Below, piece after piece: positions 1-64,000 of a stretch of DNA of 64,000 nt (positions within the stretch are counted from its first letter, which is position 1; the number at the start of each line of letters is the position of its first letter). Made by a program: the position numbers and the translations under genes. Under the pieces are notes generated by a model. That model was not told where the DNA came from and made no database searches. It was given only the letters and a program-made list of their open reading frames with translations. This DNA is from a virus, in IMG/VR virus record IMGVR_UViG_3300008108_005458, positions 1-64,000 of that record; one strand, 5' to 3'.

Positions 1-3000
1 CGATGAACCTGAAGATCTACTTAAACCCGATGTACCGTTTGTTCCTGAAGAACCGCTTGATGCACTCGATCCGCTTAATTGTGATAAACCTGAGTTACCA
101 GCGGTACCTGAAGTACCAGTTGTACCTGAGCTAGCTGAAGAACCAGCAGACCCTGAAGAACCGCTTAATTGTGACAAACCTGATGTACCTGCGGTACCGC
201 TTGTTGCGGAACTACCAGAAGTTGCTGAAGAACCTGAATTTGCGGATGCACCATTTGTACCGTTTGTACCTGTAGACCCACTAGAACCTGATGTACCCGA
301 AGATCTACTCAATGCCGATGCCCCATCAGTACCTGCTGATCCTGAACTACCTGAACTACCTGAAGTTCCAGAAGTTGCTGAAGTTCCAGCCGATCCTGAA
401 GAACCTGATAATTGAGATAAACCATTTGTACCAGCTGTACCTGAAGTTGCAGAAGAACCACTTGATCCTGAAGATCCAGAGTTTGCAGAAGCACCAACAG
501 TACCGCTTGTACCACTTGATCCTGAAGAACCTGAAGTTCCAGCAGAACCACTATTATTTGAAGAACCTGAAGTTCCAGTTGTACCAGTTGTACCTGAAGA
601 AGCGCTTGTACCAGATGAACCAGAGTTAGCTGAAGCACCATTTGTACCGCTTGTACCAGTTGTACCGCTTGTTGCAGAAGAACCTGAAGTTGCGCTTAAA
701 CCACTATTACCTGCATTACCTGAAGTACCGTTTGTACCAGTTGATCCGCTTGATCCTGAAGAACCAGAAGTTCCTGAAGATTTACTTAATGCAGAAGCAC
801 CGTCTGTACCAGCTGAACCTGAAGATCCACTTGATCCAGATGTACCTGAAGTAGCTGAAGTTCCAGCAGAACCCGATGAACCACTCAATTGAGACAAACC
901 AGAAGTACCAGCTGTGCCTGAGGTTGCGGATGAACCAGAAGTTGCTGAAGACCCTGAATTTGCGGATGCACCATTTGTACCAGCTGATCCTGAAGATCCA
1001 CTTGAACCTGATGTACCACTTGATTTACTTAATGCCGATTGACCATCTGTACCTGATGTACCAGTTGAACCGCTTGAACCAGACGTTCCTGAAGTATCTG
1101 ATGTAGCTGATTGTCCATCCGTACCTGAAGTACCAGACGTTCCAGCTGTTGCTGAAGAACCAGACAATCTTGATAAACCTGATGTACCAACTGTTCCTGA
1201 AGTTGCAGATGAACCTGAAGTTGCTGAAGAACCACTATTTGCTGATTGACCACTTGTACCAGCAGAACCTGAAGATCCTGAAGATCCTGATGTACCACTA
1301 GTTGCTGAAGAACCAGCGGATCCAGCACTACCGCTTAATTGTGATAAACCACTTGTACCAGCTGTACCTGAAGTAGCGGAAGAACCTGATGTTGCTGAAC
1401 TACCAGAGTTTGCAGAAGCACCATTTGTACCCGCAGTTCCAGTTGATCCTGATGAACCAGAGGTACCACTTGATTTACTTAAAGCGGATGCTCCATCAGT
1501 ACCAGCCGATCCTGAAGACCCGCTTGATCCAGAAGTTCCTGAAGTTGCTGATGTACCAGCGGATCCACTTGACCCACTCAATTGTGACAACCCTGATGTA
1601 CCAGCGGTTCCTGAGGTAGCTGAACTACCTGAAGTTGCGGATGAACCACTATTTGCGGCTAAACCTGAAGTACCATTAGAACCTGTAGAACCAGAAGATG
1701 CTGATGTACCAGAAGATGCTGATAATGCACTTAAACCTGAAGAACCTGCGGTTCCTGACGTTGCTGAAGAACCTGAACTACCAGCAGAACTGCTTAACGC
1801 TGAACTACCAGAGGTACCTGTTGTACCACTTGTTGCGGAACTACCGCTTGTCGCAGAAGAACCGCTATTTGCAGCTAAACCTGAAGTACCATTTGTACCA
1901 GTAGAACCTGAAGATCCACTTGAACCAGATGTACCTGAAGATTTACTTAATGCTGACGCACCATCAGTACCCGCACTACCTGAAGAACCAGAAGAACCTG
2001 ATGTTCCTGAAGTCGCAGATGTACCCGCTGAACCAGAAGAACCACTTAATTGAGACAATCCTGATGTACCAACTGTACCTGAAGTTGCGGATGAACCAGA
2101 AGAAGCTGAAGTTCCTGAAGAAGCTGAAGCCCCACTAGAACCAGCTGAACCAGTTGACCCACTTGTTCCTGAGGTTGCGGATGAACCCGCAGAACCTGAA
2201 GAACCACTATTAGCTGAAGAACCAACTGTACCAGTAGTACCTGATGTACCACTTGATGCGCTTGTTCCTGATGAACCTGAATTTGAACTTAATCCTGAAG
2301 TACCATTTGTACCTGAAGTTGCTGAAGATCCGCTTGACGCTGATGTCCCTGAAGACGCTGATGCTCCCGAAGAACCGTTAGAACCTGTAGAACCAGAGGT
2401 ACCACTTGTTGCTGAACTACCAGAAGACGCTGATAAACCAGATGAACCTGCGGTTCCTGAAGTTGCTGAAGATCCTGATGAAGCTGAACTACCAGAATTA
2501 GCTGATAAACCTGAGGTACCATTTGTACCTGAAGTTGCTGAAGAACCAGCTGTACCACTTGTTGCTGAAGACGCTGAAGCTCCTGATGAACCACTTGTTC
2601 CTGTAGAACCAGCTGTACCGCTTGTTGCTGAACTACCAGAAGATGCTGACAACCCACTTGAACCAGCTGAGCCAGAAGTTGCGGATGATCCTGATGTAGC
2701 AGAGCTACCACTATTTGCACTCAACCCTGATGTACCATTTGTTCCACTTGTAGCTGAACTACCAGAAGAAGCGGATGTACCTGAAGAAGCTGAAGCACCT
2801 GAAGCACCAGCTGTACCGCTTGAACCAGAGGTACCTGAAGTTGCAGAAGAACCACTTGAAGCACTTAAACCTGAAGAACCAGCTGTACCTGAAGTAGCGG
2901 AGCTACCTGAAGTCGCTGAGGATCCGCTTAATGCGCTTAAACCACTTGTACCATTTGTTCCTGAAGTTGCGGATGAACCAGAAGATGCTGATGTACCTGA

Positions 3001-5040
3001 AGAAGCTGAAGCTCCTGATGACCCTACTGAACCTGAAGAACCTGATGTTCCTGACGTAGCAGAACTACCAGAACTTGCACTCAATCCTGAAGAACCTGCG
3101 GTTCCTGAAGTTGCTGAGGATCCTGATGTGGCAGAGCTACCACTATTTGAAGATAGACCTGACGTACCAGCTGTTCCTGAAGTAGCGGAGCTACCTGAAG
3201 AACCTGATGAACCAGAACTATTACTATTTCCACTCGAACCTGCGGTTCCTGAAGAAGCTGAACTTCCTGAAGAACCCGATGTACCACTAGTTGCAGATGA
3301 CCCACTTGTAGCGGATGATCCAGAATTAGCAGCTAAACCTGAAGTACCATTTGTACCTGAAGTTGCTGAAGATCCGCTTGACGCTGATGTCCCTGAAGAT
3401 GCGCTTAAACCTGAAGAACCAGCTGATCCAGCTGAACCTGATGTTCCTGACGTAGCAGAACTACCAGAAGATGCGCTTAAACCTGAACTACCTGATGTAC
3501 CGCTTGTAGCAGAGCTACCTGAGGTTGCAGAAGAACCTGAATTAGAACTCAACCCTGATGTACCATTTGTTCCTGAAGTTGCGGATGAACCAGAAGATGC
3601 TGATGTACCTGAAGAAGCTGAAGCTCCTGATGAACCAGCGGAACCACTTGTTCCCGAAGTACCAGAAGATGCTGAACTACCAGAAGATGCACTTAAACCT
3701 GAAGAACCAGCTGTACCTGAAGTTGCAGAAGAACCAGAGGAAGCTGATGACCCACTATTTGAGGCTAAACCTGAAGTACCATTTGTTCCACTTGTAGCTG
3801 AACTACCAGAAGAAGCTGATGTACCAGAAGAAGCTGAAGCCCCTGAAGAACCTGATGTACCAGATGATCCTGAAGTAGCGGAAGTTCCTGAAGAACCCGC
3901 TGAACCAGAGCTACCACTATTTGCGGCTAAACCAGAAGTACCATTTGTACCTGAAGTTGCGGAAGAACCAGAAGAAGCTGAAGTTCCTGAAGAAGCTGAT
4001 GCTCCCGAAGAACCGTTAGAACCTGTAGAACCAGATGTTCCACTTGTTGCTGAAGATCCAGAAGAAGAACTTAAACCTGAAGAACCAACTGTTCCTGAGG
4101 TTGCGGATGAACCTGATGTTCCTGAAGAACCAGAGTTACTAGATAAACCGCCAGTACCATTTGTACCCGTAGAACCGCTTGAACCAGATGTTGCTGAAAT
4201 AGCAGAAATACCATCAGCACCATCAACACCGCTTGAACCAGATGTACCTGAAGAACCCGAAGAACCTGATGTTTTACTTGAACCAGCTAAACCGCTTGTA
4301 CCTGTCGTACCTGAAGTCGCAGATGTACCTGAAGTTGCAGAAGAACCACTATTTGAAGATAATCCTGAAGTACCGTTTGTTCCTGAAGTTGCTGAAGATC
4401 CGCTTGATGCAGATGTTCCTGATGTTGAAGAAACACCGCTTGATCCAGCTGTACCAGAAGTTGCTGAAGAACCTGAGGTTGCTGAACTACCAGAAGATGC
4501 AGATAAACCCGAAGATCCTGATGTACCACTTGTAGCAGAACTACCTGAGGTTGCAGAAGAACCACTATTTGAAGATAAACCCGAAGTACCGTTTGTTCCT
4601 GAAGTTGCAGAAGAACCAGATGATGCAGACGTACCTGAAGTTGCTGAAGCACCTGAAGAACCAGCGCTACCTGTTGATCCTGATGTTCCTGATGTAGCAC
4701 TTGATCCAGCTGAACCAGAAGACGCACTTAAACCAGAAGTACCAACTGTACCAGAAGTTGCTGAAGAACCTGAAGAAGCTGAAGCGCCAGAATTACCACC
4801 AGTTCCTGAAGTTCCTGAAGAACCACTTGAACCAGATGAGAATGATAATCTACTTTGACCAGCAACACCAGTTGTACCATTTGTACCAGAAGAACCAGAA
4901 GAACCTGAAGTTTCACTTAAACCACTGTTTGAACTAGCACCATTTGTACCGCTAGAACCTGAGGTTGCAGAAGAACCTGAGGTTGCGCTTGAACCACTAT
5001 TTGCGGCTAAACCAGAAGTACCGATTGTACCTGAAGTTGC
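1..5040 (-). repeat. Gly/Ala alternating hexad coding repeat
   Basis: In this half the typical unit is G-S-S-A-T-S (18 bp), so a small residue still falls every third position but Ala alternates with Gly. Strict collagen triple helix needs Gly at each third position, so this half probably folds differently from the N-terminal Gly-X-Y half. Confidence 0.7.
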
Positions 5041-8000
5041 AGACGAACCTGAAGATGCTGCTGAACCTGATGACCCACTTTCACCACTTGAACCATTAGA
5101 ACCTGATGTTCCTGAAGAACCAGCTGTTCCTGAAGAGGCTGAGTCGCCAGAACTTCCTGATGTTCCAGTAGAGCCTGAAGCACCACTTGAACCAGATGTT
5201 CCAGTAGAACCGTTATCACCAGAAGAACCGTTTGTTCCTGAAGAACCAGAAGCGCCTGATTCACCATTTAAACCATTTATACCTGAAGAACCTGAAGATC
5301 CAGTTGACCCTGAAGACCCACTTTCACCACTTTCACCTGAAGTACCAAAACTACCACCATCACCAGATGTACCATCGCTACCTGTAGAACCAGATTCACC
5401 CGATTGACCAGATGTCCCAAATGAGCCATCATTACCCGAAGATCCATCGCTACCTGTAGAACCAGATTCACCACTTATTCCTGAAGTTCCTGAAGAACCG
5501 TTATCACCGCTTGTACCATCCGATCCTGTACTACCACTTTCACCGCTTATTCCTGATGTACCGTTAGAACCTTCGTTTCCTGATGTACCATCTGATCCAG
5601 TTGAACCTGATTCACCACTTATTCCTGAAGTTCCTGAAGAACCGTTATCACCGCTTGTACCATTTGAACCAGTTGACCCAGAGTCGCCACTTACACCCGA
5701 TGTACCATTAGAACCATCATTACCTGATGTACCATCTGAACCAGTTGAACCGCTTTCACCTGATAAACCACTTGTACCGTTAGATCCGTTATTACCTGAT
5801 GTGCCATCACTACCCGTGCTACCACTTTCACCTGATACACCAGAAGTTCCACTTGAACCATTATCACCAGAAGAACCATCTGAACCAGTTGATCCCGATT
5901 CTCCACTTATACCAGAGGTTCCGTTGGAGCCATCATCACCTGAAGAACCGTTAGTTCCTGAAGAACCTGAAGCTCCGCTTTCACCATTTAAACCATTTAT
6001 ACCTGAAGAACCTGAAGATCCAGTTGATCCCGAAGACCCACTTTCGCCAGATTGGCCAGATGTTCCAAATGAACCATCATTACCTGAAGAACCATCTGAT
6101 CCAGAGGATCCAGACTCACCTGATATACCAGATGTTCCAAATGAACCATCATTACCTGAAGATCCATCGCTACCTGTGGAACCAGATTCACCCGATTGAC
6201 CAGATGTACCGTAAGACCCATCAGCCCCACTTGATCCATCTGACCCAGTTGATCCAGACTCACCACTTATTCCCGAAGTCCCTGAAGATCCGTCATTACC
6301 TGATGTGCCATCACTACCAGTTGAACCTGATTCTCCACTTATTCCTGAAGTTCCATTTGAACCATTATCACCGCTACTACCATCACTACCAGTTGATCCA
6401 GACTCACCACTTATTCCTGAAGTCCCATTAGATCCGTCATTACCTGAAGATCCGTCTGAACCAGTTGAACCACTTTCACCTGATTGACCTGAAGTTCCGT
6501 TGGAACCATCGTTACCTGAAGACCCATCTGAACCAGTAGACCCAGATTCACCACTTATACCAGAGGTTCCAAAACTACCGTTAGCTCCTGAAGAACCGTC
6601 TGAACCAGTTGAACCTGATTCACCACTTATACCAGAGGTTCCGTTAGAACCGTTATCACCAGAAGAACCGTTAGTTCCTGAAGAACCTGAAGCTCCGCTT
6701 TCACCATTTAAACCATTTATACCTGAAGAACCTGAAGATCCAGTTGATCCTGAGGATCCCGATTCACCACTTTCACCTGAAGTACCAAAACTACCGTCAG
6801 CTCCTGAAGAACCATCACTACCCGTGCTACCACTTTCACCTGATTGACCAGATGTTCCTGAAGAACCGTCATTACCTGAAGATCCGTCTGAACCTGTGCT
6901 ACCACTTTCACCGCTTATCCCTGATGTTCCAAATGAACCATCCGCTCCTGAAGAACCATCTGACCCAGTTGATCCAGACTCACCACTTATTCCTGAAGTA
7001 CCATTAGATCCGTCATTACCAGATGTACCATCTGATCCAGTAGACCCAGATTCACCTGATTGGCCAGAGGTTCCAAATGAACCGTCAGCCCCACTTGATC
7101 CATCGGATCCTGTAGAACCAGATTCACCTGATTGGCCAGAAGTACCAAAAGATCCATCATTACCTGAAGAACCTGAAGATCCAGTTGATCCCGATTCTCC
7201 ACTTATTCCTGAAGTTCCATTAGATCCGTCATTACCTGAAGATCCGTCTGAACCTGTGCTACCACTTTCACCACTTATTCCTGAAGTCCCATTTGAGCCA
7301 TTATCGCCTGATGTACCATCTGAACCAGTTGATCCTGACTCGCCAGATTGGCCAGAAGTACCAAAAGATCCATCATTACCTGAAGACCCATCTGATCCAG
7401 TAGACCCAGATTCACCCGATTGACCAGAGGTTCCAAATGAACCATCATTACCTGAAGACCCATCTGAACCTGTGCTACCGCTTTCACCCGATTGACCAGA
7501 AGTACCATTTGATCCGTCATTACCTGAAGAACCATTGGATCCGTTTGATCCCGATTCACCACTTATTCCTGAAGTTCCATCAACACCATCAACACCATCA
7601 ACACCATTTGTACCAGAAGTACCACTTTCACCTGATGTACCAGATTCACCCGATGAACCACTTTCACCAGATTGGCCAGATGTACCGTTAGAACCATCCG
7701 CTCCTGAAGAACCATCTGAACCAGTAGACCCAGATTCACCACTTATACCAGAGGTTCCTGAAGAACCGTCATTACCACTACTACCATCACTACCAGTTGA
7801 ACCAGATTCCCCTGAAGTCCCGTTAACGCCTGTTGTACCAGAATCACCGTCCGAACCGTTAGTTCCTGAAGAACCTGAAGCTCCGCTTTCACCATTTAAA
7901 CCATTTATACCTGAAGAACCTGAAGACCCAGTTGATCCTGAAGACCCACTTTCGCCAGATTCACCTGAAGTTCCATTTGAACCATTATCACCACTACTAC

Positions 8001-9543
8001 CATCACTACCTGTACTACCACTTTCTCCACTTACCCCTGAAGTTCCTGAAGAACCATCATTACCTGATGATCCATCTGATCCTGTACTACCGCTTTCACC
8101 ACTTATACCTGAAGTTCCGTTGGAACCATCGTTACCGCTTTCACCTGATGTACCATTACTGCCTGATTCACCAGAAATACCTGAAGTACCAAAACTACCA
8201 TCATTACCACTTGACCCATCTGATCCTGTTGATCCCGATTCACCACTTATACCAGAGGTTCCGTTAGAACCACTTTCTCCACTTATTCCTGAAGTTCCTG
8301 AAGAACCATCATTACCACTAGATCCGTCAGACCCTGTTGAACCTGATTCACCAGAAATACCTGAAGTACCAAAACTACCGTCAGCTCCTGAAGAACCATC
8401 TGATCCTGTTGACCCAGATTCACCAGAAATACCAGAAGTTCCATTGGAACCATCGGCACCACTTTCACCTGAAGTACCAGTTGACCCTGATTCACCTGAA
8501 ACACCTGAAGTACCATTAGAACCATCGTTACCGCTTATCCCACTTGTGCCATCAACACCATCAACACCATCAATACCATTTGTACCAGAAGTACCAGATT
8601 GACCACTCGTACCATCATTTCCTGTGCTACCAGATTCACCTGATATACCTGATGTTCCATTTGAACCATCCGCTCCTGAAGAACCATCTGAACCAGTACT
8701 ACCAGATTCACCACTTACTCCTGAAGTCCCTGAAGATCCGTCATTACCTGATGTGCCATCACTACCAGTTGAACCTGATTCACCACTTATACCAGAGGTT
8801 CCGTTGGAACCATCTGCTCCTGAAGAACCGTCAGAGCCAGTTGAACCACTTTCTCCACTTATTCCTGAAGTTCCTGAAGAACCATCATTACCACTTTCAC
8901 CTGATGTGCCATTACTACCACTTTCTCCACTTAAACCTGAGGTTCCGTTACTACCATCATTACCCGATGTACCATCTGATCCTGTTGACCCAGATTCGCC
9001 AGACATCCCCGAAGTTCCGTTGGAGCCATCGGCACCGCTTTCACCTGAAGTACCAGTGCTACCTGATTCACCACTTATCCCTGAAGTTCCTGAAGAACCA
9101 TCATTACCACTACTACCATCACTACCATTACTACCTGATTCTCCAGAAACACCAGATGTACCATCAGAACCACTCAAACCCGAATAACCTGAAGTACCAG
9201 CTGTACCAGAAGTACCTGTTAATAAAGGTGAATATGAATATTCACCAGTAGCTGCATTAAACGACACAAAATAGTTCGGTGAACTATTTTCGGTCATTCC
9301 TGTAACAAATAACTCATTTAAAATATAAACACCCTTAAGATCTTGGGTGTTTTCCCACTGTCCAGTGGTATCGTTCCAAACTAAAATGTCCCCTTCATTG
9401 GGGCCACTAATTACAACGTCAGATAGATCATCTATTCCAAGATTTTCTATAACGTCTTTTATATTTTGGAAGTTAGCATCTAATTCCGCATAGGATAGTG
9501 CCCTTCCTAGATCGTCTCTAAGATAAATTGTTACTGTTGCCAT
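1..9543 (-). CDS. Giant collagen-like fibre protein, 3' end outside window
   Basis: From the ATG at 9543 the minus frame stays open to the window edge in every stretch I read, giving at least 3,181 codons. Residues 1-110 are non-repetitive and carry LSYAELDANFQNI, a signature found at the N-terminus of many phage fibre proteins; this part probably anchors to the virion. From about residue 113 to 1,480 the chain is Gly-X-Y (GTS, GSS, GSD, GND, GES). Beyond that, hexads such as G-S-S-A-T-S dominate, with Ala replacing every second Gly. Pro appears rare. A block containing GINGLNGE recurs with its DNA ending at 5280, 6000, 6720 and 7908. The role is inferred to be a long adhesive or tail fibre. 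Long ORFs on the plus strand here are antisense shadows. Confidence 0.85.
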   Translation of the reverse strand, partial: MATVTIYLRDDLGRALSYAELDANFQNIKDVIENLGIDDLSDVVISGPNEGDILVWNDTTGQWENTQDLKGVYILNELFVTGMTENSSPNYFVSFNAATGEYSYSPLLTGTSGTAGTSGYSGLSGSDGTSGVSGESGSNGSDGSSGNDGSSGTSGISGESGSTGTSGESGADGSNGTSGMSGESGSTGSDGTSGNDGSNGTSGLSGESGSNGTSGESGNDGSSGTSGISGESGSTGSDGSSGADGSNGTSGISGESGSTGSDGTSGNDGSSGTSGVSGESGSTGSDGSSGADGSNGTSGISGESGSTGNDGTSGQSGTSGTNGIDGVDGVDGTSGISGNDGSNGTSGVSGESGSTGTSGESGADGSNGTSGISGESGSTGSDGSSGADGSFGTSGISGESGSTGSDGSSGNDGSSGTSGISGESGSNGTSGISGESGSTGSDGSSGNDGSFGTSGISGESGSNGTSGESGNDGSNGTSGISGESGSTGSDGSSGNDGSSGTSGVSGESGSTGSDGSSGDNGSNGTSGESGESGSSGSTGSSGSSGINGLNGESGASGSSGTNGSDGDSGTTGVNGTSGESGSTGSDGSSGNDGSSGTSGISGESGSTGSDGSSGADGSNGTSGQSGESGSSGESGTSGESGTSGTNGVDGVDGVDGTSGISGESGSNGSNGSSGNDGSNGTSGQSGESGSTGSDGSSGNDGSFGTSGQSGESGSTGSDGSSGNDGSFGTSGQSGESGSTGSDGTSGDNGSNGTSGISGESGSTGSDGSSGNDGSNGTSGISGESGSTGSSGSSGNDGSFGTSGQSGESGSTGSDGSSGADGSFGTSGQSGESGSTGSDGTSGNDGSNGTSGISGESGSTGSDGSSGADGSFGTSGISGESGSTGSDGSSGNDGSSGTSGQSGESGSTGSDGSSGADGSFGTSGESGESGSSGSTGSSGSSGINGLNGESGASGSSGTNGSSGDNGSNGTSGISGESGSTGSDGSSGANGSFGTSGISGESGSTGSDGSSGNDGSNGTSGQSGESGSTGSDGSSGNDGSNGTSGISGESGSTGSDGSSGDNGSNGTSGISGESGSTGSDGTSGNDGSSGTSGISGESGSTGSDGSSGADGSYGTSGQSGESGSTGSDGSSGNDGSFGTSGISGESGSSGSDGSSGNDGSFGTSGQSGESGSSGSTGSSGSSGINGLNGESGASGSSGTNGSSGDDGSNGTSGISGESGSTGSDGSSGDNGSSGTSGVSGESGSTGSDGTSGNNGSNGTSGLSGESGSTGSDGTSGNDGSNGTSGVSGDSGSTGSNGTSGDNGSSGTSGISGESGSTGSDGTSGNEGSNGTSGISGESGSTGSDGTSGDNGSSGTSGISGESGSTGSDGSSGNDGSFGTSGQSGESGSTGSDGTSGDGGSFGTSGESGESGSSGSTGSSGSSGINGLNGESGASGSSGTNGSSGDNGSTGTSGSSGASGSTGTSGSSGDSASSGTAGSSGTSGSNGSSGESGSSGSAASSGSSATSGTIGTSGLAANSGSSATSGSSATSGSSGTNGASSNSGLSETSGSSGSSGTNGTTGVAGQSRLSFSSGSSGSSGTSGTGGNSGASASSGSSATSGTVGTSGLSASSGSAGSSATSGTSGSTGSAGSSGASATSGTSASSGSSATSGTNGTSGLSSNSGSSATSGSSATSGTSGSSGLSASSGSSATSGSSATSGTAGSSGVSSTSGTSASSGSSATSGTNGTSGLSSNSGSSATSGTSATSGTTGTSGLAGSSKTSGSSGSSGTSGSSGVDGADGISAISATSGSSGSTGTNGTGGLSSNSGSSGTSGSSATSGTVGSSGLSSSSGSSATSGTSGSTGSNGSSGASASSGTSASSGSSATSGTNGTSGLAANSGSSGSAGSSGTSATSGSSGTSGSSGASASSGTSASSGSSATSGTNGTSGLASNSGSSASSGSSATSGTAGSSGLSASSGSSASSGTSGTSGSAGSSGASASSGTSASSGSSATSGTNGTSGLSSNSGSSATSGSSATSGTSGSSGLSASSGSSATSGTSGSAGSAGSSGLSASSGTSASSGSSATSGTNGTSGLAANSGSSATSGSSATSGTSGSSGSSASSGTAGSSGNSNSSGSSGSSGSSATSGTAGTSGLSSNSGSSATSGSSATSGTAGSSGLSASSGSSATSGTSGSSGSVGSSGASASSGTSASSGSSATSGTNGTSGLSALSGSSATSGSSATSGTAGSSGLSASSGSSATSGTSGSSGTAGASGASASSGTSASSGSSATSGTNGTSGLSANSGSSATSGSSATSGSAGSSGLSASSGSSATSGTAGSTGTSGSSGASASSATSGTAGSSATSGTNGTSGLSANSGSSASSGSSATSGTAGSSGLSASSGSSATSGTSGSTGSNGSSGASASSGTSASSGSSATSGTNGTSGLSSNSGSSGTSASSGTSGTTGTVGSSANSGSSGSAGSSATSGTSGSTGSAGSSGASASSGTSASSGSSATSGTVGTSGLSQLSGSSGSAGTSATSGTSGSSGSSGSAGTDGASALSKSSGTSGSSGSSGSTGTNGTSGLAANSGSSATSGSSATSGTTGTSGSSALSSSAGSSGSSATSGTAGSSGLSALSASSGTSASSGSTGSNGTSGLAANSGSSATSGSSATSGTAGTSGLSQLSGSSGSAGTSATSGTSGSSGSSGSAGTDGASALSKSSGTSGSSGSTGTAGTNGASANSGSSATSGSSATSGTAGTSGLSQLSGSAGSAGSSATSGTSGSSGSSGSAGTSGQSANSGSSATSGSSATSGTVGTSGLSRLSGSSATAGTSGTSGTDGQSATSDTSGTSGSSGSTGTSGTDGQSALSKSSGTSGSSGSSGSAGTNGASANSGSSATSGSSATSGTAGTSGLSQLSGSSGSAGTSATSGTSGSSGSSGSAGTDGASALSKSSGTSGSSGSSGSTGTNGTSGNAGNSGLSATSGSSATSGTTGTSGTNGASANSGSSGTSASSGTTGTTGTSGSSNNSGSAGTSGSSGSSGTSGTVGASANSGSSGSSGSSATSGTAGTNGLSQLSGSSGSAGTSATSGTSGSSGSSGSAGTDGASALSRSSGTSGSSGSTGTNGTNGASANSGSSATSGSSATSGTAGTSGLSQLSGSSGSAGSSASSGTTGTSGTAGNSGLSQLSGSSASSGSSGTNGTSGLSRSSGSS
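5040..9200 (-). repeat. Gly-X-Y coding repeat with 720-bp super-repeat
   Basis: The DNA repeats in 9-bp units encoding Gly-X-Y triplets. A longer conserved block (GINGLNGESGASGSSGTNG region) ends at 5280, 6000 and 6720, exactly 720 bp apart, and again at 7908, 1,188 bp further. All spacings are multiples of 9. This suggests growth by unequal recombination that preserves frame. Confidence 0.75.
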
Positions 9544-9546
9544 TTA

Positions 9547-9575
9547 TATATGTTAGTTTAAACTACTAACATATA
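9547..9575 (-). promoter_or_regulatory. Hairpin in fibre-gene leader
   Basis: An 11-bp perfect inverted repeat (9547-9557 with 9565-9575) lies between the TATTTAT motif and the ATG of the giant fibre gene. Its loop contains part of GTTTAAAC. It would form in the mRNA leader and could affect translation or stability. Confidence 0.5.
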
Positions 9576-9579
9576 AATA
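9573..9579 (-). promoter_or_regulatory. Late-type TATTTAT motif, fibre gene
   Basis: Sense-strand CTATTTATATG, about 30 nt upstream of the ATG at 9543. Confidence 0.5.
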
Positions 9580-9630
9580 GTATCAAATACTAATAAGGCA
9601 ACAGTAACAACGTTTTTTTTTACTATTTTT

Positions 9631-12096
9631 TTATTCTGTGATGTTAACGTTTATTTTTTCACTCTTAATATTATAAGTTAAACTTATTTTACCAGATTTA
9701 GGCATTTGTTTACGTAACATTTCGTCTGAAATCGGGTCCTCTACATATTTCTGTATGGTTCTTTGGATTTCCCTAGCCCCGTATAGTTTATTAAAACCTT
9801 TTTCCAAAATAAATTCTTTAGATTTTTTATCAATTTTAAATGTAAACCCAACATTTTTTAAGTGATTTTCAAAATCCTTTAATTGTAAATCAATAATTTT
9901 AACAACATCATCTTGTGTTAGATAATTAAAATAAACAATTTCATCCAAACGATTAATAAATTCTGGTTTAAAAGTTTTCTTAAGGTTTTTTTCAATAATA
10001 CTTTTTGAGTTTACAATCGCATCCGCTTCAGAATCATTAAAACCGATTTTAGTACCAAAATCTTGAACCTCTTTCAAACCGATATTTGATGTCATGATGA
10101 TAATGGTATTTTTGAAATTAATTTTTCTACCGTTAGCATCGGTTAAATAACCCTCATCAAGTAATTGAAGCATAACATTGAAAATATCTGGGTGAGCCTT
10201 TTCAATCTCATCAAATAAAACCAAAGAATATGGTTTATTTTTAACTTTCTCCGTTAATTGACCACCTTCGTTATACCCAACATAACCTGGGGGTGCCCCA
10301 ATTAACTTACTAATATTAAATTTTTCGGAGTATTCGGACATATCGACACGGATAATAGCATCTTGAGTACCAAAAACTTTTTCAGCTAAACATTTTGCTA
10401 ATTCTGTTTTACCAACACCAGTTGGTCCAATAAATAAGAATGAACCGATTGGTTTAGATTGTTTTCTAATACCAGTTCTATTTCTTTTGATTGATGAAAC
10501 AACTTTATCGATTGCATCTGATTGACCAATAACACAATTAGCCAATTCACCATCCATTGATAATAATCTTGTTACCTCATTCTCAGAGACTTTACTAACA
10601 GGTATACCCGTCATCATTGATACTACTTCGGAGATCATATCATCCGTCACAATATTTCTTTTATCATTAATCGATAACTTCCACATTGAATTTTCTTTAT
10701 CTAACTCGGTAAGAATTTTTTTCTCTTGATCACGAAGCTGCGCTGCCTGCTCAAAATTTTGGGTTTTAACAACTTGTTGTTTTTGATCCTTAATCTCTTT
10801 TAACTTAAGTTCAAGATCCTTTATTTTTTGTGGTGCCTTAACCGCCACCTGAGTTCTTGAACCAGCCTCATCCATGATATCGATAGCCTTATCAGGGAAT
10901 TCCCTGTTTGTGATATAACGATCAGCCAATGCGATAATTTCATCAATAGCCTCTTCAGTGTATGTTACTTTATGGAAATCTTCGTATTTCTCTTTAATAT
11001 TCATAAGGATTTCTTTAGTCTCACTTAAGATTGGTGGGTTAACCATAACTTTTTGGAATCTTCTATCTAAAGCACCATCCTTTTCAATATGCTCACGATA
11101 TTCATCAAGAGTTGTTGCACCAATACATTGGAGTTCTCCACGGGCTAATGCGGGTTTAAATACGTTTGCAGCGTCTAACGAACCCGATGAATTACCAGCA
11201 CCAACAATTGTATGTAATTCATCAATGAAAAGAATCACATTTGGGTTATCTTTAGCCTCATCAACAATAGCTTTAATTCTCTCCTCAAACTGACCACGAT
11301 ATTTTGTACCAGCAACCAACGATGTCATATCTAATGTTACAACACGTTTGTTCATTAGAGGCCTTGGGCAATCACCGTTCGCAATTTTAATTGCTAAACT
11401 TTCAGCGATAGCTGTCTTACCAACACCTGGATCACCAATAAGAATCGGGTTATTTTTCTTTCTTCTTGTTAAAATTTGACAAACCCTCTCAACCTCAGAT
11501 GCACGACCTATTACAGGATCTAATTTACCTTCTTGTGCTAAAACAGTTAAATCACGACCAAAATTATCTAATGTCGGTGTTTTTGATTTAATATTTTTAT
11601 TTGCCTCGTTTAATGGTTTCCTATCTCTAGGTAACTCATCATCATTAGAGAATACGCTGGCTTGTGGTGTTGATAATTGTTTAATTTTCTTAGCGATAAA
11701 AGTTTTTGTTAAACCATATTCCTTAAAAAGTTTAACAATCGCATTATCTTTTTCCATTGAGATTAGAAAGAAAAGCTCAACAGTGATGTAGTCGGTTGGC
11801 TTTTTCCTTACGATACACTCTTTAATTATTTCTTGAAGATCTGACTCAAAAGGTAAGATACCATCTTGTTTACCATTAGATGAATCGGAAAGCCTCTTAT
11901 TAATGTCATTTAAGTCATTAACCATCACATCAAAATCCAATACTTTGTTTTTGACAACCTCATAAATCATATTCTCAGTAGTAAGGATACCGAATATAAC
12001 ATGTTGTAACCTAAGCATCGAGTCATCATACTTAATTGCCACGGATTGCCCCCTAGTAAAGGCGCTTCTTAACTCATTTGTCATTCTTTCTTTCAT
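9631..12096 (-). CDS. clpC: ClpC-like AAA+ unfoldase
   Basis: 821 aa, close to the usual ClpC length. Order: Clp N-domain (about 1-150); AAA-1 with Walker A GDPGVGKT and Walker B LFIDELHT; a UVR-type middle segment ([15 protein letters not shown]), which favours ClpC over ClpB; AAA-2 with [12 protein letters not shown]; a C-terminal D2-small domain. After the second sensor region lies TKIGFND, matching the (L/I/V)GF loop that ClpC, ClpA and ClpX use to dock on ClpP. No ClpP gene is seen here, so it probably works with host ClpP or alone as an unfoldase. It is transcribed from a host-type promoter divergent from the small genes at 12180. Confidence 0.93.
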
Positions 12097-12116
12097 GTGC
12101 GAATATATATTTTATG

Positions 12117-12147
12117 CAAAGATAGTAATAATCTTGACATAACCAAA
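12117..12147 (-). promoter_or_regulatory. Host-type promoter of clpC
   Basis: Minus strand: TTTG, 19-nt spacer, TATCTTTG. It overlaps the divergent plus promoter at 12134. Confidence 0.7.
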
Positions 12148-12164
12148 CTTTTTTCCTACTTTTG
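12134..12164 (+). promoter_or_regulatory. Host-type promoter of 12180 gene
   Basis: CTTG, 20-nt spacer, TACTTTTG. Predicted start of transcription near 12169 rules out the upstream TTG start at 12162 and supports the ATG at 12180. Confidence 0.7.
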
Positions 12165-12179
12165 TTAAAAATAAATATT

Positions 12180-12431
12180 ATGGGGAAAACAACAATCTAT
12201 TTTAAGGACGGTAATTTTATCGAATACTCCGATCAGGATGTAAACAATGTTGTATCTATGATAAGTGGTAACCATTTAATTGTAACAACAAAGTCAACAG
12301 AAGAAACTGATAATGGGCCAGTTATCATTAATAATACAATTGTATATGAGTTGGATAAGATAAAAAACTTTGTAAAAATAACACCAACAATAAAATTTAA
12401 CATCGAAGAAGATCATGTCAGTAACAAGTAA
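12180..12431 (+). CDS. Small protein of unknown function
   Basis: 83 aa beginning MGKTTIYFKDGNFIEYSDQD. No signal peptide or membrane segment is visible; it looks like a compact beta-rich cytoplasmic protein (alternating hydrophobic strands such as HLIVTTKSTEE). The family is not recognised. Its last 17 nt overlap the KTSC gene, so the two are translationally linked. It is probably expressed early from the promoter at 12134. Confidence 0.7.
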   Translation: MGKTTIYFKDGNFIEYSDQDVNNVVSMISGNHLIVTTKSTEETDNGPVIINNTIVYELDKIKNFVKITPTIKFNIEEDHVSNK

Positions 12432-12657
12432 ACAGTATTTGGGTGAAAACGTAGTAGTTTCGTATGAAAGCTCAAATATCAAAGAAGGTAAGTACAATAC
12501 AAACACTAAAAAACTACAAGTAACATTTAATAATGGTGCAATTTATGAGTATGATGATGTGCCCCATGAAACATTTGCCGCAATGAATTTAGCTGAAAGT
12601 CAGGGTAAATATTTTAACGCTAATATAGCAAAAGCATACACCTATAGAAAAATTTAA
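12415..12657 (+). CDS. KTSC-domain protein
   Basis: 80 aa. The whole protein matches the KTSC pattern: a short strand pair, then KLQVTFNNGAIYEYDDVP, a helix starting ETFAAMNLAES, and GKYFNANIAKAY near the end. KTSC domains are found alone in phages and fused to lysyl-tRNA synthetase; their biochemical role is not settled. It overlaps the preceding gene and sits 3 nt before the next. Confidence 0.85.
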   Translation: MSVTSKQYLGENVVVSYESSNIKEGKYNTNTKKLQVTFNNGAIYEYDDVPHETFAAMNLAESQGKYFNANIAKAYTYRKI

Positions 12658-12660
12658 CCT

Positions 12661-13125
12661 ATGTACGTTGATATAAGATATGAGTCAAGAGCCAACATAA
12701 CCTTTCATAACATGGCTAAGGTTTCCATACGTGGTAACCAAAATTACCTTGTTAAATGGTATTATAATGATGAGTTTTTTGGTGAAATGTTTTTAAACGG
12801 TGGAACCTGGGGAGCCTATCCGATGAATGAAATAGGGCATTGGAAAATTGAATTTTGGCAAGAGGGTAGATTAGTCTACACTTACACCAACATGCTAGAA
12901 AAAAACAATATCTTAATATTGTTTGAAAATGACGGTAACGATTTTGGCGAATTTGCTAAAAAAGTTAAAGAATATTCAGATGACCTATCCGATAGATACG
13001 GTTGTAATACGTTTGTTTTTTTTAAAAATTCAGAATTATGTGATTTTAGTGAGCATAAAGGTATTCCATTAAGATTAAACGATGATATTAACAGTTTTAA
13101 AATTATTTATAACAAAAAATTATGA
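12661..13125 (+). CDS. Hypothetical protein, 154 aa
   Basis: Not recognised. The N-terminal 75 residues look beta-rich with many aromatics (KWYYNDEFFGEMFLNGGTWG). The second half (about 85-154) looks alpha/beta and includes KKVKEYSDDLSDRYG. No signal peptide or transmembrane segment. Its stop overlaps the ATG of the following 2OG oxygenase by 4 nt, implying coupled translation and a possible shared pathway. Confidence 0.7.
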   Translation: MYVDIRYESRANITFHNMAKVSIRGNQNYLVKWYYNDEFFGEMFLNGGTWGAYPMNEIGHWKIEFWQEGRLVYTYTNMLEKNNILILFENDGNDFGEFAKKVKEYSDDLSDRYGCNTFVFFKNSELCDFSEHKGIPLRLNDDINSFKIIYNKKL

Positions 13126-13790
13126 CGGATAATTTAATTAAAATATACGAAAAAGCCATCCCAAAAGAAGTTTGTGAGTTTATAATAAATGAGTTTGAAA
13201 CTTCTAAAAATCAAATGGAAGGTATTAGTGGGGCTGGTGTAAATAAGTTGGTAAAATCCTCAACAGATTTGATGATCCATTTAAATTTAGACAACCCAAA
13301 TTGGTTATACATTTATGATTACTTGAGAGAAAATTTATTAGGTAATTTGGTTGATTACATTGAATGTAACAGTTTCATGACAATGACAGGTGGTTTTGCC
13401 ACTAAAGCTTCTGCCGTTAGGACGGCCCAATCTTGTTACATGGCTGGTAGTAACGGCCAACCCCACATGCAAATGCAGAGGTACATTGACGACCAAGGTT
13501 ATTACGCTTGGCACCACGAAAATGAGGGTGGAACAACATCAAAAAGGGAGTTGTTTTTTATCTACTATTTAAATGATGTTGATAGTGGTGGTGAGACCGA
13601 ATTCAAGTTCAACCCACTTAAAGTCAACCCAGAAGTTGGTAAATTAGTTATAGCACCAGCTTTATGGACACATAAACATCGTGGTAACCCACCGCAAAAT
13701 GGTCAGTATAAATATATCATCACTGGTTGGATTGAAAAAAAGGATGAACACTATATTTCTGAAGAATTTGAGGAAGATTACCTAATTTAA
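13122..13790 (+). CDS. 2OG-Fe(II) oxygenase, prolyl-4-hydroxylase-like
   Basis: 222 aa. The double-stranded beta-helix core shows the iron ligands as HHENE (H-x-E, about residue 131), a distal His in WTHKHRG (about 186) and a basic 2-oxoglutarate contact in YKYIITGW. SGGETEF is typical of P4H-like enzymes. It would hydroxylate a protein or small molecule using O2 and 2-oxoglutarate. H-x-E instead of H-x-D is a less common but accepted ligand variant. The collagen-like fibre in this window seems to have little proline, so it is not an obvious substrate. Confidence 0.85.
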   Translation: MTDNLIKIYEKAIPKEVCEFIINEFETSKNQMEGISGAGVNKLVKSSTDLMIHLNLDNPNWLYIYDYLRENLLGNLVDYIECNSFMTMTGGFATKASAVRTAQSCYMAGSNGQPHMQMQRYIDDQGYYAWHHENEGGTTSKRELFFIYYLNDVDSGGETEFKFNPLKVNPEVGKLVIAPALWTHKHRGNPPQNGQYKYIITGWIEKKDEHYISEEFEEDYLI

Positions 13791-13803
13791 CCGAAAATAC
13801 AGA

Positions 13804-13810
13804 TATTTAT
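13804..13810 (+). promoter_or_regulatory. Late-type TATTTAT motif, nucleotidyltransferase
   Basis: GATATTTATCTG ends 5 nt before the ATG at 13816, so the transcript would have almost no leader. Confidence 0.5.
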
Positions 13811-13815
13811 CTGAT

Positions 13816-14559
13816 ATGGACAATATTTTAAAAAGTTTTACTGTTCGACCTAGCTTATATTCAGATATTTGGGAAAACCCGTCATCTGATAATTTTAAGG
13901 AAATAAAACTTAAAAAAGAGATTAGAGAACGTTTAATTGCGATAGCAAAAGATTTTATTGAAAGTTTTGGTATTGATAGTTTTGCTATTGAAGATATTTT
14001 GTTTGTTGGTAGTTTAGCTAATTACAATTGGTCAGAGTATTCTGATATTGATTTACACATTGTTGTAGATAAAAAAGCTGTTAATGATGATAATATTTTA
14101 GTTGATGAATTTTTTACGGCTAAAAAAGAGTTATATAACCTAAAACATGATATAAAAATCAAGGGGTTTGATGTTGAGTTATATGTCCAGGATGTTGAAG
14201 AGGTTTTGGATGCAGCCGATGGTATATATAGCATACTTTATAGTAAATGGAGAAAAGAACCCAGTAAACAAAAACCAGAGATAAATAAAAAAGATATTGT
14301 TAAAAAGGTAAAAGAATTTGATAAAAAATTAAACGACATCGCCAATGAAAAAGATGCGGATGCTAAGATTTTAAAATTAAAAAAATTAAAAGAAAAGATT
14401 AGAGCATATAGAAAAAGCGGTTTAAACTCAACGGGTGAGTTCAGTACTGAGAATTTGGTTTTTAAATATTTAAGAAGATCTGGGTATATGGATAAATTAG
14501 CTGATATGGGTATTGATGTCAAAGATGAATTTTTATCCCTAGAAAATCTGGAATATTGA
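13816..14559 (+). CDS. Pol-beta-type nucleotidyltransferase
   Basis: 247 aa. An N-terminal helix leads to VGSLANYNWSEYSDIDLHIV (about 58-77), the GS...DxD nucleotidyltransferase signature with the two metal-binding Asp residues; a third acidic residue is likely in DVELYV. The C-terminal 100 residues are Lys-rich and helical. Similar stand-alone proteins occur in T4-like aquatic phages with unknown acceptor substrates. A TATTTAT motif rather than a host-type promoter points to late expression. Confidence 0.85.
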   Translation: MDNILKSFTVRPSLYSDIWENPSSDNFKEIKLKKEIRERLIAIAKDFIESFGIDSFAIEDILFVGSLANYNWSEYSDIDLHIVVDKKAVNDDNILVDEFFTAKKELYNLKHDIKIKGFDVELYVQDVEEVLDAADGIYSILYSKWRKEPSKQKPEINKKDIVKKVKEFDKKLNDIANEKDADAKILKLKKLKEKIRAYRKSGLNSTGEFSTENLVFKYLRRSGYMDKLADMGIDVKDEFLSLENLEY

Positions 14560-14579
14560 TATTTTCCTCTTTTTGCTTA

Positions 14580-14586
14580 TATTTAT
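14580..14586 (+). promoter_or_regulatory. Late-type TATTTAT motif, frameshift gene
   Basis: TATATTTATAAG, 31 nt upstream of the ATG at 14618. Confidence 0.5.
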
Positions 14587-14617
14587 AAGAAGAATAATTA
14601 TTTTAAATAACTAAGAT

Positions 14618-15564
14618 ATGAAACCAATAGGTTCTGAAAAAATAGAAAACGTAGACGATAAATTAGCTAGGATCTTAGAGATTGCTGGTATTAAAAAAGA
14701 ATTGGTTACTGAAAGTGCGCCAGTTCTTGGTCATTTGTCTAATGTATTACACGAAGCCGTAGCGGCTAACGGTACCGAATATGGTATTGTACAAGAAGAA
14801 AAACACGTTTACATTAAAACTAAAAATGAAAACGGTGAATATGATTATTTAACAGGTGTTCAAAACATTCATGAGCATTCTTACAAATCATACGCTGATG
14901 CTTTAAAACACTTAAATATGATGTTTAGAGAAATTAACGAATCTGTTGATTTTAAAGAAAACATCGATGTTTTAAAAAAAAAAGTATAACTGAGCGTTAT
15001 ATCCTAAAACTTAAGAATACTGGTACCGCACCAGCAACCGATACAACGGTTGATTCGGGCATTGATACCACAGCTGCACCATCGGAAGAACCTGCGGATT
15101 TAGCCACAGATTTCTCAACTGAAACACCAGCTGATACAGCTGTCGATACAACTACAGACCCAGCATTAGATCCAGCCGCTGCAACCGCAGAAGAACCAGC
15201 TCAAGAAACTGGGGCTGAAAACACTGATGAACCAATTTTAAAAACGGTTCAAAAACTCACTGGTAAATTAACCCAAAAAATGAGAGATGGTTCTCAGGAA
15301 TTAGAATCAAAAGATTATAAATACGTTGTTAATTCAATCTTATCTGCAATCGATATGACAAAGATAACAGAAGAAGATATGAATGATATGTTAAATAAAC
15401 TTCAAAATAAAGATTCTGAAGATACAACAGAAGCCGAACCAACAGCTGAACCAGGTGCTGAAGAAATGGCACCAGAACAACCAGTTCAAGAACAACCAAA
15501 AGATTATTTAAGAAGAATACATAAATCAGTTGTGGACGAATTTCTAAATGAAATAAATAAATAA
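14618..15564 (+). CDS. Virion-type protein made by probable -1 frameshift
   Basis: The zero frame (14618-14989) gives 123 aa with NENGEYDYLTGVQN and YADALKHLNMMFREIN, a pattern I associate with virion proteins of T4-like aquatic phages. It stops just after a run of ten A (14974-14983). Slipping back one base in that run (A AAA AAA) opens a frame without stops from 14983 to 15564: SITERYILKLKN, then an acidic Ala/Thr/Pro linker, then KTVQKLTGKLTQKMRDGSQE and a helical C-terminus. The product is about 315 aa. Slippage may be ribosomal or transcriptional; a single-base assembly error in the homopolymer is the main alternative. The N-terminus ends ELVTESA, compatible with a prohead-protease site. 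Confidence 0.75.
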
Positions 15565-15566
15565 TA

Positions 15567-15594
15567 AAATCCCCGAAAGGGGATTTGTTTTTTT
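15567..15594 (+). terminator. Intrinsic terminator
   Basis: AAATCCCC/GGGGATTT stem with GAAA loop and a following T run. Its 3' arm supplies the -33 box of the next promoter. Confidence 0.8.
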
Positions 15595-15615
15595 AAAACG
15601 TTTTTACTATTATTG
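15584..15615 (+). promoter_or_regulatory. Host-type promoter of dNMP kinase gene
   Basis: TTTG, 20-nt spacer, TATTATTG (one mismatch to TAnnTTTG), 15 nt before the ATG at 15631. Confidence 0.55.
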
Positions 15616-15630
15616 TACAAATAAGTTAAT

Positions 15631-16200
15631 ATGATAATAGGTGTTTTAGGAAAAAAACGTTCAGGTAAAGATACAACAGGTGATTACCTAGTCGCAAGTA
15701 AAAATTTTGTAAAATATAGTTTTGCTAACCCGATCAAACGTGGGGCTATGGAATTGTTTGGTTTTACGGAAGATCAGGTTTTTGGTGATGCTAAAGATGA
15801 GATTGACCCAACCTGGGGGATAACCCCAAGATTAGTGCTACAGATAATGGGTACTGAGGTTTTTCAATACGACATGCCAAAATATATACCAGAATTACAA
15901 GTATTTGGTAGAAGTTTCTGGGTTAAGCGTTTTGAACAATGGTATAACCAAAATAAAGATCTAGATGTTGTTATTTGCGATGTTAGATTTCAACACGAAG
16001 TTGATGCAATATTAAAGATGGGTGGTACGATATTGTCAGTGCAAAGACCAAACCTAAGTACTGGTGATGAGCATGCATCTGAAAAAGAAATGGACTCTAT
16101 TGTTGGTATTACAACCGAAATAATAAATGATCGTACTTTACATGATTTGTACGATAAGATAGATAATTTGGTAAATGATTTACGAAAACCCCTTAGCTGA
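15631..16200 (+). CDS. Deoxynucleoside monophosphate kinase (T4 gp1 family)
   Basis: 189 aa. P-loop GKKRSGKDTTGDYL at residues 7-20, GAMELFGF and WGITPRLVLQIMGTEVF in the nucleotide-binding middle, and VVICDVRFQHEVDAI as the Asp/Arg-containing lid region, all as in the T4 gp1 family. It phosphorylates dNMPs (in T4 including the modified dCMP) to dNDPs for phage DNA synthesis. Its 3' end overlaps the next gene by 26 nt. Confidence 0.88.
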   Translation: MIIGVLGKKRSGKDTTGDYLVASKNFVKYSFANPIKRGAMELFGFTEDQVFGDAKDEIDPTWGITPRLVLQIMGTEVFQYDMPKYIPELQVFGRSFWVKRFEQWYNQNKDLDVVICDVRFQHEVDAILKMGGTILSVQRPNLSTGDEHASEKEMDSIVGITTEIINDRTLHDLYDKIDNLVNDLRKPLS

Positions 16201-16555
16201 AATATTATCAGTACATAAATTTAAAGTTGATACAGCTACAGCTGAAATGTTATGCTACACCTTTAACAGGGAAATAAAGTGTGATAGAAAGATTAACATC
16301 GAGTTGTTTAGAAGATTTGCCAAATACAATCCTTTATACATTTTTAGTTGGGGTGGTATCATAAATTATGGGGTAAAAGATCAACCCGTACAATTAAATG
16401 GTGTTGAAATCGTTATCCAACCTGGAAAAGAGGAAGAGTTTATGGATGAAAATTCTAATTTTATATTCTATGGTGGGGCAAATTCAGGTCTTCAGTGGTT
16501 AGATCAAGAAGATGGTTATGAGGGTGTTTACGGAACTTGTAGAATTAACTTTTAG
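16175..16555 (+). CDS. Hypothetical protein, 126 aa
   Basis: Starts inside the end of the kinase gene, so probably translationally coupled. Beta-rich second half (VQLNGVEIVIQPGKEEEF, NFIFYGGANSGLQWLDQEDG). No signal peptide. Family not recognised. It ends in TAG; readthrough by the phage suppressor tRNA would add only four residues before a TAA. It converges on the minus gene at 16545 with an 11-nt overlap. Confidence 0.65.
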   Translation: MIYENPLAEILSVHKFKVDTATAEMLCYTFNREIKCDRKINIELFRRFAKYNPLYIFSWGGIINYGVKDQPVQLNGVEIVIQPGKEEEFMDENSNFIFYGGANSGLQWLDQEDGYEGVYGTCRINF

Positions 16556-16823
16556 TTATTTTTAACCTAAGATTACCAGTACCCTTTATAACTCTATGCC
16601 AGTCATGTCTTGCTATTTTTAGTGAGACATTTTCTTTTAATGGAATGGGTAATTGATTATCATATTGAAATTTCCAGTCAGTTGTGTTTAACACCTCAAT
16701 AACACGATCTTCATTATCTCTATGCCACATAAGTTCAATGGGATCAATCTTTTCGTCAAATTCTCTTATGACATAATTGTCACCAACCTCAATGTCTTTG
16801 TATGGTTTACCAGTATCCACCAA
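16545..16823 (-). CDS. Small cupin-like phage protein
   Basis: 92 aa. The pattern ELMWHRDNEDRVIEVL, WKFQYDNQLPIPL and HDWHRVIKGTGNLRLKI suggests a small beta-barrel with repeated Trp-His pairs, as in compact cupin-like proteins carried by several phages. This is an inference from pattern only. The start overlaps the end of the upstream 320-aa gene by 17 nt, so they form an operon on the minus strand. Confidence 0.65.
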   Translation of the reverse strand: MVDTGKPYKDIEVGDNYVIREFDEKIDPIELMWHRDNEDRVIEVLNTTDWKFQYDNQLPIPLKENVSLKIARHDWHRVIKGTGNLRLKITKS

Positions 16824-17769
16824 ATTTAGATTTTAAACCGAGTAAACTAGCATATCTAGGTAATCTACATGACCAGTAGGATGCTTTAGTCCTATCTTTT
16901 TTATTCGCACAATCATGTCTAGAAGCAAACGCTTTACGTGCCGCTGGGTTATTTAATTTAACAGATAAACCAGTTGTATCACCAAAAGAAACTTTCTTAA
17001 TACCACCACCTGGTTTTCTAACATAAACATAAAACTTTTTAGAACCACCTCTTTTAGGTTTACCAAGCTCAACTTCCTTACCCTGATACTTTGCTTCAGC
17101 TATAAGTTCGTCTTCTGGCATATCTTCAGTAAATGGTAAATCCAATGGAACCATCTGACCCTCAAATAAATCAAATCTACCTAAATCTGTGTTTTCAAAT
17201 AACTTTGTGTCTAAAGCGGATAACCTAATTACCTTCTTTTCCCAAAGCTCCCTAGCTTCTTTAATTAGGAAAGCGTGTTTTTCACTACCAGGTCTATATT
17301 CATTTTCTAATAAAGGTATGCTATTACTCAAATGGTATTTTACGTCTTCAGAAACCAGATCTTTTAATATCCAAGAGTCAAAATTTTCCATTAATTTTTT
17401 TTCAATGGATAACTCAAAACACTCCTCACAAATAACCTCTGATTCAGAAATTAACGGTTCAAACTCTTTGTTTTCATACATATCATTAATAACTTCAAAA
17501 ACAAAAGAAAGATCCTTATACTCTGGGTTAACAACAACATGATAACAATCATCAGATTTTTCCATCATGGGTTTACCAAAATTATCTTTATTTTTTGAGA
17601 TGTAAAACGCTGGGTTTTCAGCTTCCTCATGAATTGAGAACAATTCCGAAATCACATCAAGACTCAAACCCTCATCTTTGGGGGATGATAAAGTGTTATT
17701 TTTTGAACCTCTTTCATTCAAAATTTTAGCCATTTGGCTTTCGGTCATTTTGTATATTTTTTTACCCAT
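16807..17769 (-). CDS. Virion protein with conserved C-terminal domain and capsid-targeting-like N-terminus
   Basis: 320 aa. The N-terminus MGKKIYKMTESQMAKILNE ends in L-N-E, resembling the capsid-targeting peptides elsewhere in this window. The middle (about 40-200) is acidic and helical. The C-terminal 90 residues (YVRKPGGGIKKVSFGD, then ARKAFASRHDCANKKDRTKA, then YWSCRLPRY) form a domain I recognise from T4-like phages, with Cys and His positions suggesting metal binding. Function unknown; likely packaged in or part of the head. Confidence 0.75.
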   Translation of the reverse strand: MGKKIYKMTESQMAKILNERGSKNNTLSSPKDEGLSLDVISELFSIHEEAENPAFYISKNKDNFGKPMMEKSDDCYHVVVNPEYKDLSFVFEVINDMYENKEFEPLISESEVICEECFELSIEKKLMENFDSWILKDLVSEDVKYHLSNSIPLLENEYRPGSEKHAFLIKEARELWEKKVIRLSALDTKLFENTDLGRFDLFEGQMVPLDLPFTEDMPEDELIAEAKYQGKEVELGKPKRGGSKKFYVYVRKPGGGIKKVSFGDTTGLSVKLNNPAARKAFASRHDCANKKDRTKASYWSCRLPRYASLLGLKSKFGGYW

Positions 17770-17787
17770 TACTAATGATATTATAAT

Positions 17788-17794
17788 ATAAATA
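17788..17794 (-). promoter_or_regulatory. Late-type TATTTAT motif, 320-aa gene
   Basis: Sense GATATTTATATT, 18 nt upstream of the ATG at 17769. Confidence 0.55.
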
Positions 17795-17799
17795 TCTCT

Positions 17800-18354
17800 T
17801 TAAATGAATAAATTCTTAAAATCATATACATTATTTGGTATTGGGCTTAAACGATCAAAACCGTAAAAAGCACTCATATTTGATTGTTCTCTTATTGTTT
17901 GATTATTAACTAACATCTTAGAGTGAAAACTATCAATTAATCTTGGTGTTGCGTAACCACACACAATAAACTCAGTATCACTAACTTTGCAAACAAAAAT
18001 AGCTTTTTTATACATTGGCCTGTAAAAAATCGGAAACTCATTGTAATTAAACATAATAACATCAACCCACTTTTCAAATGAGTTTCTTAATTGCTGTAAG
18101 GGTTCAACATTAACATTGTTGTAATCCATAATCGGATGTTTTATACGTTTTGAAATCGCTGTTATTGCGCATGTTAACGTGAACATATCTTTGTATTTCT
18201 CATTATTTTTATTTAGTTTTGTTGTGTTGTGTTTGTGTTTAACAACAGCCCTAATGTATGAAACGCAATTATGGATGTCCCTTTCATCCAACTTAATTCT
18301 ACTGAATTTTTTTATGTGCGTATCGAACGCACCTTTAAATGTTATAATGCTCAT
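17800..18354 (-). CDS. Hypothetical protein, 184 aa
   Basis: The ATG at 18354 (MSIITFKGAFD) is chosen because the host-type promoter at 18359-18390 places the transcript start at or next to it; the longer frame back to 18435 would run through that promoter. The protein is mostly helical with basic N-terminal half (VVKHKHNTTKLNKNNEKYKD). No membrane segment or known motif. Transcribed divergently from the helicase gene, suggesting early expression. Confidence 0.7.
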   Translation of the reverse strand: MSIITFKGAFDTHIKKFSRIKLDERDIHNCVSYIRAVVKHKHNTTKLNKNNEKYKDMFTLTCAITAISKRIKHPIMDYNNVNVEPLQQLRNSFEKWVDVIMFNYNEFPIFYRPMYKKAIFVCKVSDTEFIVCGYATPRLIDSFHSKMLVNNQTIREQSNMSAFYGFDRLSPIPNNVYDFKNLFI

Positions 18355-18358
18355 GACA

Positions 18359-18390
18359 CAAAAGTAAAAAAAAATTTGTTTATAACCAAA
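18359..18390 (-). promoter_or_regulatory. Host-type promoter, near-leaderless
   Basis: TTTG, 20 nt, TACTTTTG on the minus strand; -7 box ends 4 nt before the ATG at 18354. Confidence 0.75.
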
Positions 18391-18406
18391 TAAATTCCTA
18401 ATTTTG
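18375..18406 (+). promoter_or_regulatory. Host-type promoter of helicase, near-leaderless
   Basis: TTTG, 20 nt, TAATTTTG; -7 box ends 5 nt before the ATG at 18412. It shares 16 bp with the divergent promoter. Confidence 0.75.
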
Positions 18407-18411
18407 TAAAC

Positions 18412-19809
18412 ATGAAAGGATATACTAAAGAACAACTTGAGTTTATTGAGTTTAGCGGACCAGAATCCGTAATATTGTCAGCAACAGCTGGTAGTGGTAA
18501 AACCCATTCCACGGTGGGTAGGTTAAATCACCTATTGGATAACGGGGTTGACCCAAACAGAATAATCTTTTTCTCATTTACTAATGATGCTGTAAATGAA
18601 TTAAGACACCGTATTAACAGTGATGTTAAGATTACAACCATACATAGTTTTACCAGTGGTACGTTGGCAAAACTAGGTAAGTTTAAACCCATTGTCACAT
18701 TTTACGATTTTATAAATTGGTACCGTGATAAAAAGAAGCCGTCTTTTAAAGACCCAAGAAAAATAAGAGAGGAATATTACGCTACTATTGAAAGGTTTTA
18801 TGAAGAGGGTGCCAGTATATCATCATCTTTTTCGGCATATAAACTACAATTTTACGATGGTGTTAAATCACCAAAACCAAATTTTTATGACCACTACATT
18901 GCCTTTTTAAAGGAGACTAATAGCCGTGATTTCTCTGACATGTTAATTGACACAGAAAAATTAACAAGAGACCCTAAACATAAAGAATTTTTTGACGGTA
19001 TGTATGATTATATCTTTATTGATGAGTATCAAGATACATCGACACTCCAAATGAAAATCTTATCCGCAATTAACGCAAAACAATATTACCTTATTGGTGA
19101 CAAGAACCAATCAATCTATGGTTTTTCTGGAGCTAATTGCGAAAAAATTGAATCGTTGTTAAAACAAAAGAAAACTGTTGTTGAGTTAACCTTAACAAAA
19201 AACTTTAGGTCTCATAAAAAAATTGTTGAGAACGCAAACAAATTTAGCTCGTTAATGGCTATACCTGAATCGGAACATGAGGGTTTTGTTGATGAAAAAT
19301 TCATAACAAAAAAGAGATTATTTGAGATGATGTTAGACGGTAAACCCTTAACCGTTCTTGTTAGAACAAACAATATTATCAAAGAGATTGAAAAGCAAGC
19401 TCTTAAGAAAAAAGTCCCAATGCGTTATTTTAACTACATAACAAAAACGGATCTTGATAACATTAAAAAATCAAACATAACAGATAGCCTTAAAAAGAAA
19501 TTAAATGATGTATTACCCTACTTCTTAAATAACCAAGACTTCATAGATTTTATTGAATCTAATATCGACTCCGATGTATTTGTAACATCAATACATAAAA
19601 GTAAAGGTAGGGAATTCCCAAGATGTGTTGTTATTAATTCAGCCGATCCAGATATGTTAATAAAACATGGTAGTTTAACACATAGTTTGGCAGAATATTC
19701 ATTTATAACAGACGATGGTGATATTGATGAAGAAGGTAGAAACATACATTATGTTGCGGTTACCAGACCAAAAGAAGAATTATACTTCATGATTTACGAT
19801 GATTTGTAA
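18412..19809 (+). CDS. UvrD/Rep-type superfamily 1 DNA helicase
   Basis: 465 aa, shorter than bacterial UvrD (about 720) and near phage SF1 helicases. Motifs in order: Q-like YTKEQLEFIE; I ATAGSGKT (about 24); Ia FFSFTNDAVNELRHRI; Ib TIHSFTSGTLAK; II YIFIDEYQDTS (about 200); III LIGDKNQSIYGFSGAN; IV TKNFRSHKKI; V TSIHKSKGREF; VI VAVTRPKEEL. It should unwind DNA 3' to 5' with ATP during replication, repair or recombination. Confidence 0.92.
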   Translation: MKGYTKEQLEFIEFSGPESVILSATAGSGKTHSTVGRLNHLLDNGVDPNRIIFFSFTNDAVNELRHRINSDVKITTIHSFTSGTLAKLGKFKPIVTFYDFINWYRDKKKPSFKDPRKIREEYYATIERFYEEGASISSSFSAYKLQFYDGVKSPKPNFYDHYIAFLKETNSRDFSDMLIDTEKLTRDPKHKEFFDGMYDYIFIDEYQDTSTLQMKILSAINAKQYYLIGDKNQSIYGFSGANCEKIESLLKQKKTVVELTLTKNFRSHKKIVENANKFSSLMAIPESEHEGFVDEKFITKKRLFEMMLDGKPLTVLVRTNNIIKEIEKQALKKKVPMRYFNYITKTDLDNIKKSNITDSLKKKLNDVLPYFLNNQDFIDFIESNIDSDVFVTSIHKSKGREFPRCVVINSADPDMLIKHGSLTHSLAEYSFITDDGDIDEEGRNIHYVAVTRPKEELYFMIYDDL

Positions 19810-19814
19810 AATAT

Positions 19815-19844
19815 AAAAAGCCACCGTAATAGGTGGCTTTTTTA
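19815..19844 (+). terminator. Intrinsic terminator of helicase
   Basis: AAAAAGCCACC/GGTGGCTTTTTT with 6-nt loop. Confidence 0.85.
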
Positions 19845-19953
19845 TAGAGGTTGTTTAAATTTTTGACTTTACGTTACCATAAGTATTGGTTCAAGGGTAA
19901 TCATAATTAACTCATAATTAACCCTTTACCTGAATTTGATTTTTTTTCTAAAG
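19845..19953. other. Intergenic, nothing recognised
   Basis: Contains a short direct repeat (TAATTAACTCATAATTAACCC) but no gene, RNA or promoter that I can support. Confidence 0.4.
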
Positions 19954-20115
19954 TTATCTTCTACCCTGTCCTCTATATGGTTTCTTGTAGTTTTTACTCT
20001 GTTTACCCTTACTTGTTTTATTCTTAGAATGGATACCCTTTCTATTCTTTTTGATTTTACGTCTAAACTCCTTAATACCTGATGAGGAAGTTTTCTTTTT
20101 ACCTGGTGCTGCCAT
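19954..20115 (-). CDS. Small, very basic protein
   Basis: 53 aa, starting MAAPGKKKTSSSGIKEFRRK and ending KPYRGQGRR. About 40 percent Lys/Arg with Ser/Gly, so probably unstructured and nucleic-acid binding. Similar short basic proteins with an MAAPGKKK-like start are common in T4-like aquatic phages, some reported in virions. The frame is open only for this length, and the composition differs from random sequence here. Confidence 0.65.
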   Translation of the reverse strand: MAAPGKKKTSSSGIKEFRRKIKKNRKGIHSKNKTSKGKQSKNYKKPYRGQGRR

Positions 20116-20193
20116 AGTTAGTTTGTTTTAGTAGTTGTTTAGTTTTTTCAATAAATATATTGATAAAAATGAAAATTATCCTATAATCTTAAA

Positions 20194-20200
20194 TATTTAT
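20194..20200 (+). promoter_or_regulatory. Late-type TATTTAT motif
   Basis: AATATTTATTAAAA, 13 nt upstream of the ATG at 20214; may drive the endolysin operon. Confidence 0.5.
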
Positions 20201-20213
20201 TAAAAACAAACAT

Positions 20214-20372
20214 ATGATTATTTTTTACAATAGATTCGACAAAACAAAAGAGCCAATCGGCAGAACTAACAAACACGCTTCAAGGTTAGAGGCCGCAAAA
20301 TTTTTTGCTGAAATTAAAAAAATGAGTCTTAAGGATTTTTTGAAAGTATTTACTGTTAGTATAATAAAATAA
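20214..20372 (+). CDS. Small protein upstream of endolysin
   Basis: 52 aa: starts MIIFYNRFDKTKEPIGRTN, then KHASRLEAAKFFAEIKKMSL. Amphipathic helical C-terminal half. Placed 13 nt after a TATTTAT motif and 18 nt before the endolysin, so probably the first gene of that operon. No recognised family. Confidence 0.55.
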   Translation: MIIFYNRFDKTKEPIGRTNKHASRLEAAKFFAEIKKMSLKDFLKVFTVSIIK

Positions 20373-20390
20373 AAAATCAAAAAAAGAATT

Positions 20391-21227
20391 ATGTTATTAA
20401 AAGTAGGTTCAAAAGGAGATGATGTAAAAAAACTCCAAGCGAAACTGGGTACGACAGCTGATGGCGCTTTCGGTCCAGGTACAGAAAAATTAGTTAAAGA
20501 ATGGCAAGCTGCCAATGGTTTAACAGCTGATGGTATTGTTGGTGATGCGACTTGGGCAAAAATGGGTTTAAATGAGGGCGCTGCCCCAGCTAAACCAGCT
20601 GCCGCTCCAGTAGCTATCCCACCATCTAGCTTCAAATTAGAAGCATTAAAAGGTCATATCCCTGATGCGGTTATTGCTCAGATCCCTGACACAGCAGCTA
20701 AATTCAACATTACAAACGTATTAAGATTAGCACATTTCTTGGCACAGTGTGGTCATGAATCTGGTGGTTTTAAAGCTGTTAGCGAAAACTTAAATTACAG
20801 CGCTGATGGTCTTAAAAAAATATTCCCTAAATATTTTCCTGGTAATTTAAATGAGTCTTATTCTCGTCAGCCAGAAAAAATTGCTAACCGTGTATATTCA
20901 TCTCGTATGGGTAATGGTGATGAAGCTTCTGGTGAAGGTTTTAAATTCAGAGGCCGTGGATACATTCAATTAACTGGTAAATCAAACTACACAGCGTTTG
21001 ACAAAATGGTTGAGGAGAATATAATTGAAACGCCAGATCTTGTTGCAACAAAATATCCTTTAATGTCAGCGGCATTTTTCTTTGATTCAAATAAACTTTG
21101 GTCTATATGTGACAAGGGTGCTGATGATGCAACGGTAACAGCTGTTACAAAAAGAGTTAATGGTGGTACAATCGGTTTAGCTGATAGAATCAAACATTTT
21201 AAAGAATATTACAATTTACTAAAATAA
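20391..21227 (+). CDS. Endolysin: peptidoglycan-binding plus GH19 domain
   Basis: 278 aa. Residues 1-65 form a PG_binding_1 domain (VGSKGDDVKKLQAKLG, DGIVGDATWAKMG). An Ala/Pro linker (about 66-82) leads to a GH19 lysozyme/chitinase-like domain with the catalytic Glu in CGHESGGF (about 125), then GRGYIQLTGKSNY and NGGTIGLADR. It should cleave the glycan of peptidoglycan during lysis. No signal peptide, so it needs a holin; a holin-like gene lies at 27695. Confidence 0.93.
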   Translation: MLLKVGSKGDDVKKLQAKLGTTADGAFGPGTEKLVKEWQAANGLTADGIVGDATWAKMGLNEGAAPAKPAAAPVAIPPSSFKLEALKGHIPDAVIAQIPDTAAKFNITNVLRLAHFLAQCGHESGGFKAVSENLNYSADGLKKIFPKYFPGNLNESYSRQPEKIANRVYSSRMGNGDEASGEGFKFRGRGYIQLTGKSNYTAFDKMVEENIIETPDLVATKYPLMSAAFFFDSNKLWSICDKGADDATVTAVTKRVNGGTIGLADRIKHFKEYYNLLK

Positions 21228-21250
21228 ATAAAAAACTAATAAAAAAAATT

Positions 21251-21490
21251 ATGGACGAAATTATGGGAATGGTAAAACTATTTGCTGGTACTTACGAAGT
21301 TAACGGCTTTATGTTTTGCGATGGTAGAAAATTACCAATTAATGGTAACGAGGCGCTTTTTAGTATAATCGGTACTATATACGGTGGTGATGGTATCACA
21401 ACATTTGAGATACCAGATTTAAAAGATAAAGCACCTGAGGGTATGCATTATATGATTTGCGTGCAAGGTATTTATCCACCAAGATATTAA
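21251..21490 (+). CDS. Short tail-collar-domain protein
   Basis: 79 aa. MGMVKLFAGTYEVNGFMFCD, NGNEALFSIIGTIYGGDG and FEIPDLKDKAP match the phage tail collar / microcystin-dependent protein pattern (Gly-rich turn, then a conserved PDL/RDR-like segment). Only the collar domain is present; there is no fibre extension. It probably decorates the tail or fibre. It follows the endolysin by 23 nt and precedes another small virion-type gene. Confidence 0.82.
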   Translation: MDEIMGMVKLFAGTYEVNGFMFCDGRKLPINGNEALFSIIGTIYGGDGITTFEIPDLKDKAPEGMHYMICVQGIYPPRY

Positions 21491-21527
21491 TATAATAAAA
21501 TAAACATAAAACTAAAAAACAATTAAA

Positions 21528-21782
21528 ATGGCATTTGTAAAAAATTTAAATGGAAAGGCTGTAGAATGTGAGTACGAAGATGGTGCTTTATTGGTACCCG
21601 CATCTGGTTATGTAGCTGCTATTGTACAATCCAACGAAATTCATTTCTTTGGTGCTGCTGATGATGAAGGTGTTATCGCCATCGGTTCAACAGCTAATGG
21701 AAGTTCAGTTGAAACATTAACTGAAGCTAAAGCGGCTATTGCTACTTTAGGTACTTTATTCTTAGATGGTGTTGCTGTCTAA
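21528..21782 (+). CDS. Probable small structural protein
   Basis: 84 aa, Ala/Gly/Val-rich with low charge (ALLVPASGYVAAIVQSNEIH, TEAKAAIATLGTLFLDGVAV). Composition fits a decoration or tail-associated protein, but no family is recognised. It is in the same orientation as the collar gene 37 nt upstream and is followed by a terminator. Confidence 0.65.
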   Translation: MAFVKNLNGKAVECEYEDGALLVPASGYVAAIVQSNEIHFFGAADDEGVIAIGSTANGSSVETLTEAKAAIATLGTLFLDGVAV

Positions 21783-21801
21783 TTAAAATTAAACAAAAAA
21801 T

Positions 21802-21831
21802 AAAGGCTTGGTTTTTACCAGGCCTTTTTTA
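21802..21831 (+). terminator. Intrinsic terminator
   Basis: AGGCTTGG/CCAGGCCT hairpin with a TTTTTT tail; overlaps the promoter at 21808. Confidence 0.75.
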
Positions 21832-21837
21832 TTATTG
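21808..21837 (+). promoter_or_regulatory. Host-type promoter inside terminator
   Basis: TTG, 19-nt spacer, TATTATTG; -7 box ends 4 nt before the ATG at 21842. Same TATTATTG variant as at 15608. Confidence 0.45.
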
Positions 21838-21841
21838 TACT

Positions 21842-22042
21842 ATGAGTTTTAACAAAAGATATGTTGACAGTCGTAAAATTTTAATATATAAAGATAGGTT
21901 AGAAGACCTCTTTACTAATAAAATTGACGCATTTATATTTAATGATAATTTCTCAAAAGAGATATTTGATTTATATGAGGAAAAAAAATTTGATTTAATT
22001 AGGGATCGAATACTTGAATATGAGACTAAATCGCTGATCTAA
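21842..22042 (+). CDS. Hypothetical protein, 66 aa
   Basis: MSFNKRYVDSRKILIYKD then helical, charged sequence (EEKKFDLIRDRILEYETKS). No recognised domain. Its last 48 nt overlap the convergent barrel gene, so antisense effects on that transcript are possible. Confidence 0.5.
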   Translation: MSFNKRYVDSRKILIYKDRLEDLFTNKIDAFIFNDNFSKEIFDLYEEKKFDLIRDRILEYETKSLI

Positions 22043-22732
22043 CGGCTTTACATTTTTATTTAATTCTGAACTAATTGTCGATAAATAACCCTCATAAACA
22101 AAACCAATAGACGTTGTTTTTTTAATCGCCTTTGTTATCGATAGATTGTAATTACCGACAGTGTTTCTTACCCATATTAAATCATTAGTCGATACAACAG
22201 CTGGTTGTAATAATAAATTATGCTCAACGGTGTAATCAGTCACTTTATATTTAAACGTATGTCTATAAGAAACTCTTTTACTACCAAACCAGAGTTTTGA
22301 TATTTCTGATCTGTCATACACATATGCAAGTGAAACACTGCCACCTAATTTATTAGTCTTAAAAGATTTTTTAAGACCCATACCACCAGAAACACTTAAA
22401 TCTAAATTTTTAACTAAAGAATGCTCAACAGTTGAAAATAGTATCACACTGTAATTGTTTTTAACTTCTTTCCAGGAAAATATATTTAACCTAGCATCCT
22501 CAGACTGTTTAATAAATTCGTTATTCTTTTGCCCATAAAATAAAAAATAATATGGGTTTAAACTAACCCCAATGTCCTTTTTTTTATTATTAAGTTCATA
22601 ACTCATTTTAGACGTTATCTGAACATTTTTATTGTTTCCAGTAAGTAACACCCCACCTAGGTCGAAACTCTTTATTTGGGCCTCTAAATGGCCAAAAAAA
22701 CATACTAATAATACTGTTATAAAATACTTCAT
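21995..22732 (-). CDS. Outer-membrane beta-barrel protein (DUF481-like)
   Basis: 245 aa from the ATG at 22732 (MKYFITVLLVCFFGHLEAQ), which gives a clean signal peptide; the in-frame codons upstream would hide it. The mature part shows alternating strands (SKMSYELNNKKKDIGVSLNP, FSTVEHSLVKNLDLSVSGG, VSYRHTFKYKV, HNLLLQPAVV), and FGSKRVSYRHTF and a C-terminal IFKYSI strand resemble DUF481 barrels. Last gene of the envelope cassette. It likely inserts in the host outer membrane. Confidence 0.7.
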   Translation of the reverse strand: MKYFITVLLVCFFGHLEAQIKSFDLGGVLLTGNNKNVQITSKMSYELNNKKKDIGVSLNPYYFLFYGQKNNEFIKQSEDARLNIFSWKEVKNNYSVILFSTVEHSLVKNLDLSVSGGMGLKKSFKTNKLGGSVSLAYVYDRSEISKLWFGSKRVSYRHTFKYKVTDYTVEHNLLLQPAVVSTNDLIWVRNTVGNYNLSITKAIKKTTSIGFVYEGYLSTISSELNKNVKPLDQRFSLIFKYSIPN

Positions 22733-22733
22733 A

Positions 22734-23192
22734 TTATAGTTTACTAACTGCATCAATTATACCTTTTTTCATAGCAATACCTATTGACGATTTGCTAAAT
22801 GGCACTTTACCTTCTTTTAGTTCAATAAAAGCGTAGCTAGCTGTTGTAGCTGACTCGCCAATACCATCAACAACCGTTTCACCAAAATGAAGTTTCAATA
22901 ATATTTGAGTTGTTTCTGTAGCGGCACCAACACCAGCGATTCTGAAAGTTGTTGACGGTGTACCAACTCTAGTAATCTCAACCATAACTGGTATAGCGTT
23001 TTGTTCACATAATGAATACTTTTCGGATAACACCTCTTCGGTTATTTGTTTAACCCCGAATAAGATATTCCTATCTTTAAACTCTTTTATTTTCATTGTG
23101 CTGTAAACTGAATCTACCTTAACACAAGTTTGAGAAAAAGCTGATACTGGTACTATTAGTACAAATATGAGCGCTAAAATAAACTGTTTCAT
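22734..23192 (-). CDS. Secreted protein with CsgG-like C-terminal motif
   Basis: 152 aa with signal peptide (MKQFILALIFVLIVPVSAFS, cut near QTC). The C-terminal part, KVPFSKSSIGIAMKKGIIDA, parallels IKFNQSTIGTSTKKALETA in the CsgG-like lipoprotein at 26974, suggesting a related alpha/beta fold. Probably periplasmic. It is separated from the downstream barrel gene by one base and from the lectin gene by 4, so it is part of the same operon. Confidence 0.65.
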   Translation of the reverse strand: MKQFILALIFVLIVPVSAFSQTCVKVDSVYSTMKIKEFKDRNILFGVKQITEEVLSEKYSLCEQNAIPVMVEITRVGTPSTTFRIAGVGAATETTQILLKLHFGETVVDGIGESATTASYAFIELKEGKVPFSKSSIGIAMKKGIIDAVSKL

Positions 23193-23196
23193 AATT

Positions 23197-25482
23197 TTAT
23201 TGTTTATAACCTGTTTTTATTATATAAAAATTTGAAGTCCCGTTATGGGTTAAATTATCAACCATAAGTGACTGAGCCCCAGTATAGGTTGTTTTTAAAT
23301 TATTATTAGATCCGTTAATCACTGACCACTGTGCTGATGTAAATAACCTATAATTAGGGGTTAAATTTAACCAGCTTGGTAATATATTATTATTTCTTTG
23401 AAACACCAGAACAACATCTGTTATTGTTAACATATCGTTTCCATTTACATCCATTCTGTAATAATCTCTCGCATTAAAAGATTGGGTTAATAACTTTTGG
23501 TTAAAAAACTGAGCATCAGTAATACTGGGTAGTAAAACGGTGATACTCTCACCAGCAATCAACCTAAAATCATTTAAATTAACGCTTTCATTTGTTGTTA
23601 TTGTGTATTTACCATTAGCATCTGTTGTATACGTCCCATATAATGTGTAGTTTGTTTGAGTTTTAATCTTATAGTATAGTTTTACAGATATACCAGATAC
23701 CCCAATATTTTCAGTGTTATACACATATCCCGAATAAGCAAATGGGTTTACGATTATAATACCATTGTTTGAGTATGTATAACCACAAGTCCCACTTTGT
23801 AACTGGGCCCTGAATAAAGTTGCGTCAGTCTGATTACTGTATGTATAGGTTGCCGCAGTATTTGCAATATCCGTCCATGTAACTCCGTTATTAACCGATC
23901 TTTGCCATTTTACTATTGTACCAGTATAGCCACTTAAAGTTAGTGTACCAGAATTAGTTGTGCTGGTATGTACGGCTGATGATACGGAACCGCCTGTTGG
24001 TGGGGTACCTGTTATAACACTGATGGTTTTACTAGTTGAATAAACCGCACTACCACAATTAGGTGTCTGAACCTCTACTCTGTAGTAATATGTTCCAGCG
24101 GATGATATTGTTTCCGTTAAAGCTGTAGTTGTATTGGTTATGTTAGTCCAATTAATATTATCCGTAGATTTTTGCCATTTATTAATGTTACCCTGTTGAC
24201 CAGATAGCGTTAACTCAACAACACCACCAGCGCATATGGTATTGTTTGCAGCGAATACGGTACCAGAATTAGTTGGTTTTACCGATAAAAACACACTAGA
24301 AGAGGATAGCGATGAACAAGTAACTGGGCTACTTGAATTAACGATTGCCCTGTAATAAGTTGTCTTTGTTATATTTGATATTGTTATACTGGTTGATGTG
24401 CTGGATATAGTTGTACCAGCGGTAAAGAAGTTATCAAAGGATGATTCCCACCTAACAACACTACCAGTCATACCACTCAAAGTTAACACCGTACTATTTG
24501 AACCAGAACAAACGTTTATATCTCCGCCACTAATAGTACCAGTGGAACCGTTGCCCACATTTATTTGTCTTGTGAATATTGTTACACTTGATGTTAGATC
24601 ACCAGGCATATCACCATATTCACAAATATAACCAGGTAAATTTGTATTTGGTAAGTCATTCCATGAACCACTATTTGCTGAATAAAATTGTGCGTAATGT
24701 TCCCCACCAGCGTTGTTTGGTTCCCCACCAGCCCATTTTGCGTATTGACCTGTAACCGCTGTACTACCGTTAGAAAATTGCGTTCCCTTCTCGGGGCCAG
24801 TAACCCAGTGCCATTTTTGTTCCACTGCTGCTTGTGATGCAAAAGCTGTTGTACCTTTTGCCGCATTTACCTGACCAACCTCATCTGAACCACCAAACCA
24901 ACCATCTGAAGACATTAATTTCCAGATAAAATTATTCTCAGCTTCAGATAGCATTGTGGCTAGATAACCAACCCTACCAAAATAAGAGCGATTTTCAGCT
25001 GAACTTTTAGCACTTGTCCAAGATCCAGATGACGCTACATATTCATAAAAATGTTCTGTTAACGGGTTGTAAAAAACCGTACCAGCGACAAATGTTATTC
25101 TTCTTAGGTTTGCGTAACAAGTTGTTGTTGTTGATTTAAACGTCACAGTTCTTAAAAGAGTTTGCCAGTTAGCGGCTGTTGTCGTACCGTTAAAACTTAA
25201 TATACCTGTCGTTGAGTTCCAACTTGCTGTTACACCAGTCGGTAAAGTACCTGTGTAAGTTAATACATCCCCAGATGTATATGTTTGCGATATTTGTACC
25301 CTGAAACCAGTTATGTTCCCATTAGCGGTTATTGTTAAATTAGCGTCAACCACAGTGGCTGTGTTATATGAAACGGATAGGCTCGAAGCGGTACCGCCAA
25401 CAGTTATGCTAGTTGCTTGAGCGTTAACAATGCTCGTACAACAAATAAACATAACCAAGAATAAAAAAAACCTTTTCATCAT
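23197..25482 (-). CDS. Secreted C-type-lectin protein with dockerin-like C-terminus
   Basis: 761 aa; start is either ATG of the ATGATG at 25482/25479. Signal peptide (FFLFLVMFICCTSIVNAQ). Domains: a beta domain (about 20-135); a C-type lectin domain (about 136-285) with WHWVTGPEKGTQF, YAKWAGGEPNNAGGEHYAQF and WNDLPN, the Glu-Pro-Asn type ligand set; three Ig/PKD-like repeats (about 300-580) each with WQ/WE-S and YYRAIV or YYRVEV; a Cna-B-like segment (about 585-650); and a dockerin-like module MDVNGNDMLTITDVVLVFQR followed by LFTSAQWSVING. The last module resembles one in the 28437 protein. Likely surface adhesin. Confidence 0.82.
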   Translation of the reverse strand: MMKRFFLFLVMFICCTSIVNAQATSITVGGTASSLSVSYNTATVVDANLTITANGNITGFRVQISQTYTSGDVLTYTGTLPTGVTASWNSTTGILSFNGTTTAANWQTLLRTVTFKSTTTTCYANLRRITFVAGTVFYNPLTEHFYEYVASSGSWTSAKSSAENRSYFGRVGYLATMLSEAENNFIWKLMSSDGWFGGSDEVGQVNAAKGTTAFASQAAVEQKWHWVTGPEKGTQFSNGSTAVTGQYAKWAGGEPNNAGGEHYAQFYSANSGSWNDLPNTNLPGYICEYGDMPGDLTSSVTIFTRQINVGNGSTGTISGGDINVCSGSNSTVLTLSGMTGSVVRWESSFDNFFTAGTTISSTSTSITISNITKTTYYRAIVNSSSPVTCSSLSSSSVFLSVKPTNSGTVFAANNTICAGGVVELTLSGQQGNINKWQKSTDNINWTNITNTTTALTETISSAGTYYYRVEVQTPNCGSAVYSTSKTISVITGTPPTGGSVSSAVHTSTTNSGTLTLSGYTGTIVKWQRSVNNGVTWTDIANTAATYTYSNQTDATLFRAQLQSGTCGYTYSNNGIIIVNPFAYSGYVYNTENIGVSGISVKLYYKIKTQTNYTLYGTYTTDANGKYTITTNESVNLNDFRLIAGESITVLLPSITDAQFFNQKLLTQSFNARDYYRMDVNGNDMLTITDVVLVFQRNNNILPSWLNLTPNYRLFTSAQWSVINGSNNNLKTTYTGAQSLMVDNLTHNGTSNFYIIKTGYKQ

Positions 25483-26966
25483 AACGCTAATCTTGTACCC
25501 ATCATTACTGTATAATTTAATACGTTATCCCCGAGAGAATAAGCACCACCAAAATTAAAATTTAATTTAAATGTTTTTGTCACACCTAAGTTCATACCAA
25601 CAATCGGTAAAACAACAAATGGTGATTTTAAAACAGCATCATCGTAATATCTAACAAATGGTGCGTAAACAAATAGAGCCATTGTTTTAATATCAAGGCG
25701 CTTTCCTACTTTAAAATCCCTATTACCACCAACAATTGCAGCCGAACCATAATAAGGTTCTTTATAAATTTGGCCACCCGAAGCTGTAACCATGTAAACA
25801 GCTTTAAACTTTTTAATACTCCTCATCTGGCCAAAAGCGATGGTGTTATACATAGACCCACTACCAGCAAAACCAATTGTAATTGTATTAGAAAGTAATG
25901 TAATGGCTTTACGATTTATCCAGGCGTAATAACCAGTGATGTTACCGCCTTGTATTGAAGATGTATAATCGAGCATAATACCGTGTGATCTTAGACCATC
26001 ATATCTTACAGATGAATAACCAGCATTGACCCTTGAACCTTTACTAACCTCACCCTCATTAAATTGAAAACCTACTAAGTCACTACTCATAAGTATTGAT
26101 GGTCTACCACCGTTTTTACTTGTGGCTGACCCCTTACCGTTACCGCTACTACTACCACTTTTTACAGCGTTTGTTGTACCACCTACAGCATCTGATTTTT
26201 TTTCTTCGGTGGTTTGTGTTTGATTGCCTGTTGAACCATTACCACCAGATCCACCAGACCCTGTAGAGCTTGTGGTGGTACCACCTGAACCACCAGTAGA
26301 ACCACCACCAGTGTTGGTGTTACCCGTTCCACCTGTTTCACCAGACCCTGTAGTGTTTCCACCACTTGTGCTTGTACCTGTGGTAGTTTCAGAACTACCA
26401 CCACCATTATTATTTCCAGTAGTAGTACCAGATGAACTAGATCCACTTGAATTATTTCCATTAGATTGTGTTTGTCCTTGTGACCCCCCACCAGATTGGT
26501 TTCCCCCACTAGAAGAGTTTTTATTATCCTTATTATCTTTACCACCATCACCGTTTCCACCAACACTAGTAACCGATCCAGCTGCTGCCATTATGTTACC
26601 CGTACCACTAGATGCCATATCACTAATAGCCGATAAAGCACCAAATATACTAACCACATTTAAAGCTGTGCTCTGGGTTTGCGATACAGTAACAGCGGTA
26701 CCTATACTCCCGCATGGTGAAGCGTTTTGGAATTGATTGAAAACACCAGCCGCCCAGTTGTCAAAGACACCGTTATTAAAATCATTAGCTGTAAAGGTAC
26801 CCACTTGACCGTAGTACGTTACAGCTATTTGATTTTGCCCGTAAGGAATTGATATATTATATACCTTGCCATTGCAAGGGTCGGTGTAAGAATAATTAAA
26901 TGATTGAGCACTCGCTATGTTGCATAGCAAAGACACAAAAATAACTATAATCAATTTTATTCTCAC
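25479..26966 (-). CDS. Secreted protein: Gly/Ser/Thr-rich linker plus beta-barrel
   Basis: 495 aa. Signal peptide (MRIKLIIVIFVSLLCNIASA). Residues 20-150 are a compact N-domain with two Cys; residues about 150-285 are very low complexity (Gly, Ser, Thr, Asn), so flexible. Residues 290-495 alternate like an outer-membrane barrel (GIMLDYTSSIQGGNITGYYA, LNFNFGGAYSLGD, final TVMMGTRLAL). Stop overlaps the lectin gene start. It may be the outer-membrane anchor for secreted partners of this cassette. Confidence 0.7.
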   Translation of the reverse strand: MRIKLIIVIFVSLLCNIASAQSFNYSYTDPCNGKVYNISIPYGQNQIAVTYYGQVGTFTANDFNNGVFDNWAAGVFNQFQNASPCGSIGTAVTVSQTQSTALNVVSIFGALSAISDMASSGTGNIMAAAGSVTSVGGNGDGGKDNKDNKNSSSGGNQSGGGSQGQTQSNGNNSSGSSSSGTTTGNNNGGGSSETTTGTSTSGGNTTGSGETGGTGNTNTGGGSTGGSGGTTTSSTGSGGSGGNGSTGNQTQTTEEKKSDAVGGTTNAVKSGSSSGNGKGSATSKNGGRPSILMSSDLVGFQFNEGEVSKGSRVNAGYSSVRYDGLRSHGIMLDYTSSIQGGNITGYYAWINRKAITLLSNTITIGFAGSGSMYNTIAFGQMRSIKKFKAVYMVTASGGQIYKEPYYGSAAIVGGNRDFKVGKRLDIKTMALFVYAPFVRYYDDAVLKSPFVVLPIVGMNLGVTKTFKLNFNFGGAYSLGDNVLNYTVMMGTRLAL

Positions 26967-26973
26967 GCACGTT

Positions 26974-27693
26974 TTAGTTCTTGAATAAACCTTTTTTAAT
27001 TAATTTTACAACAACTCTAGAAGATGCAGTTTCTAAAGCCTTTTTAGTTGATGTTCCTATTGTTGATTGATTAAATTTGATTTCATCCACATCATCTAGA
27101 ATTGTTGACATTTTAACTGTTTTAGCTTCACCCAAACCAGAACCAACTATAACTTCACCAGTTTCGGCATCAACAAATTTAACTTGCATACCCAATCTGG
27201 TTGTTTGTGTTGCGGTAGCCTTACCATTAACTTTAACAACCTCATCTTCAGACACACTAAAGTCGTAAACTTCAATGTAAACAAAATACTTCGCTAATTT
27301 AACTTTACCCCTACCATCAACTTTGTTTTCAGTAAACCCCTTATCAGATGCTTTAAATTGGTTAACCATTCTTTCTTTAATTTCTAATTTATCTTCAGTA
27401 AAGACAAATCTGTTAGTCATTTCCAGAAATTCGATTACAATATTGGTTACACCTAAACCAACTCTTTTATCTTTTAATTCAGGGTACATCTCATAAAGTT
27501 CTTCCGTGAACCCTATTTTTAATAACTGGATGGGGTATTTGATCGTGTCAGTATAATTTGAGACAACATCAATAGATTGAGTTTGCTCAAAACTAGCCTT
27601 ATATTCTTCGGTTTTAACACTACCAATAGTCTGTGCTTGGGTTTTACAAGCACAGAATATTATTGGCAATATAATGAATAATAATTTTTTCAT
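26974..27693 (-). CDS. CsgG-like lipoprotein
   Basis: 239 aa from the ATG at 27693, which overlaps the stop region of the upstream gene and gives MKKLLFIILPIIFCACKTQA, a signal peptide with Cys residues at a lipobox-like site. The C-terminal half (KYFVYIEVYDFSV, TRLGMQVKFVDAETGEVI, DDVDEIKFNQSTIGTSTKKA) follows the CsgG pattern of an alpha/beta domain that assembles outer-membrane secretion rings. CsgG exports curli subunits; no curli repeat protein is recognised here, so the exported substrate is unknown. Confidence 0.72.
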   Translation of the reverse strand: MKKLLFIILPIIFCACKTQAQTIGSVKTEEYKASFEQTQSIDVVSNYTDTIKYPIQLLKIGFTEELYEMYPELKDKRVGLGVTNIVIEFLEMTNRFVFTEDKLEIKERMVNQFKASDKGFTENKVDGRGKVKLAKYFVYIEVYDFSVSEDEVVKVNGKATATQTTRLGMQVKFVDAETGEVIVGSGLGEAKTVKMSTILDDVDEIKFNQSTIGTSTKKALETASSRVVVKLIKKGLFKN

Positions 27694-27694
27694 A

Positions 27695-28093
27695 TTAAAC
27701 TTCTGTTGTGTTTGATAAAGAAACACCATCTTCCTCGTCAACTTTTTGGATTAACATTTTGTCTCTATCTTCTGAGTTGAACCAGTAGTCAACAACCTTA
27801 TTTAAGTTACCAACGAAAGCACCTAATAAGATTAATAACATTTCTTTCCAATCTTCACCAATTGATACACCGAAGAAAACAGCTGAATTAATACCAGCTA
27901 CGATGAAAAAGAATAAGAATAATACAATTCCAGTTATTCTCCATCTATTAGCTTGCATTTGTTGCAACATGTAATAGAATCTGTTTTTATCCTCAACTTG
28001 TACAGGCGCAGGTGCGCTAGTAAAACTTTTTAATGTTTCTTTAATTTTCATATTAGTTTTCTTTTCTTTTTTTATTTTTATCTCTTTTTTCAT
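27695..28093 (-). CDS. Holin-like membrane protein
   Basis: 132 aa from the ATG at 28093, which overlaps the upstream stop (TAATG). Basic N-terminus, then two hydrophobic segments: ITGIVLFLFFFIVAGINSAV (about 53-72) and MLLILLGAFVGNLNKVVDYW (about 83-102), ending in a charged tail. GAFVGNLNKVVDYWFNSEDR resembles small phage holins. An ATG at 28051 is an alternative start. It could form the lesion that releases the endolysin of 20391, though it is far from that gene and sits among envelope genes. Confidence 0.6.
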   Translation of the reverse strand: MKKEIKIKKEKKTNMKIKETLKSFTSAPAPVQVEDKNRFYYMLQQMQANRWRITGIVLFLFFFIVAGINSAVFFGVSIGEDWKEMLLILLGAFVGNLNKVVDYWFNSEDRDKMLIQKVDEEDGVSLSNTTEV

Positions 28094-28425
28094 TACCAAG
28101 GACTATCTTCAGTTTCTGATTTTTTAGCTGGTTTTTCTTCTTTAACGGGTGCGGCTTTTTCAACAACAGTTGTTTTTTCCTTAATAATAGTATTGGTACC
28201 GCCACCAGCATTATTTTTAGAAGAGTTATCAACACTTATATTGATTGCGGGTTGTGCAGCTGGAGCCGCTTGTTCCGTTTTTGTTTCTTCCTCACCACCA
28301 CCAAATAATGTGGTTGTGAAATAGGTCCCACCAGCCATTATAGCTGTTGTGATAACCCCGATGATCGTTTTCTTTAAACCTGACCATGTTCCGTCTGATT
28401 CAGGTACATTTGTTTCCTCTGACAT
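28093..28425 (-). CDS. Single-pass membrane protein with charged linker
   Basis: 110 aa. N-terminal 17 polar residues, a transmembrane segment (TIIGVITTAIMAGGTYFTTT, about 20-39), then a Gly hinge and a charged, Pro/Glu/Lys-rich tail (EKAAPVKEEKPAKKSETEDS). Topology suits a lysis accessory or periplasm-spanning partner of the holin-like protein encoded next; their genes overlap by one base. Confidence 0.6.
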   Translation of the reverse strand: MSEETNVPESDGTWSGLKKTIIGVITTAIMAGGTYFTTTLFGGGEEETKTEQAAPAAQPAINISVDNSSKNNAGGGTNTIIKEKTTVVEKAAPVKEEKPAKKSETEDSPW

Positions 28426-28436
28426 TGTTTTAAATT

Positions 28437-30335
28437 TTAGTTTAGTTTTATTGTTTTATTTGTTTTAATATCATTTTGTGTTCTTAAAATACCGTAGTAT
28501 GTACCAGGTATAACATTAGTTAAATCAACTGGATAAAGATATTTACCTTTATACATTTTACCACTAAAAACTGTGTGTACTAATTTGCCGCTCGCATCGT
28601 AAAACCCAACGTTTATTTCACCATCTTCTGGTACACTAAAACTAACAAGAGCTAAACCTTCTGTTGGATTAGGTGACACAATTATTTCACAATCTTTTGT
28701 TGTTACAGCACCGCCATTAATTCTGAATATTTTAACAACACCATTTGTTGGTGTAATTCTCAAATCAGTTGCGTTTGCATCACCAGCATATTTTCTTATA
28801 ACATATAAAGGGCTATTATTCCAAGTACTTTGTGGTGATAAGGCTGTAAATTGTAACGTTAAAACAATATCCCCATCATTAGCCAAATATTCGTTTCTAC
28901 TCATATCAGCGCCAGCCCACTCAACGATACCATTATTTGGATTTAAAAATGACATCCAATTCATAAATTTTTCCTCTGTTTTAATACCTTTAAACTCTAA
29001 TAAAGAGTTATCATAGGCTAAAGCTAATTGAATTGAACCAACTTGGTCGCCTTGTGTTAAAACTTTCATTGGTACGTTTAATAAACTACCTTCAGTAATT
29101 TCGATTTTAGGTAAATTAATTTCGATTGTAGCGGTTGGAAAATCGTACTCAACAGTTTCATCGATAATGTATTGAGGTGTCTTACTAGGGTTTAAGATCT
29201 CAATAGGAATTGTACGAGCCATATGGAAACCAGTACCGTTTGCATCACCACCACCTAATACATAGAATGTTACTGAGTCTGGCTGACCAGCGATAATATC
29301 AAATGTTAAATTAGTTACACCAGCAATAGTTGATGTGTAGTTAGTTGAAGACCCGTTAATGGTATTATATTGTGAAACTGTAAAGAATCTAACATCCTGA
29401 ACAGAGTTTGGCCACACTGAGAATCTACCCGCTAAACGACCATAGATAGCCGATACGTCAGCGATTGTAATACCGTAAGAACCGTTCACGTCAGAAGCGT
29501 AGAAATCAAATCCAGCTGGGGTTTCTTCACCTATAACAAATTTATTAACCTTTTGTGCATCGGCAACAGATACTGTGTTACCCACAGCCATTGTATCACC
29601 TTTAACGTATAAGTGAGCATCCCAATAAGTTGTATCTAAGATTTCATCGAAGGCAAAATAACCAGTAATGTCAGTTGTATCAAGTTTAACCTGAGTCCAG
29701 GCACCCGTTGATGTTTTAGGTCTTTTTTCTAAAGCAATTGTGATATTTTTAGAGCCAGAACCAGTTACGTTTGTAAATCTACCATGGTATTTTAATCTAT
29801 TCATTTTGAACTCACCACCATAACTGTGTAAAGATAAGGTTGTATCAATACCAGCTATTGTTGACGCATATGAGGGAAACGTTAAAGTACCAGTCACCTT
29901 TAAACTATCAATACTAGTTAAAGCTTGGAAAGCGGTTGCAGCTTGGTGAAAGAATTTGATCTGAAATGCCGCACCGTTAGCGTATGTAAAAGAGTTGTTC
30001 GTACCTGTATAAGCTAACGTAACGGTGATGTTACCATTTACCGAATCCGCAACATATTGCATATACTGATCAGAAGTACTGTACAATAAAGATACGATTG
30101 GTTTTGCACCACCAAAAGCCACTTTGTCGTAGAACACACGGAACTGTAAACCAGCGATTTTAGTCGTTGTTGTGTTGTCATAGTAAAGGTTAGCTAAAGT
30201 GAAACCTTGTGACTGCGGACCAACATTGTAAGAAGAGTCAACGATAACCCAATTACCACTCGATGGTGCAGTTGTTTGTGCATAGCCCGTAATGGCTAAT
30301 AACGCCAGCACTAGCGTTAAAAATAAATTTTTCAT
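28437..30335 (-). CDS. Secreted cohesin/dockerin protein with T9SS sorting domain
   Basis: 632 aa from the ATG at 30335 (MKNLFLTLVLALLAITGYAQ, signal peptide). An N-terminal cohesin-like beta-domain (about 20-150), then a dockerin-like module SDVNGSYGITIADVSAIYGR (about 280) followed by FFTVSQYNTING, then a second cohesin-like domain (about 415-530, VGSIQLALAYDNSLLEFKG), and at the C-terminus SPNPTEGLALVSF, FYDASGKLVHTV and PGTYYGIL, the type A C-terminal sorting domain of the Bacteroidota type IX secretion system. It should be exported by host machinery and attached to the cell surface. First gene of the envelope cassette. Confidence 0.85.
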   Translation of the reverse strand: MKNLFLTLVLALLAITGYAQTTAPSSGNWVIVDSSYNVGPQSQGFTLANLYYDNTTTTKIAGLQFRVFYDKVAFGGAKPIVSLLYSTSDQYMQYVADSVNGNITVTLAYTGTNNSFTYANGAAFQIKFFHQAATAFQALTSIDSLKVTGTLTFPSYASTIAGIDTTLSLHSYGGEFKMNRLKYHGRFTNVTGSGSKNITIALEKRPKTSTGAWTQVKLDTTDITGYFAFDEILDTTYWDAHLYVKGDTMAVGNTVSVADAQKVNKFVIGEETPAGFDFYASDVNGSYGITIADVSAIYGRLAGRFSVWPNSVQDVRFFTVSQYNTINGSSTNYTSTIAGVTNLTFDIIAGQPDSVTFYVLGGGDANGTGFHMARTIPIEILNPSKTPQYIIDETVEYDFPTATIEINLPKIEITEGSLLNVPMKVLTQGDQVGSIQLALAYDNSLLEFKGIKTEEKFMNWMSFLNPNNGIVEWAGADMSRNEYLANDGDIVLTLQFTALSPQSTWNNSPLYVIRKYAGDANATDLRITPTNGVVKIFRINGGAVTTKDCEIIVSPNPTEGLALVSFSVPEDGEINVGFYDASGKLVHTVFSGKMYKGKYLYPVDLTNVIPGTYYGILRTQNDIKTNKTIKLN

Positions 30336-30355
30336 GTTGTTTTGTTTTGATATTA

Positions 30356-30362
30356 ATAAATA
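30356..30362 (-). promoter_or_regulatory. Late-type TATTTAT motif of envelope cassette
   Basis: Sense CTATTTATTAATA, 20 nt upstream of the ATG at 30335; the only promoter candidate seen for the eight-gene minus cassette. Confidence 0.5.
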
Positions 30363-30439
30363 GATAAAAATCATAAAAAAACCATTTACTTTAAAAAAAA
30401 AAGTATTAAAACGGCCCTAACTTTTACCCGAAACCCTAA

Positions 30440-30446
30440 TATTTAT
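30440..30446 (+). promoter_or_regulatory. Late-type TATTTAT motif
   Basis: AATATTTATTG, 15 nt upstream of the ATG at 30462. Confidence 0.5.
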
Positions 30447-30461
30447 TGTTTAAAAAAGATT

Positions 30462-30704
30462 ATGAATAAAATTACTTTTGAATACTTGAAAGATTTAAAA
30501 AATCAGTTAACAACATTAGCTGATGAACAACAAGATAAGCTGGAAGAAATTGATAACGAAAATTTTAAAGATGATGTTTCTGAAAACATTTTTGGTAGAA
30601 TAGATGATGTTTTATATGAGATAGAGACTATAATGACTGATGTTGAAGAGGGTTATTATAGTAACGAAAAAAATGATCAAGATGATGATTTTGATGATTA
30701 TTAA
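30462..30704 (+). CDS. Small acidic coiled-coil protein
   Basis: 80 aa; heptad-like helix through residues 5-55 (LKDLKNQLTTLADEQQDKLE) and a highly acidic tail (DQDDDFDDY). No known family. The acidic C-terminus and late-type motif would fit a small scaffolding or anti-nucleic-acid protein, but this is only a suggestion. Confidence 0.6.
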   Translation: MNKITFEYLKDLKNQLTTLADEQQDKLEEIDNENFKDDVSENIFGRIDDVLYEIETIMTDVEEGYYSNEKNDQDDDFDDY

Positions 30705-30723
30705 AAATAATTTTTAAAAAAAC

Positions 30724-30754
30724 TTGTTTTTTCCAAAAAACTTTACTAATATTG
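30724..30754 (+). promoter_or_regulatory. Host-type promoter of translation operon
   Basis: TTG, 20-nt spacer, TAATATTG. The spacer (TTTTTTCC-AAAAAACTTTAC) resembles that of the promoter at 32168. Confidence 0.55.
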
Positions 30755-30759
30755 TAGCA

Positions 30760-30766
30760 TATTTAT
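30760..30766 (+). promoter_or_regulatory. Late-type TATTTAT motif before PTH2 gene
   Basis: CATATTTATAAAA, 7 nt upstream of the ATG at 30774, so this gene may be read both early and late. Confidence 0.4.
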
Positions 30767-30773
30767 AAAAGAT

Positions 30774-31118
30774 ATGAAAAACTACTAGATTAACAAATTA
30801 ATCATCGTAACCAGAAAGGACTTAGCACCAGGTTACCAAATTGCTCAAGCGAGTCACGCTTTAGCGCAATTCATGCTTGACTATCCTGATCAAGCTAATC
30901 AATGGAACAATAACTATCTTATCTGTTTGTCCGTTGAAAACGAAAATCAATTAAAAACTTTACTGGAAAAGATGTGTATGCATGACATACCCATATCTTA
31001 TTTTCTCGAACCAGATCTTGGTAACGAGATGACAGCTATTGCTTTTCAAGGAAGTGAAAAGGCGAGTAAATTAACTTCGTCTATACCATTGGCATTAAAA
31101 TCTTATAATAAACAATAA
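30774..31118 (+). CDS. PTH2-type peptidyl-tRNA hydrolase with in-frame TAG
   Basis: ATG AAA AAC TAC TAG ATT: codon 5 (30786-30788) is amber, then the frame is open to a TAA at 31118. Total 114 codons, the normal PTH2 length. After the TAG, NKLIIVTRKDLAPGYQIAQA and SHALAQF match the PTH2 N-terminus with its catalytic Lys/His region, and YFLEPDLGNEMTAIAFQG matches the C-terminal half. No ATG, GTG or TTG lies between the TAG and the ATG at 30873, which would remove the active site. Full function therefore needs amber readthrough, plausibly by the CUA tRNA at 32059. PTH2 frees tRNA from stalled peptidyl-tRNA. Confidence 0.8.
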
Positions 31119-31128
31119 ATCAACGATT

Positions 31129-31386
31129 ATGAAGTAGATTACAAAAAAACCAGAAGAGATCGTGTTTCACTTTAATAAGAAACATCTCGAAACCCCAACA
31201 ATCCCCATGTGGGTTGTGAAGTGTCGTGGCGACACCTATTATGTTAACCATATTGATGTATCCCCTGGTGTGGGGTTCTCAACAAAGGAAACTCCTGATA
31301 ACCCTCATACTAAAGGGAGTATAAAATTCAAGGCCAACTTGATGATTGAGGAACAAAATAACATAATTAACGCTAAAATTTATTAA
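31129..31386 (+). CDS. Conserved phage protein with in-frame TAG
   Basis: ATG AAG TAG ATT: codon 3 (31135-31137) is amber, after which 82 codons are open (ITKKPEEIVFHFNKKH, DTYYVNHIDVS, FSTKETPDNPHTKGSIKFK). The last segment looks like a small conserved protein of T4-like phages. A GTG at 31162 is an alternative start that would lose the ITKKPEE segment. Both TAG codons are followed by ATTA. It lies 10 nt after the PTH2 gene and 2 nt before the next, in an operon leading into the tRNA array. Confidence 0.7.
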
Positions 31387-31388
31387 AA

Positions 31389-31733
31389 ATGAAAAACACA
31401 AAACACAACCCAACAATGATGATTAAATCAGCTTTCTCAAATAAACTTCACAAAATACTAGGTGAATGCATCGAACACAAACGCTATTCAAGAGAATGGT
31501 ATGATTGTAAAAGAGTAAAAACCAAATTGACTGATGAGGATAAAATTAAACTTTTTGATGAGATCAAAACCATCTATGAAGAAACTTCTCAAGAACTGAG
31601 AAATTATTTTCAGGATAGAAATCTTAAGAAAAGAGTTGAAAAAGAACGAGTTAAGAGAGGTTATACCCCAAAAAAGAAGACAAAAAAAGAGGATTATGAA
31701 AAAAATCTTCAAGAAAATTTGGATAGTAAATAA
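31389..31733 (+). CDS. Basic helical protein, 114 aa
   Basis: Lys/Arg/Glu-rich, helical throughout (IKLFDEIKTIYEETSQELRN, KKRVEKERVKRGYTPKKKTK). No motif recognised. It is the last protein gene before the tRNA array and its 3' end overlaps the -33 box of the promoter at 31718. A role in RNA or translation is inferred only from context. Confidence 0.65.
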   Translation: MKNTKHNPTMMIKSAFSNKLHKILGECIEHKRYSREWYDCKRVKTKLTDEDKIKLFDEIKTIYEETSQELRNYFQDRNLKKRVEKERVKRGYTPKKKTKKEDYEKNLQENLDSK

Positions 31734-31749
31734 ATTTGTCTTAGTTTTG
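31718..31749 (+). promoter_or_regulatory. Host-type promoter of tRNA array
   Basis: TTTG, 20-nt spacer, TAGTTTTG; about 30 nt before the first tRNA-like element. Confidence 0.7.
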
Positions 31750-31778
31750 TAGTCCAGTTGAGTTAAAGACTCAATGGA

Positions 31779-31919
31779 TGTTGTGTGACGAAATTGGTAT
31801 ACGTGCTGGTCAGTACCCAAAAGAGTGTAGAATGGGGGAAACTGGCGGACATACTACAGACACGAGTAGTAGGAGATTAGGTCTTTAAATCCATGTGGGT
31901 TCGAATCCCACCACAACAG
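31779..31919 (+). tRNA. Oversized tRNA-Leu-like element, 141 nt
   Basis: Acceptor strands TGTTGTG and CACAACA pair, and the T arm (GTGGG-TTCGAAT-CCCAC) is perfect. Between them lie two D-arm-like segments (TGACGAAATTGGTATACG and GGGGGAAACTGGCGGAC) and about 50 nt more than a type II tRNA. I cannot assign an anticodon. It may be a tRNA with an insertion, a fusion of two tRNA genes, or a remnant. Confidence 0.4.
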
Positions 31920-31920
31920 C

Positions 31921-31980
31921 GCACCAACATAAGGTTGGAACCTCAAGGCTACGTAGAGGATAATGGTTAACGTAGCAAAT
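31921..31980 (+). ncRNA. Inter-tRNA spacer with possible pseudoknot
   Basis: A hairpin CCAAC/GTTGG (31924-31938) is followed by CCTC (31941), GCTACG (31948), GAGG (31956) and CGTAGC (31971). The pairs CCTC-GAGG and GCTACG-CGTAGC interleave as an H-type pseudoknot. Confidence 0.4.
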
Positions 31981-32051
31981 GGTTGGATGACCGAGAGAAT
32001 AGGTAAAAATCCGCAAGATTTTTTACGGTGGTTTGAATCCATCTCCAACCT
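31981..32051 (+). tRNA. tRNA-like, possible Cys (GCA)
   Basis: Acceptor GGTTGGA/TCCAACC, discriminator T as in tRNA-Cys, D stem ACC/GGT, T stem GGTGG/CCATC. The anticodon stem AAAAT/ATTTT holds CCGCAAG, placing GCA at 34-36. Position 33 is C instead of U, and the D loop lacks the GG pair, so it may be degenerate. A better tRNA-Cys lies at 32668. Confidence 0.45.
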
Positions 32052-32058
32052 CTAAAAT

Positions 32059-32133
32059 GGCTCTATGGTGTAGCGGCAACATAGGAGACTCTAAATCTCA
32101 CAGTCACGGGTTCGAACCCCGTTAGGGCCACCA
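32059..32133 (+). tRNA. Amber suppressor tRNA (anticodon CUA)
   Basis: 75 nt including an encoded CCA. Acceptor GGCTCTA/TAGGGCC with discriminator A, U8, A14, D arm GTG/CAT, T arm ACGGG-TTCGAAC-CCCGT. Anticodon arm GGAGA-CTCTAAA-TCTCA has a G-A mismatch at 27-43 but four good pairs; the 7-nt loop has U33 and A37, giving anticodon CUA, which reads UAG. The charged amino acid cannot be read from sequence. Two genes upstream in the same operon carry early in-frame TAG codons. TAG is also used as an ordinary stop at 16553, 48416 and 51225, so suppression is probably partial. Confidence 0.8.
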
Positions 32134-32167
32134 AAAAATAAAAAAAATAAAATTTTTTTGAAAAAAC

Positions 32168-32198
32168 TTGTTTTTTTCAGAAACTTTGCTTAATTTTG
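32168..32198 (+). promoter_or_regulatory. Host-type promoter of short transcription unit
   Basis: TTG, 20-nt spacer, TAATTTTG. Predicted transcript start near 32204. Confidence 0.7.
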
Positions 32199-32223
32199 TA
32201 CTAATTATAACAATAACATAAAA

Positions 32224-32322
32224 ATGAAAAATATGAACCTTCATATCGCAGTGATTAAACCGATGGCAGTGTGCCAGTGGTATCCTCGTGCCGTATCAGG
32301 TTCAGACCAAGTATTTTCATGA
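32224..32322 (+). CDS. Possible 32-aa peptide
   Basis: Starts MKNMNLHIAVIKPMAVCQW and ends SGSDQVFS with a TGA. It is the only ORF in the short unit and begins about 20 nt after the predicted transcript start. No family is recognised; it could equally be a chance ORF in a structured RNA. Confidence 0.35.
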   Translation: MKNMNLHIAVIKPMAVCQWYPRAVSGSDQVFS

Positions 32323-32355
32323 TGTTATAGAAATAAAACTAAAACTAAGAAAACA

Positions 32356-32391
32356 CAAAGCCCTGAACCTACAAGTTCAGGGTTTTTTTTT
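32356..32391 (+). terminator. Strong intrinsic terminator
   Basis: CCCTGAAC/GTTCAGGG stem followed by nine T. Confidence 0.9.
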
Positions 32392-32424
32392 GTAGTTCTT
32401 TGACGTATTGGTAATTTTAAAAAT

Positions 32425-32499
32425 AGTGTAGTTGGCCAATTGGTAGGCCGCCTCATTTGGGATGAGGACATAGTGCAGGTTCGAGTCCTGTCTACGCTA
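32425..32499 (+). tRNA. tRNA-Pro (UGG)
   Basis: Acceptor AGTGTAG/CTACGCT, D stem GGCC/GGCC, anticodon arm CCTCA-TTTGGGA-TGAGG with G37 as usual for tRNA-Pro, T loop TTCGAGT. Confidence 0.85.
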
Positions 32500-32506
32500 C
32501 TTAATT

Positions 32507-32582
32507 CAGGATATGGGGGAGTCAGGTCGTCCCTACCTGCCTTGGACGCAGGGGATCGCTGGTTCGAATCCAGCTATCCTGA
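32507..32582 (+). tRNA. tRNA, anticodon UGG (Pro)
   Basis: Acceptor CAGGATA/TATCCTG with C1-G72 typical of Pro, discriminator A, anticodon arm CCTGC-CTTGGAC-GCAGG, T arm GCTGG/CCAGC. A37 instead of G37 and an extra base before the anticodon stem are odd for a second tRNA-Pro. Confidence 0.65.
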
Positions 32583-32588
32583 CACAAT

Positions 32589-32662
32589 GTCTTCGTAGCT
32601 CAGTTGGTTAGAGCACCTCACTTTTAATGAGGGAGTCACAGGTTCGAGTCCTGTCGGGGACA
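32589..32662 (+). tRNA. tRNA-Lys (UUU)
   Basis: Acceptor GTCTTCG/CGGGGAC, anticodon arm CCTCA-CTTTTAA-TGAGG, T loop TTCGAGT, discriminator A. Confidence 0.92.
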
Positions 32663-32667
32663 CAAAC

Positions 32668-32737
32668 GTATAAGTTGATCGTGGTGGTCGGTTGGTCTGC
32701 AAAACCAACGGTGTTGGTTCGATTCCAACCTTATACT
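32668..32737 (+). tRNA. tRNA-Cys (GCA)
   Basis: Acceptor GTATAAG/CTTATAC, discriminator T as required for Cys, anticodon arm TTGGT-CTGCAAA-ACCAA, T arm GTTGG/CCAAC. Confidence 0.9.
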
Positions 32738-32746
32738 CAAATATAC

Positions 32747-32817
32747 ACGGATATGGTGAAATGGTATCATAATGGTCTCCAAAACCACAGTTCAGGGTTC
32801 GAATCCTTGTATCCGTG
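32747..32817 (+). tRNA. tRNA-Trp (CCA)
   Basis: Acceptor ACGGATA/TATCCGT with discriminator G, anticodon loop CTCCAAA in TGGT/ACCA stem, T loop TTCGAAT. Confidence 0.9.
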
Positions 32818-32823
32818 CTAAAT

Positions 32824-32903
32824 GCCCTTGTAGGCGAATGGTATAGCCGCTGGTCTTAGAAACCAGAGCGAAAGCATTGCAGGTTCGAGTCCTGCCAGGG
32901 GTA
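32824..32903 (+). tRNA. tRNA-Leu (UAG)
   Basis: Acceptor GCCCTTG/CAGGGGT, D stem GGC/GCC, anticodon arm CTGGT-CTTAGAA-ACCAG, variable stem AGCGAAAGCA, T arm GCAGG/CCTGC. Confidence 0.88.
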
Positions 32904-32908
32904 CACAT

Positions 32909-32981
32909 GCACCTTTAGCTCAGTTGGTAGAGCGCTGCCCTTACATGGCAGATGTCATAGGTTCGAGTCCTATAGGGTGTA
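32909..32981 (+). tRNA. tRNA-Val (UAC)
   Basis: Acceptor GCACCTT/AGGGTGT, anticodon arm CTGCC-CTTACAT-GGCAG, T loop TTCGAGT. Confidence 0.92.
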
Positions 32982-32999
32982 CAAAGGTTGATTGGGGAA

Positions 33000-33115
33000 T
33001 GATCACATCAATAGTTCGAGAGTGAATACTGACTGGTGTGATCGGAGTTTGCAGGTATTCACCTAAGTAATGCCGATCGTAAAAGAGGATGTCCACTGAA
33101 CCATCTTCCTCTTTC
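33000..33115 (+). ncRNA. Structured RNA with strong H-type pseudoknot
   Basis: Stem 1 GATCACATCA (33001-33010) pairs with TGGTGTGATC (33034-33043), 10 bp with one G-U. Stem 2 GTGAATAC (33022-33029) pairs perfectly with GTATTCAC (33055-33062). The strands interleave, so both can form only as a pseudoknot. A further hairpin AGAGGA/TCCTCT follows (33084-33112). It fills the gap between tRNA-Val and tRNA-Tyr and has no ORF of its own. Confidence 0.6.
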
Positions 33116-33122
33116 CTAACTT

Positions 33123-33204
33123 GCCAGTATCGCATAGCGGCAATTGCAGCGGATTGTAAACCCGCTCTCATTCGAGTTCGGTGGTTCGAGTCCACCTGCT
33201 GGCA
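33123..33204 (+). tRNA. tRNA-Tyr (GUA)
   Basis: Type II tRNA: acceptor GCCAGTA/TGCTGGC, anticodon loop TTGTAAA, long variable arm, T arm GGTGG/CCACC, discriminator A. Confidence 0.9.
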
Positions 33205-33216
33205 CTATTTATTAAT

Positions 33217-33678
33217 ATGAGGAAACTAATATTAATGATCGTAATGGTTTTATCCACAACGATTTGTAAATCACAAATTGTGATAGATAAAGCTGGGGAT
33301 GGTTGGGATCTAAGAGCTGATAGCGCTTTGGTAATTATTAAGCAAACAGATACCACCGCATATAAACTCGTATTACGAGTTTGTAATAAAATAACTTTTT
33401 GGTCTGGGAACTACTCAACAAACGAGGGTTCTAAAGATACAAAAGGAAGTATAATAATATCATCGACAGATGCTAGGGCTAAATCCTTAAACAATCTAGC
33501 GGCTGTTATTGTGCACGAATCTTTACACCTTTATCTTAGATATAGGGGTGTTCAAGAATCACCAAGAGAAGAAATACTCTGTTACTCATATGAGTATGAC
33601 TTCTTAAGGAAAATACCAAATGTTGAACAATATCTGTTAGACCATTGTCTAAGACAGATAAACCTTCGACAAAATTAA
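33217..33678 (+). CDS. Secreted HExxH protein inside tRNA array
   Basis: 153 aa from the ATG at 33217, which places a signal peptide at the N-terminus (MRKLILMIVMVLSTTICKSQ); the frame upstream belongs to tRNA-Tyr. The central AAVIVHESLHLYLRYRG carries HESLH, the zinc-metallopeptidase HExxH pattern, and a downstream Glu-rich helix (SPREEILCYSYEYDF) could supply a third ligand, as in M-type peptidases. Its stop is 1 nt before tRNA-Ala. A peptidase role in the periplasm is inferred from motif and export signal only. Confidence 0.72.
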   Translation: MRKLILMIVMVLSTTICKSQIVIDKAGDGWDLRADSALVIIKQTDTTAYKLVLRVCNKITFWSGNYSTNEGSKDTKGSIIISSTDARAKSLNNLAAVIVHESLHLYLRYRGVQESPREEILCYSYEYDFLRKIPNVEQYLLDHCLRQINLRQN

Positions 33679-33679
33679 T

Positions 33680-33752
33680 GGGGTTATAGCTCAATTGGCT
33701 GAGCGCTTCCCTTGCAAGGAAGAGGATGTGGGTTCGAGTCCCATTAGCTCCA
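33680..33752 (+). tRNA. tRNA-Ala (UGC)
   Basis: Acceptor GGGGTTA/TAGCTCC includes the G3-U70 identity pair; anticodon arm CTTCC-CTTGCAA-GGAAG. Confidence 0.93.
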
Positions 33753-33758
33753 CTATAT

Positions 33759-33829
33759 TGTCCTTTGGTGTAATGGCAGCACATCTGGTTTTGAGCCAGA
33801 GAATTCAGGTTCGAGTCCTGAAGGGACAA
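33759..33829 (+). tRNA. tRNA-Gln (UUG)
   Basis: Acceptor TGTCCTT/AGGGACA with U1-A72, anticodon arm TCTGG-TTTTGAG-CCAGA, T arm TCAGG/CCTGA. Confidence 0.9.
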
Positions 33830-33835
33830 CCAAAT

Positions 33836-33910
33836 GGCGAGATAGCTCAGAGGAAGAGCATTCGGCTCATATCCGAAAGGTCGGGATTTCGAAATTCCCT
33901 CTCGCTACCA
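33836..33910 (+). tRNA. tRNA-Met (CAU), encoded CCA
   Basis: Acceptor GGCGAGA/TCTCGCT, anticodon arm TTCGG-CTCATAT-CCGAA, encoded ACCA end. Whether it is elongator Met, initiator or a lysidine-modified Ile tRNA cannot be decided; no three-GC initiator stem is seen. Confidence 0.85.
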
Positions 33911-33915
33911 TACAT

Positions 33916-33989
33916 GGTGTCTGTAGCTCAATCGGGAGAGCACTTGATTGTGATTCAAGAGGTAGTGGGATCGAAACCCACCAGTCACC
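33916..33989 (+). tRNA. tRNA-His (GUG)
   Basis: Acceptor GTGTCTG/CAGTCAC with one T-T mismatch, G at -1 and C73 as expected for His, anticodon arm CTTGA-TTGTGAT-TCAAG. Confidence 0.88.
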
Positions 33990-33992
33990 CAA

Positions 33993-34107
33993 AATAGGTT
34001 ACCCCGTTTGTTCCGTCAGGGGTTATAAAATAGATATCAGTTAACGGAACCCATGATGGAGACCCTGCCAAGAAAGTGGGTGAAAGATATTGTAACAATG
34101 ACCTATT
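33993..34107 (+). ncRNA. Structured RNA closed by a 7-bp stem, with pseudoknot
   Basis: AATAGGT (33993) pairs with ACCTATT (34101). Inside, ACCCC (34001) pairs with GGGGT (34019) and GTTCCGT (34010) with ACGGAAC (34044), interleaved as a pseudoknot. ATATC (34034) can pair with GATAT (34086). It occupies the gap between tRNA-His and tRNA-Arg. The order hairpin, loop pairing, A-rich linker, third stem recalls small self-cleaving ribozymes such as pistol, but I cannot align conserved positions. Confidence 0.55.
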
Positions 34108-34111
34108 ATTT

Positions 34112-34185
34112 GCCTTCATAGCTCAATGGATTAGAGCGTTTCGCTACGAACGAAAAGGTTGGGAGTTCGAGTCTCTCTGAAGGTA
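34112..34185 (+). tRNA. tRNA-Arg (ACG)
   Basis: Acceptor GCCTTCA/TGAAGGT, anticodon arm TTTCG-CTACGAA-CGAAA, T arm GGGAG/CTCTC. Reading all CGN codons would need A34 to I34 editing by host TadA. Confidence 0.9.
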
Positions 34186-34248
34186 CAATAAACCTGTTTT
34201 TGTAACGATAAACCAAACAAGTTTATTGAGCAAAATCTAATTTATCGT
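34186..34248 (+). ncRNA. Pseudoknot spacer RNA
   Basis: CAATAAAC (34186-34193), the first bases after tRNA-Arg, pairs with GTTTATTG (34221-34228). ACGATAAA (34205-34212) pairs with TTTATCGT (34241-34248), which runs into the tRNA-Ile acceptor. Two perfect 8-bp stems interleave; the second competes with tRNA-Ile folding. Confidence 0.55.
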
Positions 34249-34319
34249 CCTGTAGCTCAGTTGGTTAGAGCGTCTGCCTGATACGCAGAAGGCCGCTGGT
34301 TCGAGTCCAGCTAGGACGA
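34246..34319 (+). tRNA. tRNA-Ile (GAU)
   Basis: Acceptor CGTCCTG/TAGGACG, anticodon arm TCTGC-CTGATAC-GCAGA, T arm GCTGG/CCAGC, discriminator A. Confidence 0.92.
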
Positions 34320-34365
34320 CTCAATATTTTAATTACCAGTACTGTCTTTTTTTCGTTTATAAAAG

Positions 34366-34372
34366 TATTTAT
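34366..34372 (+). promoter_or_regulatory. Late-type TATTTAT motif
   Basis: GTATTTATAATAA, 13 nt upstream of the ATG at 34386. Confidence 0.55.
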
Positions 34373-34385
34373 AATAAAAGCTTTT

Positions 34386-35276
34386 ATGAAAAAAATTACC
34401 TTAAACGAAGAACTTACCAGAATGCAAGAAATGATGGGTGTTAAGCATACTAGCCCAAGTGGTAAGGTTACAAATATGTCACCAGAAGATGATGACTATG
34501 AAATTAATTATGGTAAAGATGCCATAAAAGAACTTTCTCCTTCAGACATAGTTGGTTCAATGAGAGAAGAAGAGACTGATGAAAATACGGAAGTCCTTAA
34601 TAAATTCAAAGACCAATACGGAGACAAAAAAGGTGAAAAAATTTATTACGCAACTGCTAATAGTCAGGATAGAGATCCAGAAACTTTTGAAAAGAATGAA
34701 GAGTCTGCAATTGGTGGATGGGATCTTGCTATGGAAGAAGACGCTAGAGTTGATTCTGATAATAGGGTTGATTATCTTGCAAATGCGTTAGAACATATTT
34801 GGAATATGGGTAGTGGTAAAAATGATATTGATTTCAAATCAGTCGCCCAATCACTTTGTGATGATATGTTCGGAGAACCAGAAGAAAATACAGATGAAAT
34901 TCCAGGTTTTGAGGGTACCAAAGACGCTTTAGATGATTTAAGTATCAGAGAAGAAGAAAAATCTTTCATGGAAACAAGAGGTGGTGCAGAAGGTCCAGTT
35001 TATGAAAATGAAGAAATGGGTGAGGGTAAAAAATTTCAACAAGAAACGTATTTTGAAACACAAGCTGGTGCTTTAGAATCGGCTAAAGAATACGCAGCTC
35101 AAAAAGGCTATGTTGCTAACTTTGAAAGTATAACACCACAACATGTTGCTTATGGTCAAACCGTTAGTTACAGCGTTGAATTAATGAAGGATGGTATGCC
35201 AGTTAAAAAAATGTTACAGATATCTTTATATAGAATGGAATCTGGTAGGTATGAGCTAACGAATTATATTAACTAA
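34386..35276 (+). CDS. Putative packaged head protein, CTS type
   Basis: 296 aa. N-terminus MKKITLNEELTRMQEMMGV is a capsid-targeting-like helix. Residues 25-215 are acidic and low complexity to helical (EEETDENTEVLNKFKDQYGD, EEVE-rich). The C-terminal 80 residues form a compact domain (QQETYFETQAGALESAKEYA, then VSYSVELMKDG). Acidic internal head proteins are common in T4-like phages. It is followed after 1 nt by a membrane-protein gene. Confidence 0.72.
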   Translation: MKKITLNEELTRMQEMMGVKHTSPSGKVTNMSPEDDDYEINYGKDAIKELSPSDIVGSMREEETDENTEVLNKFKDQYGDKKGEKIYYATANSQDRDPETFEKNEESAIGGWDLAMEEDARVDSDNRVDYLANALEHIWNMGSGKNDIDFKSVAQSLCDDMFGEPEENTDEIPGFEGTKDALDDLSIREEEKSFMETRGGAEGPVYENEEMGEGKKFQQETYFETQAGALESAKEYAAQKGYVANFESITPQHVAYGQTVSYSVELMKDGMPVKKMLQISLYRMESGRYELTNYIN

Positions 35277-35277
35277 A

Positions 35278-35544
35278 ATGAAAGAGTTTATCCGTTTATA
35301 CATAATACCCTTTTTGGTTTTGATGATATTCCAATGCGGCTTTGTATACGGTATTTTAGCCCTTACTATCGGTAAAGTAAATCCGTTAGATTGGCACCCA
35401 GTAATTTACACCTTATTTTTTGAGTTTGTTTTACTAATAAGTTATACAAGTTATAGGGCTTTAAGCGATGACGATAAATTTTTTGATATAGAAAGTACTT
35501 ATTTTAATTATAAACACGAAGAAGAAAATAAAAACAACAATTAA
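35278..35544 (+). CDS. Two-pass membrane protein
   Basis: 88 aa. Hydrophobic segments IIPFLVLMIFQCGFVYGILA (about 9-28) and PVIYTLFFEFVLLISYTSYR (about 41-60), followed by an acidic, Asn-rich tail. No family recognised. Topology N-in/C-in would leave the tail in the cytoplasm. Placement between virion-type genes could mean a second holin or a superinfection-exclusion protein; neither is shown by sequence. Confidence 0.65.
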   Translation: MKEFIRLYIIPFLVLMIFQCGFVYGILALTIGKVNPLDWHPVIYTLFFEFVLLISYTSYRALSDDDKFFDIESTYFNYKHEEENKNNN

Positions 35545-35555
35545 ATAAAACAACA

Positions 35556-36779
35556 ATGGCAGGCACATCAAAAAGATATTACGTTGTAAATGACAATTAT
35601 AATCAGGATCTAAACCAATATTACGAAAACGGGTACCCGAGCTATATAATATATAAACAAAGGGGTAATAACGGTGATACCGCTATGATCTTATTTAGTG
35701 AAAAGAATTTACCAATAGCAGACATATTCCCAGACCCCCCAGGGTTTGCTTACCCAGTTGGTTATGTTGGAGATACCATTCACCCATCTGTTGATGGGTC
35801 TAACAAATATGTCGTTACAATGACATCAACAACAGATGTTGACAGACATCCTAAATTTTATGTTGCTGATACCCAAAACGATTTAAGGGATATGTTAATA
35901 AGATTATTCCCAACTGTTTCTTTAACTGGAAGTACGTACAATTCTTATTTAAATTTATTAAACGAGTTACATGGACCAGGTAATGGTTATTTGACATACC
36001 ATAATTTATTACATCCAGGTTTTCCATTCCCTTCTGGTTATGGGGATGGTACGTATTTAAATCCATCATTAGTCATAGACCCATACTTTATAGATTGTTG
36101 GGATAGATCGTCAAATGCTTTTTACGATATATCATACCACAACGACTCCACTCTTTTTATATGTCCAGCTGGCGTACCTAATGTTAACTTTAACACAACA
36201 GGCGCTTTTACAGGCCTTAACACAAAACCATTGATTGGTATTAATTATTTTAATACTGTCGCACCTATAACATCAACAAGTAGCACAATGGGTATAGAAT
36301 TTTGGATTAAAAACGCTGACAACACAGCTGGTGTTTCAATTCCAGCATTTATAAGAGGTTGGTCTAGTGGTCAAATCGCTTGCGGTGTTACTATAAACAA
36401 TGGTACTGTTTATGCATACTCAAACGGTAGTCAAGTTCAAGTTTCAATTAGTAATATTCTTAATGCTGGTGTGTGGAATCATATTTTTGTTTCTTATGAA
36501 CAAGTTGGCGCTGGTATTGGGATAAGATGTTGGGTTAACGGTGCTGAATTCACGTTAAATGGTATACCTATTGTTGGTAACGCTATTGTTGGTACACATC
36601 AAGAAACAGCAACAATTGGTTGTTACACGGCAAATGGTACAACCATAGACAGTTCAATGCCAACATTTGGTTCAACACATGAAATAGCTATGATTAGATT
36701 TTATGGTGATGACACATTATCATTAAATAATGAAATACAATATTTATATAAAGCAACTTACGAAAGATTTTTCCTATAA
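35556..36779 (+). CDS. LamG/concanavalin-like virion protein
   Basis: 407 aa. N-terminal 130 residues contain a head domain shared in pattern with the products at 37329 and 38683 (a short beta region, then DTQNDLRDMLIRLFP-type helix). The C-terminal 200 residues form a LamG-like jelly roll: MGIEFWIKNADNTAGV, AGVWNHIFVSYEQVG, IRCWVNGAEFTLNG, and IAMIRFYGDDTLS followed by EIQYLYKATYERF. Such proteins usually bind glycans; likely a receptor-binding or decoration protein. Confidence 0.8.
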   Translation: MAGTSKRYYVVNDNYNQDLNQYYENGYPSYIIYKQRGNNGDTAMILFSEKNLPIADIFPDPPGFAYPVGYVGDTIHPSVDGSNKYVVTMTSTTDVDRHPKFYVADTQNDLRDMLIRLFPTVSLTGSTYNSYLNLLNELHGPGNGYLTYHNLLHPGFPFPSGYGDGTYLNPSLVIDPYFIDCWDRSSNAFYDISYHNDSTLFICPAGVPNVNFNTTGAFTGLNTKPLIGINYFNTVAPITSTSSTMGIEFWIKNADNTAGVSIPAFIRGWSSGQIACGVTINNGTVYAYSNGSQVQVSISNILNAGVWNHIFVSYEQVGAGIGIRCWVNGAEFTLNGIPIVGNAIVGTHQETATIGCYTANGTTIDSSMPTFGSTHEIAMIRFYGDDTLSLNNEIQYLYKATYERFFL

Positions 36780-36782
36780 CAC

Positions 36783-37316
36783 ATGCAAAACATTAACGAA
36801 CAAATATCACGTATAAAATCCATGATGGGTTTAAATGAAGATGGGTCAACACCACAATCACAAAACCCTACTGGTAAAACTAAACGTAAATGGGATAGCG
36901 GTGTTGCTAGAAGCGGACCAGCTAACCCTATCGGTGTTGCACCGTCTAGTGTAAGAACAACACATGGTAGAGCTAATCCTATTGAATTAGCCGAAGATGA
37001 CTCAACAAAACTTGAATCATTCGCTGAGACAAGATTGGGTGGTGCTGAAACAATTGCTAGTAACGCCAAAGAAAAAGGTGGTGCTGCGTTATTAACCTAT
37101 CACCATTTCGAAGTGAAATTAGAATATTACGAAAAAGCTTCCAAAGGTGAGTTGGATATGGAAGACGCTAAAAAAGAATACAAAGATTTGTTAGAAAAAC
37201 TATACACATCCACAAAAAGTGATATGGGTATTGAACAAATAGATTTTCAAGAGCTACTCGGGAAAATGGAAGTCCTGGGGGAGTTGATAATTAAAGAAAA
37301 TGAAAAAGGAGCTTAA
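36783..37316 (+). CDS. Putative packaged head protein, CTS type
   Basis: 177 aa. N-terminus MQNINEQISRIKSMMGLNE then DGS, a clean L-N-E site after 19 residues. The following 40 residues are basic and disordered (SQNPTGKTKRKWDSGVARSG); residues 70-177 are helical (HFEVKLEYYEKASKGELDME). It starts 4 nt after the LamG gene. If cleaved in the head, the mature protein would begin DGSTPQS. Confidence 0.75.
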   Translation: MQNINEQISRIKSMMGLNEDGSTPQSQNPTGKTKRKWDSGVARSGPANPIGVAPSSVRTTHGRANPIELAEDDSTKLESFAETRLGGAETIASNAKEKGGAALLTYHHFEVKLEYYEKASKGELDMEDAKKEYKDLLEKLYTSTKSDMGIEQIDFQELLGKMEVLGELIIKENEKGA

Positions 37317-37331
37317 AAGCTCCTTTTTTTA
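37303..37331. terminator. Bidirectional terminator
   Basis: AAAAAGGAGC/GCTCCTTTTTTT between convergent genes 36783(+) and 37329(-). Confidence 0.85.
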
Positions 37332-38603
37332 TGAGAATGAAAGTGTTATTGGAACACCACTAACAAATGGTGAAGCTGCTGTTACTGTTTGTGTAGCAGG
37401 ACCCGTTTGCATTACGAAGAATCCAGACGCACCATCAACAAAGAACGTACCTGGTATTACACTCGTATATGTTGCGATATTGACACCCTGTGTCATAGTT
37501 ATTGTACCGCCATTAGTTTGTAATGCGGTAAATTGAGTTGTATAATCAGTACCAGCGCTATCACTTAAGTTGAAATAAATTTCGTTGACACCATTTGTTT
37601 TATTTGGGTTATATGTTTCAACTTTAGGTGAACCGTTTATTAGGAATATAGCATTACCATCTGCTGTTGGAGCAAGTGCATTTATATTACCTTCGTCACT
37701 ATAGAATAACCATCCAGCCCCGCCACCAGATCCGCTAGTTCCTGAAGTACCAGATGTACCGCTAGTTCCACCAATTGTCATACTTATTCCACTCGCATTT
37801 GCACCAGCCCCCCATGTATAATTGTATGTACCTTCTGTTAGATTTAAAGCTGATATTGTTGTATTGTTAAATGTCATACTACCTGAAATAGACTGACCAG
37901 ATGTATACCCTGTTGGGACAACCACTAAATACGGTGGTGCACCATCAAAAATAACACCGATAGGACCACCTGTACCTGAAGAAGCGGATGCACCACCCGA
38001 ACCAAAGTTAGCTGGCGTATTAATTGTTGACCCGCTATACTGATCAAAATAAGTGGTACCACCAATTATGAAAGTAGCCGAACCAGCACCAAGACCACCC
38101 TGACCAGGACCTTGAGATTGACCCACATATATTAAGCCATCAATATTAAGGGAACCACTACCGTTAACAACAACATTATTACCTGATTGCATTATTGTTA
38201 TTGTATATCCTGTAGGTGATCCACCACCGCCAGTATAATCATTTACAATGGCAAAAGAAGAAGATGCTAAAGCGTTTCTAGCGGCTGTAACATTTGAGTA
38301 ATTACCAGCTGAACCAGGTAATTTATTAATCAAATCAATTAAAGCTTGGTCAGTTAACCCATCCGATTTCCAAAACGTTGGTGTGTTGGATTGTGCGATA
38401 CCAGTACCGCCACCAGTTGTTCTACCAACTAAATTAGCACTTGTTGTGTCACTAACAATAACATAACCATCACTGTTATCAACCCCACCAACCCAACTAC
38501 CTTCCGTATAGTCTGGATTATTATCTGTCGCAATTGCGATATCATTAACCTGAGTTGTTCCCGATATGGTACCACCCGTATTATAAGCTACATCTTTTAT
38601 CAT
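37329..38603 (-). CDS. Virion surface protein with short collagen-like linker
   Basis: 424 aa. N-terminal domain (MIKDVAYNTGGTISGTTQ, YVIVSDTTSANLVGR, PTFWKSDGLTDQALIDLINK) parallels that of the 38683 product. The middle is Gly/Ser/Thr-rich beta sequence; residues about 280-295 are GTSGTSGTSGTSGSG, a miniature of the giant-fibre repeat. The C-terminal 125 residues (GWLFYSDEGNINALAPTADG onward) look like a compact tip domain. Probably a short fibre or spike. Confidence 0.7.
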   Translation of the reverse strand: MIKDVAYNTGGTISGTTQVNDIAIATDNNPDYTEGSWVGGVDNSDGYVIVSDTTSANLVGRTTGGGTGIAQSNTPTFWKSDGLTDQALIDLINKLPGSAGNYSNVTAARNALASSSFAIVNDYTGGGGSPTGYTITIMQSGNNVVVNGSGSLNIDGLIYVGQSQGPGQGGLGAGSATFIIGGTTYFDQYSGSTINTPANFGSGGASASSGTGGPIGVIFDGAPPYLVVVPTGYTSGQSISGSMTFNNTTISALNLTEGTYNYTWGAGANASGISMTIGGTSGTSGTSGTSGSGGGAGWLFYSDEGNINALAPTADGNAIFLINGSPKVETYNPNKTNGVNEIYFNLSDSAGTDYTTQFTALQTNGGTITMTQGVNIATYTSVIPGTFFVDGASGFFVMQTGPATQTVTAASPFVSGVPITLSFS

Positions 38604-38632
38604 CTTAATTATATTTCTTTTTTAATTCTACT

Positions 38633-38639
38633 ATAAATA
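38633..38639 (-). promoter_or_regulatory. Late-type TATTTAT motif
   Basis: Sense GATATTTATAGTA, 29 nt upstream of the ATG at 38603. Confidence 0.5.
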
Positions 38640-38682
38640 TCTTATTATTGTTTAATGTTAATTAAACTCTTTGTTTTTATCG

Positions 38683-39732
38683 TTAAAGACCGTATCTTGA
38701 TTTTGTTTCGTTATATTCCGCTAATATTTCAGCACCCGTTATATTTGATTTCCATATTTTAAATATACCCATATTGGCGTTCATTTGATAAGAATTACCA
38801 CCAATAGCACCCATCCACCAGTTACTGTTGTTCATACCGATATTACTAACTGGCGAACCACCACTGGCAGTGGCGATTTCAGTACCATTTTTATAAAATT
38901 TTATAGATGGTGTTGTTTTATTAAAAACAAACGTTAACATTTGCCATGTGTTTACAGAAACTGTATTACTAGCTGTCGATGTTGTGTTACCAACAGAACC
39001 GTTACCAGCCTCAAAATTCATCGTATAGTTTGTTGTTGTCCAGTTATTCCAGGACATTTTAAATCCATTTGTGGCTGTATTGGCACCGCAATTGGACATT
39101 AAGTTATTAATACTAGCCTCAGTTCTTGGATAAACCCAAGCATTTACGGTTATGTTATTACCAAAATCATATTGCCCAAAGGTTATGGTATCACTCACAC
39201 CATCAAAATTAAAAACCCCACCAGCTGTCGCACCGTCATAAGCAACACCACTTAAGGTTCCTTGTGTACCAGTTATATCACCAATTAAACCTATGTTCTT
39301 TAAAGTTGTTCCAGAACCTGTATATGATAAAACATTACCTGGATCATAATAAAATTGAGCAGAGGGTACGCTACTTGGTTGATTAATTAAATAATATTTA
39401 TTACTATCGTTAACCCACGTTACAGCAGCTGCAACTGTATCTAATAAAGTCATACCACGTCTGTCGTTTAACCTATTTACTATCGCCAAAAAATCAGCGT
39501 CAGATGTCGCAACCCAAAATAAAGGTTTTGCATTACCCTGTGTACTAAAACCAAGATCATACGAATTAGAGATCATTACATAGTCGTTGCTGTAGGAAGG
39601 CGAATTATACCAAGTTAAACCACCAGTGTTCACCCTATAGTTATTAGCGACCGTACCAACTTCATTGTTACCGTATTTAGTACCATAGGCTGTTACAGTG
39701 CCACTATTATATGCTACAACTTTATTACTCAA
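38683..39732 (-). CDS. LamG-domain virion protein
   Basis: 349 aa. N-terminal head (KVVAYNSGTVTAYGTKYG, DYVMISNSYDLGFSTQG, PLFWVATSDADFLAIVNRL) is shared with the 37329 product. Residues about 150-349 form a LamG-like jelly roll: FNFDGVSDTITFGQYDF, NNITVNAWVYPRTEAS, VNTWQMLTFVFNKTTPSIKF, FKIWKSNITGAEILAEYNET. Typical of glycan-binding phage adhesins. Its ATG is 1 nt from the stop of the upstream gene, so it lies in an operon of head and adhesin genes. Confidence 0.8.
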   Translation of the reverse strand: MSNKVVAYNSGTVTAYGTKYGNNEVGTVANNYRVNTGGLTWYNSPSYSNDYVMISNSYDLGFSTQGNAKPLFWVATSDADFLAIVNRLNDRRGMTLLDTVAAAVTWVNDSNKYYLINQPSSVPSAQFYYDPGNVLSYTGSGTTLKNIGLIGDITGTQGTLSGVAYDGATAGGVFNFDGVSDTITFGQYDFGNNITVNAWVYPRTEASINNLMSNCGANTATNGFKMSWNNWTTTNYTMNFEAGNGSVGNTTSTASNTVSVNTWQMLTFVFNKTTPSIKFYKNGTEIATASGGSPVSNIGMNNSNWWMGAIGGNSYQMNANMGIFKIWKSNITGAEILAEYNETKSRYGL

Positions 39733-39733
39733 T

Positions 39734-40651
39734 TTAGTTTATTGTTTGAGTTTTAAATAATTCTTCGTTATACCTACTGATTTTTTCAGTCATATTAATA
39801 AGCTCCTCAAAAGTATCTGATAACTGATAAATTGTCATAGCGTGATTATCCAATTGATTCGCCAGGTCATCTAACTCACTAACATTATCTGGATATTCAC
39901 CGACTTCATACATCTCAACGATGTTATAAAACTTGTTATATTTATTTTCAAGATATTTTTGACTCTCATCCATTTTTTTTTGGGCGGCTTTCATCTTTTC
40001 CAAGTTTTCAAAAATGCTAACAAGTGATGAATTAACCACAGCTGATCCAAATTTTTCGATCAATGCTACGCCCATCTGGATATCTTTTTTTGCCTCAGCA
40101 ACGAATTCATCAATTTTTGATGGGTCGTATGAAATACCCTCTTCGTTTAATGAAACTATTTCATTTATTTGAAAAATTTTACCACCAGGTTTGTTGATCA
40201 TCTCAACTTCACGAGCATTTGTAACGGGTTCCTCAGAATCTTTGTAAACAAAGGTATCATATTTGTAAGGATCGTATGTTATTGATTTTGAACTACTTGG
40301 TGATGGAATGTCTGTTGATTGATATGGTTTAAAATCAATTAAATCACCAATAACGAATGCGTGCACATTCTTTGACATCTCAGCTCTAACTTTTTCTTTA
40401 CCGCCTTGGCGTACTCTAAATTCAACATTTTTAAGTTTTACATAATCAGCATGTGCTATTACTAAACTTTTATATTGAATTGAGAATGTTTTTTTATGGA
40501 GATTATAGTATACCATAACCCTTTTACCTATATGAGAATCCTCAGCAGGCGCTTCATCATCTGTACCAGCAAACATATCCAATTGGTCTTCATTCAAGCC
40601 CATCATTGAACGTATCTTAGCTATTTCTTCTGTTAATATTTCTTTTTTCAT
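39734..40651 (-). CDS. Putative packaged head protein, CTS type
   Basis: 305 aa. N-terminus MKKEILTEEIAKIRSMMG-LNE then DQ. After it lies a small beta domain (MVYYNLHKKTFSIQYKSLVI and EFRVRQGGKEKVRAEMSKN; about 40-130) resembling the phage 'N4-gp56 to DUF' type of hydroxylated-basic domains only loosely, and a long coiled-coil C-terminal part (LEKMKAAQKKMDESQKYLEN). Function unknown. Directly downstream of another CTS gene with no gap. Confidence 0.72.
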   Translation of the reverse strand: MKKEILTEEIAKIRSMMGLNEDQLDMFAGTDDEAPAEDSHIGKRVMVYYNLHKKTFSIQYKSLVIAHADYVKLKNVEFRVRQGGKEKVRAEMSKNVHAFVIGDLIDFKPYQSTDIPSPSSSKSITYDPYKYDTFVYKDSEEPVTNAREVEMINKPGGKIFQINEIVSLNEEGISYDPSKIDEFVAEAKKDIQMGVALIEKFGSAVVNSSLVSIFENLEKMKAAQKKMDESQKYLENKYNKFYNIVEMYEVGEYPDNVSELDDLANQLDNHAMTIYQLSDTFEELINMTEKISRYNEELFKTQTIN

Positions 40652-41443
40652 TTACGAGAACATTTTTGACACATTTTCATACCATTCTGGAAAATATCTT
40701 CTTAGATATAATCTCATAGCTTTCATAACTAAACTATCCCTATCAGTTTTATATTCTTCCCAATCGCTCCAATAATCATCCACAGCTTCCCCAGCAGCAC
40801 TTTTTAAATCATCAAACATCCCAAAACTAAACTCTGTTGGTTGGTTGAGGCTATCATGGATCGTTTTATTCATGTATCCTTGATCAGAACCACCCCAATC
40901 CTCATCGATTGCACCAGACTCGACATCATCGTAATTTTTTGAAGCGTATTTGTTAGCTTCTTCCTCATCATGAGCATCGATCATAGCTTGATCCTCTTGT
41001 GATATTAAATCATCAAAAGAAACCATTTTTTCTTCTGGGTCAATAGCTTCATAAACATCTGGGCCTTCGTAACTTTCAAGCGCTTTTTCGATTAACTCTG
41101 GGTATTTTTTTGAAAATCTTTCACACTCCTCATCAGATAAGTCCATATCCTCACCTTTCCAAAATAAATTACTCGCAACCCAACTACCATCCATTCTACC
41201 ATCAAGACCCATATCAGCGATATCAACTTCTTTACCATCTAATTCATATCTTTCATTTGAATCGTCATTAGATCTGATAGAATCAGCGTACTCTTTATCC
41301 ATTTTACTCGTATTGTCAATATACCCAGCTGTTCCTTTAGAATTGGTAACACCACCCATTTGAGCGGTATTGAATATATTTTCATTAAGACCCATTATTT
41401 TACGCATCTTTTTAATTTCTTCATTTAAAATAGGTTTTTTCAT
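40652..41443 (-). CDS. Putative packaged head protein, CTS type
   Basis: 263 aa, strongly acidic. N-terminus MKKPILNEEIKKMRKIMG-LNE then NI. The rest is acidic and helical (DEECERFSKKYPELIEKALE, QEDQAMIDAHDEEEANKYAS) with a more basic C-terminus (YLRRYFPEWYENVSKMF). Composition resembles internal head proteins. The stop abuts the ATG of the next gene. Confidence 0.72.
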   Translation of the reverse strand: MKKPILNEEIKKMRKIMGLNENIFNTAQMGGVTNSKGTAGYIDNTSKMDKEYADSIRSNDDSNERYELDGKEVDIADMGLDGRMDGSWVASNLFWKGEDMDLSDEECERFSKKYPELIEKALESYEGPDVYEAIDPEEKMVSFDDLISQEDQAMIDAHDEEEANKYASKNYDDVESGAIDEDWGGSDQGYMNKTIHDSLNQPTEFSFGMFDDLKSAAGEAVDDYWSDWEEYKTDRDSLVMKAMRLYLRRYFPEWYENVSKMFS

Positions 41444-41462
41444 AATAATCTCGTATTTTTAT

Positions 41463-41469
41463 ATAAATA
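41463..41469 (-). promoter_or_regulatory. Late-type TATTTAT motif
   Basis: Sense GGTATTTATATAA, 19 nt upstream of the ATG at 41443. Confidence 0.55.
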
Positions 41470-41494
41470 CCATGAACTTTACATAAATTCCCCA

Positions 41495-41501
41495 TATTTA
41501 T
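41495..41501 (+). promoter_or_regulatory. Late-type TATTTAT motif before leader peptide
   Basis: CATATTTATTCC, 5 nt upstream of the leader-peptide ATG at 41507; same spacing as at 13804, 46224 and 46629. Confidence 0.5.
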
Positions 41502-41506
41502 TCCAG

Positions 41507-41569
41507 ATGCATCGAAAAAAACAAAATAAAAATAATATAATCATGCGAATGAAAACCTCTTCCTTTTGA
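41507..41569 (+). CDS. Possible leader peptide of synthetase-like gene
   Basis: MHRKKQNKNNIIMRMKTSSF, 20 aa, rich in Asn and Lys codons. Its stop codon lies in the loop of a terminator hairpin (41553-41583) that precedes the synthetase-like gene by 22 nt. This is the geometry of translation-controlled attenuation, where ribosome stalling at scarce Asn- or Lys-tRNA would favour readthrough. Confidence 0.45.
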   Translation: MHRKKQNKNNIIMRMKTSSF

Positions 41570-41583
41570 AGAGGTTTTTTTTT
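41553..41583 (+). terminator. Terminator/attenuator hairpin
   Basis: AAAACCTCTTC/GAAGAGGTTTTTTTT upstream of the synthetase-like gene. No plus-strand gene precedes it closely, so it most likely controls the gene that follows. Confidence 0.7.
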
Positions 41584-41605
41584 GCCCTAAAAAAACAAAA
41601 AAGAA

Positions 41606-42424
41606 ATGAAAAACACAGAAACTTACCACGAGCTGGTACAAAAAATGAGAAGCTTCTTCATCCAAAGAGGATTTAAAGAAGTACCAACACAATCAAGATT
41701 ATCAATCCTTGCCGCATGCGAAAACCCACACTCAGTTAAAACGTTTGAGTACAGCGGAGAAATCTGGCCACTACCACAAACTGGACAAATGTGGCTTGAG
41801 CATGAACTATTAATGAACCCTGAATGGGAAGGTGTATTCTGCATCTCAACATCTTACAGAGAAGAAAAGAACCCAATCCCTGGTAGACACGAATTAATCT
41901 TCCCAATGTTCGAGTTTGAATCAAAAGGTACAATGGAAGACCTGATCAAATTGGAAGGTGACCTATTGGCTCATCTTGGATTCGGTGATTCAATGCATGA
42001 AGTACAATACGAAGACGTATGTGAAGAATACGGTGGGGTTCCAATTCTGGAAGATGAACACGAATCAAGAATGTGGAAAGAGAAAGGAAACATCGTTTCA
42101 CTTCAACACTTCCCAATCAGAACAAACCCGTTCTGGAATATGAAACATGATCAGAATGGTATCTTTAATAAAGTGGATGTAATTATGTATGGACAAGAAA
42201 CAATCGGCTCCGCAGAGAGAAGCTGTGACGTGGAAAAGATGAAAGAGATGTTCTACGCCATCGAAGATGGCGGTTACGCTAGGAAACTGTTCGAATTATT
42301 CGGCAAAGACCGTGTGGAAGCTGAACTTGAAGAGTTTTTAAAATTTAATTTCTTCCCAAGATTCGGTGGGGGGATCGGAATGACTAGATTAGCAAGGGCT
42401 TATGAATTAATGAAGGGGGGGTAA
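41606..42424 (+). CDS. Minimal class IIb aminoacyl-tRNA-synthetase-like protein
   Basis: 272 aa, the catalytic core only; the N-terminal OB-fold anticodon domain of Asn/Asp/Lys synthetases is absent. Motif 2: ISTSYREEKNPIPGRHELIF followed by PMFEFE (about 90-116). Motif 3: FGGGIGMTRLARA near the C-terminus. RHELIFPMFEFE is nearest to Asn/Asp-type enzymes. It may aminoacylate a tRNA, or act as an amidoligase or asparagine-synthetase-A-like enzyme, since such paralogues lack the anticodon domain. Codons end in C more often than in neighbours, suggesting high expression. A terminator follows. Confidence 0.8.
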   Translation: MKNTETYHELVQKMRSFFIQRGFKEVPTQSRLSILAACENPHSVKTFEYSGEIWPLPQTGQMWLEHELLMNPEWEGVFCISTSYREEKNPIPGRHELIFPMFEFESKGTMEDLIKLEGDLLAHLGFGDSMHEVQYEDVCEEYGGVPILEDEHESRMWKEKGNIVSLQHFPIRTNPFWNMKHDQNGIFNKVDVIMYGQETIGSAERSCDVEKMKEMFYAIEDGGYARKLFELFGKDRVEAELEEFLKFNFFPRFGGGIGMTRLARAYELMKGG

Positions 42425-42438
42425 TCACCCCCTTTTTA
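42415..42438 (+). terminator. Intrinsic terminator
   Basis: GGGGGG/CCCCC hairpin and T run overlapping the stop of the synthetase-like gene. Confidence 0.7.
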
Positions 42439-42532
42439 TTCTAATAAATCTCATATAAAAATATGATATTGCTCACTGGACGGGGTTTTTTTCACATTTT
42501 AAACATATTTACTTTTAAATAATAAAATTTTT

Positions 42533-43171
42533 ATGTACATTAACACACCTTACAAAATTGTCTACGATACCCAAAAGTATCCGTTTAAAGAAGTTGTCAA
42601 AGAAATCTTAGAGGTTGATAACTTGGAGAAAATCCATCAGCTTGAAAATTACGACTTATTATCAAGAGACAAAGACCAATCAACTGGATGGCATAAAGCC
42701 TATTATAATAAGTTCGAAGAAAAGTTTTACCCTTTATATGTTGAGTTCGTAAAACACCTTGCTGAGAAATTTGGTTACGATTCAATTATTTACCAAAAAA
42801 TTCCAACATTCCGTGCACACCTGGTAAATAATCTTGGTGTTGGTGAATGGCATAAGGACAAAACCTATAATCACGGTGTTGATGAAGTTAACTTTTGGAT
42901 GCCTTTTACGGATACTTATGACACAAACACCATTTGGTGTGAGAGTATTGAGGATCTTGGTGATTACAGATCATATGATGTTAAGTACGGTGAGATATTA
43001 GTTTTTAGCGGTGCCAACTTAATGCACGGTAATAAAATTAACACAACCGAAGATACACGTGTATCTGTTGATTTTCGTTTGGTTGACCCAGAAAAATTCG
43101 TTACTAACGATAAACAATCAATAAATGGTATAACCAGTTTTGTTGTTGGTGGGTACTTTGAAAAGATTTAA
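42533..43171 (+). CDS. 2OG-Fe(II) oxygenase-like protein
   Basis: 212 aa. Core: FRAHLVNNLGVGEWHKDKTY with H-x-D (about 108-110), VNFWMPFTDTYDTNTIWCES, GEILVFSGANLMHGNKINT with the distal His, and TRVSVDFRLVD with the 2-oxoglutarate-binding Arg. The arrangement resembles phytanoyl-CoA-hydroxylase and StrG-like oxygenases that act on small molecules or sugars. It differs clearly from the prolyl-hydroxylase-like enzyme at 13122. Substrate unknown; converges with the glycosyltransferase at 43215. Confidence 0.78.
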   Translation: MYINTPYKIVYDTQKYPFKEVVKEILEVDNLEKIHQLENYDLLSRDKDQSTGWHKAYYNKFEEKFYPLYVEFVKHLAEKFGYDSIIYQKIPTFRAHLVNNLGVGEWHKDKTYNHGVDEVNFWMPFTDTYDTNTIWCESIEDLGDYRSYDVKYGEILVFSGANLMHGNKINTTEDTRVSVDFRLVDPEKFVTNDKQSINGITSFVVGGYFEKI

Positions 43172-43189
43172 TTCGTAATTAAGATAAAC

Positions 43190-43217
43190 AAAAAAGGGGC
43201 CTAAGCCCCTTTTTTTA
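43190..43217. terminator. Bidirectional terminator
   Basis: AAAAAAGGGGC/GCCCCTTTTTTT between convergent genes. Confidence 0.85.
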
Positions 43218-44057
43218 TTTGATTCCCATCCTTTCTTTTAAAGCTGGGAGAAATTTATGTATCTCAAAATTATCAACATCATTGTACTGAGACTTAAATG
43301 ATTTTTCATTAGTGAATTCTCTGCCCCATGATTTGTAGGTATTAATTTTAACTTCGGTGTAATCCAAATCCCTGAACACATAATGATTAATAACCATATT
43401 ATCTAAAACCTGAAGATCGGTATGGTAAGCCTTTTCATTAATATTACTCGGGTTGTTGTTCGAATCAACATATAGATAATTTGGTTTTAATCTACAAAAA
43501 TGAACTGATGTTAATATATCAAAAGCATCTTTTCTCACAAGACACTTCACGTGTCTTTGATCATCCCATTTAGCGCCAGTATCTTTTATTTTTGATTTTG
43601 TTAACTTTTCAGTTATTAACTCACCATCATTTAGTCTGTAACCAGAGTTACCCATCATTCTCCAATTAACACCTATTTGACCAACATTTGAAGGGAAGGT
43701 ATTAATAACATTTTTTATGTTACCGTTATTAACTGGGTATAAAAACTCATCAACGTTTAAAAAAATAAACCAGTCGGTCACAGATTCTCGTATAAGTTTA
43801 TTAAAAAGTGGTATTGATGTGTTTACCAAAAGAACTTCATTATCAAATGAGTTTTTACCGTTATTGGTTTCAACGGATAGGTTAGTTAAATGTACAATAC
43901 CTGTGTCAATATATGGTTGTAAAACCTCAAGGTAATTATCTTCACTTAAATGATTAATTAAATAAAAATTATCAAAACCAATCATAAGGTGAAACTCAAT
44001 CCATTCTTTTAAAAACTTCGCCTCATCCCTAAATTGAGATACTATGGATACTTTCAT
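43215..44057 (-). CDS. Glycosyltransferase, GT92/GT2-like
   Basis: 280 aa. SQFRDEAKFLKEWIEFHLMI (7-26), GFDNFYLINHLSEDNYLEVL (27-46), WFIFLNVDEFLYPV (about 102-115) with the D-x-D-like metal site, and QIGVNWRMMGNSGYR match the Glyco_tranf_2_4/GT92 pattern. It would transfer a sugar from a nucleotide donor. Possible acceptors are the Thr/Ser-rich fibre repeats or host surface glycans; neither is shown. No membrane segment. Confidence 0.85.
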   Translation of the reverse strand: MKVSIVSQFRDEAKFLKEWIEFHLMIGFDNFYLINHLSEDNYLEVLQPYIDTGIVHLTNLSVETNNGKNSFDNEVLLVNTSIPLFNKLIRESVTDWFIFLNVDEFLYPVNNGNIKNVINTFPSNVGQIGVNWRMMGNSGYRLNDGELITEKLTKSKIKDTGAKWDDQRHVKCLVRKDAFDILTSVHFCRLKPNYLYVDSNNNPSNINEKAYHTDLQVLDNMVINHYVFRDLDYTEVKINTYKSWGREFTNEKSFKSQYNDVDNFEIHKFLPALKERMGIK

Positions 44058-44096
44058 TTAATAAGATTAGGAACTATTTTATTAAAATAAATGTTT

Positions 44097-44951
44097 TTAG
44101 AGTTTACACTCAACACTTGTTTTAATTATTTCGTATGTACTTTCGTTTAATGGTACTTCCACTGGGGAGTCTTTTTTGAGAATGCCGAGTATCTCATCAT
44201 AAGATTTGCAGATATCTTGTTCAAGTTCTTCAACAGATGGTTTATCTTTGAAACCACCGCTTGGGTAACCACCACCCATTTTAACTAAGTTTCCGTTAAC
44301 GTCAAATAAAATTCTATCACCAAGGGATACCAAACGGCCTTCCTTAAAATAACCAGCCATTAATTTACCTCTGTCAGATACAATACCGATCGTTTCGTTT
44401 GAATCAGCCTCTTCTAAACTAGCCCAGTTTTTTTTTACCTCATCTGGTGTAACTGGACCGATGTTGTTTTTTTCTCTGTAAGCTTGAGCTTTAACACCCT
44501 TTAAAATATTTTCAAGAATTTTGGCAACATCTTCGTAATCAAGATCTTTGTATTTCTCATCGATCAAATCATTTATCTCCATGTATAAATTACCGCTTCT
44601 GTTAGAAAGGTCTTCACCTAGTGGGCTTGGGTTGTAACCCATCTCACCGTTGGTGCTTTCGTTTTCAATCTTTTGTGCACCATATCTGATCCCTTTTAAA
44701 AAATCCTCAACACTATCAAACTTACCAGTCAATGTACTTTCTTCATACACGCTTATGCTACCATCAATGTTACCATATACTCTATGGCCAATCTCAAGAA
44801 CATAAGGTGCAATCTTATGTAAATCACCAACAACGCTTTCTAACTCGTGCATAATTGTTGTATCATAGTAAACACCACTGATGTTTCTACCTTCATTAAG
44901 TCCCATCATCTTGCGGATCTTAGCGATTTCGTTTAACATATTCTTTTCCAT
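44097..44951 (-). CDS. Putative packaged head protein, CTS type
   Basis: 284 aa. N-terminus MEKNMLNEIAKIRKMMGLNE then GRN. Mature part is mixed alpha/beta (TIMHELESVVGDLHKIAPYV, NIDGSISVYEESTLTGKFDS, DRGKLMAGYFKEGRLVSLG). No enzyme motif found. Preceded by a TATTTAT motif. Confidence 0.72.
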   Translation of the reverse strand: MEKNMLNEIAKIRKMMGLNEGRNISGVYYDTTIMHELESVVGDLHKIAPYVLEIGHRVYGNIDGSISVYEESTLTGKFDSVEDFLKGIRYGAQKIENESTNGEMGYNPSPLGEDLSNRSGNLYMEINDLIDEKYKDLDYEDVAKILENILKGVKAQAYREKNNIGPVTPDEVKKNWASLEEADSNETIGIVSDRGKLMAGYFKEGRLVSLGDRILFDVNGNLVKMGGGYPSGGFKDKPSVEELEQDICKSYDEILGILKKDSPVEVPLNESTYEIIKTSVECKL

Positions 44952-44969
44952 AATAAGAGGTTATTAATG

Positions 44970-44976
44970 ATAAATA
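44970..44976 (-). promoter_or_regulatory. Late-type TATTTAT motif
   Basis: Sense AGTATTTATCATT, 18 nt upstream of the ATG at 44951. Confidence 0.55.
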
Positions 44977-45001
44977 CTTGAAACTTTTTTAAAATTACAT
45001 A

Positions 45002-45008
45002 TATTTAT
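45002..45008 (+). promoter_or_regulatory. Late-type TATTTAT motif
   Basis: ATATATTTATTGA, 65 nt upstream of the ATG at 45074; longer leader than other sites. Confidence 0.4.
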
Positions 45009-45073
45009 TGAAGACCTTGTGATTGGGTTCCATGCGTACTGGATGCGTTTGAGTTGGAATTGATGCCAACGAT

Positions 45074-45949
45074 ATGGACACCAAATACAAAAAAAATATA
45101 AGGAAAATGTTATACACGTACATTAATACTGTACCTGCGCCCAGTGCGTTCATCACAGTAAACAAACAAAGACTCCGTCAAAACGGAAAGTTGGTCTACA
45201 TGAAAGACCAAACAGAGTTCGAGATCGAACTTTACAATCCCACAAAAGAAAAAATAATGGCAATGATTGAAATGAATGGCACACCCATTTCAGATTCAGG
45301 TATCATTCTAAAACCAGGTCAAAGGGTATTCCTCGAAAGGTTCCTGGATGACGAGAAGAAGTTTCTTTACGAAACTTATGTGGTAAACAATAATAAGGAA
45401 ACCAAAGAAGCGATCCAGAACAACGGAAAGGTTACGGTAAGATTCCACAAAGAATCAAAACCAAGGCCGAGAAGTTTAGCATACGGATCCGTCTTTAATG
45501 GTTCATCGGGTTTTGGTTGGAGTGAGATTATTTACACAGACTACAAATACAACAACCCAATAACATATAACACAACTGACTTTAAAGGTATCAACAACAC
45601 CTTCTTCACAAACAGTTTTGCTAATACAGAAATTAGCAACAGCATGAGAAAGACGGAAACTGGTTCAGTTGAACAAGGAAGCCAAAGCAACCAGGAGTTA
45701 AAATCAACCAACGGAAACTTTGAATGGTTTTACACATGGACGGATGAATGGCAAATAATGCCACACAGCCAACAACCAGTTCAAGCGAAGGATTTGATTG
45801 ACAGGTGTGTTAAATGTAAGACCAAATTAAAATCAAGCCATAAATTCTGTCCAGAATGCGGTGAAAAGAATTTGAGTAAACAAGATCCAGATGAATTCTT
45901 ACAGTCACTGACAAAGGAACAATTAATTGAATTGTTAAAAGCAAAATAA
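45074..45949 (+). CDS. Zinc-ribbon virion-type protein
   Basis: 291 aa. A beta-sandwich-like N-terminal domain (about 15-115: FEIELYNPTKEKIMAMIEMN, PGQRVFLERFLDDEKKF), a Tyr/Asn/Ser-rich middle, and a C-terminal zinc ribbon with CVKCKTKLK and FCPECGEKN (about 250-275), then a helical tail. Similar proteins occur in T4-like aquatic phages; function not established. Codons are C-rich at third positions, like the synthetase-like gene, suggesting high expression. Confidence 0.72.
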   Translation: MDTKYKKNIRKMLYTYINTVPAPSAFITVNKQRLRQNGKLVYMKDQTEFEIELYNPTKEKIMAMIEMNGTPISDSGIILKPGQRVFLERFLDDEKKFLYETYVVNNNKETKEAIQNNGKVTVRFHKESKPRPRSLAYGSVFNGSSGFGWSEIIYTDYKYNNPITYNTTDFKGINNTFFTNSFANTEISNSMRKTETGSVEQGSQSNQELKSTNGNFEWFYTWTDEWQIMPHSQQPVQAKDLIDRCVKCKTKLKSSHKFCPECGEKNLSKQDPDEFLQSLTKEQLIELLKAK

Positions 45950-45970
45950 AATAATCTTCACAAGGTCACT

Positions 45971-45997
45971 AAATCCCGCCAAAAGCGGGATTTTTTA
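45971..45997 (+). terminator. Intrinsic terminator
   Basis: AAATCCCGC/GCGGGATTTTTT hairpin. Confidence 0.85.
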
Positions 45998-46036
45998 TTA
46001 GTTTTGGCGATATATATAAGAAAAAGCCCCTAAAAT

Positions 46037-46222
46037 ATGACAAATGAAGAGATTACAGAGGAAATTTACCACGAAGCCTTCACTGAAGGATTCATTGATG
46101 AATTGAGACAAAAAATTGATGAATTTAAGTTTTCAAAGGATCATCATAAACTTCCGCACCATGAAATGGTGTATAAAGCCTATTTTTTAGTGAAATCTGG
46201 TGAAATAAATGGGAAATCTTAA
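46037..46222 (+). CDS. Small acidic protein, 61 aa
   Basis: MTNEEITEEIYHEAFTEGF then helical sequence with His cluster (KDHHKLPHHEMVYKAYFLVK). Not recognised. It lies 14 nt upstream of the GNAT gene and is probably read through into the TATTTAT-driven group. Confidence 0.55.
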   Translation: MTNEEITEEIYHEAFTEGFIDELRQKIDEFKFSKDHHKLPHHEMVYKAYFLVKSGEINGKS

Positions 46223-46223
46223 G

Positions 46224-46230
46224 TATTTAT
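46224..46230 (+). promoter_or_regulatory. Late-type TATTTAT motif
   Basis: AGTATTTATAAGAA, 6 nt upstream of the ATG at 46237. Confidence 0.5.
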
Positions 46231-46236
46231 AAGAAC

Positions 46237-46617
46237 ATGAACGTTTTTGACCAATTAGGAGCCAGACATCCAGATGTTAGATATGAACTTTACCCAACAA
46301 TTAAGGGTAATGAGAAGCGTGTATATCTCACAGGATTCATGGTACCTTATACAATGAGGGGGAAGGGTCTTGGAACGGAATTTATGGAAGATCTTATTAA
46401 GGTTGCCGATGAAAATGGGTTTAAGATAACTCTAACACCATCAAGCAGCTACGGTGGGAATGTAACAAGGTTAAAACAGTTCTATAAAGGGTTCGGATTT
46501 GTTGAAAACAAAGGGCAAAACAGAGACTTCTCACACAGAGAAGATATGTACAGAAATCCACAGGGGTTAAACGAAAATTTGAAAAGATTAAAAGAAATAA
46601 TAGATTCAAATTTTTAA
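46237..46617 (+). CDS. GNAT acetyltransferase with C-terminal packaging tag
   Basis: 126 aa. GNAT core: a strand FMVPYTMRGKGLGTEFM with the acetyl-CoA-binding R-G-K-G-L-G (about 41-46), ITLTPSSSYGG, and LKQFYKGFGFVENKG. It should acetylate a protein or small molecule. The last 18 residues, GLNENLKRLKEIIDSN, repeat the L-N-E plus amphipathic-helix pattern found at the N-termini of the other head-targeted proteins. This suggests packaging and injection with DNA. Confidence 0.78.
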   Translation: MNVFDQLGARHPDVRYELYPTIKGNEKRVYLTGFMVPYTMRGKGLGTEFMEDLIKVADENGFKITLTPSSSYGGNVTRLKQFYKGFGFVENKGQNRDFSHREDMYRNPQGLNENLKRLKEIIDSNF

Positions 46618-46628
46618 AGAAAAAATTA

Positions 46629-46635
46629 TATTTAT
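46629..46635 (+). promoter_or_regulatory. Late-type TATTTAT motif
   Basis: TTATATTTATATT, 6 nt upstream of the ATG at 46642. Confidence 0.5.
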
Positions 46636-46641
46636 ATTAGT

Positions 46642-47094
46642 ATGGGAATCGAATTAAAAAAGAAAAAACAACTCATAGAGAGATTAAACAGAAGATTGCT
46701 TTCTGAATCTGAAATGGCTTGCCCAAGGGCGACTCAGGATCTTGAGTTGAATACCAGAAATAGAAATAAATCAATAGAGGCAGAATATATCCAATACGGC
46801 CCATTGAATTTAAATGACGAGGAGTATTGGGAAAGATATGCCAAAAAATGGAAGACTGAACCAGAGGTTGCAAAGAAATCCAATTGCGGTAATTGCGTTG
46901 CTTTCGATATCTCCCCAAGAATGGACGAGTGTATGCCAGGTGAAGTTTCCGATGAAGAAGGTAGATTGGGTTATTGCTGGATGCACCATTTTAAATGTCA
47001 CTCAGCTCGCACCTGTTACACCTGGGCGGCTGGTGGTCCGATAACCGATGATAAGGTATCATATGATTGGCAACAAAAAAACCAAAACGATTAA
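46642..47094 (+). CDS. Cys-rich, probably metal-binding protein
   Basis: 150 aa. A basic amphipathic N-terminus (MGIELKKKKQLIERLNRRL, then LSESEM with an L-x-E site) may be a diverged packaging peptide. The C-terminal half has CGNCVAFDIS, DECMPG, YCWMHHFKCHSARTCYTW: eight Cys and two His suited to zinc or an Fe-S cluster. Similar Cys-rich proteins are found in T4-like phages with no assigned role. One base separates it from the next gene. Confidence 0.7.
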   Translation: MGIELKKKKQLIERLNRRLLSESEMACPRATQDLELNTRNRNKSIEAEYIQYGPLNLNDEEYWERYAKKWKTEPEVAKKSNCGNCVAFDISPRMDECMPGEVSDEEGRLGYCWMHHFKCHSARTCYTWAAGGPITDDKVSYDWQQKNQND

Positions 47095-47095
47095 G

Positions 47096-48418
47096 ATGGA
47101 ACAAAAAGATTTAAATAGACTTGTGGAAGTAATGGGCTTGATCAATGATGATCTTGTTGTTGAGTCTTTTGACGTTATTAACGAGGAGAAAAAGAAAGCG
47201 GACCGTTGTCTTAGAATAGCGAGAAGAAAATACGACAAACCATCAGCATACAGATCTGGTGCCATTGTTCAGTGCAGAAGAGGAAAGATCTGGAAGGATC
47301 TTAAGGAAGAAGATATTAATGACGCACCAGAAGATGTAAAGGAACTCATATACAAAGCGCATGACGCAATCACAAGAAGAAAGGGTAAGGACTACGCTCC
47401 AGACGTTCACGAATTGCAAGCATGGGTGGATGAGTATTTGGATGGACAACAAAATGAAGCCCATTCGGACGCAAAATTTCAATTTTCAAAGGATTTAGCT
47501 GATGACCCAGAATACGCTGAATTTAAAAAGAATTCAATGTATAAGGATGAAATTGGTCAAGAAAGAACTTACGGGACACCAAATGCGGTAGGTAGGGATA
47601 GCTTTATACAGAAAAAGAAGTGGGGTAGAGTTGGCGTTGATGACTACGATCCAGATTTTGACGATGATATTGATGAAGCAAAGAAGACCGATTTCTCAAA
47701 GGAAAAGAAAAGCGGACTTCACGGATGGTTTTCAAGAAGAGGTGGTGGTGGAAGCAAAGGATGGGTTGATTGCAACACATGCAGAAACACGGACGGTAAA
47801 AAGAAATGCAAAGCATGTGGAAGACAAGCTGGTGAAAAAAGATCAAAGTATCCTTCATGCAGGCCAACACCAGCATCTTGTGGAACACCAGGAAAAGGAA
47901 AGAAATGGGGAAAGACAAAAGAAGAGTCTTACAACATGATGAATGAAGCGGAACAAAAGGAAAAGAAAAGAATTGCATTGTTGTTCATTGTGATCGACAA
48001 TAAAGTATTATTATTCAAAAGAAGCCCAGAGGAAACAACGAATCCAGGGAAATACGGAATGCTTGGTGGACACATTGAAAAAGGTGAATCACCAGAAGCA
48101 GCATTAAAAAGAGAAATTAAAGAAGAAGCTGGGGTTGAATTAAAATCGTTCAAAAAATTAAAAACATATGAATTGGATGATGTACAATTAAACGTGTTCT
48201 ACACAAACGAATTTGACACAGAGAGTATTAGATTAGATAAGAAAGAACACACAGGTAAGAAATTCTTCACATTGGAGCAACTTGATGAAATGTCTCCAGA
48301 AGAATGCATAGACACAAACAAAGGAATCGCCAGAGATTACAACAAGAAGGCGAAAGAGGATATGCAACTTAATGAGAGTGTACATAGAATGAAATCCATC
48401 ATAAGTTATGCCATATAG
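47096..48418 (+). CDS. Cys-rich domain plus Nudix hydrolase, with C-terminal packaging tag
   Basis: 440 aa from the ATG at 47096 (MEQKDLNRLVEVMGL). Residues 30-130: helical, Arg-rich. About 185-285: KKSGLHGWFSRRGGGGSKGW, then DCNTC, CKACG, CRPTPASCG, a Cys-rich domain known from phages. About 300-420: Nudix fold with GGHIEKGESPEAALKREIKE and EEAG, the full GX5EX7REUXEE box. The C-terminus MQLNESVHRMKSIISYAI repeats the LNE-helix tag. Nudix enzymes cleave nucleoside diphosphates linked to X, such as ADP-ribose or NAD. It ends in TAG. Confidence 0.82.
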   Translation: MEQKDLNRLVEVMGLINDDLVVESFDVINEEKKKADRCLRIARRKYDKPSAYRSGAIVQCRRGKIWKDLKEEDINDAPEDVKELIYKAHDAITRRKGKDYAPDVHELQAWVDEYLDGQQNEAHSDAKFQFSKDLADDPEYAEFKKNSMYKDEIGQERTYGTPNAVGRDSFIQKKKWGRVGVDDYDPDFDDDIDEAKKTDFSKEKKSGLHGWFSRRGGGGSKGWVDCNTCRNTDGKKKCKACGRQAGEKRSKYPSCRPTPASCGTPGKGKKWGKTKEESYNMMNEAEQKEKKRIALLFIVIDNKVLLFKRSPEETTNPGKYGMLGGHIEKGESPEAALKREIKEEAGVELKSFKKLKTYELDDVQLNVFYTNEFDTESIRLDKKEHTGKKFFTLEQLDEMSPEECIDTNKGIARDYNKKAKEDMQLNESVHRMKSIISYAI

Positions 48419-49904
48419 TTTAAAATCCATAGGAGATGCAAATCTCCCAATCACCCTGGTGTCCGCAACATACACCGCACTGGACACCGACTACATTATA
48501 AATGCAACATCTGGAACGTTTAATATTACCTTACCCACAGCGGTTGGTATAACAAATAAACTTTATATTATAAAGAATAGCGGGACGGGTGTTGTTACCA
48601 TTGTAACAACAGGTAGCCAAACGATTGATGGAAGTTCGGCATCAATAAACCTTACGCAAAACACAAGCATATCTATCCAAAGTGATGGATCAAACTGGAT
48701 TATTACCACAGCTTCTGCAACAGGCAATCCAACGGAGATACAATACAACAAAAACGGATCTTTCGCCTCTTCATCTAACTTAACTTATGATGATAGCACC
48801 AACACCTTTTTATCTAATGGGATTAGTGCGCTACGTAGAAAAGTGGAGATCGGCATAAACGCTGATTGGGTATTCGTAAGCAGAGCGGATGATTTGCCCG
48901 CAGCAGTTGGTGGTGTTATCACTTTGCTTGATAACATAACTTATATGTTTGTGTGTGTGGTGGACCTTCAGGGTGATCGTTTAGTGTGTGGAGACAACAC
49001 AACACTTTTGGGCGGCTCCTCGGAAAACTGTAGGATATTATCAACTGGTTTAACTGGTCAAGCTATGATATCATCAGTATACTCCTTACCGATCAGGAAT
49101 TTAACAATTGAAGCGGACGTGGCTTTAAACTTAGCTGGTAATGTTACAACATCTGCAATAGACTGGTTTGGTGTTAACTTTACCAACTGCAATACAATAG
49201 GCGTAATAAGAGATTACGCAAACGTTATCATGACGGACTGCGCTTTCTTGGAAAGCGCTTCATTAACCTTTGATGGAACCATCGGAACGGTTGGATTCGC
49301 CCAATGTTTATTTAATGGAACCACTGGTAATACCATATTTATTTTACCACCAAGTTTAACCATTTCCAGAAGATTTAGAATTATTTACAGTTCATTTGTG
49401 GTTTTATCAGGTGAAACGGGAATCAACGTATCAACCACAGCAACCATACCAGCGGATGCTTATATTTTAACATATTGCAATTTTTCGGGTGGTGGCACAT
49501 ATTTGGCTGGTCACGATCATACCTCAAACAAAGCTTTATTTATTAATAATGTTGGTATAACTAACTCAAGTAACGTTGGTCATTATTATATGCAGAACAA
49601 TGCCACTGCAACTACGGGTATAGTTCAAAACACTTATCTGAAAGCTGCTGGGACAACTGTTGTTGGGGCTGGTAACTCCCCGAAATGGACTACCGCAACT
49701 ACTAATAGATTAACTTATGCGGGTAGTATAACAACTGAATTTATAATTACTGTGGTTGGAGGTACACCAATGCCATTTGCAACACAAGACGTTATCCAAG
49801 TCGCCACTGGTGACTTTTTTGAGATATGGGTAACTAACGAGACAGGTACTCAAGCGATAACGTTAACAGATTTAAATGTGATTATACAGAAAGTTACTGG
49901 ATAA
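48408..49904 (+). CDS. Tailspike-like beta-helix protein
   Basis: 498 aa. N-terminal domain (about 1-110) has ALDTDYIINATSGTFNITLP and TIDGSSASINLTQNTSISIQ, common in phage tail-fibre heads. Residues 150-400 show short turns of a parallel beta-helix (NLTIEADVALNLAGNVTTSA, TDCAFLESASLTFDG, YCNFSGGGTYLAG). The C-terminal 100 residues may trimerise. Possible glycan-binding or lyase spike. The start overlaps the Nudix gene end by 11 nt. Confidence 0.75.
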   Translation: MPYSLKSIGDANLPITLVSATYTALDTDYIINATSGTFNITLPTAVGITNKLYIIKNSGTGVVTIVTTGSQTIDGSSASINLTQNTSISIQSDGSNWIITTASATGNPTEIQYNKNGSFASSSNLTYDDSTNTFLSNGISALRRKVEIGINADWVFVSRADDLPAAVGGVITLLDNITYMFVCVVDLQGDRLVCGDNTTLLGGSSENCRILSTGLTGQAMISSVYSLPIRNLTIEADVALNLAGNVTTSAIDWFGVNFTNCNTIGVIRDYANVIMTDCAFLESASLTFDGTIGTVGFAQCLFNGTTGNTIFILPPSLTISRRFRIIYSSFVVLSGETGINVSTTATIPADAYILTYCNFSGGGTYLAGHDHTSNKALFINNVGITNSSNVGHYYMQNNATATTGIVQNTYLKAAGTTVVGAGNSPKWTTATTNRLTYAGSITTEFIITVVGGTPMPFATQDVIQVATGDFFEIWVTNETGTQAITLTDLNVIIQKVTG

Positions 49905-49909
49905 ATGAT

Positions 49910-50524
49910 ATGAAAAAAACTTTAAAGGAAGAAATAAACAGAATGAAGACCATGATGGGTGTCTCCGAAGAAATGATAGAGATACCCAGCGACAGCAATT
50001 TAATGAATTTCTTTCATGGTGGCGATTTGGATGAGATCAAATACGATATACAACAAAAAACTGATAGACAGCGATATGGTTCTGGTTTATACCTGACAAC
50101 ATATTATGATGTCGCAAAAAAATATGCAAAGGGCAATAGGAAGATGTATTTGGTTTCGGTACAAAAAGGTGTGGACATAAATGATAAGAAGGTGGATATG
50201 GAAACTTTAATGCAATTCCTTAATCAAAGCTTTCCCAAAAAAACGGCACAGACCATACTTAATTTAGCCAATTACAGAATACACAATGATGGCATACCAT
50301 TATATTTGGTGAATAACATATTAATAAACCACAATTACCTTAAAGGTCCCAAATCGGTTGCATGGAGAACGTTTCTGGTTGGTTTGGGTGTTGATTACGA
50401 GATCGTTGATAACGCTTTTGGTTATGGTGACACCATGATGGTTTTATATAACCCAAGTTTAATAAAGAGCGTTAAACGTATTCAACCAAAGGACACCTTA
50501 CCCACATACGATTTAAATAAATAA
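49910..50524 (+). CDS. ADP-ribosyltransferase-like protein with packaging peptide
   Basis: 204 aa. N-terminus MKKTLKEEINRMKTMMGVSE then EM: the capsid-targeting pattern with a V-S-E site. The mature part begins NLMNFFHGGDLDEIKYD and continues RYGSGLYLTTYYDVAKKYAK, matching the ART fold (H-G near strand 1, then G-x-G-L-Y-x-T and A-x-x-Y). The catalytic Glu is not obvious by eye. In T4 the packaged ART Alt modifies host RNA polymerase on injection; a similar role is inferred. Not recognised as a specific family. Confidence 0.72.
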   Translation: MKKTLKEEINRMKTMMGVSEEMIEIPSDSNLMNFFHGGDLDEIKYDIQQKTDRQRYGSGLYLTTYYDVAKKYAKGNRKMYLVSVQKGVDINDKKVDMETLMQFLNQSFPKKTAQTILNLANYRIHNDGIPLYLVNNILINHNYLKGPKSVAWRTFLVGLGVDYEIVDNAFGYGDTMMVLYNPSLIKSVKRIQPKDTLPTYDLNK

Positions 50525-50556
50525 AAAAAAAGTTATCAGTAGGCAATAAATAACAC

Positions 50557-50586
50557 GCCCTCTTAGCGATAAGGGGGTTTTTTATT
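50557..50586. terminator. Terminator between convergent genes
   Basis: CCCTCTTA/TAAGGGGG with one mismatch and a T run, between 49910(+) and 50587(-). Confidence 0.6.
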
Positions 50587-51180
50587 TTACCCGTTTGCCA
50601 TTCTTTTTCTGTCGTTGGAATTTGGTCTTGCGCTGTAGCTATATGTATTTGGATTATACAACGATCTGCTGCTTTGTTGATTTAAGCGCACAACAATGGA
50701 ATATCTGTCAGCAAAACCGCTACCGCTCTCAACAAATTTAACCTCACCAGACATTTGATCTGGGTATTTGGATAAAACATCCTGAAGAACTTTTTCAGCC
50801 TCTTGTTTTGTTGGGAAACCAATTACGTGTATGTAATATACATTATAGTGAATTGTAATTTCGCTGAAATCTTTGCTGTTGATGTCAATGGATTTACCAA
50901 GTTTACCTAGGCTATCATTTTGATAATACATTGAAACCTTTTGTTTGTATTCAATGGGTTCACCCTTAATGTTCATCATTGGCTTACCCTCTTTGTCCAA
51001 AGGTGTATTAATGGGTTGTTTCTTAAGATCAAGATAAAGATTTTTGGCAACACCACCCATGATGGTTGTATCCGCCTCTTCAAGACTCATTTCATTTTCA
51101 TTGATGATATTCTCACCCATAAAGTTCATAAGACCTTTGATTTTACTTAATTCCTCATTTAACATATTTTTGTTACCCAT
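50587..51180 (-). CDS. Putative packaged head protein, CTS type
   Basis: 197 aa. N-terminus MGNKNMLNEELSKIKGLM followed by ENIINE-NE, an extended version of the targeting peptide. The mature part has YYIHVIGFPTKQEAEKVLQD, a SPOR-like beta-alpha pattern, and a disordered Ser/Tyr/Arg-rich tail (SYSARPNSNDRKRMANG). Function unknown. Confidence 0.7.
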   Translation of the reverse strand: MGNKNMLNEELSKIKGLMNFMGENIINENEMSLEEADTTIMGGVAKNLYLDLKKQPINTPLDKEGKPMMNIKGEPIEYKQKVSMYYQNDSLGKLGKSIDINSKDFSEITIHYNVYYIHVIGFPTKQEAEKVLQDVLSKYPDQMSGEVKFVESGSGFADRYSIVVRLNQQSSRSLYNPNTYSYSARPNSNDRKRMANG

Positions 51181-51196
51181 AAAATTATATTTTTAA

Positions 51197-51203
51197 ATAA
51201 ATA
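51197..51203 (-). promoter_or_regulatory. Late-type TATTTAT motif
   Basis: Sense GGTATTTATTTAA, 16 nt upstream of the ATG at 51180. Confidence 0.55.
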
Positions 51204-51224
51204 CCTTTTTATCATTAAAAGTTT

Positions 51225-51770
51225 CTACTGTTCGCCTTTTTTAAGATTTTTTTTCATATCCTTGATCATCTTAAGCATATTGGTATTATCGGTCTTGATG
51301 ATGGTCTTTGTCTGAACAACTGGTTCGGAAATTCGCATCATGGATACCCTTGGGCGGTCATCGCCCGTTCCGTTGTCACCATCAGGTTCCTGGTAGTCAC
51401 CCCCACCGAAAGGGTTTTCATTTCTTTTATCTTCCAGAACGGTAATCTTGCCGTTGGTCTTTTGAGCTTCAGCTTCCAGAGAGGATATCATGGCAAGAAT
51501 CTCCTGTTCCCTCTGAGCAAACTTATTGGTGCAAGACATCTGACCTTCGATTACCTGATCGTTTAACTGCATGACTCTTTGTGTAAGAGATTGAATTTCA
51601 GTACGTTGAAGGTCGATCTTTGATTTTAACTCCTCATTGTCCTGGGTAAACGCACCCACGATCTTTGGGCCCACGCTTATGAAGGTGATGGAAAGCAATA
51701 AGAATACAAGGGCAAGTAGACGCTGGCCGACTGATAGCTTTGAAAGAATTTCTGAGATGTATTTGAACAT
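51225..51770 (-). CDS. Inner-membrane coiled-coil protein, spanin-like
   Basis: 181 aa. One N-terminal membrane segment (LLALVFLLLSITFISVG, about 18-34), then a coiled coil (about 44-110: KSKIDLQRTEIQSLTQRVMQ), an acidic Gly linker and a basic C-terminus. This is the layout of i-spanins, but no o-spanin partner is seen nearby and the gene is far from the endolysin; a different envelope role is possible. It ends in TAG, which the suppressor tRNA could read through. Confidence 0.6.
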   Translation of the reverse strand: MFKYISEILSKLSVGQRLLALVFLLLSITFISVGPKIVGAFTQDNEELKSKIDLQRTEIQSLTQRVMQLNDQVIEGQMSCTNKFAQREQEILAMISSLEAEAQKTNGKITVLEDKRNENPFGGGDYQEPDGDNGTGDDRPRVSMMRISEPVVQTKTIIKTDNTNMLKMIKDMKKNLKKGEQ

Positions 51771-51787
51771 GGTTTTTTGATTTACAT

Positions 51788-51794
51788 ATAAATA
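51788..51794 (-). promoter_or_regulatory. Late-type TATTTAT motif
   Basis: Sense CTATTTATATGTA, 17 nt upstream of the ATG at 51770. Confidence 0.5.
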
Positions 51795-51842
51795 GTTTGT
51801 TTATGGTTTATAGTTTACTGTAAACAATATCGTGCAAATGAT

Positions 51843-51899
51843 CGATAATTTAAAAATATCGTTTAAAAAGCCGATAATTTAAGATATCGTTTAAAAGGC
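51843..51899 (+). repeat. Tandem 28/29-bp repeat (iteron-like)
   Basis: Two adjacent copies of CGATAATTTAA(A)NATATCGT followed by TTAAAAGGC or TTAAAAAGC (51843-51871 and 51872-51899), each with an inner ATATCG/CGATA dyad. Confidence 0.65.
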
Positions 51900-52091
51900 C
51901 GAATTTTTGAATGAAAATTTTCCCCAGAAATTTTTTTGAAAAACGGTTTCAGAATAAAAAGGGGGTCATGTTTTGGAAATGGGTGTTGTAAAAAAGGGGG
52001 TATACAGGGGGTCCGAAATTTTGGAAAAAAAATACCTGGAAATTTTTTTTTAAGAAAAGGTTCACACGGATGTTTGAGCCCCTCTTTTGGC

Positions 52092-52134
52092 GGGGAGCGG
52101 GGGGGTATATGGGGGGCTTTTGGAGAGGGGGGGG
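52092..52134 (+). other. G-quadruplex motif
   Basis: Four runs of 4, 7, 6 and 8 G separated by 3, 5 and 10 nt on the plus strand. Confidence 0.6.
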
Positions 52135-52180
52135 TCTTATACAACTTACTGACCAAATATCCTAATATTTGCTGACCAAG

Positions 52181-52211
52181 TTATCCACATTGTTACCAAT
52201 AGTTATCCACA
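52181..52211 (+). promoter_or_regulatory. Pair of DnaA boxes
   Basis: TTATCCACA at 52181-52189 and 52203-52211, both perfect matches to the bacterial consensus TTATNCACA. Confidence 0.65.
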
Positions 52212-52313
52212 GGGTCTATTTCGCATTTTAAAGCGTTTTAAGGGGGTTTAATCTTAAATGATATCAATATACCACCCGTATATAGTTAAGCGAATAGCGG
52301 GCAAATAAGGCAC

Positions 52314-52340
52314 AAAAAAAGGGGTGCTTTGTTGCACCCC
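52314..52340 (-). terminator. Terminator of 52364 gene
   Basis: GGGGTGC/GCACCCC stem with T run on the minus strand. Confidence 0.85.
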
Positions 52341-52363
52341 TCTCTTATCCGTTTACCTCTCGT

Positions 52364-52891
52364 TTAGTAGGTAAGTACTTGCTTGTTCGCCCTTACCTCT
52401 TTGATACCCTCAACCTTGATAGTGCGAAAGATAATATCGTTCTCAAGACCTTGATTGACTGCCTTTGTGGTTTTAGGTTTGAACTGCTTGATTACCTCAA
52501 CTTGCTCTGCCGTTGCCTCGATGCCGTCCACAAAGTAAGTGATTACTTTTGCGTTGTTCACGATGCCCGAAAGGTATCTATCATCTACCTTGTTACGATT
52601 GCGAACGATAGACCCGTTGTTGGTATCGTAAACTTTTTCGTGCCAATTTTGCTTTGCCTCAAAATCTGCCTCGTTGCCCTCTCTTACTCGTGCGTTGTTT
52701 ACTGCGTTTTGGTAAACTGCGTTCAAAAGGAAATTGTAGTTTACCAACTTCGTTACCTCTGCGTTCGCCAATGGGTTACCACGCTTTAATTGTTTTTCGC
52801 TTACTACTGCGATTACCTGTGCGAATGTTGCACTACCGCCATCGTTGATAGCGTTCATAATTTGTTGCTCTTTTGCTGTTAAATTGTTCAT
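52364..52891 (-). CDS. Early protein, paralogue of 56528 product
   Basis: 175 aa from the ATG at 52891 (MNNLTAKEQQIMNAINDGG); the frame upstream runs through the promoter. About half its residues match the 56528 product, including NNARVREGNEADFEAKQNWH, EKVYD-NGSIV-NRNK and KEVRANKQVLTY. The N-terminal 60 residues look like a winged-helix-type helical domain; the rest is beta-rich. No known family. Has its own promoter and terminator. Confidence 0.75.
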   Translation of the reverse strand: MNNLTAKEQQIMNAINDGGSATFAQVIAVVSEKQLKRGNPLANAEVTKLVNYNFLLNAVYQNAVNNARVREGNEADFEAKQNWHEKVYDTNNGSIVRNRNKVDDRYLSGIVNNAKVITYFVDGIEATAEQVEVIKQFKPKTTKAVNQGLENDIIFRTIKVEGIKEVRANKQVLTY

Positions 52892-52916
52892 ATAAATTGT
52901 TTTTAATTGTGAGACA

Positions 52917-52948
52917 CAAAGATAGCGTTTAGTTTGTTTACAACCAAA
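52917..52948 (-). promoter_or_regulatory. Early promoter
   Basis: TTTG, 20 nt, TATCTTTG; spacer (GTTGTAAACAAACTAAACGC) diverges from the family consensus in its second half. Confidence 0.7.
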
Positions 52949-52954
52949 TTTCAA

Positions 52955-53150
52955 ACTAATTAATTTGAAAATATTTTTTTTTAAAAATAATTGCCCAAAT
53001 ATTTGGTTGTAAACTTTTTTTGATTATTTTTTTAAATAAAAGGGACTGCCGTTTTTTTTGCCCTTTGCCCTTTGCCCTAGATCCATGGAAACGATTTTAA
53101 GGCGATTTAAGGCACTTTAATACCTCAAACGATAAAACACCCATAAAACA
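52955..53150. other. AT-rich intergenic gap
   Basis: Contains a plus-oriented promoter-like segment TTTGGTTGTAAACTTTTTTT (52999) lacking a -7 box, three tandem TGCCCTT units (53059-53079) and AGATCCATGGA (53081). No gene seen. Confidence 0.45.
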
Positions 53151-53175
53151 AAAAAGGGAGCAAATTTGCCCCCTT
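53151..53175 (-). terminator. Terminator of 53195 gene
   Basis: GGGAGC-AAATTT-GCCCCC hairpin, T run on the minus strand. Confidence 0.7.
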
Positions 53176-53194
53176 TCTATGCGTGTGGTGATGA

Positions 53195-54064
53195 TTACTT
53201 CACCACCTCTGCGAACTGCTCAAACAACTTGCGTTCCTTTTGAGCAACCGAACCGAACATTTTGGTATCGTCCTTGTCCGAACCCAACATATGCGTTGTG
53301 TACTTCGTTACACCGCTGAACAACCCCCACAAGGTTTTACCCTTGTATGCCGTTTCTTGTGCCAACGCTTCACGAAAACGCATAATGTTGTTTTTGTTGC
53401 GTGTGCTGATTGTGTCTGCGTCTGCTTTAACGTCCGCCAAAGATACCGCAAACAACCCCTTCAACACCTCATCAACCCACTTGTCCGCCATTGGCACTTC
53501 TGCCAACTTTTGGATAGTTTCAAAGTTTGCCTTTTCCTCGGCACGAACTTGCTCTGCTGAACGAAGCAAATCATCAACTTTGATAATCATTGACTTCGTG
53601 TGCTTAATCTTTGAACCCAACCCACGATAAGCACCAAAGAAAGTATTTTGGCAACTGATTGTAGTAGTTGAATGACCAAACGCAAGACTTGTACTGCCGT
53701 CAAACGAATTGACTGCCGTAAGGTATCCTTTTACCTTATCGCCATAAGACAAATCCAAATCATCGGTTTTCAACTGAATGAATACCTTTGAACCGCCATT
53801 CAACAACCCTGCGTTGTGGATAGGCAAATCTGCTGACTGCGACAACTGAAATAGCAACTCTGCCATTTGTTGGTTTTGGAATACCTCGTAAGATGACTTA
53901 TGCACCCCCAAGATTTTTTGCGTGTCCTCACGAACGATAGCAACGCTATCTGTGATGATACCACTTGCCGTCTGCAAAACTTCTTTGTTTGCTGACCAAT
54001 TCAAACCCGCTTTTTCTAAAAGCATAAATGCGTTAACGCTGTCGTTGTTGTTAATGTAGAACAT
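53195..54064 (-). CDS. DUF932 / phage-plasmid-like protein
   Basis: 289 aa. Pattern of the DUF932 family: AIVREDTQKILGVHKSSYEV, FQNQQMAELLFQL, then GGSKVFIQLKTDDLDLSYGD, NSFDGSTSLAFGHSTTTISC and QNTFFGAYRG, followed by a helical C-terminus with SGVTKYTTHMLG. DUF932 proteins are widespread in phages and plasmids and often sit near replication genes; their biochemical role is unknown. It has its own promoter and terminator. Confidence 0.85.
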   Translation of the reverse strand: MFYINNNDSVNAFMLLEKAGLNWSANKEVLQTASGIITDSVAIVREDTQKILGVHKSSYEVFQNQQMAELLFQLSQSADLPIHNAGLLNGGSKVFIQLKTDDLDLSYGDKVKGYLTAVNSFDGSTSLAFGHSTTTISCQNTFFGAYRGLGSKIKHTKSMIIKVDDLLRSAEQVRAEEKANFETIQKLAEVPMADKWVDEVLKGLFAVSLADVKADADTISTRNKNNIMRFREALAQETAYKGKTLWGLFSGVTKYTTHMLGSDKDDTKMFGSVAQKERKLFEQFAEVVK

Positions 54065-54096
54065 ATTTAATTGTTTTTAATTGTTTAACTTGATGC

Positions 54097-54127
54097 AAAG
54101 TACGGCATAAAAAAGTTTACAACCAAA
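54097..54127 (-). promoter_or_regulatory. Early promoter of DUF932 gene
   Basis: TTTG, canonical spacer, TACTTTG (one base shorter than TAnnTTTG). Confidence 0.7.
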
Positions 54128-54272
54128 TTTATTTTAATTAAAATGAAAATATTTTTTTGTTTAATGATTTTGCCCGAAAGTTAAACAAAAAGACAAACCC
54201 CCTTTTATTTTATAAAAAAGCAAAAAAAAGTTTACAACCAAATTTTTTGACAACTTTTTTTAAAATTTTTTT

Positions 54273-54347
54273 GTAAAAAAAAAAATAAGACAACGTGCTT
54301 CTGATTTACTTCGTGGTCTTACCCCCGCCCGTCTCGGTTTCCCATTG
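54273..54347 (-). ncRNA. Candidate small RNA, about 75 nt
   Basis: A promoter (54354-54385) and a terminator stem (TAAGAC-C-ACG paired with CGT-T-GTCTTA, then at least ten T on the minus strand) bracket only 75 nt. The one ORF is 8 codons (MGNRDGRG, 54345). Best read as a small regulatory RNA. Confidence 0.55.
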
Positions 54348-54353
54348 ACAATT

Positions 54354-54385
54354 CAAAGGTAAACATAAAAAAGTTTACAACCTAA
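54354..54385 (-). promoter_or_regulatory. Early promoter of small RNA
   Basis: TTAG in place of TTTG, then the family spacer and TACCTTTG. Confidence 0.65.
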
Positions 54386-54432
54386 TTTGTTTTTAATTAA
54401 TTTGAAATTATTTTTTCCCTAGATCTATGGAC

Positions 54433-54458
54433 AAAAAAAAAGGGTGCTTAAAGCACCC
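54433..54458 (-). terminator. Terminator of 54448 gene
   Basis: GGGTGCT/AGCACCC stem overlapping the 3' end of the gene, T run on the minus strand. Confidence 0.85.
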
Positions 54459-54717
54459 CTTGTTTGTAGTCGTTCATAATCTGCTCAAACTGCGTTAGGC
54501 AATCCTTTGCGCCCCTTCCTTTGAGTCCGTAGTACTTTTTAATCTGCGTGAAGGTGATGCCCTTGAAGGTCATGCCCTTTGCCATGATTTTAAGATTAAA
54601 GTGGTGTACTGACAATTGATAGGTAAAGTAGTCAATTGCGTTGTTGCCCATGGAAACCGAAGGTGTTTGAAGGTTACCTTGTCTTGCGCTTGCGAGTGCT
54701 TGTTCAAATTGTGTCAT
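54448..54717 (-). CDS. Small early protein, 89 aa
   Basis: MTQFEQALASARQGNLQTP; a central FTYQLSVHHFNLKIMAKGM and a Lys/Gly-rich FTQIKKYYGLKGRGAKDCL. No family recognised. The basic second half could bind nucleic acid. Single-gene unit with promoter at 54739 and its own terminator. Confidence 0.6.
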   Translation of the reverse strand: MTQFEQALASARQGNLQTPSVSMGNNAIDYFTYQLSVHHFNLKIMAKGMTFKGITFTQIKKYYGLKGRGAKDCLTQFEQIMNDYKQGVL

Positions 54718-54738
54718 ATCTATTTATTTTTGTTGATG

Positions 54739-54769
54739 CGAAGATATGCATAAAAAAGTTTACCGCAAA
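54739..54769 (-). promoter_or_regulatory. Early promoter, degenerate
   Basis: -33 TTTG followed by CGGTAAAC instead of GTTGTAAAC; -7 TATCTTCG. Confidence 0.5.
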
Positions 54770-54863
54770 ATTTATTTTAATTAAAATGAAAAATAAAATG
54801 GATCCCTTTTATTTTATAAAAAAGCAAAAAAAAGTTTACAACCAAATTTATTTTAAATAAAAT

Positions 54864-54885
54864 AAAAAAAGGGACTTTCGTCCCC
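54864..54885 (-). terminator. Terminator of 54908 gene
   Basis: GGGAC-TTTC-GTCCC stem with T run on the minus strand. Confidence 0.8.
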
Positions 54886-54907
54886 TTTTCAATTCAACCT
54901 ATTTTAT

Positions 54908-55096
54908 TTAGTTGTAAGCATCGCAAGTATGGTGCTTATGTCTTTCGGGTTTGATTGGTGCGTACTGCGTTTTATACGCATCGCATTGCACATAACGGGT
55001 TCTTTTTTTGTGCTTCTTTAATTTGATTGGGTCGCCTGCGAAACTTGTTCCTACTGCTACCAAAACTGCTGCTGATAATAAAACTAACTTTTTCAT
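54908..55096 (-). CDS. Small secreted basic protein
   Basis: 62 aa. Signal peptide (MKKLVLLSAAVLVAVGTSFA, cut before GDP), mature part of about 41 residues rich in Lys, His and Tyr with two Cys (CDAYKTQYAPIKPERHKHHT, CDAYN). CDAY occurs twice. A host-envelope target is inferred from the export signal. Confidence 0.65.
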   Translation of the reverse strand: MKKLVLLSAAVLVAVGTSFAGDPIKLKKHKKRTRYVQCDAYKTQYAPIKPERHKHHTCDAYN

Positions 55097-55123
55097 TTTA
55101 ATTTGTTTAATTGGGTTATGGTG

Positions 55124-55155
55124 TAAAGGTCTAAATAATAAAGTTTACGTGCAAA
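55124..55155 (-). promoter_or_regulatory. Early promoter, degenerate
   Basis: TTTG-CACGTAAACTTTATTATTTA-GACCTTTA; both boxes and spacer diverge, distance kept. Confidence 0.45.
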
Positions 55156-55174
55156 CTTTTTGGCAATTATTTTT

Positions 55175-55726
55175 TTACTTTAAGCAATTTTTTTCGTAAA
55201 CCAAAGGGATAAATAAACCAAAATTTGCCGTCAATTCCTTATTGGTGTTGACATTTACGTTTGCCCAAAGAATATAGTAATTAAAATAAAAACCCCCAAC
55301 CAAAGTGTTTTTTGTTTCACCACTTGCCAAGATACTGAACGAACCCAAATCTTTATCGTTGTAGTTGTTAAAGTATTGTTTTTCGTTTATGTTAACCCCA
55401 ATGTTAACCCCAACCCTCAAATCATCATCATTGTTTAGTATTTTACCGATTGTAAGGGACGTATTTTTTTCGGTGCTACATACATTTGCAATATCGTAAT
55501 GTTTTGCGTTTGGATGCAATTCGGGTGCGATATAATCAAATCTAAAGGGTGCTGATTGCGTACCTTGTTTTACTTCACCATAGGAAACAAAACCATAGTA
55601 ACCAATGCCGTTTGCATCAACTCCCAGCGAAAATCTATTTAGTTTAGAATTAACCCCAATCAATGCTTGTGCGTTTGCAACCAACGTGCTAACTGCGAAC
55701 CCGATTAAGAATGTTATCTTTTTCAT
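55175..55726 (-). CDS. Exported beta-rich protein, likely outer membrane
   Basis: 183 aa. Signal peptide (MKKITFLIGFAVSTLVANAQ). Mature part shows alternating strands (SKLNRFSLGVDANGIGYYGF, LRVGVNIGVNINEKQYF, TLVGGFYFNYYILWANVNVN, LTANFGLFIPLVY) like a small outer-membrane barrel. May alter the host surface early in infection, for example to block superinfection; this is inference. Confidence 0.65.
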   Translation of the reverse strand: MKKITFLIGFAVSTLVANAQALIGVNSKLNRFSLGVDANGIGYYGFVSYGEVKQGTQSAPFRFDYIAPELHPNAKHYDIANVCSTEKNTSLTIGKILNNDDDLRVGVNIGVNINEKQYFNNYNDKDLGSFSILASGETKNTLVGGFYFNYYILWANVNVNTNKELTANFGLFIPLVYEKNCLK

Positions 55727-55731
55727 TGATG

Positions 55732-55763
55732 CGAATTAACGCATAAAAAAGTTTACAAACAAA
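55732..55763 (-). promoter_or_regulatory. Early promoter, degenerate -7
   Basis: TTTG-TTTGTAAACTTTTTTATGCG-TTAATTCG; spacer well conserved, -7 weak. Confidence 0.45.
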
Positions 55764-55780
55764 TTTTATTTTAATCTATT

Positions 55781-56080
55781 TTAAACTTCAACATTCTCTT
55801 GTAGTTGTGTCGTCTCTTGTCGTTTCTTATCTTTCCTTCTATCAACAATAATATGCGTTATTATTGCCGTACCAAATAACCCAACAATAGTTGCCCCTAT
55901 TCTAGCACTTGTGCTTCTAAAAAAATTGGTGTTTTTGTAGATTGGGTATCCATTCTCGTCAACCCCCATATAAGTGCTATACTCACTCGGATTCAAACTT
56001 TGTGTTGATTCAGTCCATGACGTTTGAGCAAACGTATTCAATGACAACCCCAACCCGATAAATAAAATTAACTTTTTCAT
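55781..56080 (-). CDS. Exported protein with C-terminal membrane segment
   Basis: 99 aa from the ATG at 56080 (MKKLILFIGLGLSLNTFAQ, signal peptide); the frame upstream is translated promoter. A second hydrophobic segment (ARIGATIVGLFGTAIITHII) is followed by a basic stop-transfer tail (DRRKDKKRQETTQ), giving a periplasmic loop of about 35 residues. Family unknown. Confidence 0.6.
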   Translation of the reverse strand: MKKLILFIGLGLSLNTFAQTSWTESTQSLNPSEYSTYMGVDENGYPIYKNTNFFRSTSARIGATIVGLFGTAIITHIIVDRRKDKKRQETTQLQENVEV

Positions 56081-56099
56081 TTTGTTTAATTTGATATTG

Positions 56100-56130
56100 T
56101 AAAGGTATTCATAATAAAGTTTACAACAAA
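56100..56130 (-). promoter_or_regulatory. Early promoter
   Basis: TTTG-TTGTAAACTTTATTATGAA-TACCTTTA. Confidence 0.55.
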
Positions 56131-56132
56131 GA

Positions 56133-56155
56133 AAAAGGGCACATTTCTGCGCCCT
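56133..56155 (-). terminator. Weak terminator of 56180 gene
   Basis: GGGC/GCCC short stem with T run on the minus strand, immediately before the promoter at 56100. Confidence 0.5.
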
Positions 56156-56179
56156 ATTCCACAAAAATAAATATGAAAA

Positions 56180-56443
56180 TTAACAGAACAGCCCGTTTTT
56201 TAGTTTTACTACACTCTCAATCCATTCAATGACTTTACAAGCATAGTAATTTGTTGTAAGGTCGCACAAGAACTCGTCTAACCTTCTAAATGCAAATTCG
56301 TTGTTTGGATCAACTTCCAACCTGGTGAACTCCTCTTGCGTTCCCCACTCTTTGCCAATGATAGTTACTTTCTTTTCAGTTGCAACTGCGGTAATAATTC
56401 CGCCTTGACAATACTCCCCGATTTTAAATGTTTTTGTTGCCAT
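56180..56443 (-). CDS. Small early protein, 87 aa
   Basis: Start at 56443 (MATKTFKIGEYCQGGIITAV) chosen because the upstream frame lies in the promoter region. N-terminal beta strands (TAVATEKKVTIIGKEW), then helical (FAFRRLDEFLCDLTTNYYAC). Not recognised. Confidence 0.6.
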   Translation of the reverse strand: MATKTFKIGEYCQGGIITAVATEKKVTIIGKEWGTQEEFTRLEVDPNNEFAFRRLDEFLCDLTTNYYACKVIEWIESVVKLKNGLFC

Positions 56444-56464
56444 TTTGTTTAATTGATTAGAATA

Positions 56465-56496
56465 CAAATGTACAAATAAAAAAGTTTACAACCAAA
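56465..56496 (-). promoter_or_regulatory. Early promoter
   Basis: TTTG, family spacer, TACATTTG. Confidence 0.75.
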
Positions 56497-56521
56497 AAAA
56501 GTTTGGGGGATTTCTCCCCCA
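56494..56521 (-). terminator. Terminator of 56528 gene
   Basis: GGGGGA-TTTC-TCCCCC-type stem; its T run overlaps the next promoter's -33 box. Confidence 0.75.
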
Positions 56522-56527
56522 TTCTTT

Positions 56528-57070
56528 TTAGTAGGTAAGGACTTGTTTGTTTGCTCTCACTTCTTTTATGCCTTCAATACCAATTGTACGGATGACAACC
56601 TCTTTATCCAAGCCTTGATTTTTAGCACTTGAACTTGATTTGAATTGCTTGATGATTTCAACTTGCTCTTGTGTGGCTTCAACTCCATTCACAAAGTAAG
56701 TTAAAGTTTTAGCGAAATTGATTGAAGCCATTAAGTAGCGATTTTCTCTTTTGTTGCGATTGCATACAATTGAGCCATTCTCACTATCATAAACCTTCTC
56801 GTGCCAATTTTGTTTGGCTTCAAAGTTTGCTTCTTTACCTTCTCTCACTCTGGCATTGTTTACCAAGTTTGTGTAGTTAGCATTCAGCAACACATTGTAG
56901 GTAGTTAGTTTGGTTACAACCTCTTTCGCCAAAGGATTACCTCTCTTTAACATAGATTGCTCAACCAATGCAGTAACTTCTGCAAATGTACCTTTGCCGC
57001 CATCATTGATAGCCTTTAAGATTTGTGCCTCTTTTTCAGTTAGGACTTTAACATTGTTTTGATTTAACAT
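56528..57070 (-). CDS. Early protein, paralogue of 52364 product
   Basis: 180 aa. Starts MLNQNNVKVLTEKEAQILKA; shares the NNARVREG, EAKQNWHEKVYD, QEQVEIIKQFK and KEVRANKQVLTY blocks with the 52364 product and the same domain order. The divergence suggests an old duplication with both copies kept. N-terminal region reads like a DNA-binding helical domain, but no function is known. Confidence 0.75.
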   Translation of the reverse strand: MLNQNNVKVLTEKEAQILKAINDGGKGTFAEVTALVEQSMLKRGNPLAKEVVTKLTTYNVLLNANYTNLVNNARVREGKEANFEAKQNWHEKVYDSENGSIVCNRNKRENRYLMASINFAKTLTYFVNGVEATQEQVEIIKQFKSSSSAKNQGLDKEVVIRTIGIEGIKEVRANKQVLTY

Positions 57071-57330
57071 ATTTCTTTCGTTTTGTTAATACAAAGATAT
57101 GCGAAAAAAAGTTTACAACCAAACTTTATTTTAATTAATTTGAAAAAAAAAATGGGGAATTTCTTCCCCACTTCATTACCAAGTAATTTCAATGCAATTG
57201 CTCCGAATACAATGCCGATAATCAATTCGGTTTGTGTGGCCACATCACTTAATGAACCCCAACATAAACCTACTGCGAAAAATCCTAATACTGATAGTAC
57301 TAACGGGATAACTTTAATTTCTCTTTTCAT
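57064..57330 (-). CDS. Two-pass membrane protein
   Basis: 88 aa. Hydrophobic segments VIPLVLSVLGFFAVGLCWGS and ELIIGIVFGAIALKLLGNEV. The last 25 codons are a translation of the downstream promoter (57092-57123), and the stop overlaps the ATG of the 56528 gene, so C-terminal sequence is constrained by promoter function. No family recognised. Confidence 0.6.
   Translation of the reverse strand: MKREIKVIPLVLSVLGFFAVGLCWGSLSDVATQTELIIGIVFGAIALKLLGNEVGKKFPIFFFKLIKIKFGCKLFFAYLCINKTKEIC
57092..57123 (-). promoter_or_regulatory. Early promoter inside 57064 gene
   Basis: TTTG, family spacer, TATCTTTG. Confidence 0.7.
57143..57170 (-). terminator. Terminator within 57064 gene
   Basis: GGGGAA/TTCCCC stem followed by nine T on the minus strand; lies inside the annotated 3' part of 57064, so either the gene really ends earlier in function or the hairpin attenuates readthrough. 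Confidence 0.6.
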
Positions 57331-57352
57331 TTTGTTTAATTGTTTATTGGTA

Positions 57353-57384
57353 CAAATGTAAGCGTAAAAAAGTTTACAACCAAA
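57353..57384 (-). promoter_or_regulatory. Early promoter
   Basis: TTTG, family spacer with GCT, TACATTTG; drives 57064. Confidence 0.75.
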
Positions 57385-57385
57385 T

Positions 57386-57574
57386 TTATTCTAAAATTTG
57401 ATAAATATCTTCACCAACGATCACCCCCAATACTCTACCATTGTCCCACTTGACGCTGATAACATCAAACCCAACATTTGTGATTGTACCTTCCGTACCA
57501 CTCTCCACTGGGTGTTGCTCATTAACCATTGAGATTAATTTGATTCTTTTGCCGACTAAATGTTTATTGTCCAT
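57386..57574 (-). CDS. DUF4314-like small protein
   Basis: 62 aa. GKRIKLISMVNEQHPVESGT, EGTITNVGFDVISVKWDNGR and GVIVGEDIYQI follow the DUF4314 pattern, a small SH3-like beta-barrel found in phages and mobile elements. Function unknown. It forms an operon with the 57587 gene upstream. Confidence 0.75.
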   Translation of the reverse strand: MDNKHLVGKRIKLISMVNEQHPVESGTEGTITNVGFDVISVKWDNGRVLGVIVGEDIYQILE

Positions 57575-57586
57575 ATATAATTTATT

Positions 57587-57754
57587 TTAGTTTAACTGAA
57601 CCTTGCCATCATCGGTGTAAGTTTGTCTTGGTGCGTGGCTTGGGTGGTATGCGACCTTCCTTATCACATCATAGACGATTGTATCACCCTTCTTCAAACG
57701 TTTTTTACTTGCGTAACATTTGCTCGGGAATTGTGCGATGATTATCTTTAACAT
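57587..57754 (-). CDS. Small basic early protein, 55 aa
   Basis: Starts MLKIIIAQFPSKCYASKKRL; includes KKGDTIVYDVIRKVAYHPSH and ends GKVQLN with a TAA. Basic, with an SH3-like KKGD turn. Lies between the promoter at 57776 and the DUF4314-like gene, 12 nt upstream of the latter. Confidence 0.6.
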   Translation of the reverse strand: MLKIIIAQFPSKCYASKKRLKKGDTIVYDVIRKVAYHPSHAPRQTYTDDGKVQLN

Positions 57755-57775
57755 ATCCGTTTTGTTTTGTTAATT

Positions 57776-57807
57776 CAAATGTACGCATAAAAAAGTTTAC
57801 AACCAAA
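57776..57807 (-). promoter_or_regulatory. Early promoter
   Basis: TTTG, consensus spacer, TACATTTG; serves 57587 and 57386. Confidence 0.8.
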
Positions 57808-57814
57808 TTTATTT

Positions 57815-57841
57815 AAAAAAAAATGGGGACTATTGCCCCCA
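57815..57841 (-). terminator. Terminator of 57865 gene
   Basis: TGGGG/CCCCCA stem, long T run on the minus strand. Confidence 0.8.
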
Positions 57842-57864
57842 CTTTCATATTGATTAGAATGAAA

Positions 57865-58308
57865 TCACTTGTTGAATACGAATGTCCAAATTTCACCCTT
57901 GTGCGATACTTGTGGTGTCCAACCATTGTAACCCTCACGAGAATAAAAGAACTGAACATACTGCTTTACCGCTTCAATGTCAGCGTTGTTGAACGCACTT
58001 GTTACTTTAAAGGTCATAACCAATGTATTCGTTGTCTTGTTCTTAACAATGGTCATATCCGTTTGGAATACACTTTCGGGTAATTTAGGTGCTTCCACAA
58101 CCTTTACTTCTTCGGTGCAAGGATACCACTTTCTTCCCTCTCTCTTTCCATTCTCATTGTAGTGCTTCCAAGGGTCAACTCCGTCTCTTTTTACATCGGG
58201 GTTGGCTTCAAGGTACTTTTGACGAGCAACCTCGCAATTTTGTGCGTCCTGTCCGAATACACTTACTGAGATTAAGCCAATAACGGCAATAGCGATTAAC
58301 TTTTTCAT
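57865..58308 (-). CDS. Exported protein, 147 aa
   Basis: Signal peptide (MKKLIAIAVIGLISVSVFGQ). Mature N-terminus NCEVARQKYLEANPDVKRDG then PWKHYNENGKREGRKWYPC resembles the short 'YL..NPDV...G.....HY...G..EGR' repeat of secreted bacterial proteins. The C-terminal half is beta-rich (NTLVMTFKVTSAF, EIWTFVFN). Probably periplasmic; target unknown. Confidence 0.68.
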   Translation of the reverse strand: MKKLIAIAVIGLISVSVFGQDAQNCEVARQKYLEANPDVKRDGVDPWKHYNENGKREGRKWYPCTEEVKVVEAPKLPESVFQTDMTIVKNKTTNTLVMTFKVTSAFNNADIEAVKQYVQFFYSREGYNGWTPQVSHKGEIWTFVFNK

Positions 58309-58333
58309 ATTGTTTATTTGTTTAATGTTGATA

Positions 58334-58365
58334 CAAATGTACGCATAAAAAAGTTTACAACCAAA
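58334..58365 (-). promoter_or_regulatory. Early promoter
   Basis: TTTG, consensus spacer, TACATTTG. Confidence 0.8.
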
Positions 58366-58558
58366 TCTTTTTGCAAAAATCTTTTATTTCAATTAAAATA
58401 AGTAAGATTGCAATGCCAAGAAAGAAACAACCAAAGAAAGCCATGCCGATTTGATTGTTCACTGGTATATCCCAAGTGTTTGCCACATGGAACGAAAACC
58501 AAGCCATTAATATCGCTGATATTAATTGACCGATAGAATATAATTTATTTAATTTCAT
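58355..58558 (-). CDS. Small two-pass membrane protein
   Basis: 67 aa from the ATG at 58558 (MKLNKLYSIGQLISAILMAW). Segments GQLISAILMAWFSFHV and IGMAFFGCFFLGIAILLILI separated by a polar turn. Its C-terminal codons overlap the next promoter (58334-58365), as in the 57064 gene. Not recognised. Confidence 0.55.
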   Translation of the reverse strand: MKLNKLYSIGQLISAILMAWFSFHVANTWDIPVNNQIGMAFFGCFFLGIAILLILIEIKDFCKKIWL

Positions 58559-58562
58559 ATTG

Positions 58563-58594
58563 TAAAGGTATGAATAAAAAAGTTTACAACCAAA
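58563..58594 (-). promoter_or_regulatory. Early promoter
   Basis: TTTG, spacer ending ATTCA, TACCTTTA. Confidence 0.65.
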
Positions 58595-58616
58595 AAAAAG
58601 GGGGTTATTCACCCCT
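58592..58616 (-). terminator. Terminator of 58605 gene
   Basis: GGGGT/ACCCC stem with T run on the minus strand; abuts the promoter at 58563. Confidence 0.75.
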
Positions 58617-58901
58617 TTTTTCTCTGCTCAATAAGAACTGAATGAATGAACTCATCGGGTCTTCTTTACCTCTCTGCAATCCGATAAGGTAGCCAATCAA
58701 AACCAATTTCCTTTCGTACTTTGTTATGTTAACATCAACCTCTCCAAATTCTTCCTCTCTGATGTTGTTCGCTTCAATCTCCATAAAGTCGGAAATCTTT
58801 TCGGTGGTCTCGCCAAAGGTCTCCTCAATTCGTTTAGCAGTTTCATCATACCACTCTTGTGATAACTGCAATGCTTCGGGTAGTGTTTGTTGTTTGTCCA
58901 T
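58605..58901 (-). CDS. Acidic helical early protein, 98 aa
   Basis: MDKQQTLPEALQLSQEWYD; helical and acidic (ETFGETTEKISDFMEIEANN), then VNITKYERKLVLIGYLIGLQ. No motif recognised. Single-gene unit. Confidence 0.6.
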   Translation of the reverse strand: MDKQQTLPEALQLSQEWYDETAKRIEETFGETTEKISDFMEIEANNIREEEFGEVDVNITKYERKLVLIGYLIGLQRGKEDPMSSFIQFLLSREKRGE

Positions 58902-58926
58902 TTGTTTAATTATTTAATGTTAGAAC

Positions 58927-58958
58927 AAATGTAACCATAAAAAAGTTTACAACCAAAT
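58927..58958 (-). promoter_or_regulatory. Early promoter
   Basis: TTTG, spacer with TGGT, TACATTTG. Confidence 0.75.
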
Positions 58959-58959
58959 C

Positions 58960-59328
58960 TTAATACAAAACTTTTGTAGTTTTTCTTAATTTTGGATCAC
59001 TGGCAATGGTCAAAGACATATTTGCATACAAGGTTAATTCTTTCTTGTTGGGCATTGTATTCGCTTGACAACTCGCAACCATAATATCTCCCTCACAAGA
59101 AACGAAATCAACTTTAACTATTCCGTATTGTGCTGGAAAGGTTGGGTCTTTTTGTTTGCGAATAATATCAAAACAAAAATCTTTGCTGAATGTGGTATCA
59201 TTCATCAACCTCACCGCTTGGTCGTATTCAATGTCGGTGTTTGGGTACAAAACTATTTTCAGTTTCGGGGATTGAGCAAACGCATTCAACCCCAATGAAA
59301 ACAAACTGATTAAAATAAACTTTTTCAT
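58960..59328 (-). CDS. Exported protein, 122 aa
   Basis: Signal peptide (MKKFILISLFSLGLNAFAQS). Mature part has a mixed alpha/beta pattern (LKIVLYPNTDIEYDQAVRLM, YGIVKVDFVSCEGDIMVASC) with three Cys. Its ATG overlaps the stop of the coiled-coil gene upstream (ATGA). Not recognised. Confidence 0.62.
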   Translation of the reverse strand: MKKFILISLFSLGLNAFAQSPKLKIVLYPNTDIEYDQAVRLMNDTTFSKDFCFDIIRKQKDPTFPAQYGIVKVDFVSCEGDIMVASCQANTMPNKKELTLYANMSLTIASDPKLRKTTKVLY

Positions 59329-59597
59329 ATTGTGTTATTATTTGATAAGGTAATTCCCAACTCCCTAAACATTTCGTTTATTTGATAGTCAGCGTTAATG
59401 TCGCCAACTTTTTTGTCAATCAATGACAATTCGTACATCAAGGTCTTGCGTTTCATACGATACAATCTTGCATCAATCTTACCTATCTCCATTTGGAAAT
59501 CAAGTGTCGCAATCTCCCCCTTAATCTCCCCAACACGACTATCAATCATTGATAATTGTTGGGTAAGGTTCTCCATAATTTTCTCTGTGTTTTCCAT
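59325..59597 (-). CDS. Coiled-coil early protein, 90 aa
   Basis: MENTEKIMENLTQQLSMIDS followed by long heptad sequence (RVGEIKGEIATLDFQMEIGK, LYELSLIDKKVGDINADYQI-like). Cytoplasmic. Translationally coupled to the exported protein downstream, an unusual pairing. Confidence 0.6.
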   Translation of the reverse strand: MENTEKIMENLTQQLSMIDSRVGEIKGEIATLDFQMEIGKIDARLYRMKRKTLMYELSLIDKKVGDINADYQINEMFRELGITLSNNNTI

Positions 59598-59601
59598 AGT
59601 G

Positions 59602-59633
59602 CAAAGGTATGTAGAAAAAAGTTTACAGCCAAA
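59602..59633 (-). promoter_or_regulatory. Early promoter
   Basis: TTTG-GCTGTAAACTTTTTTCTACA-TACCTTTG; two-gene unit 59597-58960. Confidence 0.75.
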
Positions 59634-59655
59634 TTTATTGTGAATAACTTTCTAA

Positions 59656-59683
59656 ATAAAAAGGGGCAACTTTCGTTACCCCC
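59656..59683 (-). terminator. Terminator of 59706 gene
   Basis: GGGGCAAC-TTTC-GTTACCCC stem with one bulge, T run on the minus strand. Confidence 0.7.
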
Positions 59684-59705
59684 TTTCTTCACAATTAAAC
59701 AAGTG

Positions 59706-60023
59706 TCAAGTCAACAACAACTCGCCACTTCGTTCTTCCATAAGACTATCAAGTCTTTTAAGGTTTTCTAACAACCTCTCTCTTTCTTTACGATAGATTA
59801 AGTAATTGTAGTCCATAACCTCTTTGGAAAGTCTTTGCCACTTATTTTTGAACACTTGAAAGCAATTATCTGCTACTTCAATGTGTGCCTCGTGGACGCA
59901 AGATGAAAGGATATGTATTACTCGTTCAAAGTCTTTCATACTTTCCAACTGCGTGTTAATTTTTTGTTCTTCTAATTGGTCTTGGTCGGGAATACCCGCT
60001 AATTTTCTTAAAATGTTTGACAT
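59706..60023 (-). CDS. Helical early protein, 105 aa
   Basis: MSNILRKLAGIPDQDQLEEQ, then FERVIHILSSCVHEAHIEVA and RKERERLLENLKRLDSLMEE. All-helical, charged. No family recognised. Confidence 0.6.
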   Translation of the reverse strand: MSNILRKLAGIPDQDQLEEQKINTQLESMKDFERVIHILSSCVHEAHIEVADNCFQVFKNKWQRLSKEVMDYNYLIYRKERERLLENLKRLDSLMEERSGELLLT

Positions 60024-60048
60024 ATTGTTTTGTTGTTTAATTGTTTAG

Positions 60049-60080
60049 CAAACATACAAAGAAAAAAGTTTACAACCAAA
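60049..60080 (-). promoter_or_regulatory. Early promoter
   Basis: TTTG, spacer ending TTCTTTG, TATGTTTG. Confidence 0.7.
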
Positions 60081-60084
60081 TTTA

Positions 60085-60405
60085 TTACCAAGTTTTTGGA
60101 TATTTTTTTAGAATTTCTTCGGGATACAATTCTCCATTGCCGTTACCCAAAACATCTTCCCACCACTTGATGCCAACCACCAATCGTGGTACTGCGAACT
60201 TCATCACATCTTCATCGTGGACACGAAAGAACAAATCACTTCTTCCACCTGTTCCTTCTTCTCCTGGTGTTGGTAAGGTCAATACCTCATCGCAATACTT
60301 TGCTCGTACTCCGAACTCTGACTGCAACCAGCCCTCAAAGTTTGCTACTTCGTCTGCTCCGACAACTGTGCCTTCCCAAACGCATACTTGATTAAAATTT
60401 TCCAT
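60085..60405 (-). CDS. Small early protein, 106 aa
   Basis: MENFNQVCVWEGTVVGADEV, then FEGWLQSEFGVRAKYCDEVL and GRSDLFFRVHDEDVMKFAVP, VGIKWWEDVLGNG. Looks like a compact alpha/beta protein of a type common in phage early regions (Trp-rich, acidic). Family name not recalled. It is the second gene after a 26-aa membrane peptide, with no gap. Confidence 0.65.
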   Translation of the reverse strand: MENFNQVCVWEGTVVGADEVANFEGWLQSEFGVRAKYCDEVLTLPTPGEEGTGGRSDLFFRVHDEDVMKFAVPRLVVGIKWWEDVLGNGNGELYPEEILKKYPKTW

Positions 60406-60486
60406 TTAGATTAAGATTAGTAAAACTGTTGTGCTGATTAAAATGATTAAAATAAAAACCGCTAATAAGTCGTAATTGATTTTCAT
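60406..60486 (-). CDS. 26-aa membrane peptide
   Basis: MKINYDLLAVFILIILISTT then VLLILI: a single transmembrane helix. It starts 5 nt from the promoter's -7 box and its TAA abuts the next ATG, so the spacing supports a real gene rather than chance. Confidence 0.5.
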   Translation of the reverse strand: MKINYDLLAVFILIILISTTVLLILI

Positions 60487-60490
60487 ACTT

Positions 60491-60522
60491 CAAAGGTAAG
60501 CATAAAAAAGTTTACAACCAAA
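60491..60522 (-). promoter_or_regulatory. Early promoter
   Basis: TTTG, consensus spacer, TACCTTTG; drives 60406 and 60085. Confidence 0.8.
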
Positions 60523-60524
60523 TT

Positions 60525-60830
60525 TTAATACATTTTTTCTGTCATCGCTTTCGCCTTTGCAAAGTGCTTCTCAATCTGCTTGGCGAACGATACCAATCTC
60601 GCTTTGGTCTTGGCGTATGCCCAAAACTGGCTATACTCACTATCAAAGTTTATACCGCTACAATTTACATTGCGTTTGATACAATCCTCGAAATCGTATG
60701 CTGATTGAAAATGACGAGCTATCTGCTCGTCCCTTGGAAACCCAGTGATTGACCATTCTGCTCCCTCGTAGTCGTTCTTATAGATTAGTAACCCAAACTC
60801 TGTTCTAATGTCTTCTGATTTTTTTGCCAT
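60525..60830 (-). CDS. Small early protein, 101 aa
   Basis: MAKKSEDIRTEFGLLIYKND, EGAEWSITGFPRDEQIARHF, then a helical Lys-rich end (ARLVSFAKQIEKHFAKAKAM). Not recognised. Confidence 0.6.
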   Translation of the reverse strand: MAKKSEDIRTEFGLLIYKNDYEGAEWSITGFPRDEQIARHFQSAYDFEDCIKRNVNCSGINFDSEYSQFWAYAKTKARLVSFAKQIEKHFAKAKAMTEKMY

Positions 60831-60853
60831 TGTTTAATTGTTTAATGTTAAAA

Positions 60854-60885
60854 CAAATGTACTGATAAAAAAGTTTACAACCAAA
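60854..60885 (-). promoter_or_regulatory. Early promoter
   Basis: TTTG, spacer ending ATCAG, TACATTTG. Confidence 0.8.
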
Positions 60886-60886
60886 T

Positions 60887-61000
60887 TTATTTAACTAAAT
60901 AAACAAATAAATTTAATATCATTGCGACAACCCAAAGGGATATAACGAATACCCCAAAGGTAACCACTATATAAAAGAATACGTCCTCTCTATTTTTCAT
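60887..61000 (-). CDS. 37-aa membrane peptide
   Basis: From the ATG at 61000: MKNREDVFFYIVVTFGVFVI then SLWVVAMILNLFVYLVK; one long or two short membrane helices. The ATG is 1 nt from the stop of the upstream gene. Confidence 0.5.
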   Translation of the reverse strand: MKNREDVFFYIVVTFGVFVISLWVVAMILNLFVYLVK

Positions 61001-61001
61001 T

Positions 61002-61409
61002 TTAATTAAAATAACTTTCCTTAATTCCTTTCTTCTTCTCCATTGTCTGTGACATAAGGTACATTGTTTCACCCGTAGGTGCATCGTGGTGCGAAATAAT
61101 TACTTCAATGATACCTTTGTTTTCGGTCGCTAAAAATTGGATTGAAAAGTCGCTATTCGGTGTTAACTTGCTCACCAATGTTGTGGCACTTTCAGTTTCA
61201 AATTCGGTGTACCCTGCAACCCTTCTCCAAGTCAATGATAAGCCATACGCAAAGAATTTCTTTGTACGCATCTTCTTCATCATTGTTTTAACTTCGTAGA
61301 TAAAATCGTCCCACAACCATTCAGCATCGTGTTCATCTTCCATATCAAATGGATTGTACTCTGCAAGGATTGTTCGGTGCTTTTTAATTGCGTCTTGTAG
61401 TGTTGGCAT
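61002..61409 (-). CDS. Early protein, 135 aa
   Basis: Start at 61409 (MPTLQDAIKKHRTILAEYNP) is preferred to the one at 61433, which lies within 2 nt of the promoter. DEHDAEWLWDDFIYEVKTMM then KKFFAYGLSLTWRRVAGYTE and EVIISHHDAPTGETMYLMSQ. Alpha/beta; not recognised. Operon with the 37-aa peptide. Confidence 0.6.
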   Translation of the reverse strand: MPTLQDAIKKHRTILAEYNPFDMEDEHDAEWLWDDFIYEVKTMMKKMRTKKFFAYGLSLTWRRVAGYTEFETESATTLVSKLTPNSDFSIQFLATENKGIIEVIISHHDAPTGETMYLMSQTMEKKKGIKESYFN

Positions 61410-61430
61410 ATACTTGTTTTTTTGTTGGTA

Positions 61431-61462
61431 CAAAGGTAAGTGTAAAAAAGTTTACAACCAAA
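61431..61462 (-). promoter_or_regulatory. Early promoter
   Basis: TTTG, spacer ending ACACT, TACCTTTG. Confidence 0.8.
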
Positions 61463-61675
61463 TTATTCTGAAAATAATCTCCAATCTAATGATTCCTCAC
61501 TTGATAGGTCACAAGCAATTTCTATATTGTTTAGGTGTGTCCAACATTCGTCAGCCATTGGTGTTGGTTTTTGGAATGTCTCGTTCAACCCTTGCTCATA
61601 GATGAATGCTCTAATCACTTTCATATCGTCCTCGATCATTGCAAGGCGGTGCTCTAATTTTTCTACTTTAGTCAT
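61463..61675 (-). CDS. Small early protein, 70 aa
   Basis: MTKVEKLEHRLAMIEDDMKV, helical N-terminal half, then an acidic tail (IEIACDLSSEESLDWRLFSE). Start at 61675 rather than 61681, which lies in the -7 box. Not recognised. Confidence 0.55.
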   Translation of the reverse strand: MTKVEKLEHRLAMIEDDMKVIRAFIYEQGLNETFQKPTPMADECWTHLNNIEIACDLSSEESLDWRLFSE

Positions 61676-61678
61676 ACA

Positions 61679-61710
61679 CAAATGTAATGATAAAAAAGTT
61701 TACAACCTAA
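61679..61710 (-). promoter_or_regulatory. Early promoter
   Basis: TTAG variant of -33 box, family spacer, TACATTTG. Confidence 0.7.
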
Positions 61711-61919
61711 TTTTGTTGCAACAATTTTAAAGTTTGATCCAACTCCTCTCTGTCACAACAAACCGCTACACGTTTGTATGTCGGTATCCAAAAAAATCTT
61801 TCGTTTCTTACAATGACATAACCCAAATAAAGTTTACAATCGTATAAATAAAGTTGGTTGTAGTAATCGTAACCCAAGTCCTGGAACCCACGTTTAAAAA
61901 AAGCGATAATTTTTTTCAT
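61707..61919 (-). CDS. Small basic early protein, 70 aa
   Basis: MKKIIAFFKRGFQDLGYDYY, then YDCKLYLGYVIVRNERFFWI and CCDREELDQTLKLLQQN. Tyr/Phe-rich. Not recognised. Confidence 0.55.
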   Translation of the reverse strand: MKKIIAFFKRGFQDLGYDYYNQLYLYDCKLYLGYVIVRNERFFWIPTYKRVAVCCDREELDQTLKLLQQN

Positions 61920-61938
61920 CTTGTTTAATTTGTTATAT

Positions 61939-61970
61939 CAAAACTACTGATAAAAAAGTTTACAACCTAA
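61939..61970 (-). promoter_or_regulatory. Early promoter
   Basis: TTAG variant of -33 box, family spacer, TAGTTTTG. Confidence 0.65.
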
Positions 61971-62168
61971 TTAATCTTCAGAAACTTTTACCCAATACAC
62001 TGGCAAGTTACCATGTTGGTTTTTGAACTGCTCAACACCAACATCAGCAGCATGGTCTTTATTCCTTGCTTGAACACTATAACCATACTTTTGGCTATCA
62101 TCACCTTGTTCTCTACCATGGTGGTCATTCGGGTCAATCGACATGATTGTTACATAAAAGTTTTTCAT
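61971..62168 (-). CDS. Small early protein, 65 aa
   Basis: MKNFYVTIMSIDPNDHHGRE, GYSVQARNKDHAADVGVEQF, LPVYWVKVSED. Reads like a small ferredoxin-like alpha/beta fold with charged surface. Its ATG is 1 nt after the stop of the 62170 gene. Confidence 0.55.
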   Translation of the reverse strand: MKNFYVTIMSIDPNDHHGREQGDDSQKYGYSVQARNKDHAADVGVEQFKNQHGNLPVYWVKVSED

Positions 62169-62169
62169 A

Positions 62170-62376
62170 TTAATCTACTTCAATTAGTTGACAATGTTTT
62201 TCCAATTCACTCAAAGCAATTCTACCCTTGTTAGATGAATAGTAACCTTGACCTTCAAACCTTTTCTTCCACTCAAAGAATGCGTTCATCGCATCTTCTT
62301 TGGTTGCGTATGTGTCGCTGAAATGGATACTGAATCCATCGGGACTGATTACATCGTATCTTGTTTTGTTTTTCAT
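62170..62376 (-). CDS. Small early protein, 68 aa
   Basis: MKNKTRYDVISPDGFSIHFS, DTYATKEDAMNAFFEWKKRF, GQGYYSSNKGRIALSEL. The order strand, ATKEDAMNAF helix, strand resembles small phage proteins with an 'FS...Y.S.EEA..A...W..RF..QGYYS' pattern. Function unknown. Operon with 61971. Confidence 0.6.
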   Translation of the reverse strand: MKNKTRYDVISPDGFSIHFSDTYATKEDAMNAFFEWKKRFEGQGYYSSNKGRIALSELEKHCQLIEVD

Positions 62377-62380
62377 AATT

Positions 62381-62412
62381 CAAAGGTAAGCATAAAAAAG
62401 TTTACAACCAAA
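62381..62412 (-). promoter_or_regulatory. Early promoter
   Basis: TTTG, consensus spacer, TACCTTTG; serves 62170 and 61971. Confidence 0.8.
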
Positions 62413-62421
62413 TTTATTTAT

Positions 62422-62447
62422 AAAAAAAATGGGACCCTAAGGCCCCA
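62422..62447 (-). terminator. Terminator of 62494 gene
   Basis: GGGGCC/GGTCCC stem with T run on the minus strand. Confidence 0.7.
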
Positions 62448-62493
62448 CTCTTTTTAATTAAAACAAATAGATATATGAGTAAACAAAAACTCC

Positions 62494-62871
62494 TTAGTTT
62501 GTAAAGTATGGTTGGATGACTTCATTGCCACTCAACTCAACTTGCTCTTTTACGTGCTCAACCGCTTTGATGTCGGTCGGGTCATAAACATATGCTCCAT
62601 TGCTAGAAGCCACTGCGAACTGACCATTGGACAAACCCCAAAAGTAATAGCGGATTGTATCGTTTGGTTCTAATTCATTTAAAGCATTTGCGCACACCTC
62701 ATTCAACTCGGGGAATAACTTTACTCCACCCGTAATTGATGATACTATGGCAAGCTTCATATTGCCGTTTGCGAACTCATTTGCTTCGGTAGTTCTTCCG
62801 ATAATTGTTAGGGCTGAAACCAAGTATGGTTTGTACGCTCCCGCTTGCGGTCTTGGAAATGGGTTGTTCAT
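62494..62871 (-). CDS. Early protein, 125 aa
   Basis: MNNPFPRPQAGAYKPYLVSA, LTIIGRTTEANEFANGNMKL, NDTIRYYFWGLSNGQFAVAS, VKEQVELSGNEVIQPYF. Mixed alpha/beta, no signal peptide. Not recognised. Single-gene unit with terminator. Confidence 0.6.
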   Translation of the reverse strand: MNNPFPRPQAGAYKPYLVSALTIIGRTTEANEFANGNMKLAIVSSITGGVKLFPELNEVCANALNELEPNDTIRYYFWGLSNGQFAVASSNGAYVYDPTDIKAVEHVKEQVELSGNEVIQPYFTN

Positions 62872-62897
62872 TTTATTTTGTTTAATTGATTATGATA

Positions 62898-62929
62898 CAA
62901 ATGTAACTATAAAAAAGTTTACAACCAAA
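62898..62929 (-). promoter_or_regulatory. Early promoter
   Basis: TTTG, spacer ending ATAGT, TACATTTG. Confidence 0.8.
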
Positions 62930-63163
62930 TTAAATTACAAGATTTTTTTCTTCCACCAAAACACATTTTCCGTCCATGTACTCCAAGAACACTTGTTTGG
63001 CTACTTTAAAATAACTCATTGGGTGTCTGCGACCATTCTTGGTCAAGCGATAATACCCTTGTCCGAACATTCCACTCCAACGGAACTCCCATGTCTTGGT
63101 TGTGCCGTCTGCATAAAGGTAGGTTACCTTTGGCTTTGCTTGTAAAAAATCTACTATATTCAT
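62930..63163 (-). CDS. Small early protein, 77 aa
   Basis: From the ATG at 63163 (MNIVDFLQAKPKVTYLYADG); the upstream frame crosses the promoter. TKTWEFRWSGMFGQGYYRLT, then KNGRRHPMSYFKVAKQVFLE and KCVLVEEKNLVI. Beta-rich with a basic centre. Not recognised. Confidence 0.58.
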   Translation of the reverse strand: MNIVDFLQAKPKVTYLYADGTTKTWEFRWSGMFGQGYYRLTKNGRRHPMSYFKVAKQVFLEYMDGKCVLVEEKNLVI

Positions 63164-63183
63164 GTTTAATTGTTTTGTTACTT

Positions 63184-63215
63184 CAAATGTAAGCATAATA
63201 AAGTTTACAACCAAA
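63184..63215 (-). promoter_or_regulatory. Early promoter
   Basis: TTTG, spacer with TTTATTATGCT, TACATTTG. Confidence 0.75.
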
Positions 63216-63221
63216 TTTATT

Positions 63222-63485
63222 TTAACTTGGCCAAAGCATCATCGTGCCAGCATCGTGCCACTCGTAATACCAACCACGCTTTTCGGTTTGCTCATTCAGT
63301 TTTGGTTGAACACCAAAGGTATTGTACCAGCTCTCACGATAGTAATCGAATAGGTCTGAATCCTCACCTGATACCCAAATACCTTTACCCTCACCCTCAC
63401 CATAGAATTGTTCGGTGGTGCCAACAACATTAACTCCTTTTGTTTTGAGCCATGTCATCATTTCGTCTCTGTTTAATACTTTCAT
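63222..63485 (-). CDS. Small early protein, 87 aa
   Basis: MKVLNRDEMMTWLKTKGVNV, GTTEQFYGEGEGKGIWVSGE, SDLFDYYRESWYNTFGVQPK. A compact alpha/beta protein with an acidic, Tyr/Trp-rich core; the 'GIWVSGED..LFDYY' pattern recurs in other phage small proteins, but no function is known. Confidence 0.6.
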   Translation of the reverse strand: MKVLNRDEMMTWLKTKGVNVVGTTEQFYGEGEGKGIWVSGEDSDLFDYYRESWYNTFGVQPKLNEQTEKRGWYYEWHDAGTMMLWPS

Positions 63486-63504
63486 CTTGTTTAATTTGAT
63501 ACTT

Positions 63505-63536
63505 CAAAGATAAGTGTAAAAAAGTTTACAACCAAA
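63505..63536 (-). promoter_or_regulatory. Early promoter
   Basis: TTTG, spacer ending ACACT, TATCTTTG. Confidence 0.8.
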
Positions 63537-63567
63537 TTTATTTAAATTTATTTTCAGATCCATGGAC

Positions 63568-63593
63568 AAAAAAAAAGGGAACTTTCGTTCCCC
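63568..63593 (-). terminator. Terminator of 63606 gene
   Basis: GGGAAC-TTTC-GTTCCC stem with nine T on the minus strand. Confidence 0.85.
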
Positions 63594-63605
63594 TTTTAAT
63601 TCAGT

Positions 63606-63878
63606 TTACTTTGTAATTCGTATACCCAACTTACCAATGGCAACCTTGCCGATGATACCTTCTTCAATGAATAACGATACTCCGTTAATATCCATTGTAA
63701 GACCTTTGGGTTGAACCACTGTGGATGCGATTGCGTTCATTGACATACCTGTCGCACCATACTTTGCTCTGCGAGTAGCCCAAGCATCTTTCTTGGCTTG
63801 TACTTGCTTGTTTGCTTTTAGGTTTGCTCTGCGAGTAACCCATGCTTTTTGACCTCTTGTTAACGATGAATTGTTCAT
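63606..63878 (-). CDS. Basic protein with internal repeat, 90 aa
   Basis: MNNSSLTRGQKAWVTRRANL then QAKKDAWATRRAKYGATG: a 21-residue unit (K/D-A-W-V/A-T-R-R-A) occurs twice, recalling NUMOD3-type DNA-binding modules. The C-terminal half is beta-rich (GLTMDINGVSLFIEEGIIGK). A DNA-binding role is inferred from the repeat and charge only. Confidence 0.62.
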   Translation of the reverse strand: MNNSSLTRGQKAWVTRRANLKANKQVQAKKDAWATRRAKYGATGMSMNAIASTVVQPKGLTMDINGVSLFIEEGIIGKVAIGKLGIRITK

Positions 63879-63901
63879 ATTGTGTTTTTTATTTGATACT
63901 T

Positions 63902-63933
63902 CAAAGATAAGTGTAAAAAAGTTTACAACCTAA
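63902..63933 (-). promoter_or_regulatory. Early promoter
   Basis: TTAG variant of -33 box, spacer ending ACACT, TATCTTTG; drives 63606. Confidence 0.75.
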
Positions 63934-64000
63934 TTTTATGCAACATTTTTAAACCCAAACAAAATCATTTCAGTTGAATTGGTATTCAAAGATTTATTTT

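Follow-up and report, generated by a model that had tools for sequence, protein, structure and literature searches.

Several phage RNAs of puzzling purpose are encoded in or near tRNA clusters. Phage T4 carries two of them, RNAs C and D (species 1 and 2 RNA), which are 139 and 119 nt long, lie in the phage tRNA cluster 1-6 nt from their neighbours, and are annotated as small stable RNAs. GOLLD and ROOL are further structured phage RNAs, often found near tRNA islands, and ROOL contains multiple pseudoknots. Small H-type pseudoknots are also known from type III antitoxin RNAs of the ToxI kind, a tandem repeat of ~36 nt, and phages can carry mimics of such RNAs. Finally, the HDV-like theta ribozymes present an interleaved pseudoknot adjoining phage tRNAs, the tRNA-associated theta ribozymes being defined by a cleavage site no more than 5 nt from the tRNA 3' end (PMC10879173).

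Here we describe a structured RNA from the tRNA array of an uncultivated phage. The window analysed comprises 64,000 nt of IMG/VR record IMGVR_UViG_3300008108_005458 (positions 1 to 64,000), and the element, termed here the Val-Tyr RNA, occupies ~133 nt of the gap between tRNA-Val and tRNA-Tyr. In common with T4 RNAs C and D, it is a same-strand RNA gene in a tRNA array that nearly abuts the tRNAs. Yet the Val-Tyr RNA does not finish with a tRNA T-arm, as T4 RNA C does, and its covariance model (R1) found no match in the record holding T4 rnaC and rnaD, nor was any similarity seen. In plan, RNA C is approached more closely by another element of the window, the tRNA-Leu-like RNA at 31780-31918 (~139 nt, with a tRNA-like 3' end), although this is a resemblance only. 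Many GOLLD members are longer than 800 nt, and both GOLLD and ROOL have Rfam profiles, whereas the Val-Tyr element matches no Rfam model. Unlike theta ribozymes, the Val-Tyr RNA has no room for a P3 helix, lacks the invariant catalytic C and does not seem tied in position to a tRNA 3' end. ToxI, with its tandem repeats, lacks the Val-Tyr scaffold, and no repeat array is present at the Val-Tyr RNA.

Architecture and covariation of the Val-Tyr RNA

The element and its flanking tRNAs are as follows.

32909-32982, + strand: tRNA-Val (TAC), upstream of the Val-Tyr RNA (ARAGORN)
32985-33117, + strand: Val-Tyr RNA, entire conserved element (40-sequence alignment A2; covariance model R1)
32985-32987, + strand: 5' strand of P1 (AGG), partner CCT at 33115-33117; paired and invariant in 40/40 sequences (A2), hence silent as to covariation
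32989-32995, + strand: 5' strand of P2, partner 33073-33079; cells paired 100%, two-sided changes at 2 pairs (A2)
33001-33010, + strand: 5' strand of pseudoknot stem S1, partner 33034-33043; compensatory changes at 6/10 pairs (A2)
33022-33029, + strand: 5' strand of pseudoknot stem S2, partner 33055-33062; cells paired 100%, compensatory changes at 4/8 pairs
33082-33114, + strand: P3 hairpin, 33082-33088 with 33108-33114 and a 19-nt loop; compensatory changes at 4/7 pairs (A2)
33123-33205, + strand: tRNA-Tyr (GTA), downstream of the Val-Tyr RNA (ARAGORN)

The segment 32985-33117 is a conserved structured RNA rather than spacer. It consists of a three-helix scaffold (the short P1, the 7-bp P2 and the P3 hairpin) with an H-type pseudoknot, S1/S2, set on P2. 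In alignment A2, which holds 40 distinct type-1 sequences (column 1 corresponding to window position 32983), every helix covaries except the 3-bp P1, both pseudoknot stems included. Two-sided changes affect 16 pairs in total and amount to 175 cells, compared with 49 in shuffled alignments; S2 by itself accounts for 43 cells versus 14.5 in shuffles, a value reached by 0 of 500 shuffles. Within the helices 98% of the cells are paired, as against 38-54% in slid controls. The P3 loop is mostly conserved (GTCCAC..ACCATCTT). The homologue searches fixed some loop letters, so part of the invariance at the corresponding columns reflects selection by the search itself; the stems were almost unconstrained. 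Another register for the 3' hairpin (A2 columns 106-109/120-123) was dropped, as columns 107-108 vary without compensation and 100-106/126-132 gives a better fit.

The first-pass annotation had proposed interleaved pseudoknots in four gaps of the array and a fifth inside the tRNA-Leu-like element. We compared the best interleaved stem pair of each with 300 dinucleotide shuffles. All four gap pairings are present in the sequence, but their support on the shuffle and covariation tests is unequal. The pseudoknot at 33001-33062 in the Val-Tyr RNA scores p=0.003 versus shuffles and is confirmed by covariation in 40 distinct sequences, the check in homologous spacers that the annotation itself had named. 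The broader proposal that tRNA gaps contain structured RNAs is supported as well.

Relation to known RNA classes

Searching 32983-33122 against Rfam 15 matched none of its families, tmRNA, GOLLD and ROOL among them, either at the gathering score or at E values up to 10, and the subtypes of the Val-Tyr RNA likewise had no Rfam match at the gathering score. Neither ARAGORN nor Rfam called a tRNA in this interval, so that no tRNA cloverleaf is recognized there. Blastn of the element against deposited phages and plasmids found no match, the 50,697 deposited phages included. A loop pattern run against 84,980 bacterial and archaeal genomes gave 72 pattern matches, and those listed after filtering by context and base composition were chance-like only; 394 genomes from a single phylum, searched with a covariance model but without a positive control, also gave no match. 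The ribozyme classes suggested earlier (HDV/theta, pistol, hatchet or twister) find no support here: no Rfam match appeared at an E of 10, and the HDV hallmarks are missing. Just 4 nt (columns 48-51) separate the 5' strand of S2 from the 3' strand of S1 in 40/40 type-1 sequences, where the HDV/theta P3 would have to lie, and the invariant catalytic C that precedes the 3' strand of P2 in HDV-like folds is absent from junction columns 62-72 of A2 (GGAGTT...). An HDV-like fold for the element accordingly failed for want of both P3 and the catalytic C. Absent from Rfam and present in the tRNA clusters of many large phages, the Val-Tyr RNA family is probably a new phage RNA gene.

Distribution, neighbours and subtypes

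The Val-Tyr RNA occurs at least 81 times, in 75 distinct sequences, on contigs from uncultivated phages that reach 321 kb. In 72/81 copies a same-strand tRNA lies within 12 nt, and 50/81 have tRNAs on both sides; the first set of homologues typically had an upstream tRNA ending 2-3 nt before the element and the next tRNA ~5 nt after it. Many copies begin 0-5 nt after a tRNA, and for 28/81 the nearest 12 nt upstream are free of tRNA. The neighbours themselves vary, both upstream (Trp, Val, Asn, Lys, Arg) and downstream (Tyr, Val, Thr, His, Asn), so the Val-Tyr RNA is not a piece of any one tRNA. Nine of the 81 copies are separated from tRNAs by over 12 nt on either side, several of them by hundreds of nucleotides, and in this the RNA behaves like a gene of its own. 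Each of the 10 phage records searched whole (up to 321 kb) has one copy; a tandem second copy is found in a few phages. The most frequent downstream neighbour is tRNA-Tyr (52 of 69 within 12 nt), a bias that could signal a role in cis and that shared ancestry explains equally well.

Among relatives the pseudoknot domain is exchanged while the scaffold stays constant, and subtype A' has the same scaffold with a different insert. The length of the domain ranges from 53 to 69 nt and changes by single-nucleotide steps, from which it follows that the domain is non-coding. Structure tests on single sequences of the subtypes were significant for L153, L183 and the A' member L187, and not significant for L158, L195, L156 and the A' member L155.

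Possible function

The Val-Tyr RNA is probably a small trans-acting phage RNA gene excised from the tRNA transcript and comparable to T4 RNAs C and D, GOLLD and ROOL. It would be made within the long tRNA transcript and released by ordinary tRNA enzymes, its 5' end being set by 3' maturation of the upstream tRNA and its 3' end by the RNase P cut at the downstream one. Once freed, it would be a stable noncoding RNA acting in trans, and its conserved loops may bind a conserved target, for example a host RNA, the ribosome or an enzyme. T4 RNAs C and D are arranged in this way. A more ambitious possibility, which we regard as rather doubtful, is that RNAs which are freed from phage tRNA transcripts and combine a constant scaffold with interchangeable pseudoknot modules form a new functional class, being either catalysts or phage inhibitors or decoys of a conserved host factor of translation, tRNA processing or immunity, and that these tRNA arrays are libraries of many such RNAs.

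The tight packing between tRNAs in 50/81 copies, often just ahead of tRNA-Tyr, would also suit an element acting in cis, whose fold guides or blocks nucleases during maturation of both neighbouring tRNAs, a role of the kind raised by the first-pass annotation. Such a role seems unlikely to us: copies are also found at a distance from tRNAs, and the records searched whole contain one copy apiece despite arrays with many tRNAs. Moreover, the neighbouring tRNAs change, nine copies adjoin no tRNA on either side, and in the window's array most tRNAs lie just 3-8 nt apart without an element of this kind between them. Theta ribozymes adjoining phage tRNAs provide a published precedent (PMC10879173) for another reading, in which the element represents a new self-cleaving ribozyme class and serves to separate tRNAs; this is still harder to credit. 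The compact pseudoknot, the strongly conserved unpaired nucleotides and the location beside tRNA ends are in its favour, but the lack of an Rfam ribozyme match, of the HDV P3 position and of the catalytic C, and the 28 copies that lack a tRNA 3' end in the 12 nt ahead of them, all speak against it.

The exchange of pseudoknot domains on a constant scaffold resembles diversification against varied opponents, and phage PhiTE has been reported to escape ToxIN through RNA mimicry (PMC3475682). The Val-Tyr RNA might be an anti-defence decoy that mimics the target of host RNA-dependent immunity, such as a tRNA-cutting nuclease or a pseudoknot-binding type III toxin. This too appears improbable: neither a toxin nor an antitoxin repeat came to light, nor any link to defence, and conservation is strong over most of the RNA, which is not what an arms race would leave. 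Chance pairing in AT-rich spacers with no functional RNA does hold for some of the pseudoknots proposed earlier (p=0.87 for one, a repeat artefact for another; see below), but for the Val-Tyr element it deserves virtually no credence, as it is ruled out by the compensatory changes in both pseudoknot stems.

The Val-Tyr RNA adds a compact family to the long-standing functional puzzles posed by the two stable RNAs of the T4 tRNA cluster, GOLLD and ROOL. Its pseudoknot is proven by covariation, some of its modules are constant and others variable, homologues are numerous and a covariance model is at hand; the RNA is also small enough for SHAPE, cryo-EM, crystallography and direct processing or binding assays. 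The function of this probable new phage RNA gene is now open to testing.

Other elements of the tRNA array

Further elements of the array are listed here.

31780-31918, + strand: oversized tRNA-Leu-like RNA (homologues L068, 99%, and L250)
31941-31976, + strand: possible small pseudoknot, CCTC/GAGG with GCTACG(T)/(A)CGTAGC (p=0.010 versus shuffles)
33993-34107, + strand: His-Arg RNA (alignment A4)
33993-33999/34101-34107, + strand: His-Arg closing stem (A4)
34001-34005/34019-34023, + strand: His-Arg S1 (A4, invariant)
34010-34016/34044-34050, + strand: His-Arg S2, candidate pseudoknot stem (A4, invariant)
34033-34038/34086-34091, + strand: His-Arg inner stem (A4, compensatory changes)
34062-34065/34078-34081, + strand: His-Arg hairpin (A4, compensatory changes)
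34188-34245, + strand: Arg-Ile nested hairpin, stems 34188-34192/34241-34245, 34198-34203/34230-34235 and 34206-34213/34221-34228

The His-Arg element is a second structured RNA, unrelated to the Val-Tyr RNA, and is missing cleanly from L007, L009 and L014. Both stems of the pseudoknot proposed for it (34001-34050) are invariant in 5 sequences, the compensatory changes falling elsewhere in the element; the best interleaved pair in this gap, which has a second stem other than the one proposed, scores p=0.07. The pairing at 31941-31976 lies above chance, and a homologue search with which covariation could be assessed found none. Pattern searches for these two elements revealed little further spread, with the exception of one diverged His-Arg relative (L245).

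The pseudoknot suggested at 34186-34248 did not survive comparison of 7 sequences, which contain broken cells and no compensatory change; its shuffle value of p=0.003 arises only because its stems come from four similar repeated arms. A nested hairpin fits the same sequences better, with one C-G to G-C change; the earlier idea of competition with the tRNA-Ile acceptor had been built on the pseudoknot. The Leu-like RNA combines a tRNA acceptor, D-arm and T-arm with a conserved insert holding the hairpin TACTAC/GTAGTA. The pseudoknot envisaged inside it is not supported (p=0.87): in L250, where the acceptor and T stems have changed, CTACA/TGTAG is mismatched and a compensatory change is found in a hairpin that rivals this pairing.

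The idea of a single RNA family filling all the gaps is not supported: R1 has a single match within the window, the Val-Tyr element, while separate relatives were found for each of the His-Arg, Arg-Ile and Leu-like elements. The phage tRNA arrays of this group contain many more recurrent noncoding elements, passed over by tRNA finders, and reading the gaps as empty spacer is therefore wrong.

Interleaved pairings in the tRNA array

The uncultivated virus record containing the window is 67.7 kb long, and ARAGORN places 16 tRNA genes in the window, all on the + strand, at 31981-34320, one of them bearing the amber anticodon CTA. A window protein with a weak Por-type sorting domain, and tRNAs resembling those of Cellulophaga phages among others, point to a host that probably belongs to the Bacteroidota. 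The first-pass annotation had proposed interleaved pseudoknots in four array gaps, with a possible fifth in a tRNA-Leu-like element, and all five pairings are readable in the sequence. For each gap, the best pair of interleaved stems was compared with dinucleotide shuffles, which gave p=0.010 (case 1, 31941-31976), 0.003 (case 2, 33001-33062), 0.07 (case 3, 34001-34050), 0.003 (case 4, 34186-34248) and 0.87 (case 5, 31780-31918), the tested pair of cases 3 and 5 being partly unlike the proposed one. Since a single-sequence p-value cannot settle such cases, relatives were sought, and phages sharing the array were fetched via proteins inside it and just downstream. Across these phages inter-tRNA gaps are cleanly gained and lost: the window, L010 and L011 have the His-Arg element (33993-34107, enclosing case 3), of which only 5-6 nt are left in L007, L009 and L014; L010 and L011 also carry an extra 103-nt element in the Leu-Val gap.

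A structured RNA family in the Val-Tyr gap

Case 2 lies in an RNA of about 133 nt between tRNA-Val and tRNA-Tyr (32985-33117), here called the Val-Tyr RNA.

Paired elements of the Val-Tyr RNA (+ strand)
32985-32987/33115-33117, stem P1
32989-32995/33073-33079, stem P2
33001-33010/33034-33043, pseudoknot stem S1
33022-33029/33055-33062, pseudoknot stem S2
33082-33088/33108-33114, stem P3, with a 19-nt loop

A search pattern in which only loop letters of this gap were fixed and the stems stayed almost entirely free (TAGTTCGAGAG-N7-TGAC-N10-GGAG) matched 38 viral contigs, and a second pattern built on other letters (GTTGATNNGGGAATG...CGGAG) matched at least 119 stretches; with the 3' domain demanded, there were 81 occurrences (75 distinct sequences). 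In an alignment of 40 distinct type-1 sequences, 98% of cells are paired and 16 pairs show two-sided change, in 175 cells versus 49 after shuffling (0/500), a control that ignores the relatedness of the sequences. Stem S2 alone is 100% paired, with two-sided change in four pairs (43 cells versus 14.5 under the same control, 0/500), and slid controls give 26-64% pairing. One S1 pair occurs as UA, GC, CG and AU and one P3 pair in four types, a variety that implies repeated changes. Type-2 sequences have different S2 pairs, among them TGGTAGT/ACTACCA, TGATGAT/ATCATCA and TGTTGGT/ACCAACA. The pseudoknot proposed for case 2 is thus borne out by its homologues, and the Val-Tyr gap encodes a real RNA family.

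The scaffold is near constant, with AGGTTGATTGG on its 5' side and GCCAATC.TAAAA, the P3 hairpin (loop GTCCAC..ACCATCTT) and TTTCCT on its 3' side, and the inserted domain varies. Some phages carry a tandem second copy, subtype A', in which the scaffold is kept but the insert differs; the L187 insert again has the order stem1-stem2-stem1'-stem2' (GTATCC, TTTAACTGT, GGGTAC, GCGGTTAGA; p=0.010), and the equivalent pairing in L155 is below significance.

A same-strand tRNA lies within 12 nt of 72 of the 81 copies, and on both sides of 50. Downstream it is most frequently tRNA-Tyr (52/69), upstream tRNA-Trp, -Val, -Asn or -Lys; nine copies have no adjacent tRNA on either side. All ten phage records searched whole, with contigs up to 321 kb, hold a single copy, the tandem A' cases coming from other records. 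No match was found among 50,697 deposited phages, in the plasmids searched, in 394 genomes of one phylum or in Rfam, and no description in the literature searched, where journal coverage was limited. Two phages with this RNA also have tmRNA genes (L162 11947-12343; L219 10165-10581).

The other proposed pseudoknots

For case 3, the surrounding His-Arg element is supported and the pseudoknot stays a candidate. The element is closed by a 7-bp stem; its inner stem has changed from GATATC/GATATT to AACATC/GATGTT and a hairpin from ACCC/GGGT to ACCT/AGGT, each with compensation, whereas both pseudoknot stems are invariant in five sequences. A diverged relative in an Asn-Met gap (L245) differs in closing and inner stems and keeps GTTCCGT and ACGGAAC. 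The case 4 pseudoknot, despite its low p-value, shows zero compensatory changes in seven sequences, yet a nested hairpin there (34188-34245) has one and is the minimum-energy fold. The case 5 element (31780-31918; L068 8745-8882; L250 2970-3115) is tRNA-Leu-like with a conserved insert, is called as a tRNA in the window by neither ARAGORN nor Rfam, and resembles T4 RNA C in plan; in L250 its acceptor and T-arm have changed with compensation and a hairpin has changed from TACTAC/GTAGTA to ATCAC/GTGGT, with the proposed pseudoknot stem mismatched. For case 1, relatives were limited to near-identical strains.

In the arrays of L032-L246, with 518 distinct gaps 40-700 nt long between tRNAs, many sequence families recur; these include short ORFs and tRNAs that had been missed, and several resemble further structured RNAs with closing stems of about 7 bp.

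Possible roles

Beyond the structure, conservation, position and copy number observed here, the near-abutting position, changing neighbours, copies away from tRNAs and single copy suggest that the Val-Tyr RNA would be co-transcribed with the tRNAs, released by tRNA maturation enzymes and act in trans. It is also possible that it serves as a cis element in tRNA processing or as a decoy against host immunity, or that it is a new ribozyme. An HDV/theta-like ribozyme, as raised earlier, is not upheld, as the RNA failed on two tested features and lacks an Rfam match. A theta-like ribozyme candidate is a 74-79 nt element starting right at the tRNA-Phe end in Phe-Lys (L034, L155) and Phe-His (L167, L218) gaps, with TTAACGG/CCGTTAA interleaved with CCCCAC/GTGGGG.

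The Val-Tyr RNA shares its setting with two stable T4 RNAs of 139 and 119 nt within a tRNA cluster, although no relation to them was detected. GOLLD and ROOL, phage RNAs near tRNA islands (PMC12286853), have this setting in common with it, but it fits no Rfam model.

Other features near the array

Upstream of the array, two neighbouring genes (30774-31118 and 31129-31386) each contain one in-frame TAG, at codon 5 and codon 3; read through, the former encodes peptidyl-tRNA hydrolase PTH2. L068 retains both TAGs and, as in the window, has a CTA suppressor tRNA; the TAGs may form an amber gate. At 30703-30768 and 32143-32210 lie two copies, 79% identical, of an AT-rich terminator/promoter-like segment of 68 nt. 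Ahead of the tRNA-Pro genes, 32224-32411 holds a short ORF (32 aa), an intrinsic-terminator-like hairpin (about 32358-32391) and GTTCTTTGACGTATTGG (32395-32411), which we take to be boxA-like. Several gaps of related arrays hold similar letters, and 32224-32411 may be a site of attenuation and antitermination for the tRNA operon. Inside the array, 33217-33678 encodes a protein of 153 aa that bears an HEXXH motif (HESLH) and is conserved in relatives; its longer reading (33181-33678) has no Pfam or PHROG match. A 645-aa protein (28437-30374) combines a cohesin domain with a weak Por-type secretion tail.

Follow-up and report, generated by a model that had tools for sequence, protein, structure and literature searches.

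Introduction

Attenuation by leader peptides is known from amino-acid genes of bacteria. In the amino-acid operon attenuators (the trpL, hisL, leuL, and pheST leaders), a short ORF rich in codons for one amino acid precedes an intrinsic terminator and a downstream gene matched to that amino acid. A somewhat different arrangement is found in Escherichia coli pyrBI, where the leader ORF enters the terminator and a ribosome close behind the polymerase blocks the hairpin; there is no antiterminator, and the signal is UTP, sensed via polymerase pausing. In a literature search of titles and abstracts, with partial coverage, no phage-borne or asparagine leader attenuator was found, and none on a phage synthetase.

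The locus described here is in positions 1 to 64,000 of IMG/VR virus record IMGVR_UViG_3300008108_005458, a 64,000-nucleotide stretch referred to below as the window. A promoter-like motif, a short ORF, a terminator, and a synthetase-like gene follow one another, and this layout is real and beyond chance. It shares with the trpL, hisL, leuL, and pheST leaders the short one-amino-acid ORF, the intrinsic terminator, and a probably matching downstream gene, but it is borne by phages, concerns asparagine, and appears to have a near-leaderless start; ATG and hairpin are 30–73 nt apart, and no antiterminator or alternative stems were found. Its likeness to pyrBI lies in the position of the leader stop, in or at the terminator, whereas the variable step in the phage leader would be the decoding of Asn codons. 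Our preferred reading, with a probability of about one half (0.52), is that it acts as a ribosome-dependent transcription attenuator coupling expression of an AsnRS-like gene to Asn codon decoding.

The Leader Region in the Window

All elements of the leader region are on the plus strand. The promoter-like element (41478–41501) consists of TTT at −17 to −15 plus TATTTAT (41495–41501), read from the sequence and falling within the consensus TATATTTAT. It is followed by a leader ORF of 20 codons (MHRKKQNKNNIIMRMKTSSF; 41507–41569), starting with the ATG at 41507 and ending in TGA at 41567–41569. The stop codon is overlapped by the intrinsic terminator (41552–41583 as a whole), made up of a hairpin with an 11-bp stem and a 5-nt loop (AAAACCTCTTC-CTTTT-GAAGAGGTTTT, 41552–41578) and a run of T (41575–41583). 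The synthetase-like gene (272 amino acids, 41606–42424) begins with ATG at 41606, 22 nt past the terminator. An earlier note on this DNA had picked out these same elements, from TATTTAT to the gene 22 nt beyond the T run, and all of them are in place; where it reported eight or more T after the hairpin, nine were counted.

The Asn codons of the leader are at −27, −21, and −18 relative to the hairpin. Folding energy of the leader RNA is −20.7 kcal/mol, compared with −8.1 (SD 2.5) for shuffled sequences (z −5.0). Apart from the terminator the leader RNA is without structure, and it is likewise unstructured when the 3′ arm is left out. The neighboring gene on the left points away from the leader, so the terminator is not the end of an upstream gene on the plus strand. 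Searches of the window with Rfam models returned only tRNAs at gathering score, with no T-box or riboswitch match.

An octamer resembling the T4 late promoter (TATAAATA, 41462–41469, plus strand; putative in role) is found upstream of the leader, and has 16 copies in the window vs. 6.7 (SD 2.4) expected. Unrelated proteins encoded at 40651 (−), 44951 (−), 36783 (+), and 41443 (−) have in common an N-terminal E-I-x-K-I/M-R-x-M-M-G-L-N-E motif. Internal proteins of T4 carry a capsid-targeting propeptide that is cut, and by analogy this motif is possibly such a propeptide, cut after LNE.

Distribution of the Layout in Related Phages

Four scans yielded 269 loci, the window included, with 104 distinct upstream regions among them. 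The order TATTTA, ATG, short ORF, hairpin with T run, synthetase gene is found in 66 of the 104, with a TATTTA-to-ATG spacing of 6–10 nt as a rule. Of 49 non-redundant synthetase genes, 26 are preceded by it, and of 663 further genes from these loci, none. The carriers are a group of phages, mostly uncultured.

Leader sequences vary strongly among clades, and the peptides are clade-specific (for example MKRYELYTPNNYIT, MVTKKVKRKLRNLNNNNIFKKS, MVKRKTKNKIKNKHSV, MNKNLINNK, and MIKLQNNNGDSNPF), the smallest leaders amounting to eight or nine codons and one hairpin. The 20-codon ORF described in the earlier note is indeed present in the window, but its length is private to it: the nearest relatives, which are near-identical phages, have 13 codons. 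In six of these (L001–L006) the codon following MHRKKQNKNNIIM is TGA, vs. CGA in the window; in L007 and L008 the leader ORF is MHRKKQNKNNIIT. The conserved portion of the window peptide is MHRKKQNKNNII.

There are exceptions to the general order. The terminator is found without a leader in three loci (L015, L024, L042), and some relatives have neither. In three others (L010, L019, L112) the ORF has no Asn codon ahead of the hairpin and runs through the terminator; these ORFs terminate at or just ahead of the synthetase start codon, and are possibly coupled to it in translation. In L009 the leader ATG overlaps the stop of the upstream gene (ATGA). The spacer from terminator to start codon is 16–20 nt in L046, L065, L071, L138, and others.

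The gene is mostly viral: it was found in only 1 of 247 genomes of the class, and a cellular origin was rejected on this count. The rare cellular homologs, L277 (a Chitinophagaceae assembly) and L272 (a Dependentiae assembly), adjoin pyrimidine genes (pyrD, pyrE/F), with purL also beside the homolog in L277; these neighbors were named by reading ORFs.

Asn Codons and Reading-Frame Constraint

The leader ORF is a short reading frame enriched in codons for one amino acid, asparagine. In-frame Asn codons number 71, against 40.5 (SD 5.7) expected from shuffles that preserve dinucleotides and keep the frame open; none of 1000 shuffles reaches the observed value. The excess persists when the synthetases are clustered below 85% identity (50 vs. 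29.0, 0 of 1000), and is also seen in a set of 15 leaders (p 0.004) and in eight very divergent ones (p 0.014). AAT occurs 101, 35, and 38 times in frames 0, 1, and 2 of the leaders, and in-frame AAY is higher in 21 of 23 leader clusters (p 3e-5), so the comparison of leaders in related phages suggested in the earlier note came out in favor of conserved Asn codons. For comparison, Asn makes up 6.8% of codons 2–16 in 657 other ORFs of the same loci. There is no positional bias of Asn codons inside the leader (p 0.16).

Lysine behaves differently. The peptide in the window is rich in both Asn and Lys, as first noted, but only Asn exceeds what A-rich DNA would be expected to give: Lys codons show no in-frame enrichment in dinucleotide shuffles of the leaders (51 vs. 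59.2 expected), and the suggested sensing of Lys-tRNA was rejected on this count.

Two other measures bear on the reading frame. Within clades, 23 of 56 single-step codon changes are synonymous when read in frame; the two alternative frames give 10 of 55 and 13 of 48. Measured from the start of the hairpin, the leader stop is between −15 and +18 nt in 19 of 22 clusters, whereas shuffles would put it there in 6.1.

The Synthetase-Like Protein

The 272-aa protein matches PF00152 (4e-16) and phrog_29758 (8e-97), the latter without assigned function. R85, E103, and R261 are invariant in 45 sequences, and the residues of motifs 2 and 3 are conserved. Its AlphaFold model (pLDDT 91.8) is that of a class IIb catalytic core with AsnRS closest in fold: the best matches are AsnRS 8tc8 and 8h53 (Z 26.7 over 245 residues), followed by AspRS and archaeal asparagine synthetase A (3rex, Z 24.3), with LysRS and GenX at about 23. 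With such small differences in Z from one match to the next, the substrate is not determined by fold alone.

Two known enzymes come closest. AsnRS has the class IIb core, is the top fold match, and is among the best sequence matches, but identity in the structural alignment is about 20–24%, and the match covers the catalytic domain only; the N-terminal OB-fold anticodon-binding domain is absent from the phage protein. Archaeal asparagine synthetase A (AS-AR; 3reu, 3rex, 3rl6) is likewise a class IIb core without an anticodon domain, of ~290 aa, and gives a full-length fold match with Z about 24, but is absent from the sequence matches of the phage protein. The complement of AsnA, AsnB, and AsnRS in 11 genomes that carry the gene favored neither asparagine synthesis nor tRNA charging. 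Since cyanophage members of the family have a tRNA gene as neighbor (see below), tRNA charging is favored over asparagine synthesis, and by its predicted activity the enzyme is most likely a minimal asparaginyl-tRNA synthetase.

Putative Promoter, Transcription Start, and Host

When 27 non-redundant leaders were aligned, they were found to share the bipartite sequence TTTT-N14-TATATTTAT. Elsewhere in these phage loci, 57 other genes have TATTTA 5–7 nt ahead of their ATG, as a sharp peak, in support of the leader ATG being a genuine start. The motif resembles the Bacteroidetes −7 box TAnnTTTG, located at −12 to −5 (PMC9723704, PMC6847099). If the same register holds, the leader ATG would be at the transcription start or about 2–6 nt after it, and because of this register the mRNA would be near-leaderless. 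The rarity of leaderless mRNAs in F. psychrophilum, at only 5.5% (PMC9723704), counts against such initiation.

Relatives occur in Cytophagaceae, Spirosoma, and Fluviicola assemblies; together with the promoter motif, this suggests a host in the Bacteroidota. In F. psychrophilum, amino-acid operons have been proposed to be under leader-peptide attenuation (PMC9723704), so hosts of this kind probably support such control.

A Possible Mechanism and Its Alternatives

As a transcription attenuator, the leader might work as follows. Transcription would begin at or a few nucleotides ahead of the leader ATG, giving an mRNA that is leaderless or nearly so. A ribosome initiating on the short ORF would have to traverse several Asn codons, most of them 9–33 nt before the terminator. 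With plentiful Asn-tRNA it would keep pace and reach the stop at or in the hairpin, covering the 5′ arm and letting RNA polymerase proceed into the synthetase gene; with slow Asn decoding it would be held upstream, the hairpin would close, and transcription would stop. The 16–20 nt spacer in several loci suggests that the synthetase gene is most likely reached by readthrough. Termination, readthrough, sensing, and the sign of control are all predictions from sequence. The loci that have the terminator without the leader or lack both, the Asn-free leader ORFs, and the failure to find a tRNA-Asn in the window tell against this reading.

The sign was considered by means of a footprint estimate in which the front of the ribosome is fixed, at its usual place, 12 nt beyond the first nucleotide of its A-site codon. 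Under this assumption, 4 nt or more of the 5′ arm would be covered in 18 of 20 leaders by a ribosome standing at the leader stop, in 5 of 20 by one at the last Asn codon, and in none by one at the first Asn codon. That a ribosome at the stop would cover the terminator and one at the first Asn codon would not suggests a device like that of pyrBI. Duplex energies for 23 clusters identified no leader segment that pairs with the 5′ arm clearly better than in shuffled leaders. The antiterminator fold on which the earlier note's model depended was thus not found, and this is not a classical trp/his attenuator, although the general layout it recognized, with an Asn-rich leader ORF, a terminator, and a synthetase-like gene, is conserved.

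Given a sensing attenuator, we favor readthrough upon good Asn decoding over the opposite sign by about 60:40. One would expect a charging or biosynthetic enzyme to rise on starvation, which makes the predicted sign odd; it would also be opposite to that of the known amino-acid attenuators. Their behavior is the main argument for an Asn sensor of the other sign, in which ribosomes stalled at Asn codons would block the terminator and the gene would go up when charged Asn-tRNA is scarce, much as the earlier note proposed. The five clusters in which a ribosome at the last Asn codon enters the arm fit this as well, but a cell short of Asn-tRNA should stall its ribosomes at the first Asn codon, and from most Asn codon positions a ribosome would not reach the terminator; with no antiterminator pairing above shuffles either, this version is not favored by the geometry, and we regard it as unlikely. 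The leader might also sense nothing, and serve as a translation-coupled damper in which a fixed fraction of polymerases passes the terminator and Asn codons merely slow the ribosome or are tolerated. Large variation between clades, the three Asn-free ORFs reading straight past the hairpin, and the ATGA overlap in L009 are what such a damper might look like. That Asn, alone among the amino acids tested, is so strongly enriched in frame across independent clades, and that the controlled gene is AsnRS-like argue against it, and we regard it as quite unlikely.

Promoter and terminator are each well formed, and could by themselves yield a small RNA of ~60–100 nt, with the synthetase gene expressed from its own promoter beyond the terminator; the gap of 16–20 nt in L046, L065, L071, L138, and others is too small for such a promoter, and the leader reading frame is itself constrained, making this improbable. 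Finally, the region is very A-rich and short ORFs are common in it, so that chance open frames might lie in the spacer ahead of an ordinary terminator. The Asn content beyond dinucleotide- and frame-preserving shuffles, the stop-position test, and a layout seen before 0 of 663 other genes render this explanation very improbable.

Cyanophage Relatives and a Long-Arm tRNA

The cyanophage “tRNA ligase” T4-GC 194 (P-SSM2, P-SSM7) belongs to the same protein family, at 54–55% identity, but has no Asn leader that could be seen; instead, a gene for a long-variable-arm tRNA-Asn follows it. Searching with the P-SSM7 protein added 80 loci, for a total of 84 with P-SSM7, P-SSM2, and two huge phages. Among the 78 with room for it, ARAGORN calls a tRNA-Asn within 150 nt downstream in 72, and four more have a related tRNA that it leaves untyped (covariance model, 77–84 bits). 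A long-arm tRNA thus follows the gene in 76 of 78 testable loci of this cyanophage-led set; the two huge phages have none. The tRNAs (L283:3278–3364, L284:3286–3373, and loci L287–L366) are ~10 nt behind the synthetase-like gene and 83–94 nt long with the extra arm, whereas the variable region of tRNA-Asn is normally short. Across an alignment of 27, pairing holds in 99.3% of pair cells, both partners vary in 17 of the 25 pairs, among them pairs of the variable arm, and the anticodon GUU, U1-A72, and G73 are invariant. Since the identity elements for Asn in bacteria are the anticodon and G73 (PMC9976931), this neighbor is a link from the family to asparagine that does not depend on the leaders. 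Gene and tRNA look like a dedicated synthetase–tRNA pair.

Searches of the window revealed no tRNA-Asn. A 141-nt tRNA-like element there (31779–31919), missed by ARAGORN and conserved in L397, L399, and L402, is matched by the covariance model; its acceptor, D, and T arms are intact, and its center has large inserts. It was rejected as the partner tRNA: the D arm is similar but there is no recognizable GUU anticodon loop.

Other tRNA-like sequences were also noted. Several copies of an element with acceptor AGTCAGG...CCTGACT are found in L376, L377, L378, L380, L390, and other large-phage loci; they total 90–131 nt, with a highly variable center, no obvious anticodon arm, and in most cases a tRNA-Leu-like D arm. 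The window has a cluster of 16 tRNAs, one of which (32059–32133) has a CUA anticodon and is called tRNA-Pyl by ARAGORN. Among the 53 stop-to-stop frames of >150 codons in the window, only 4 have TAG as their end.

Implications

A broader and more doubtful proposal would join the two phage groups: a phage-owned minimal AsnRS that reads the tRNA body instead of using an anticodon domain, paired with an orthogonal long-arm tRNA-Asn in cyanophages and placed under an Asn-codon leader switch without antiterminator in probable Bacteroidota phages, might sustain Asn decoding during infection if the tRNA-Asn or AsnRS of the host runs short or comes under attack. The compact synthetase with an adjacent candidate tRNA in cyanophages is of interest for genetic-code expansion and for phage takeover of translation. 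A device of this kind could hardly be simpler than the leader, which would offer a test of ribosome position alone as a transcription switch in a presumed Bacteroidota host.
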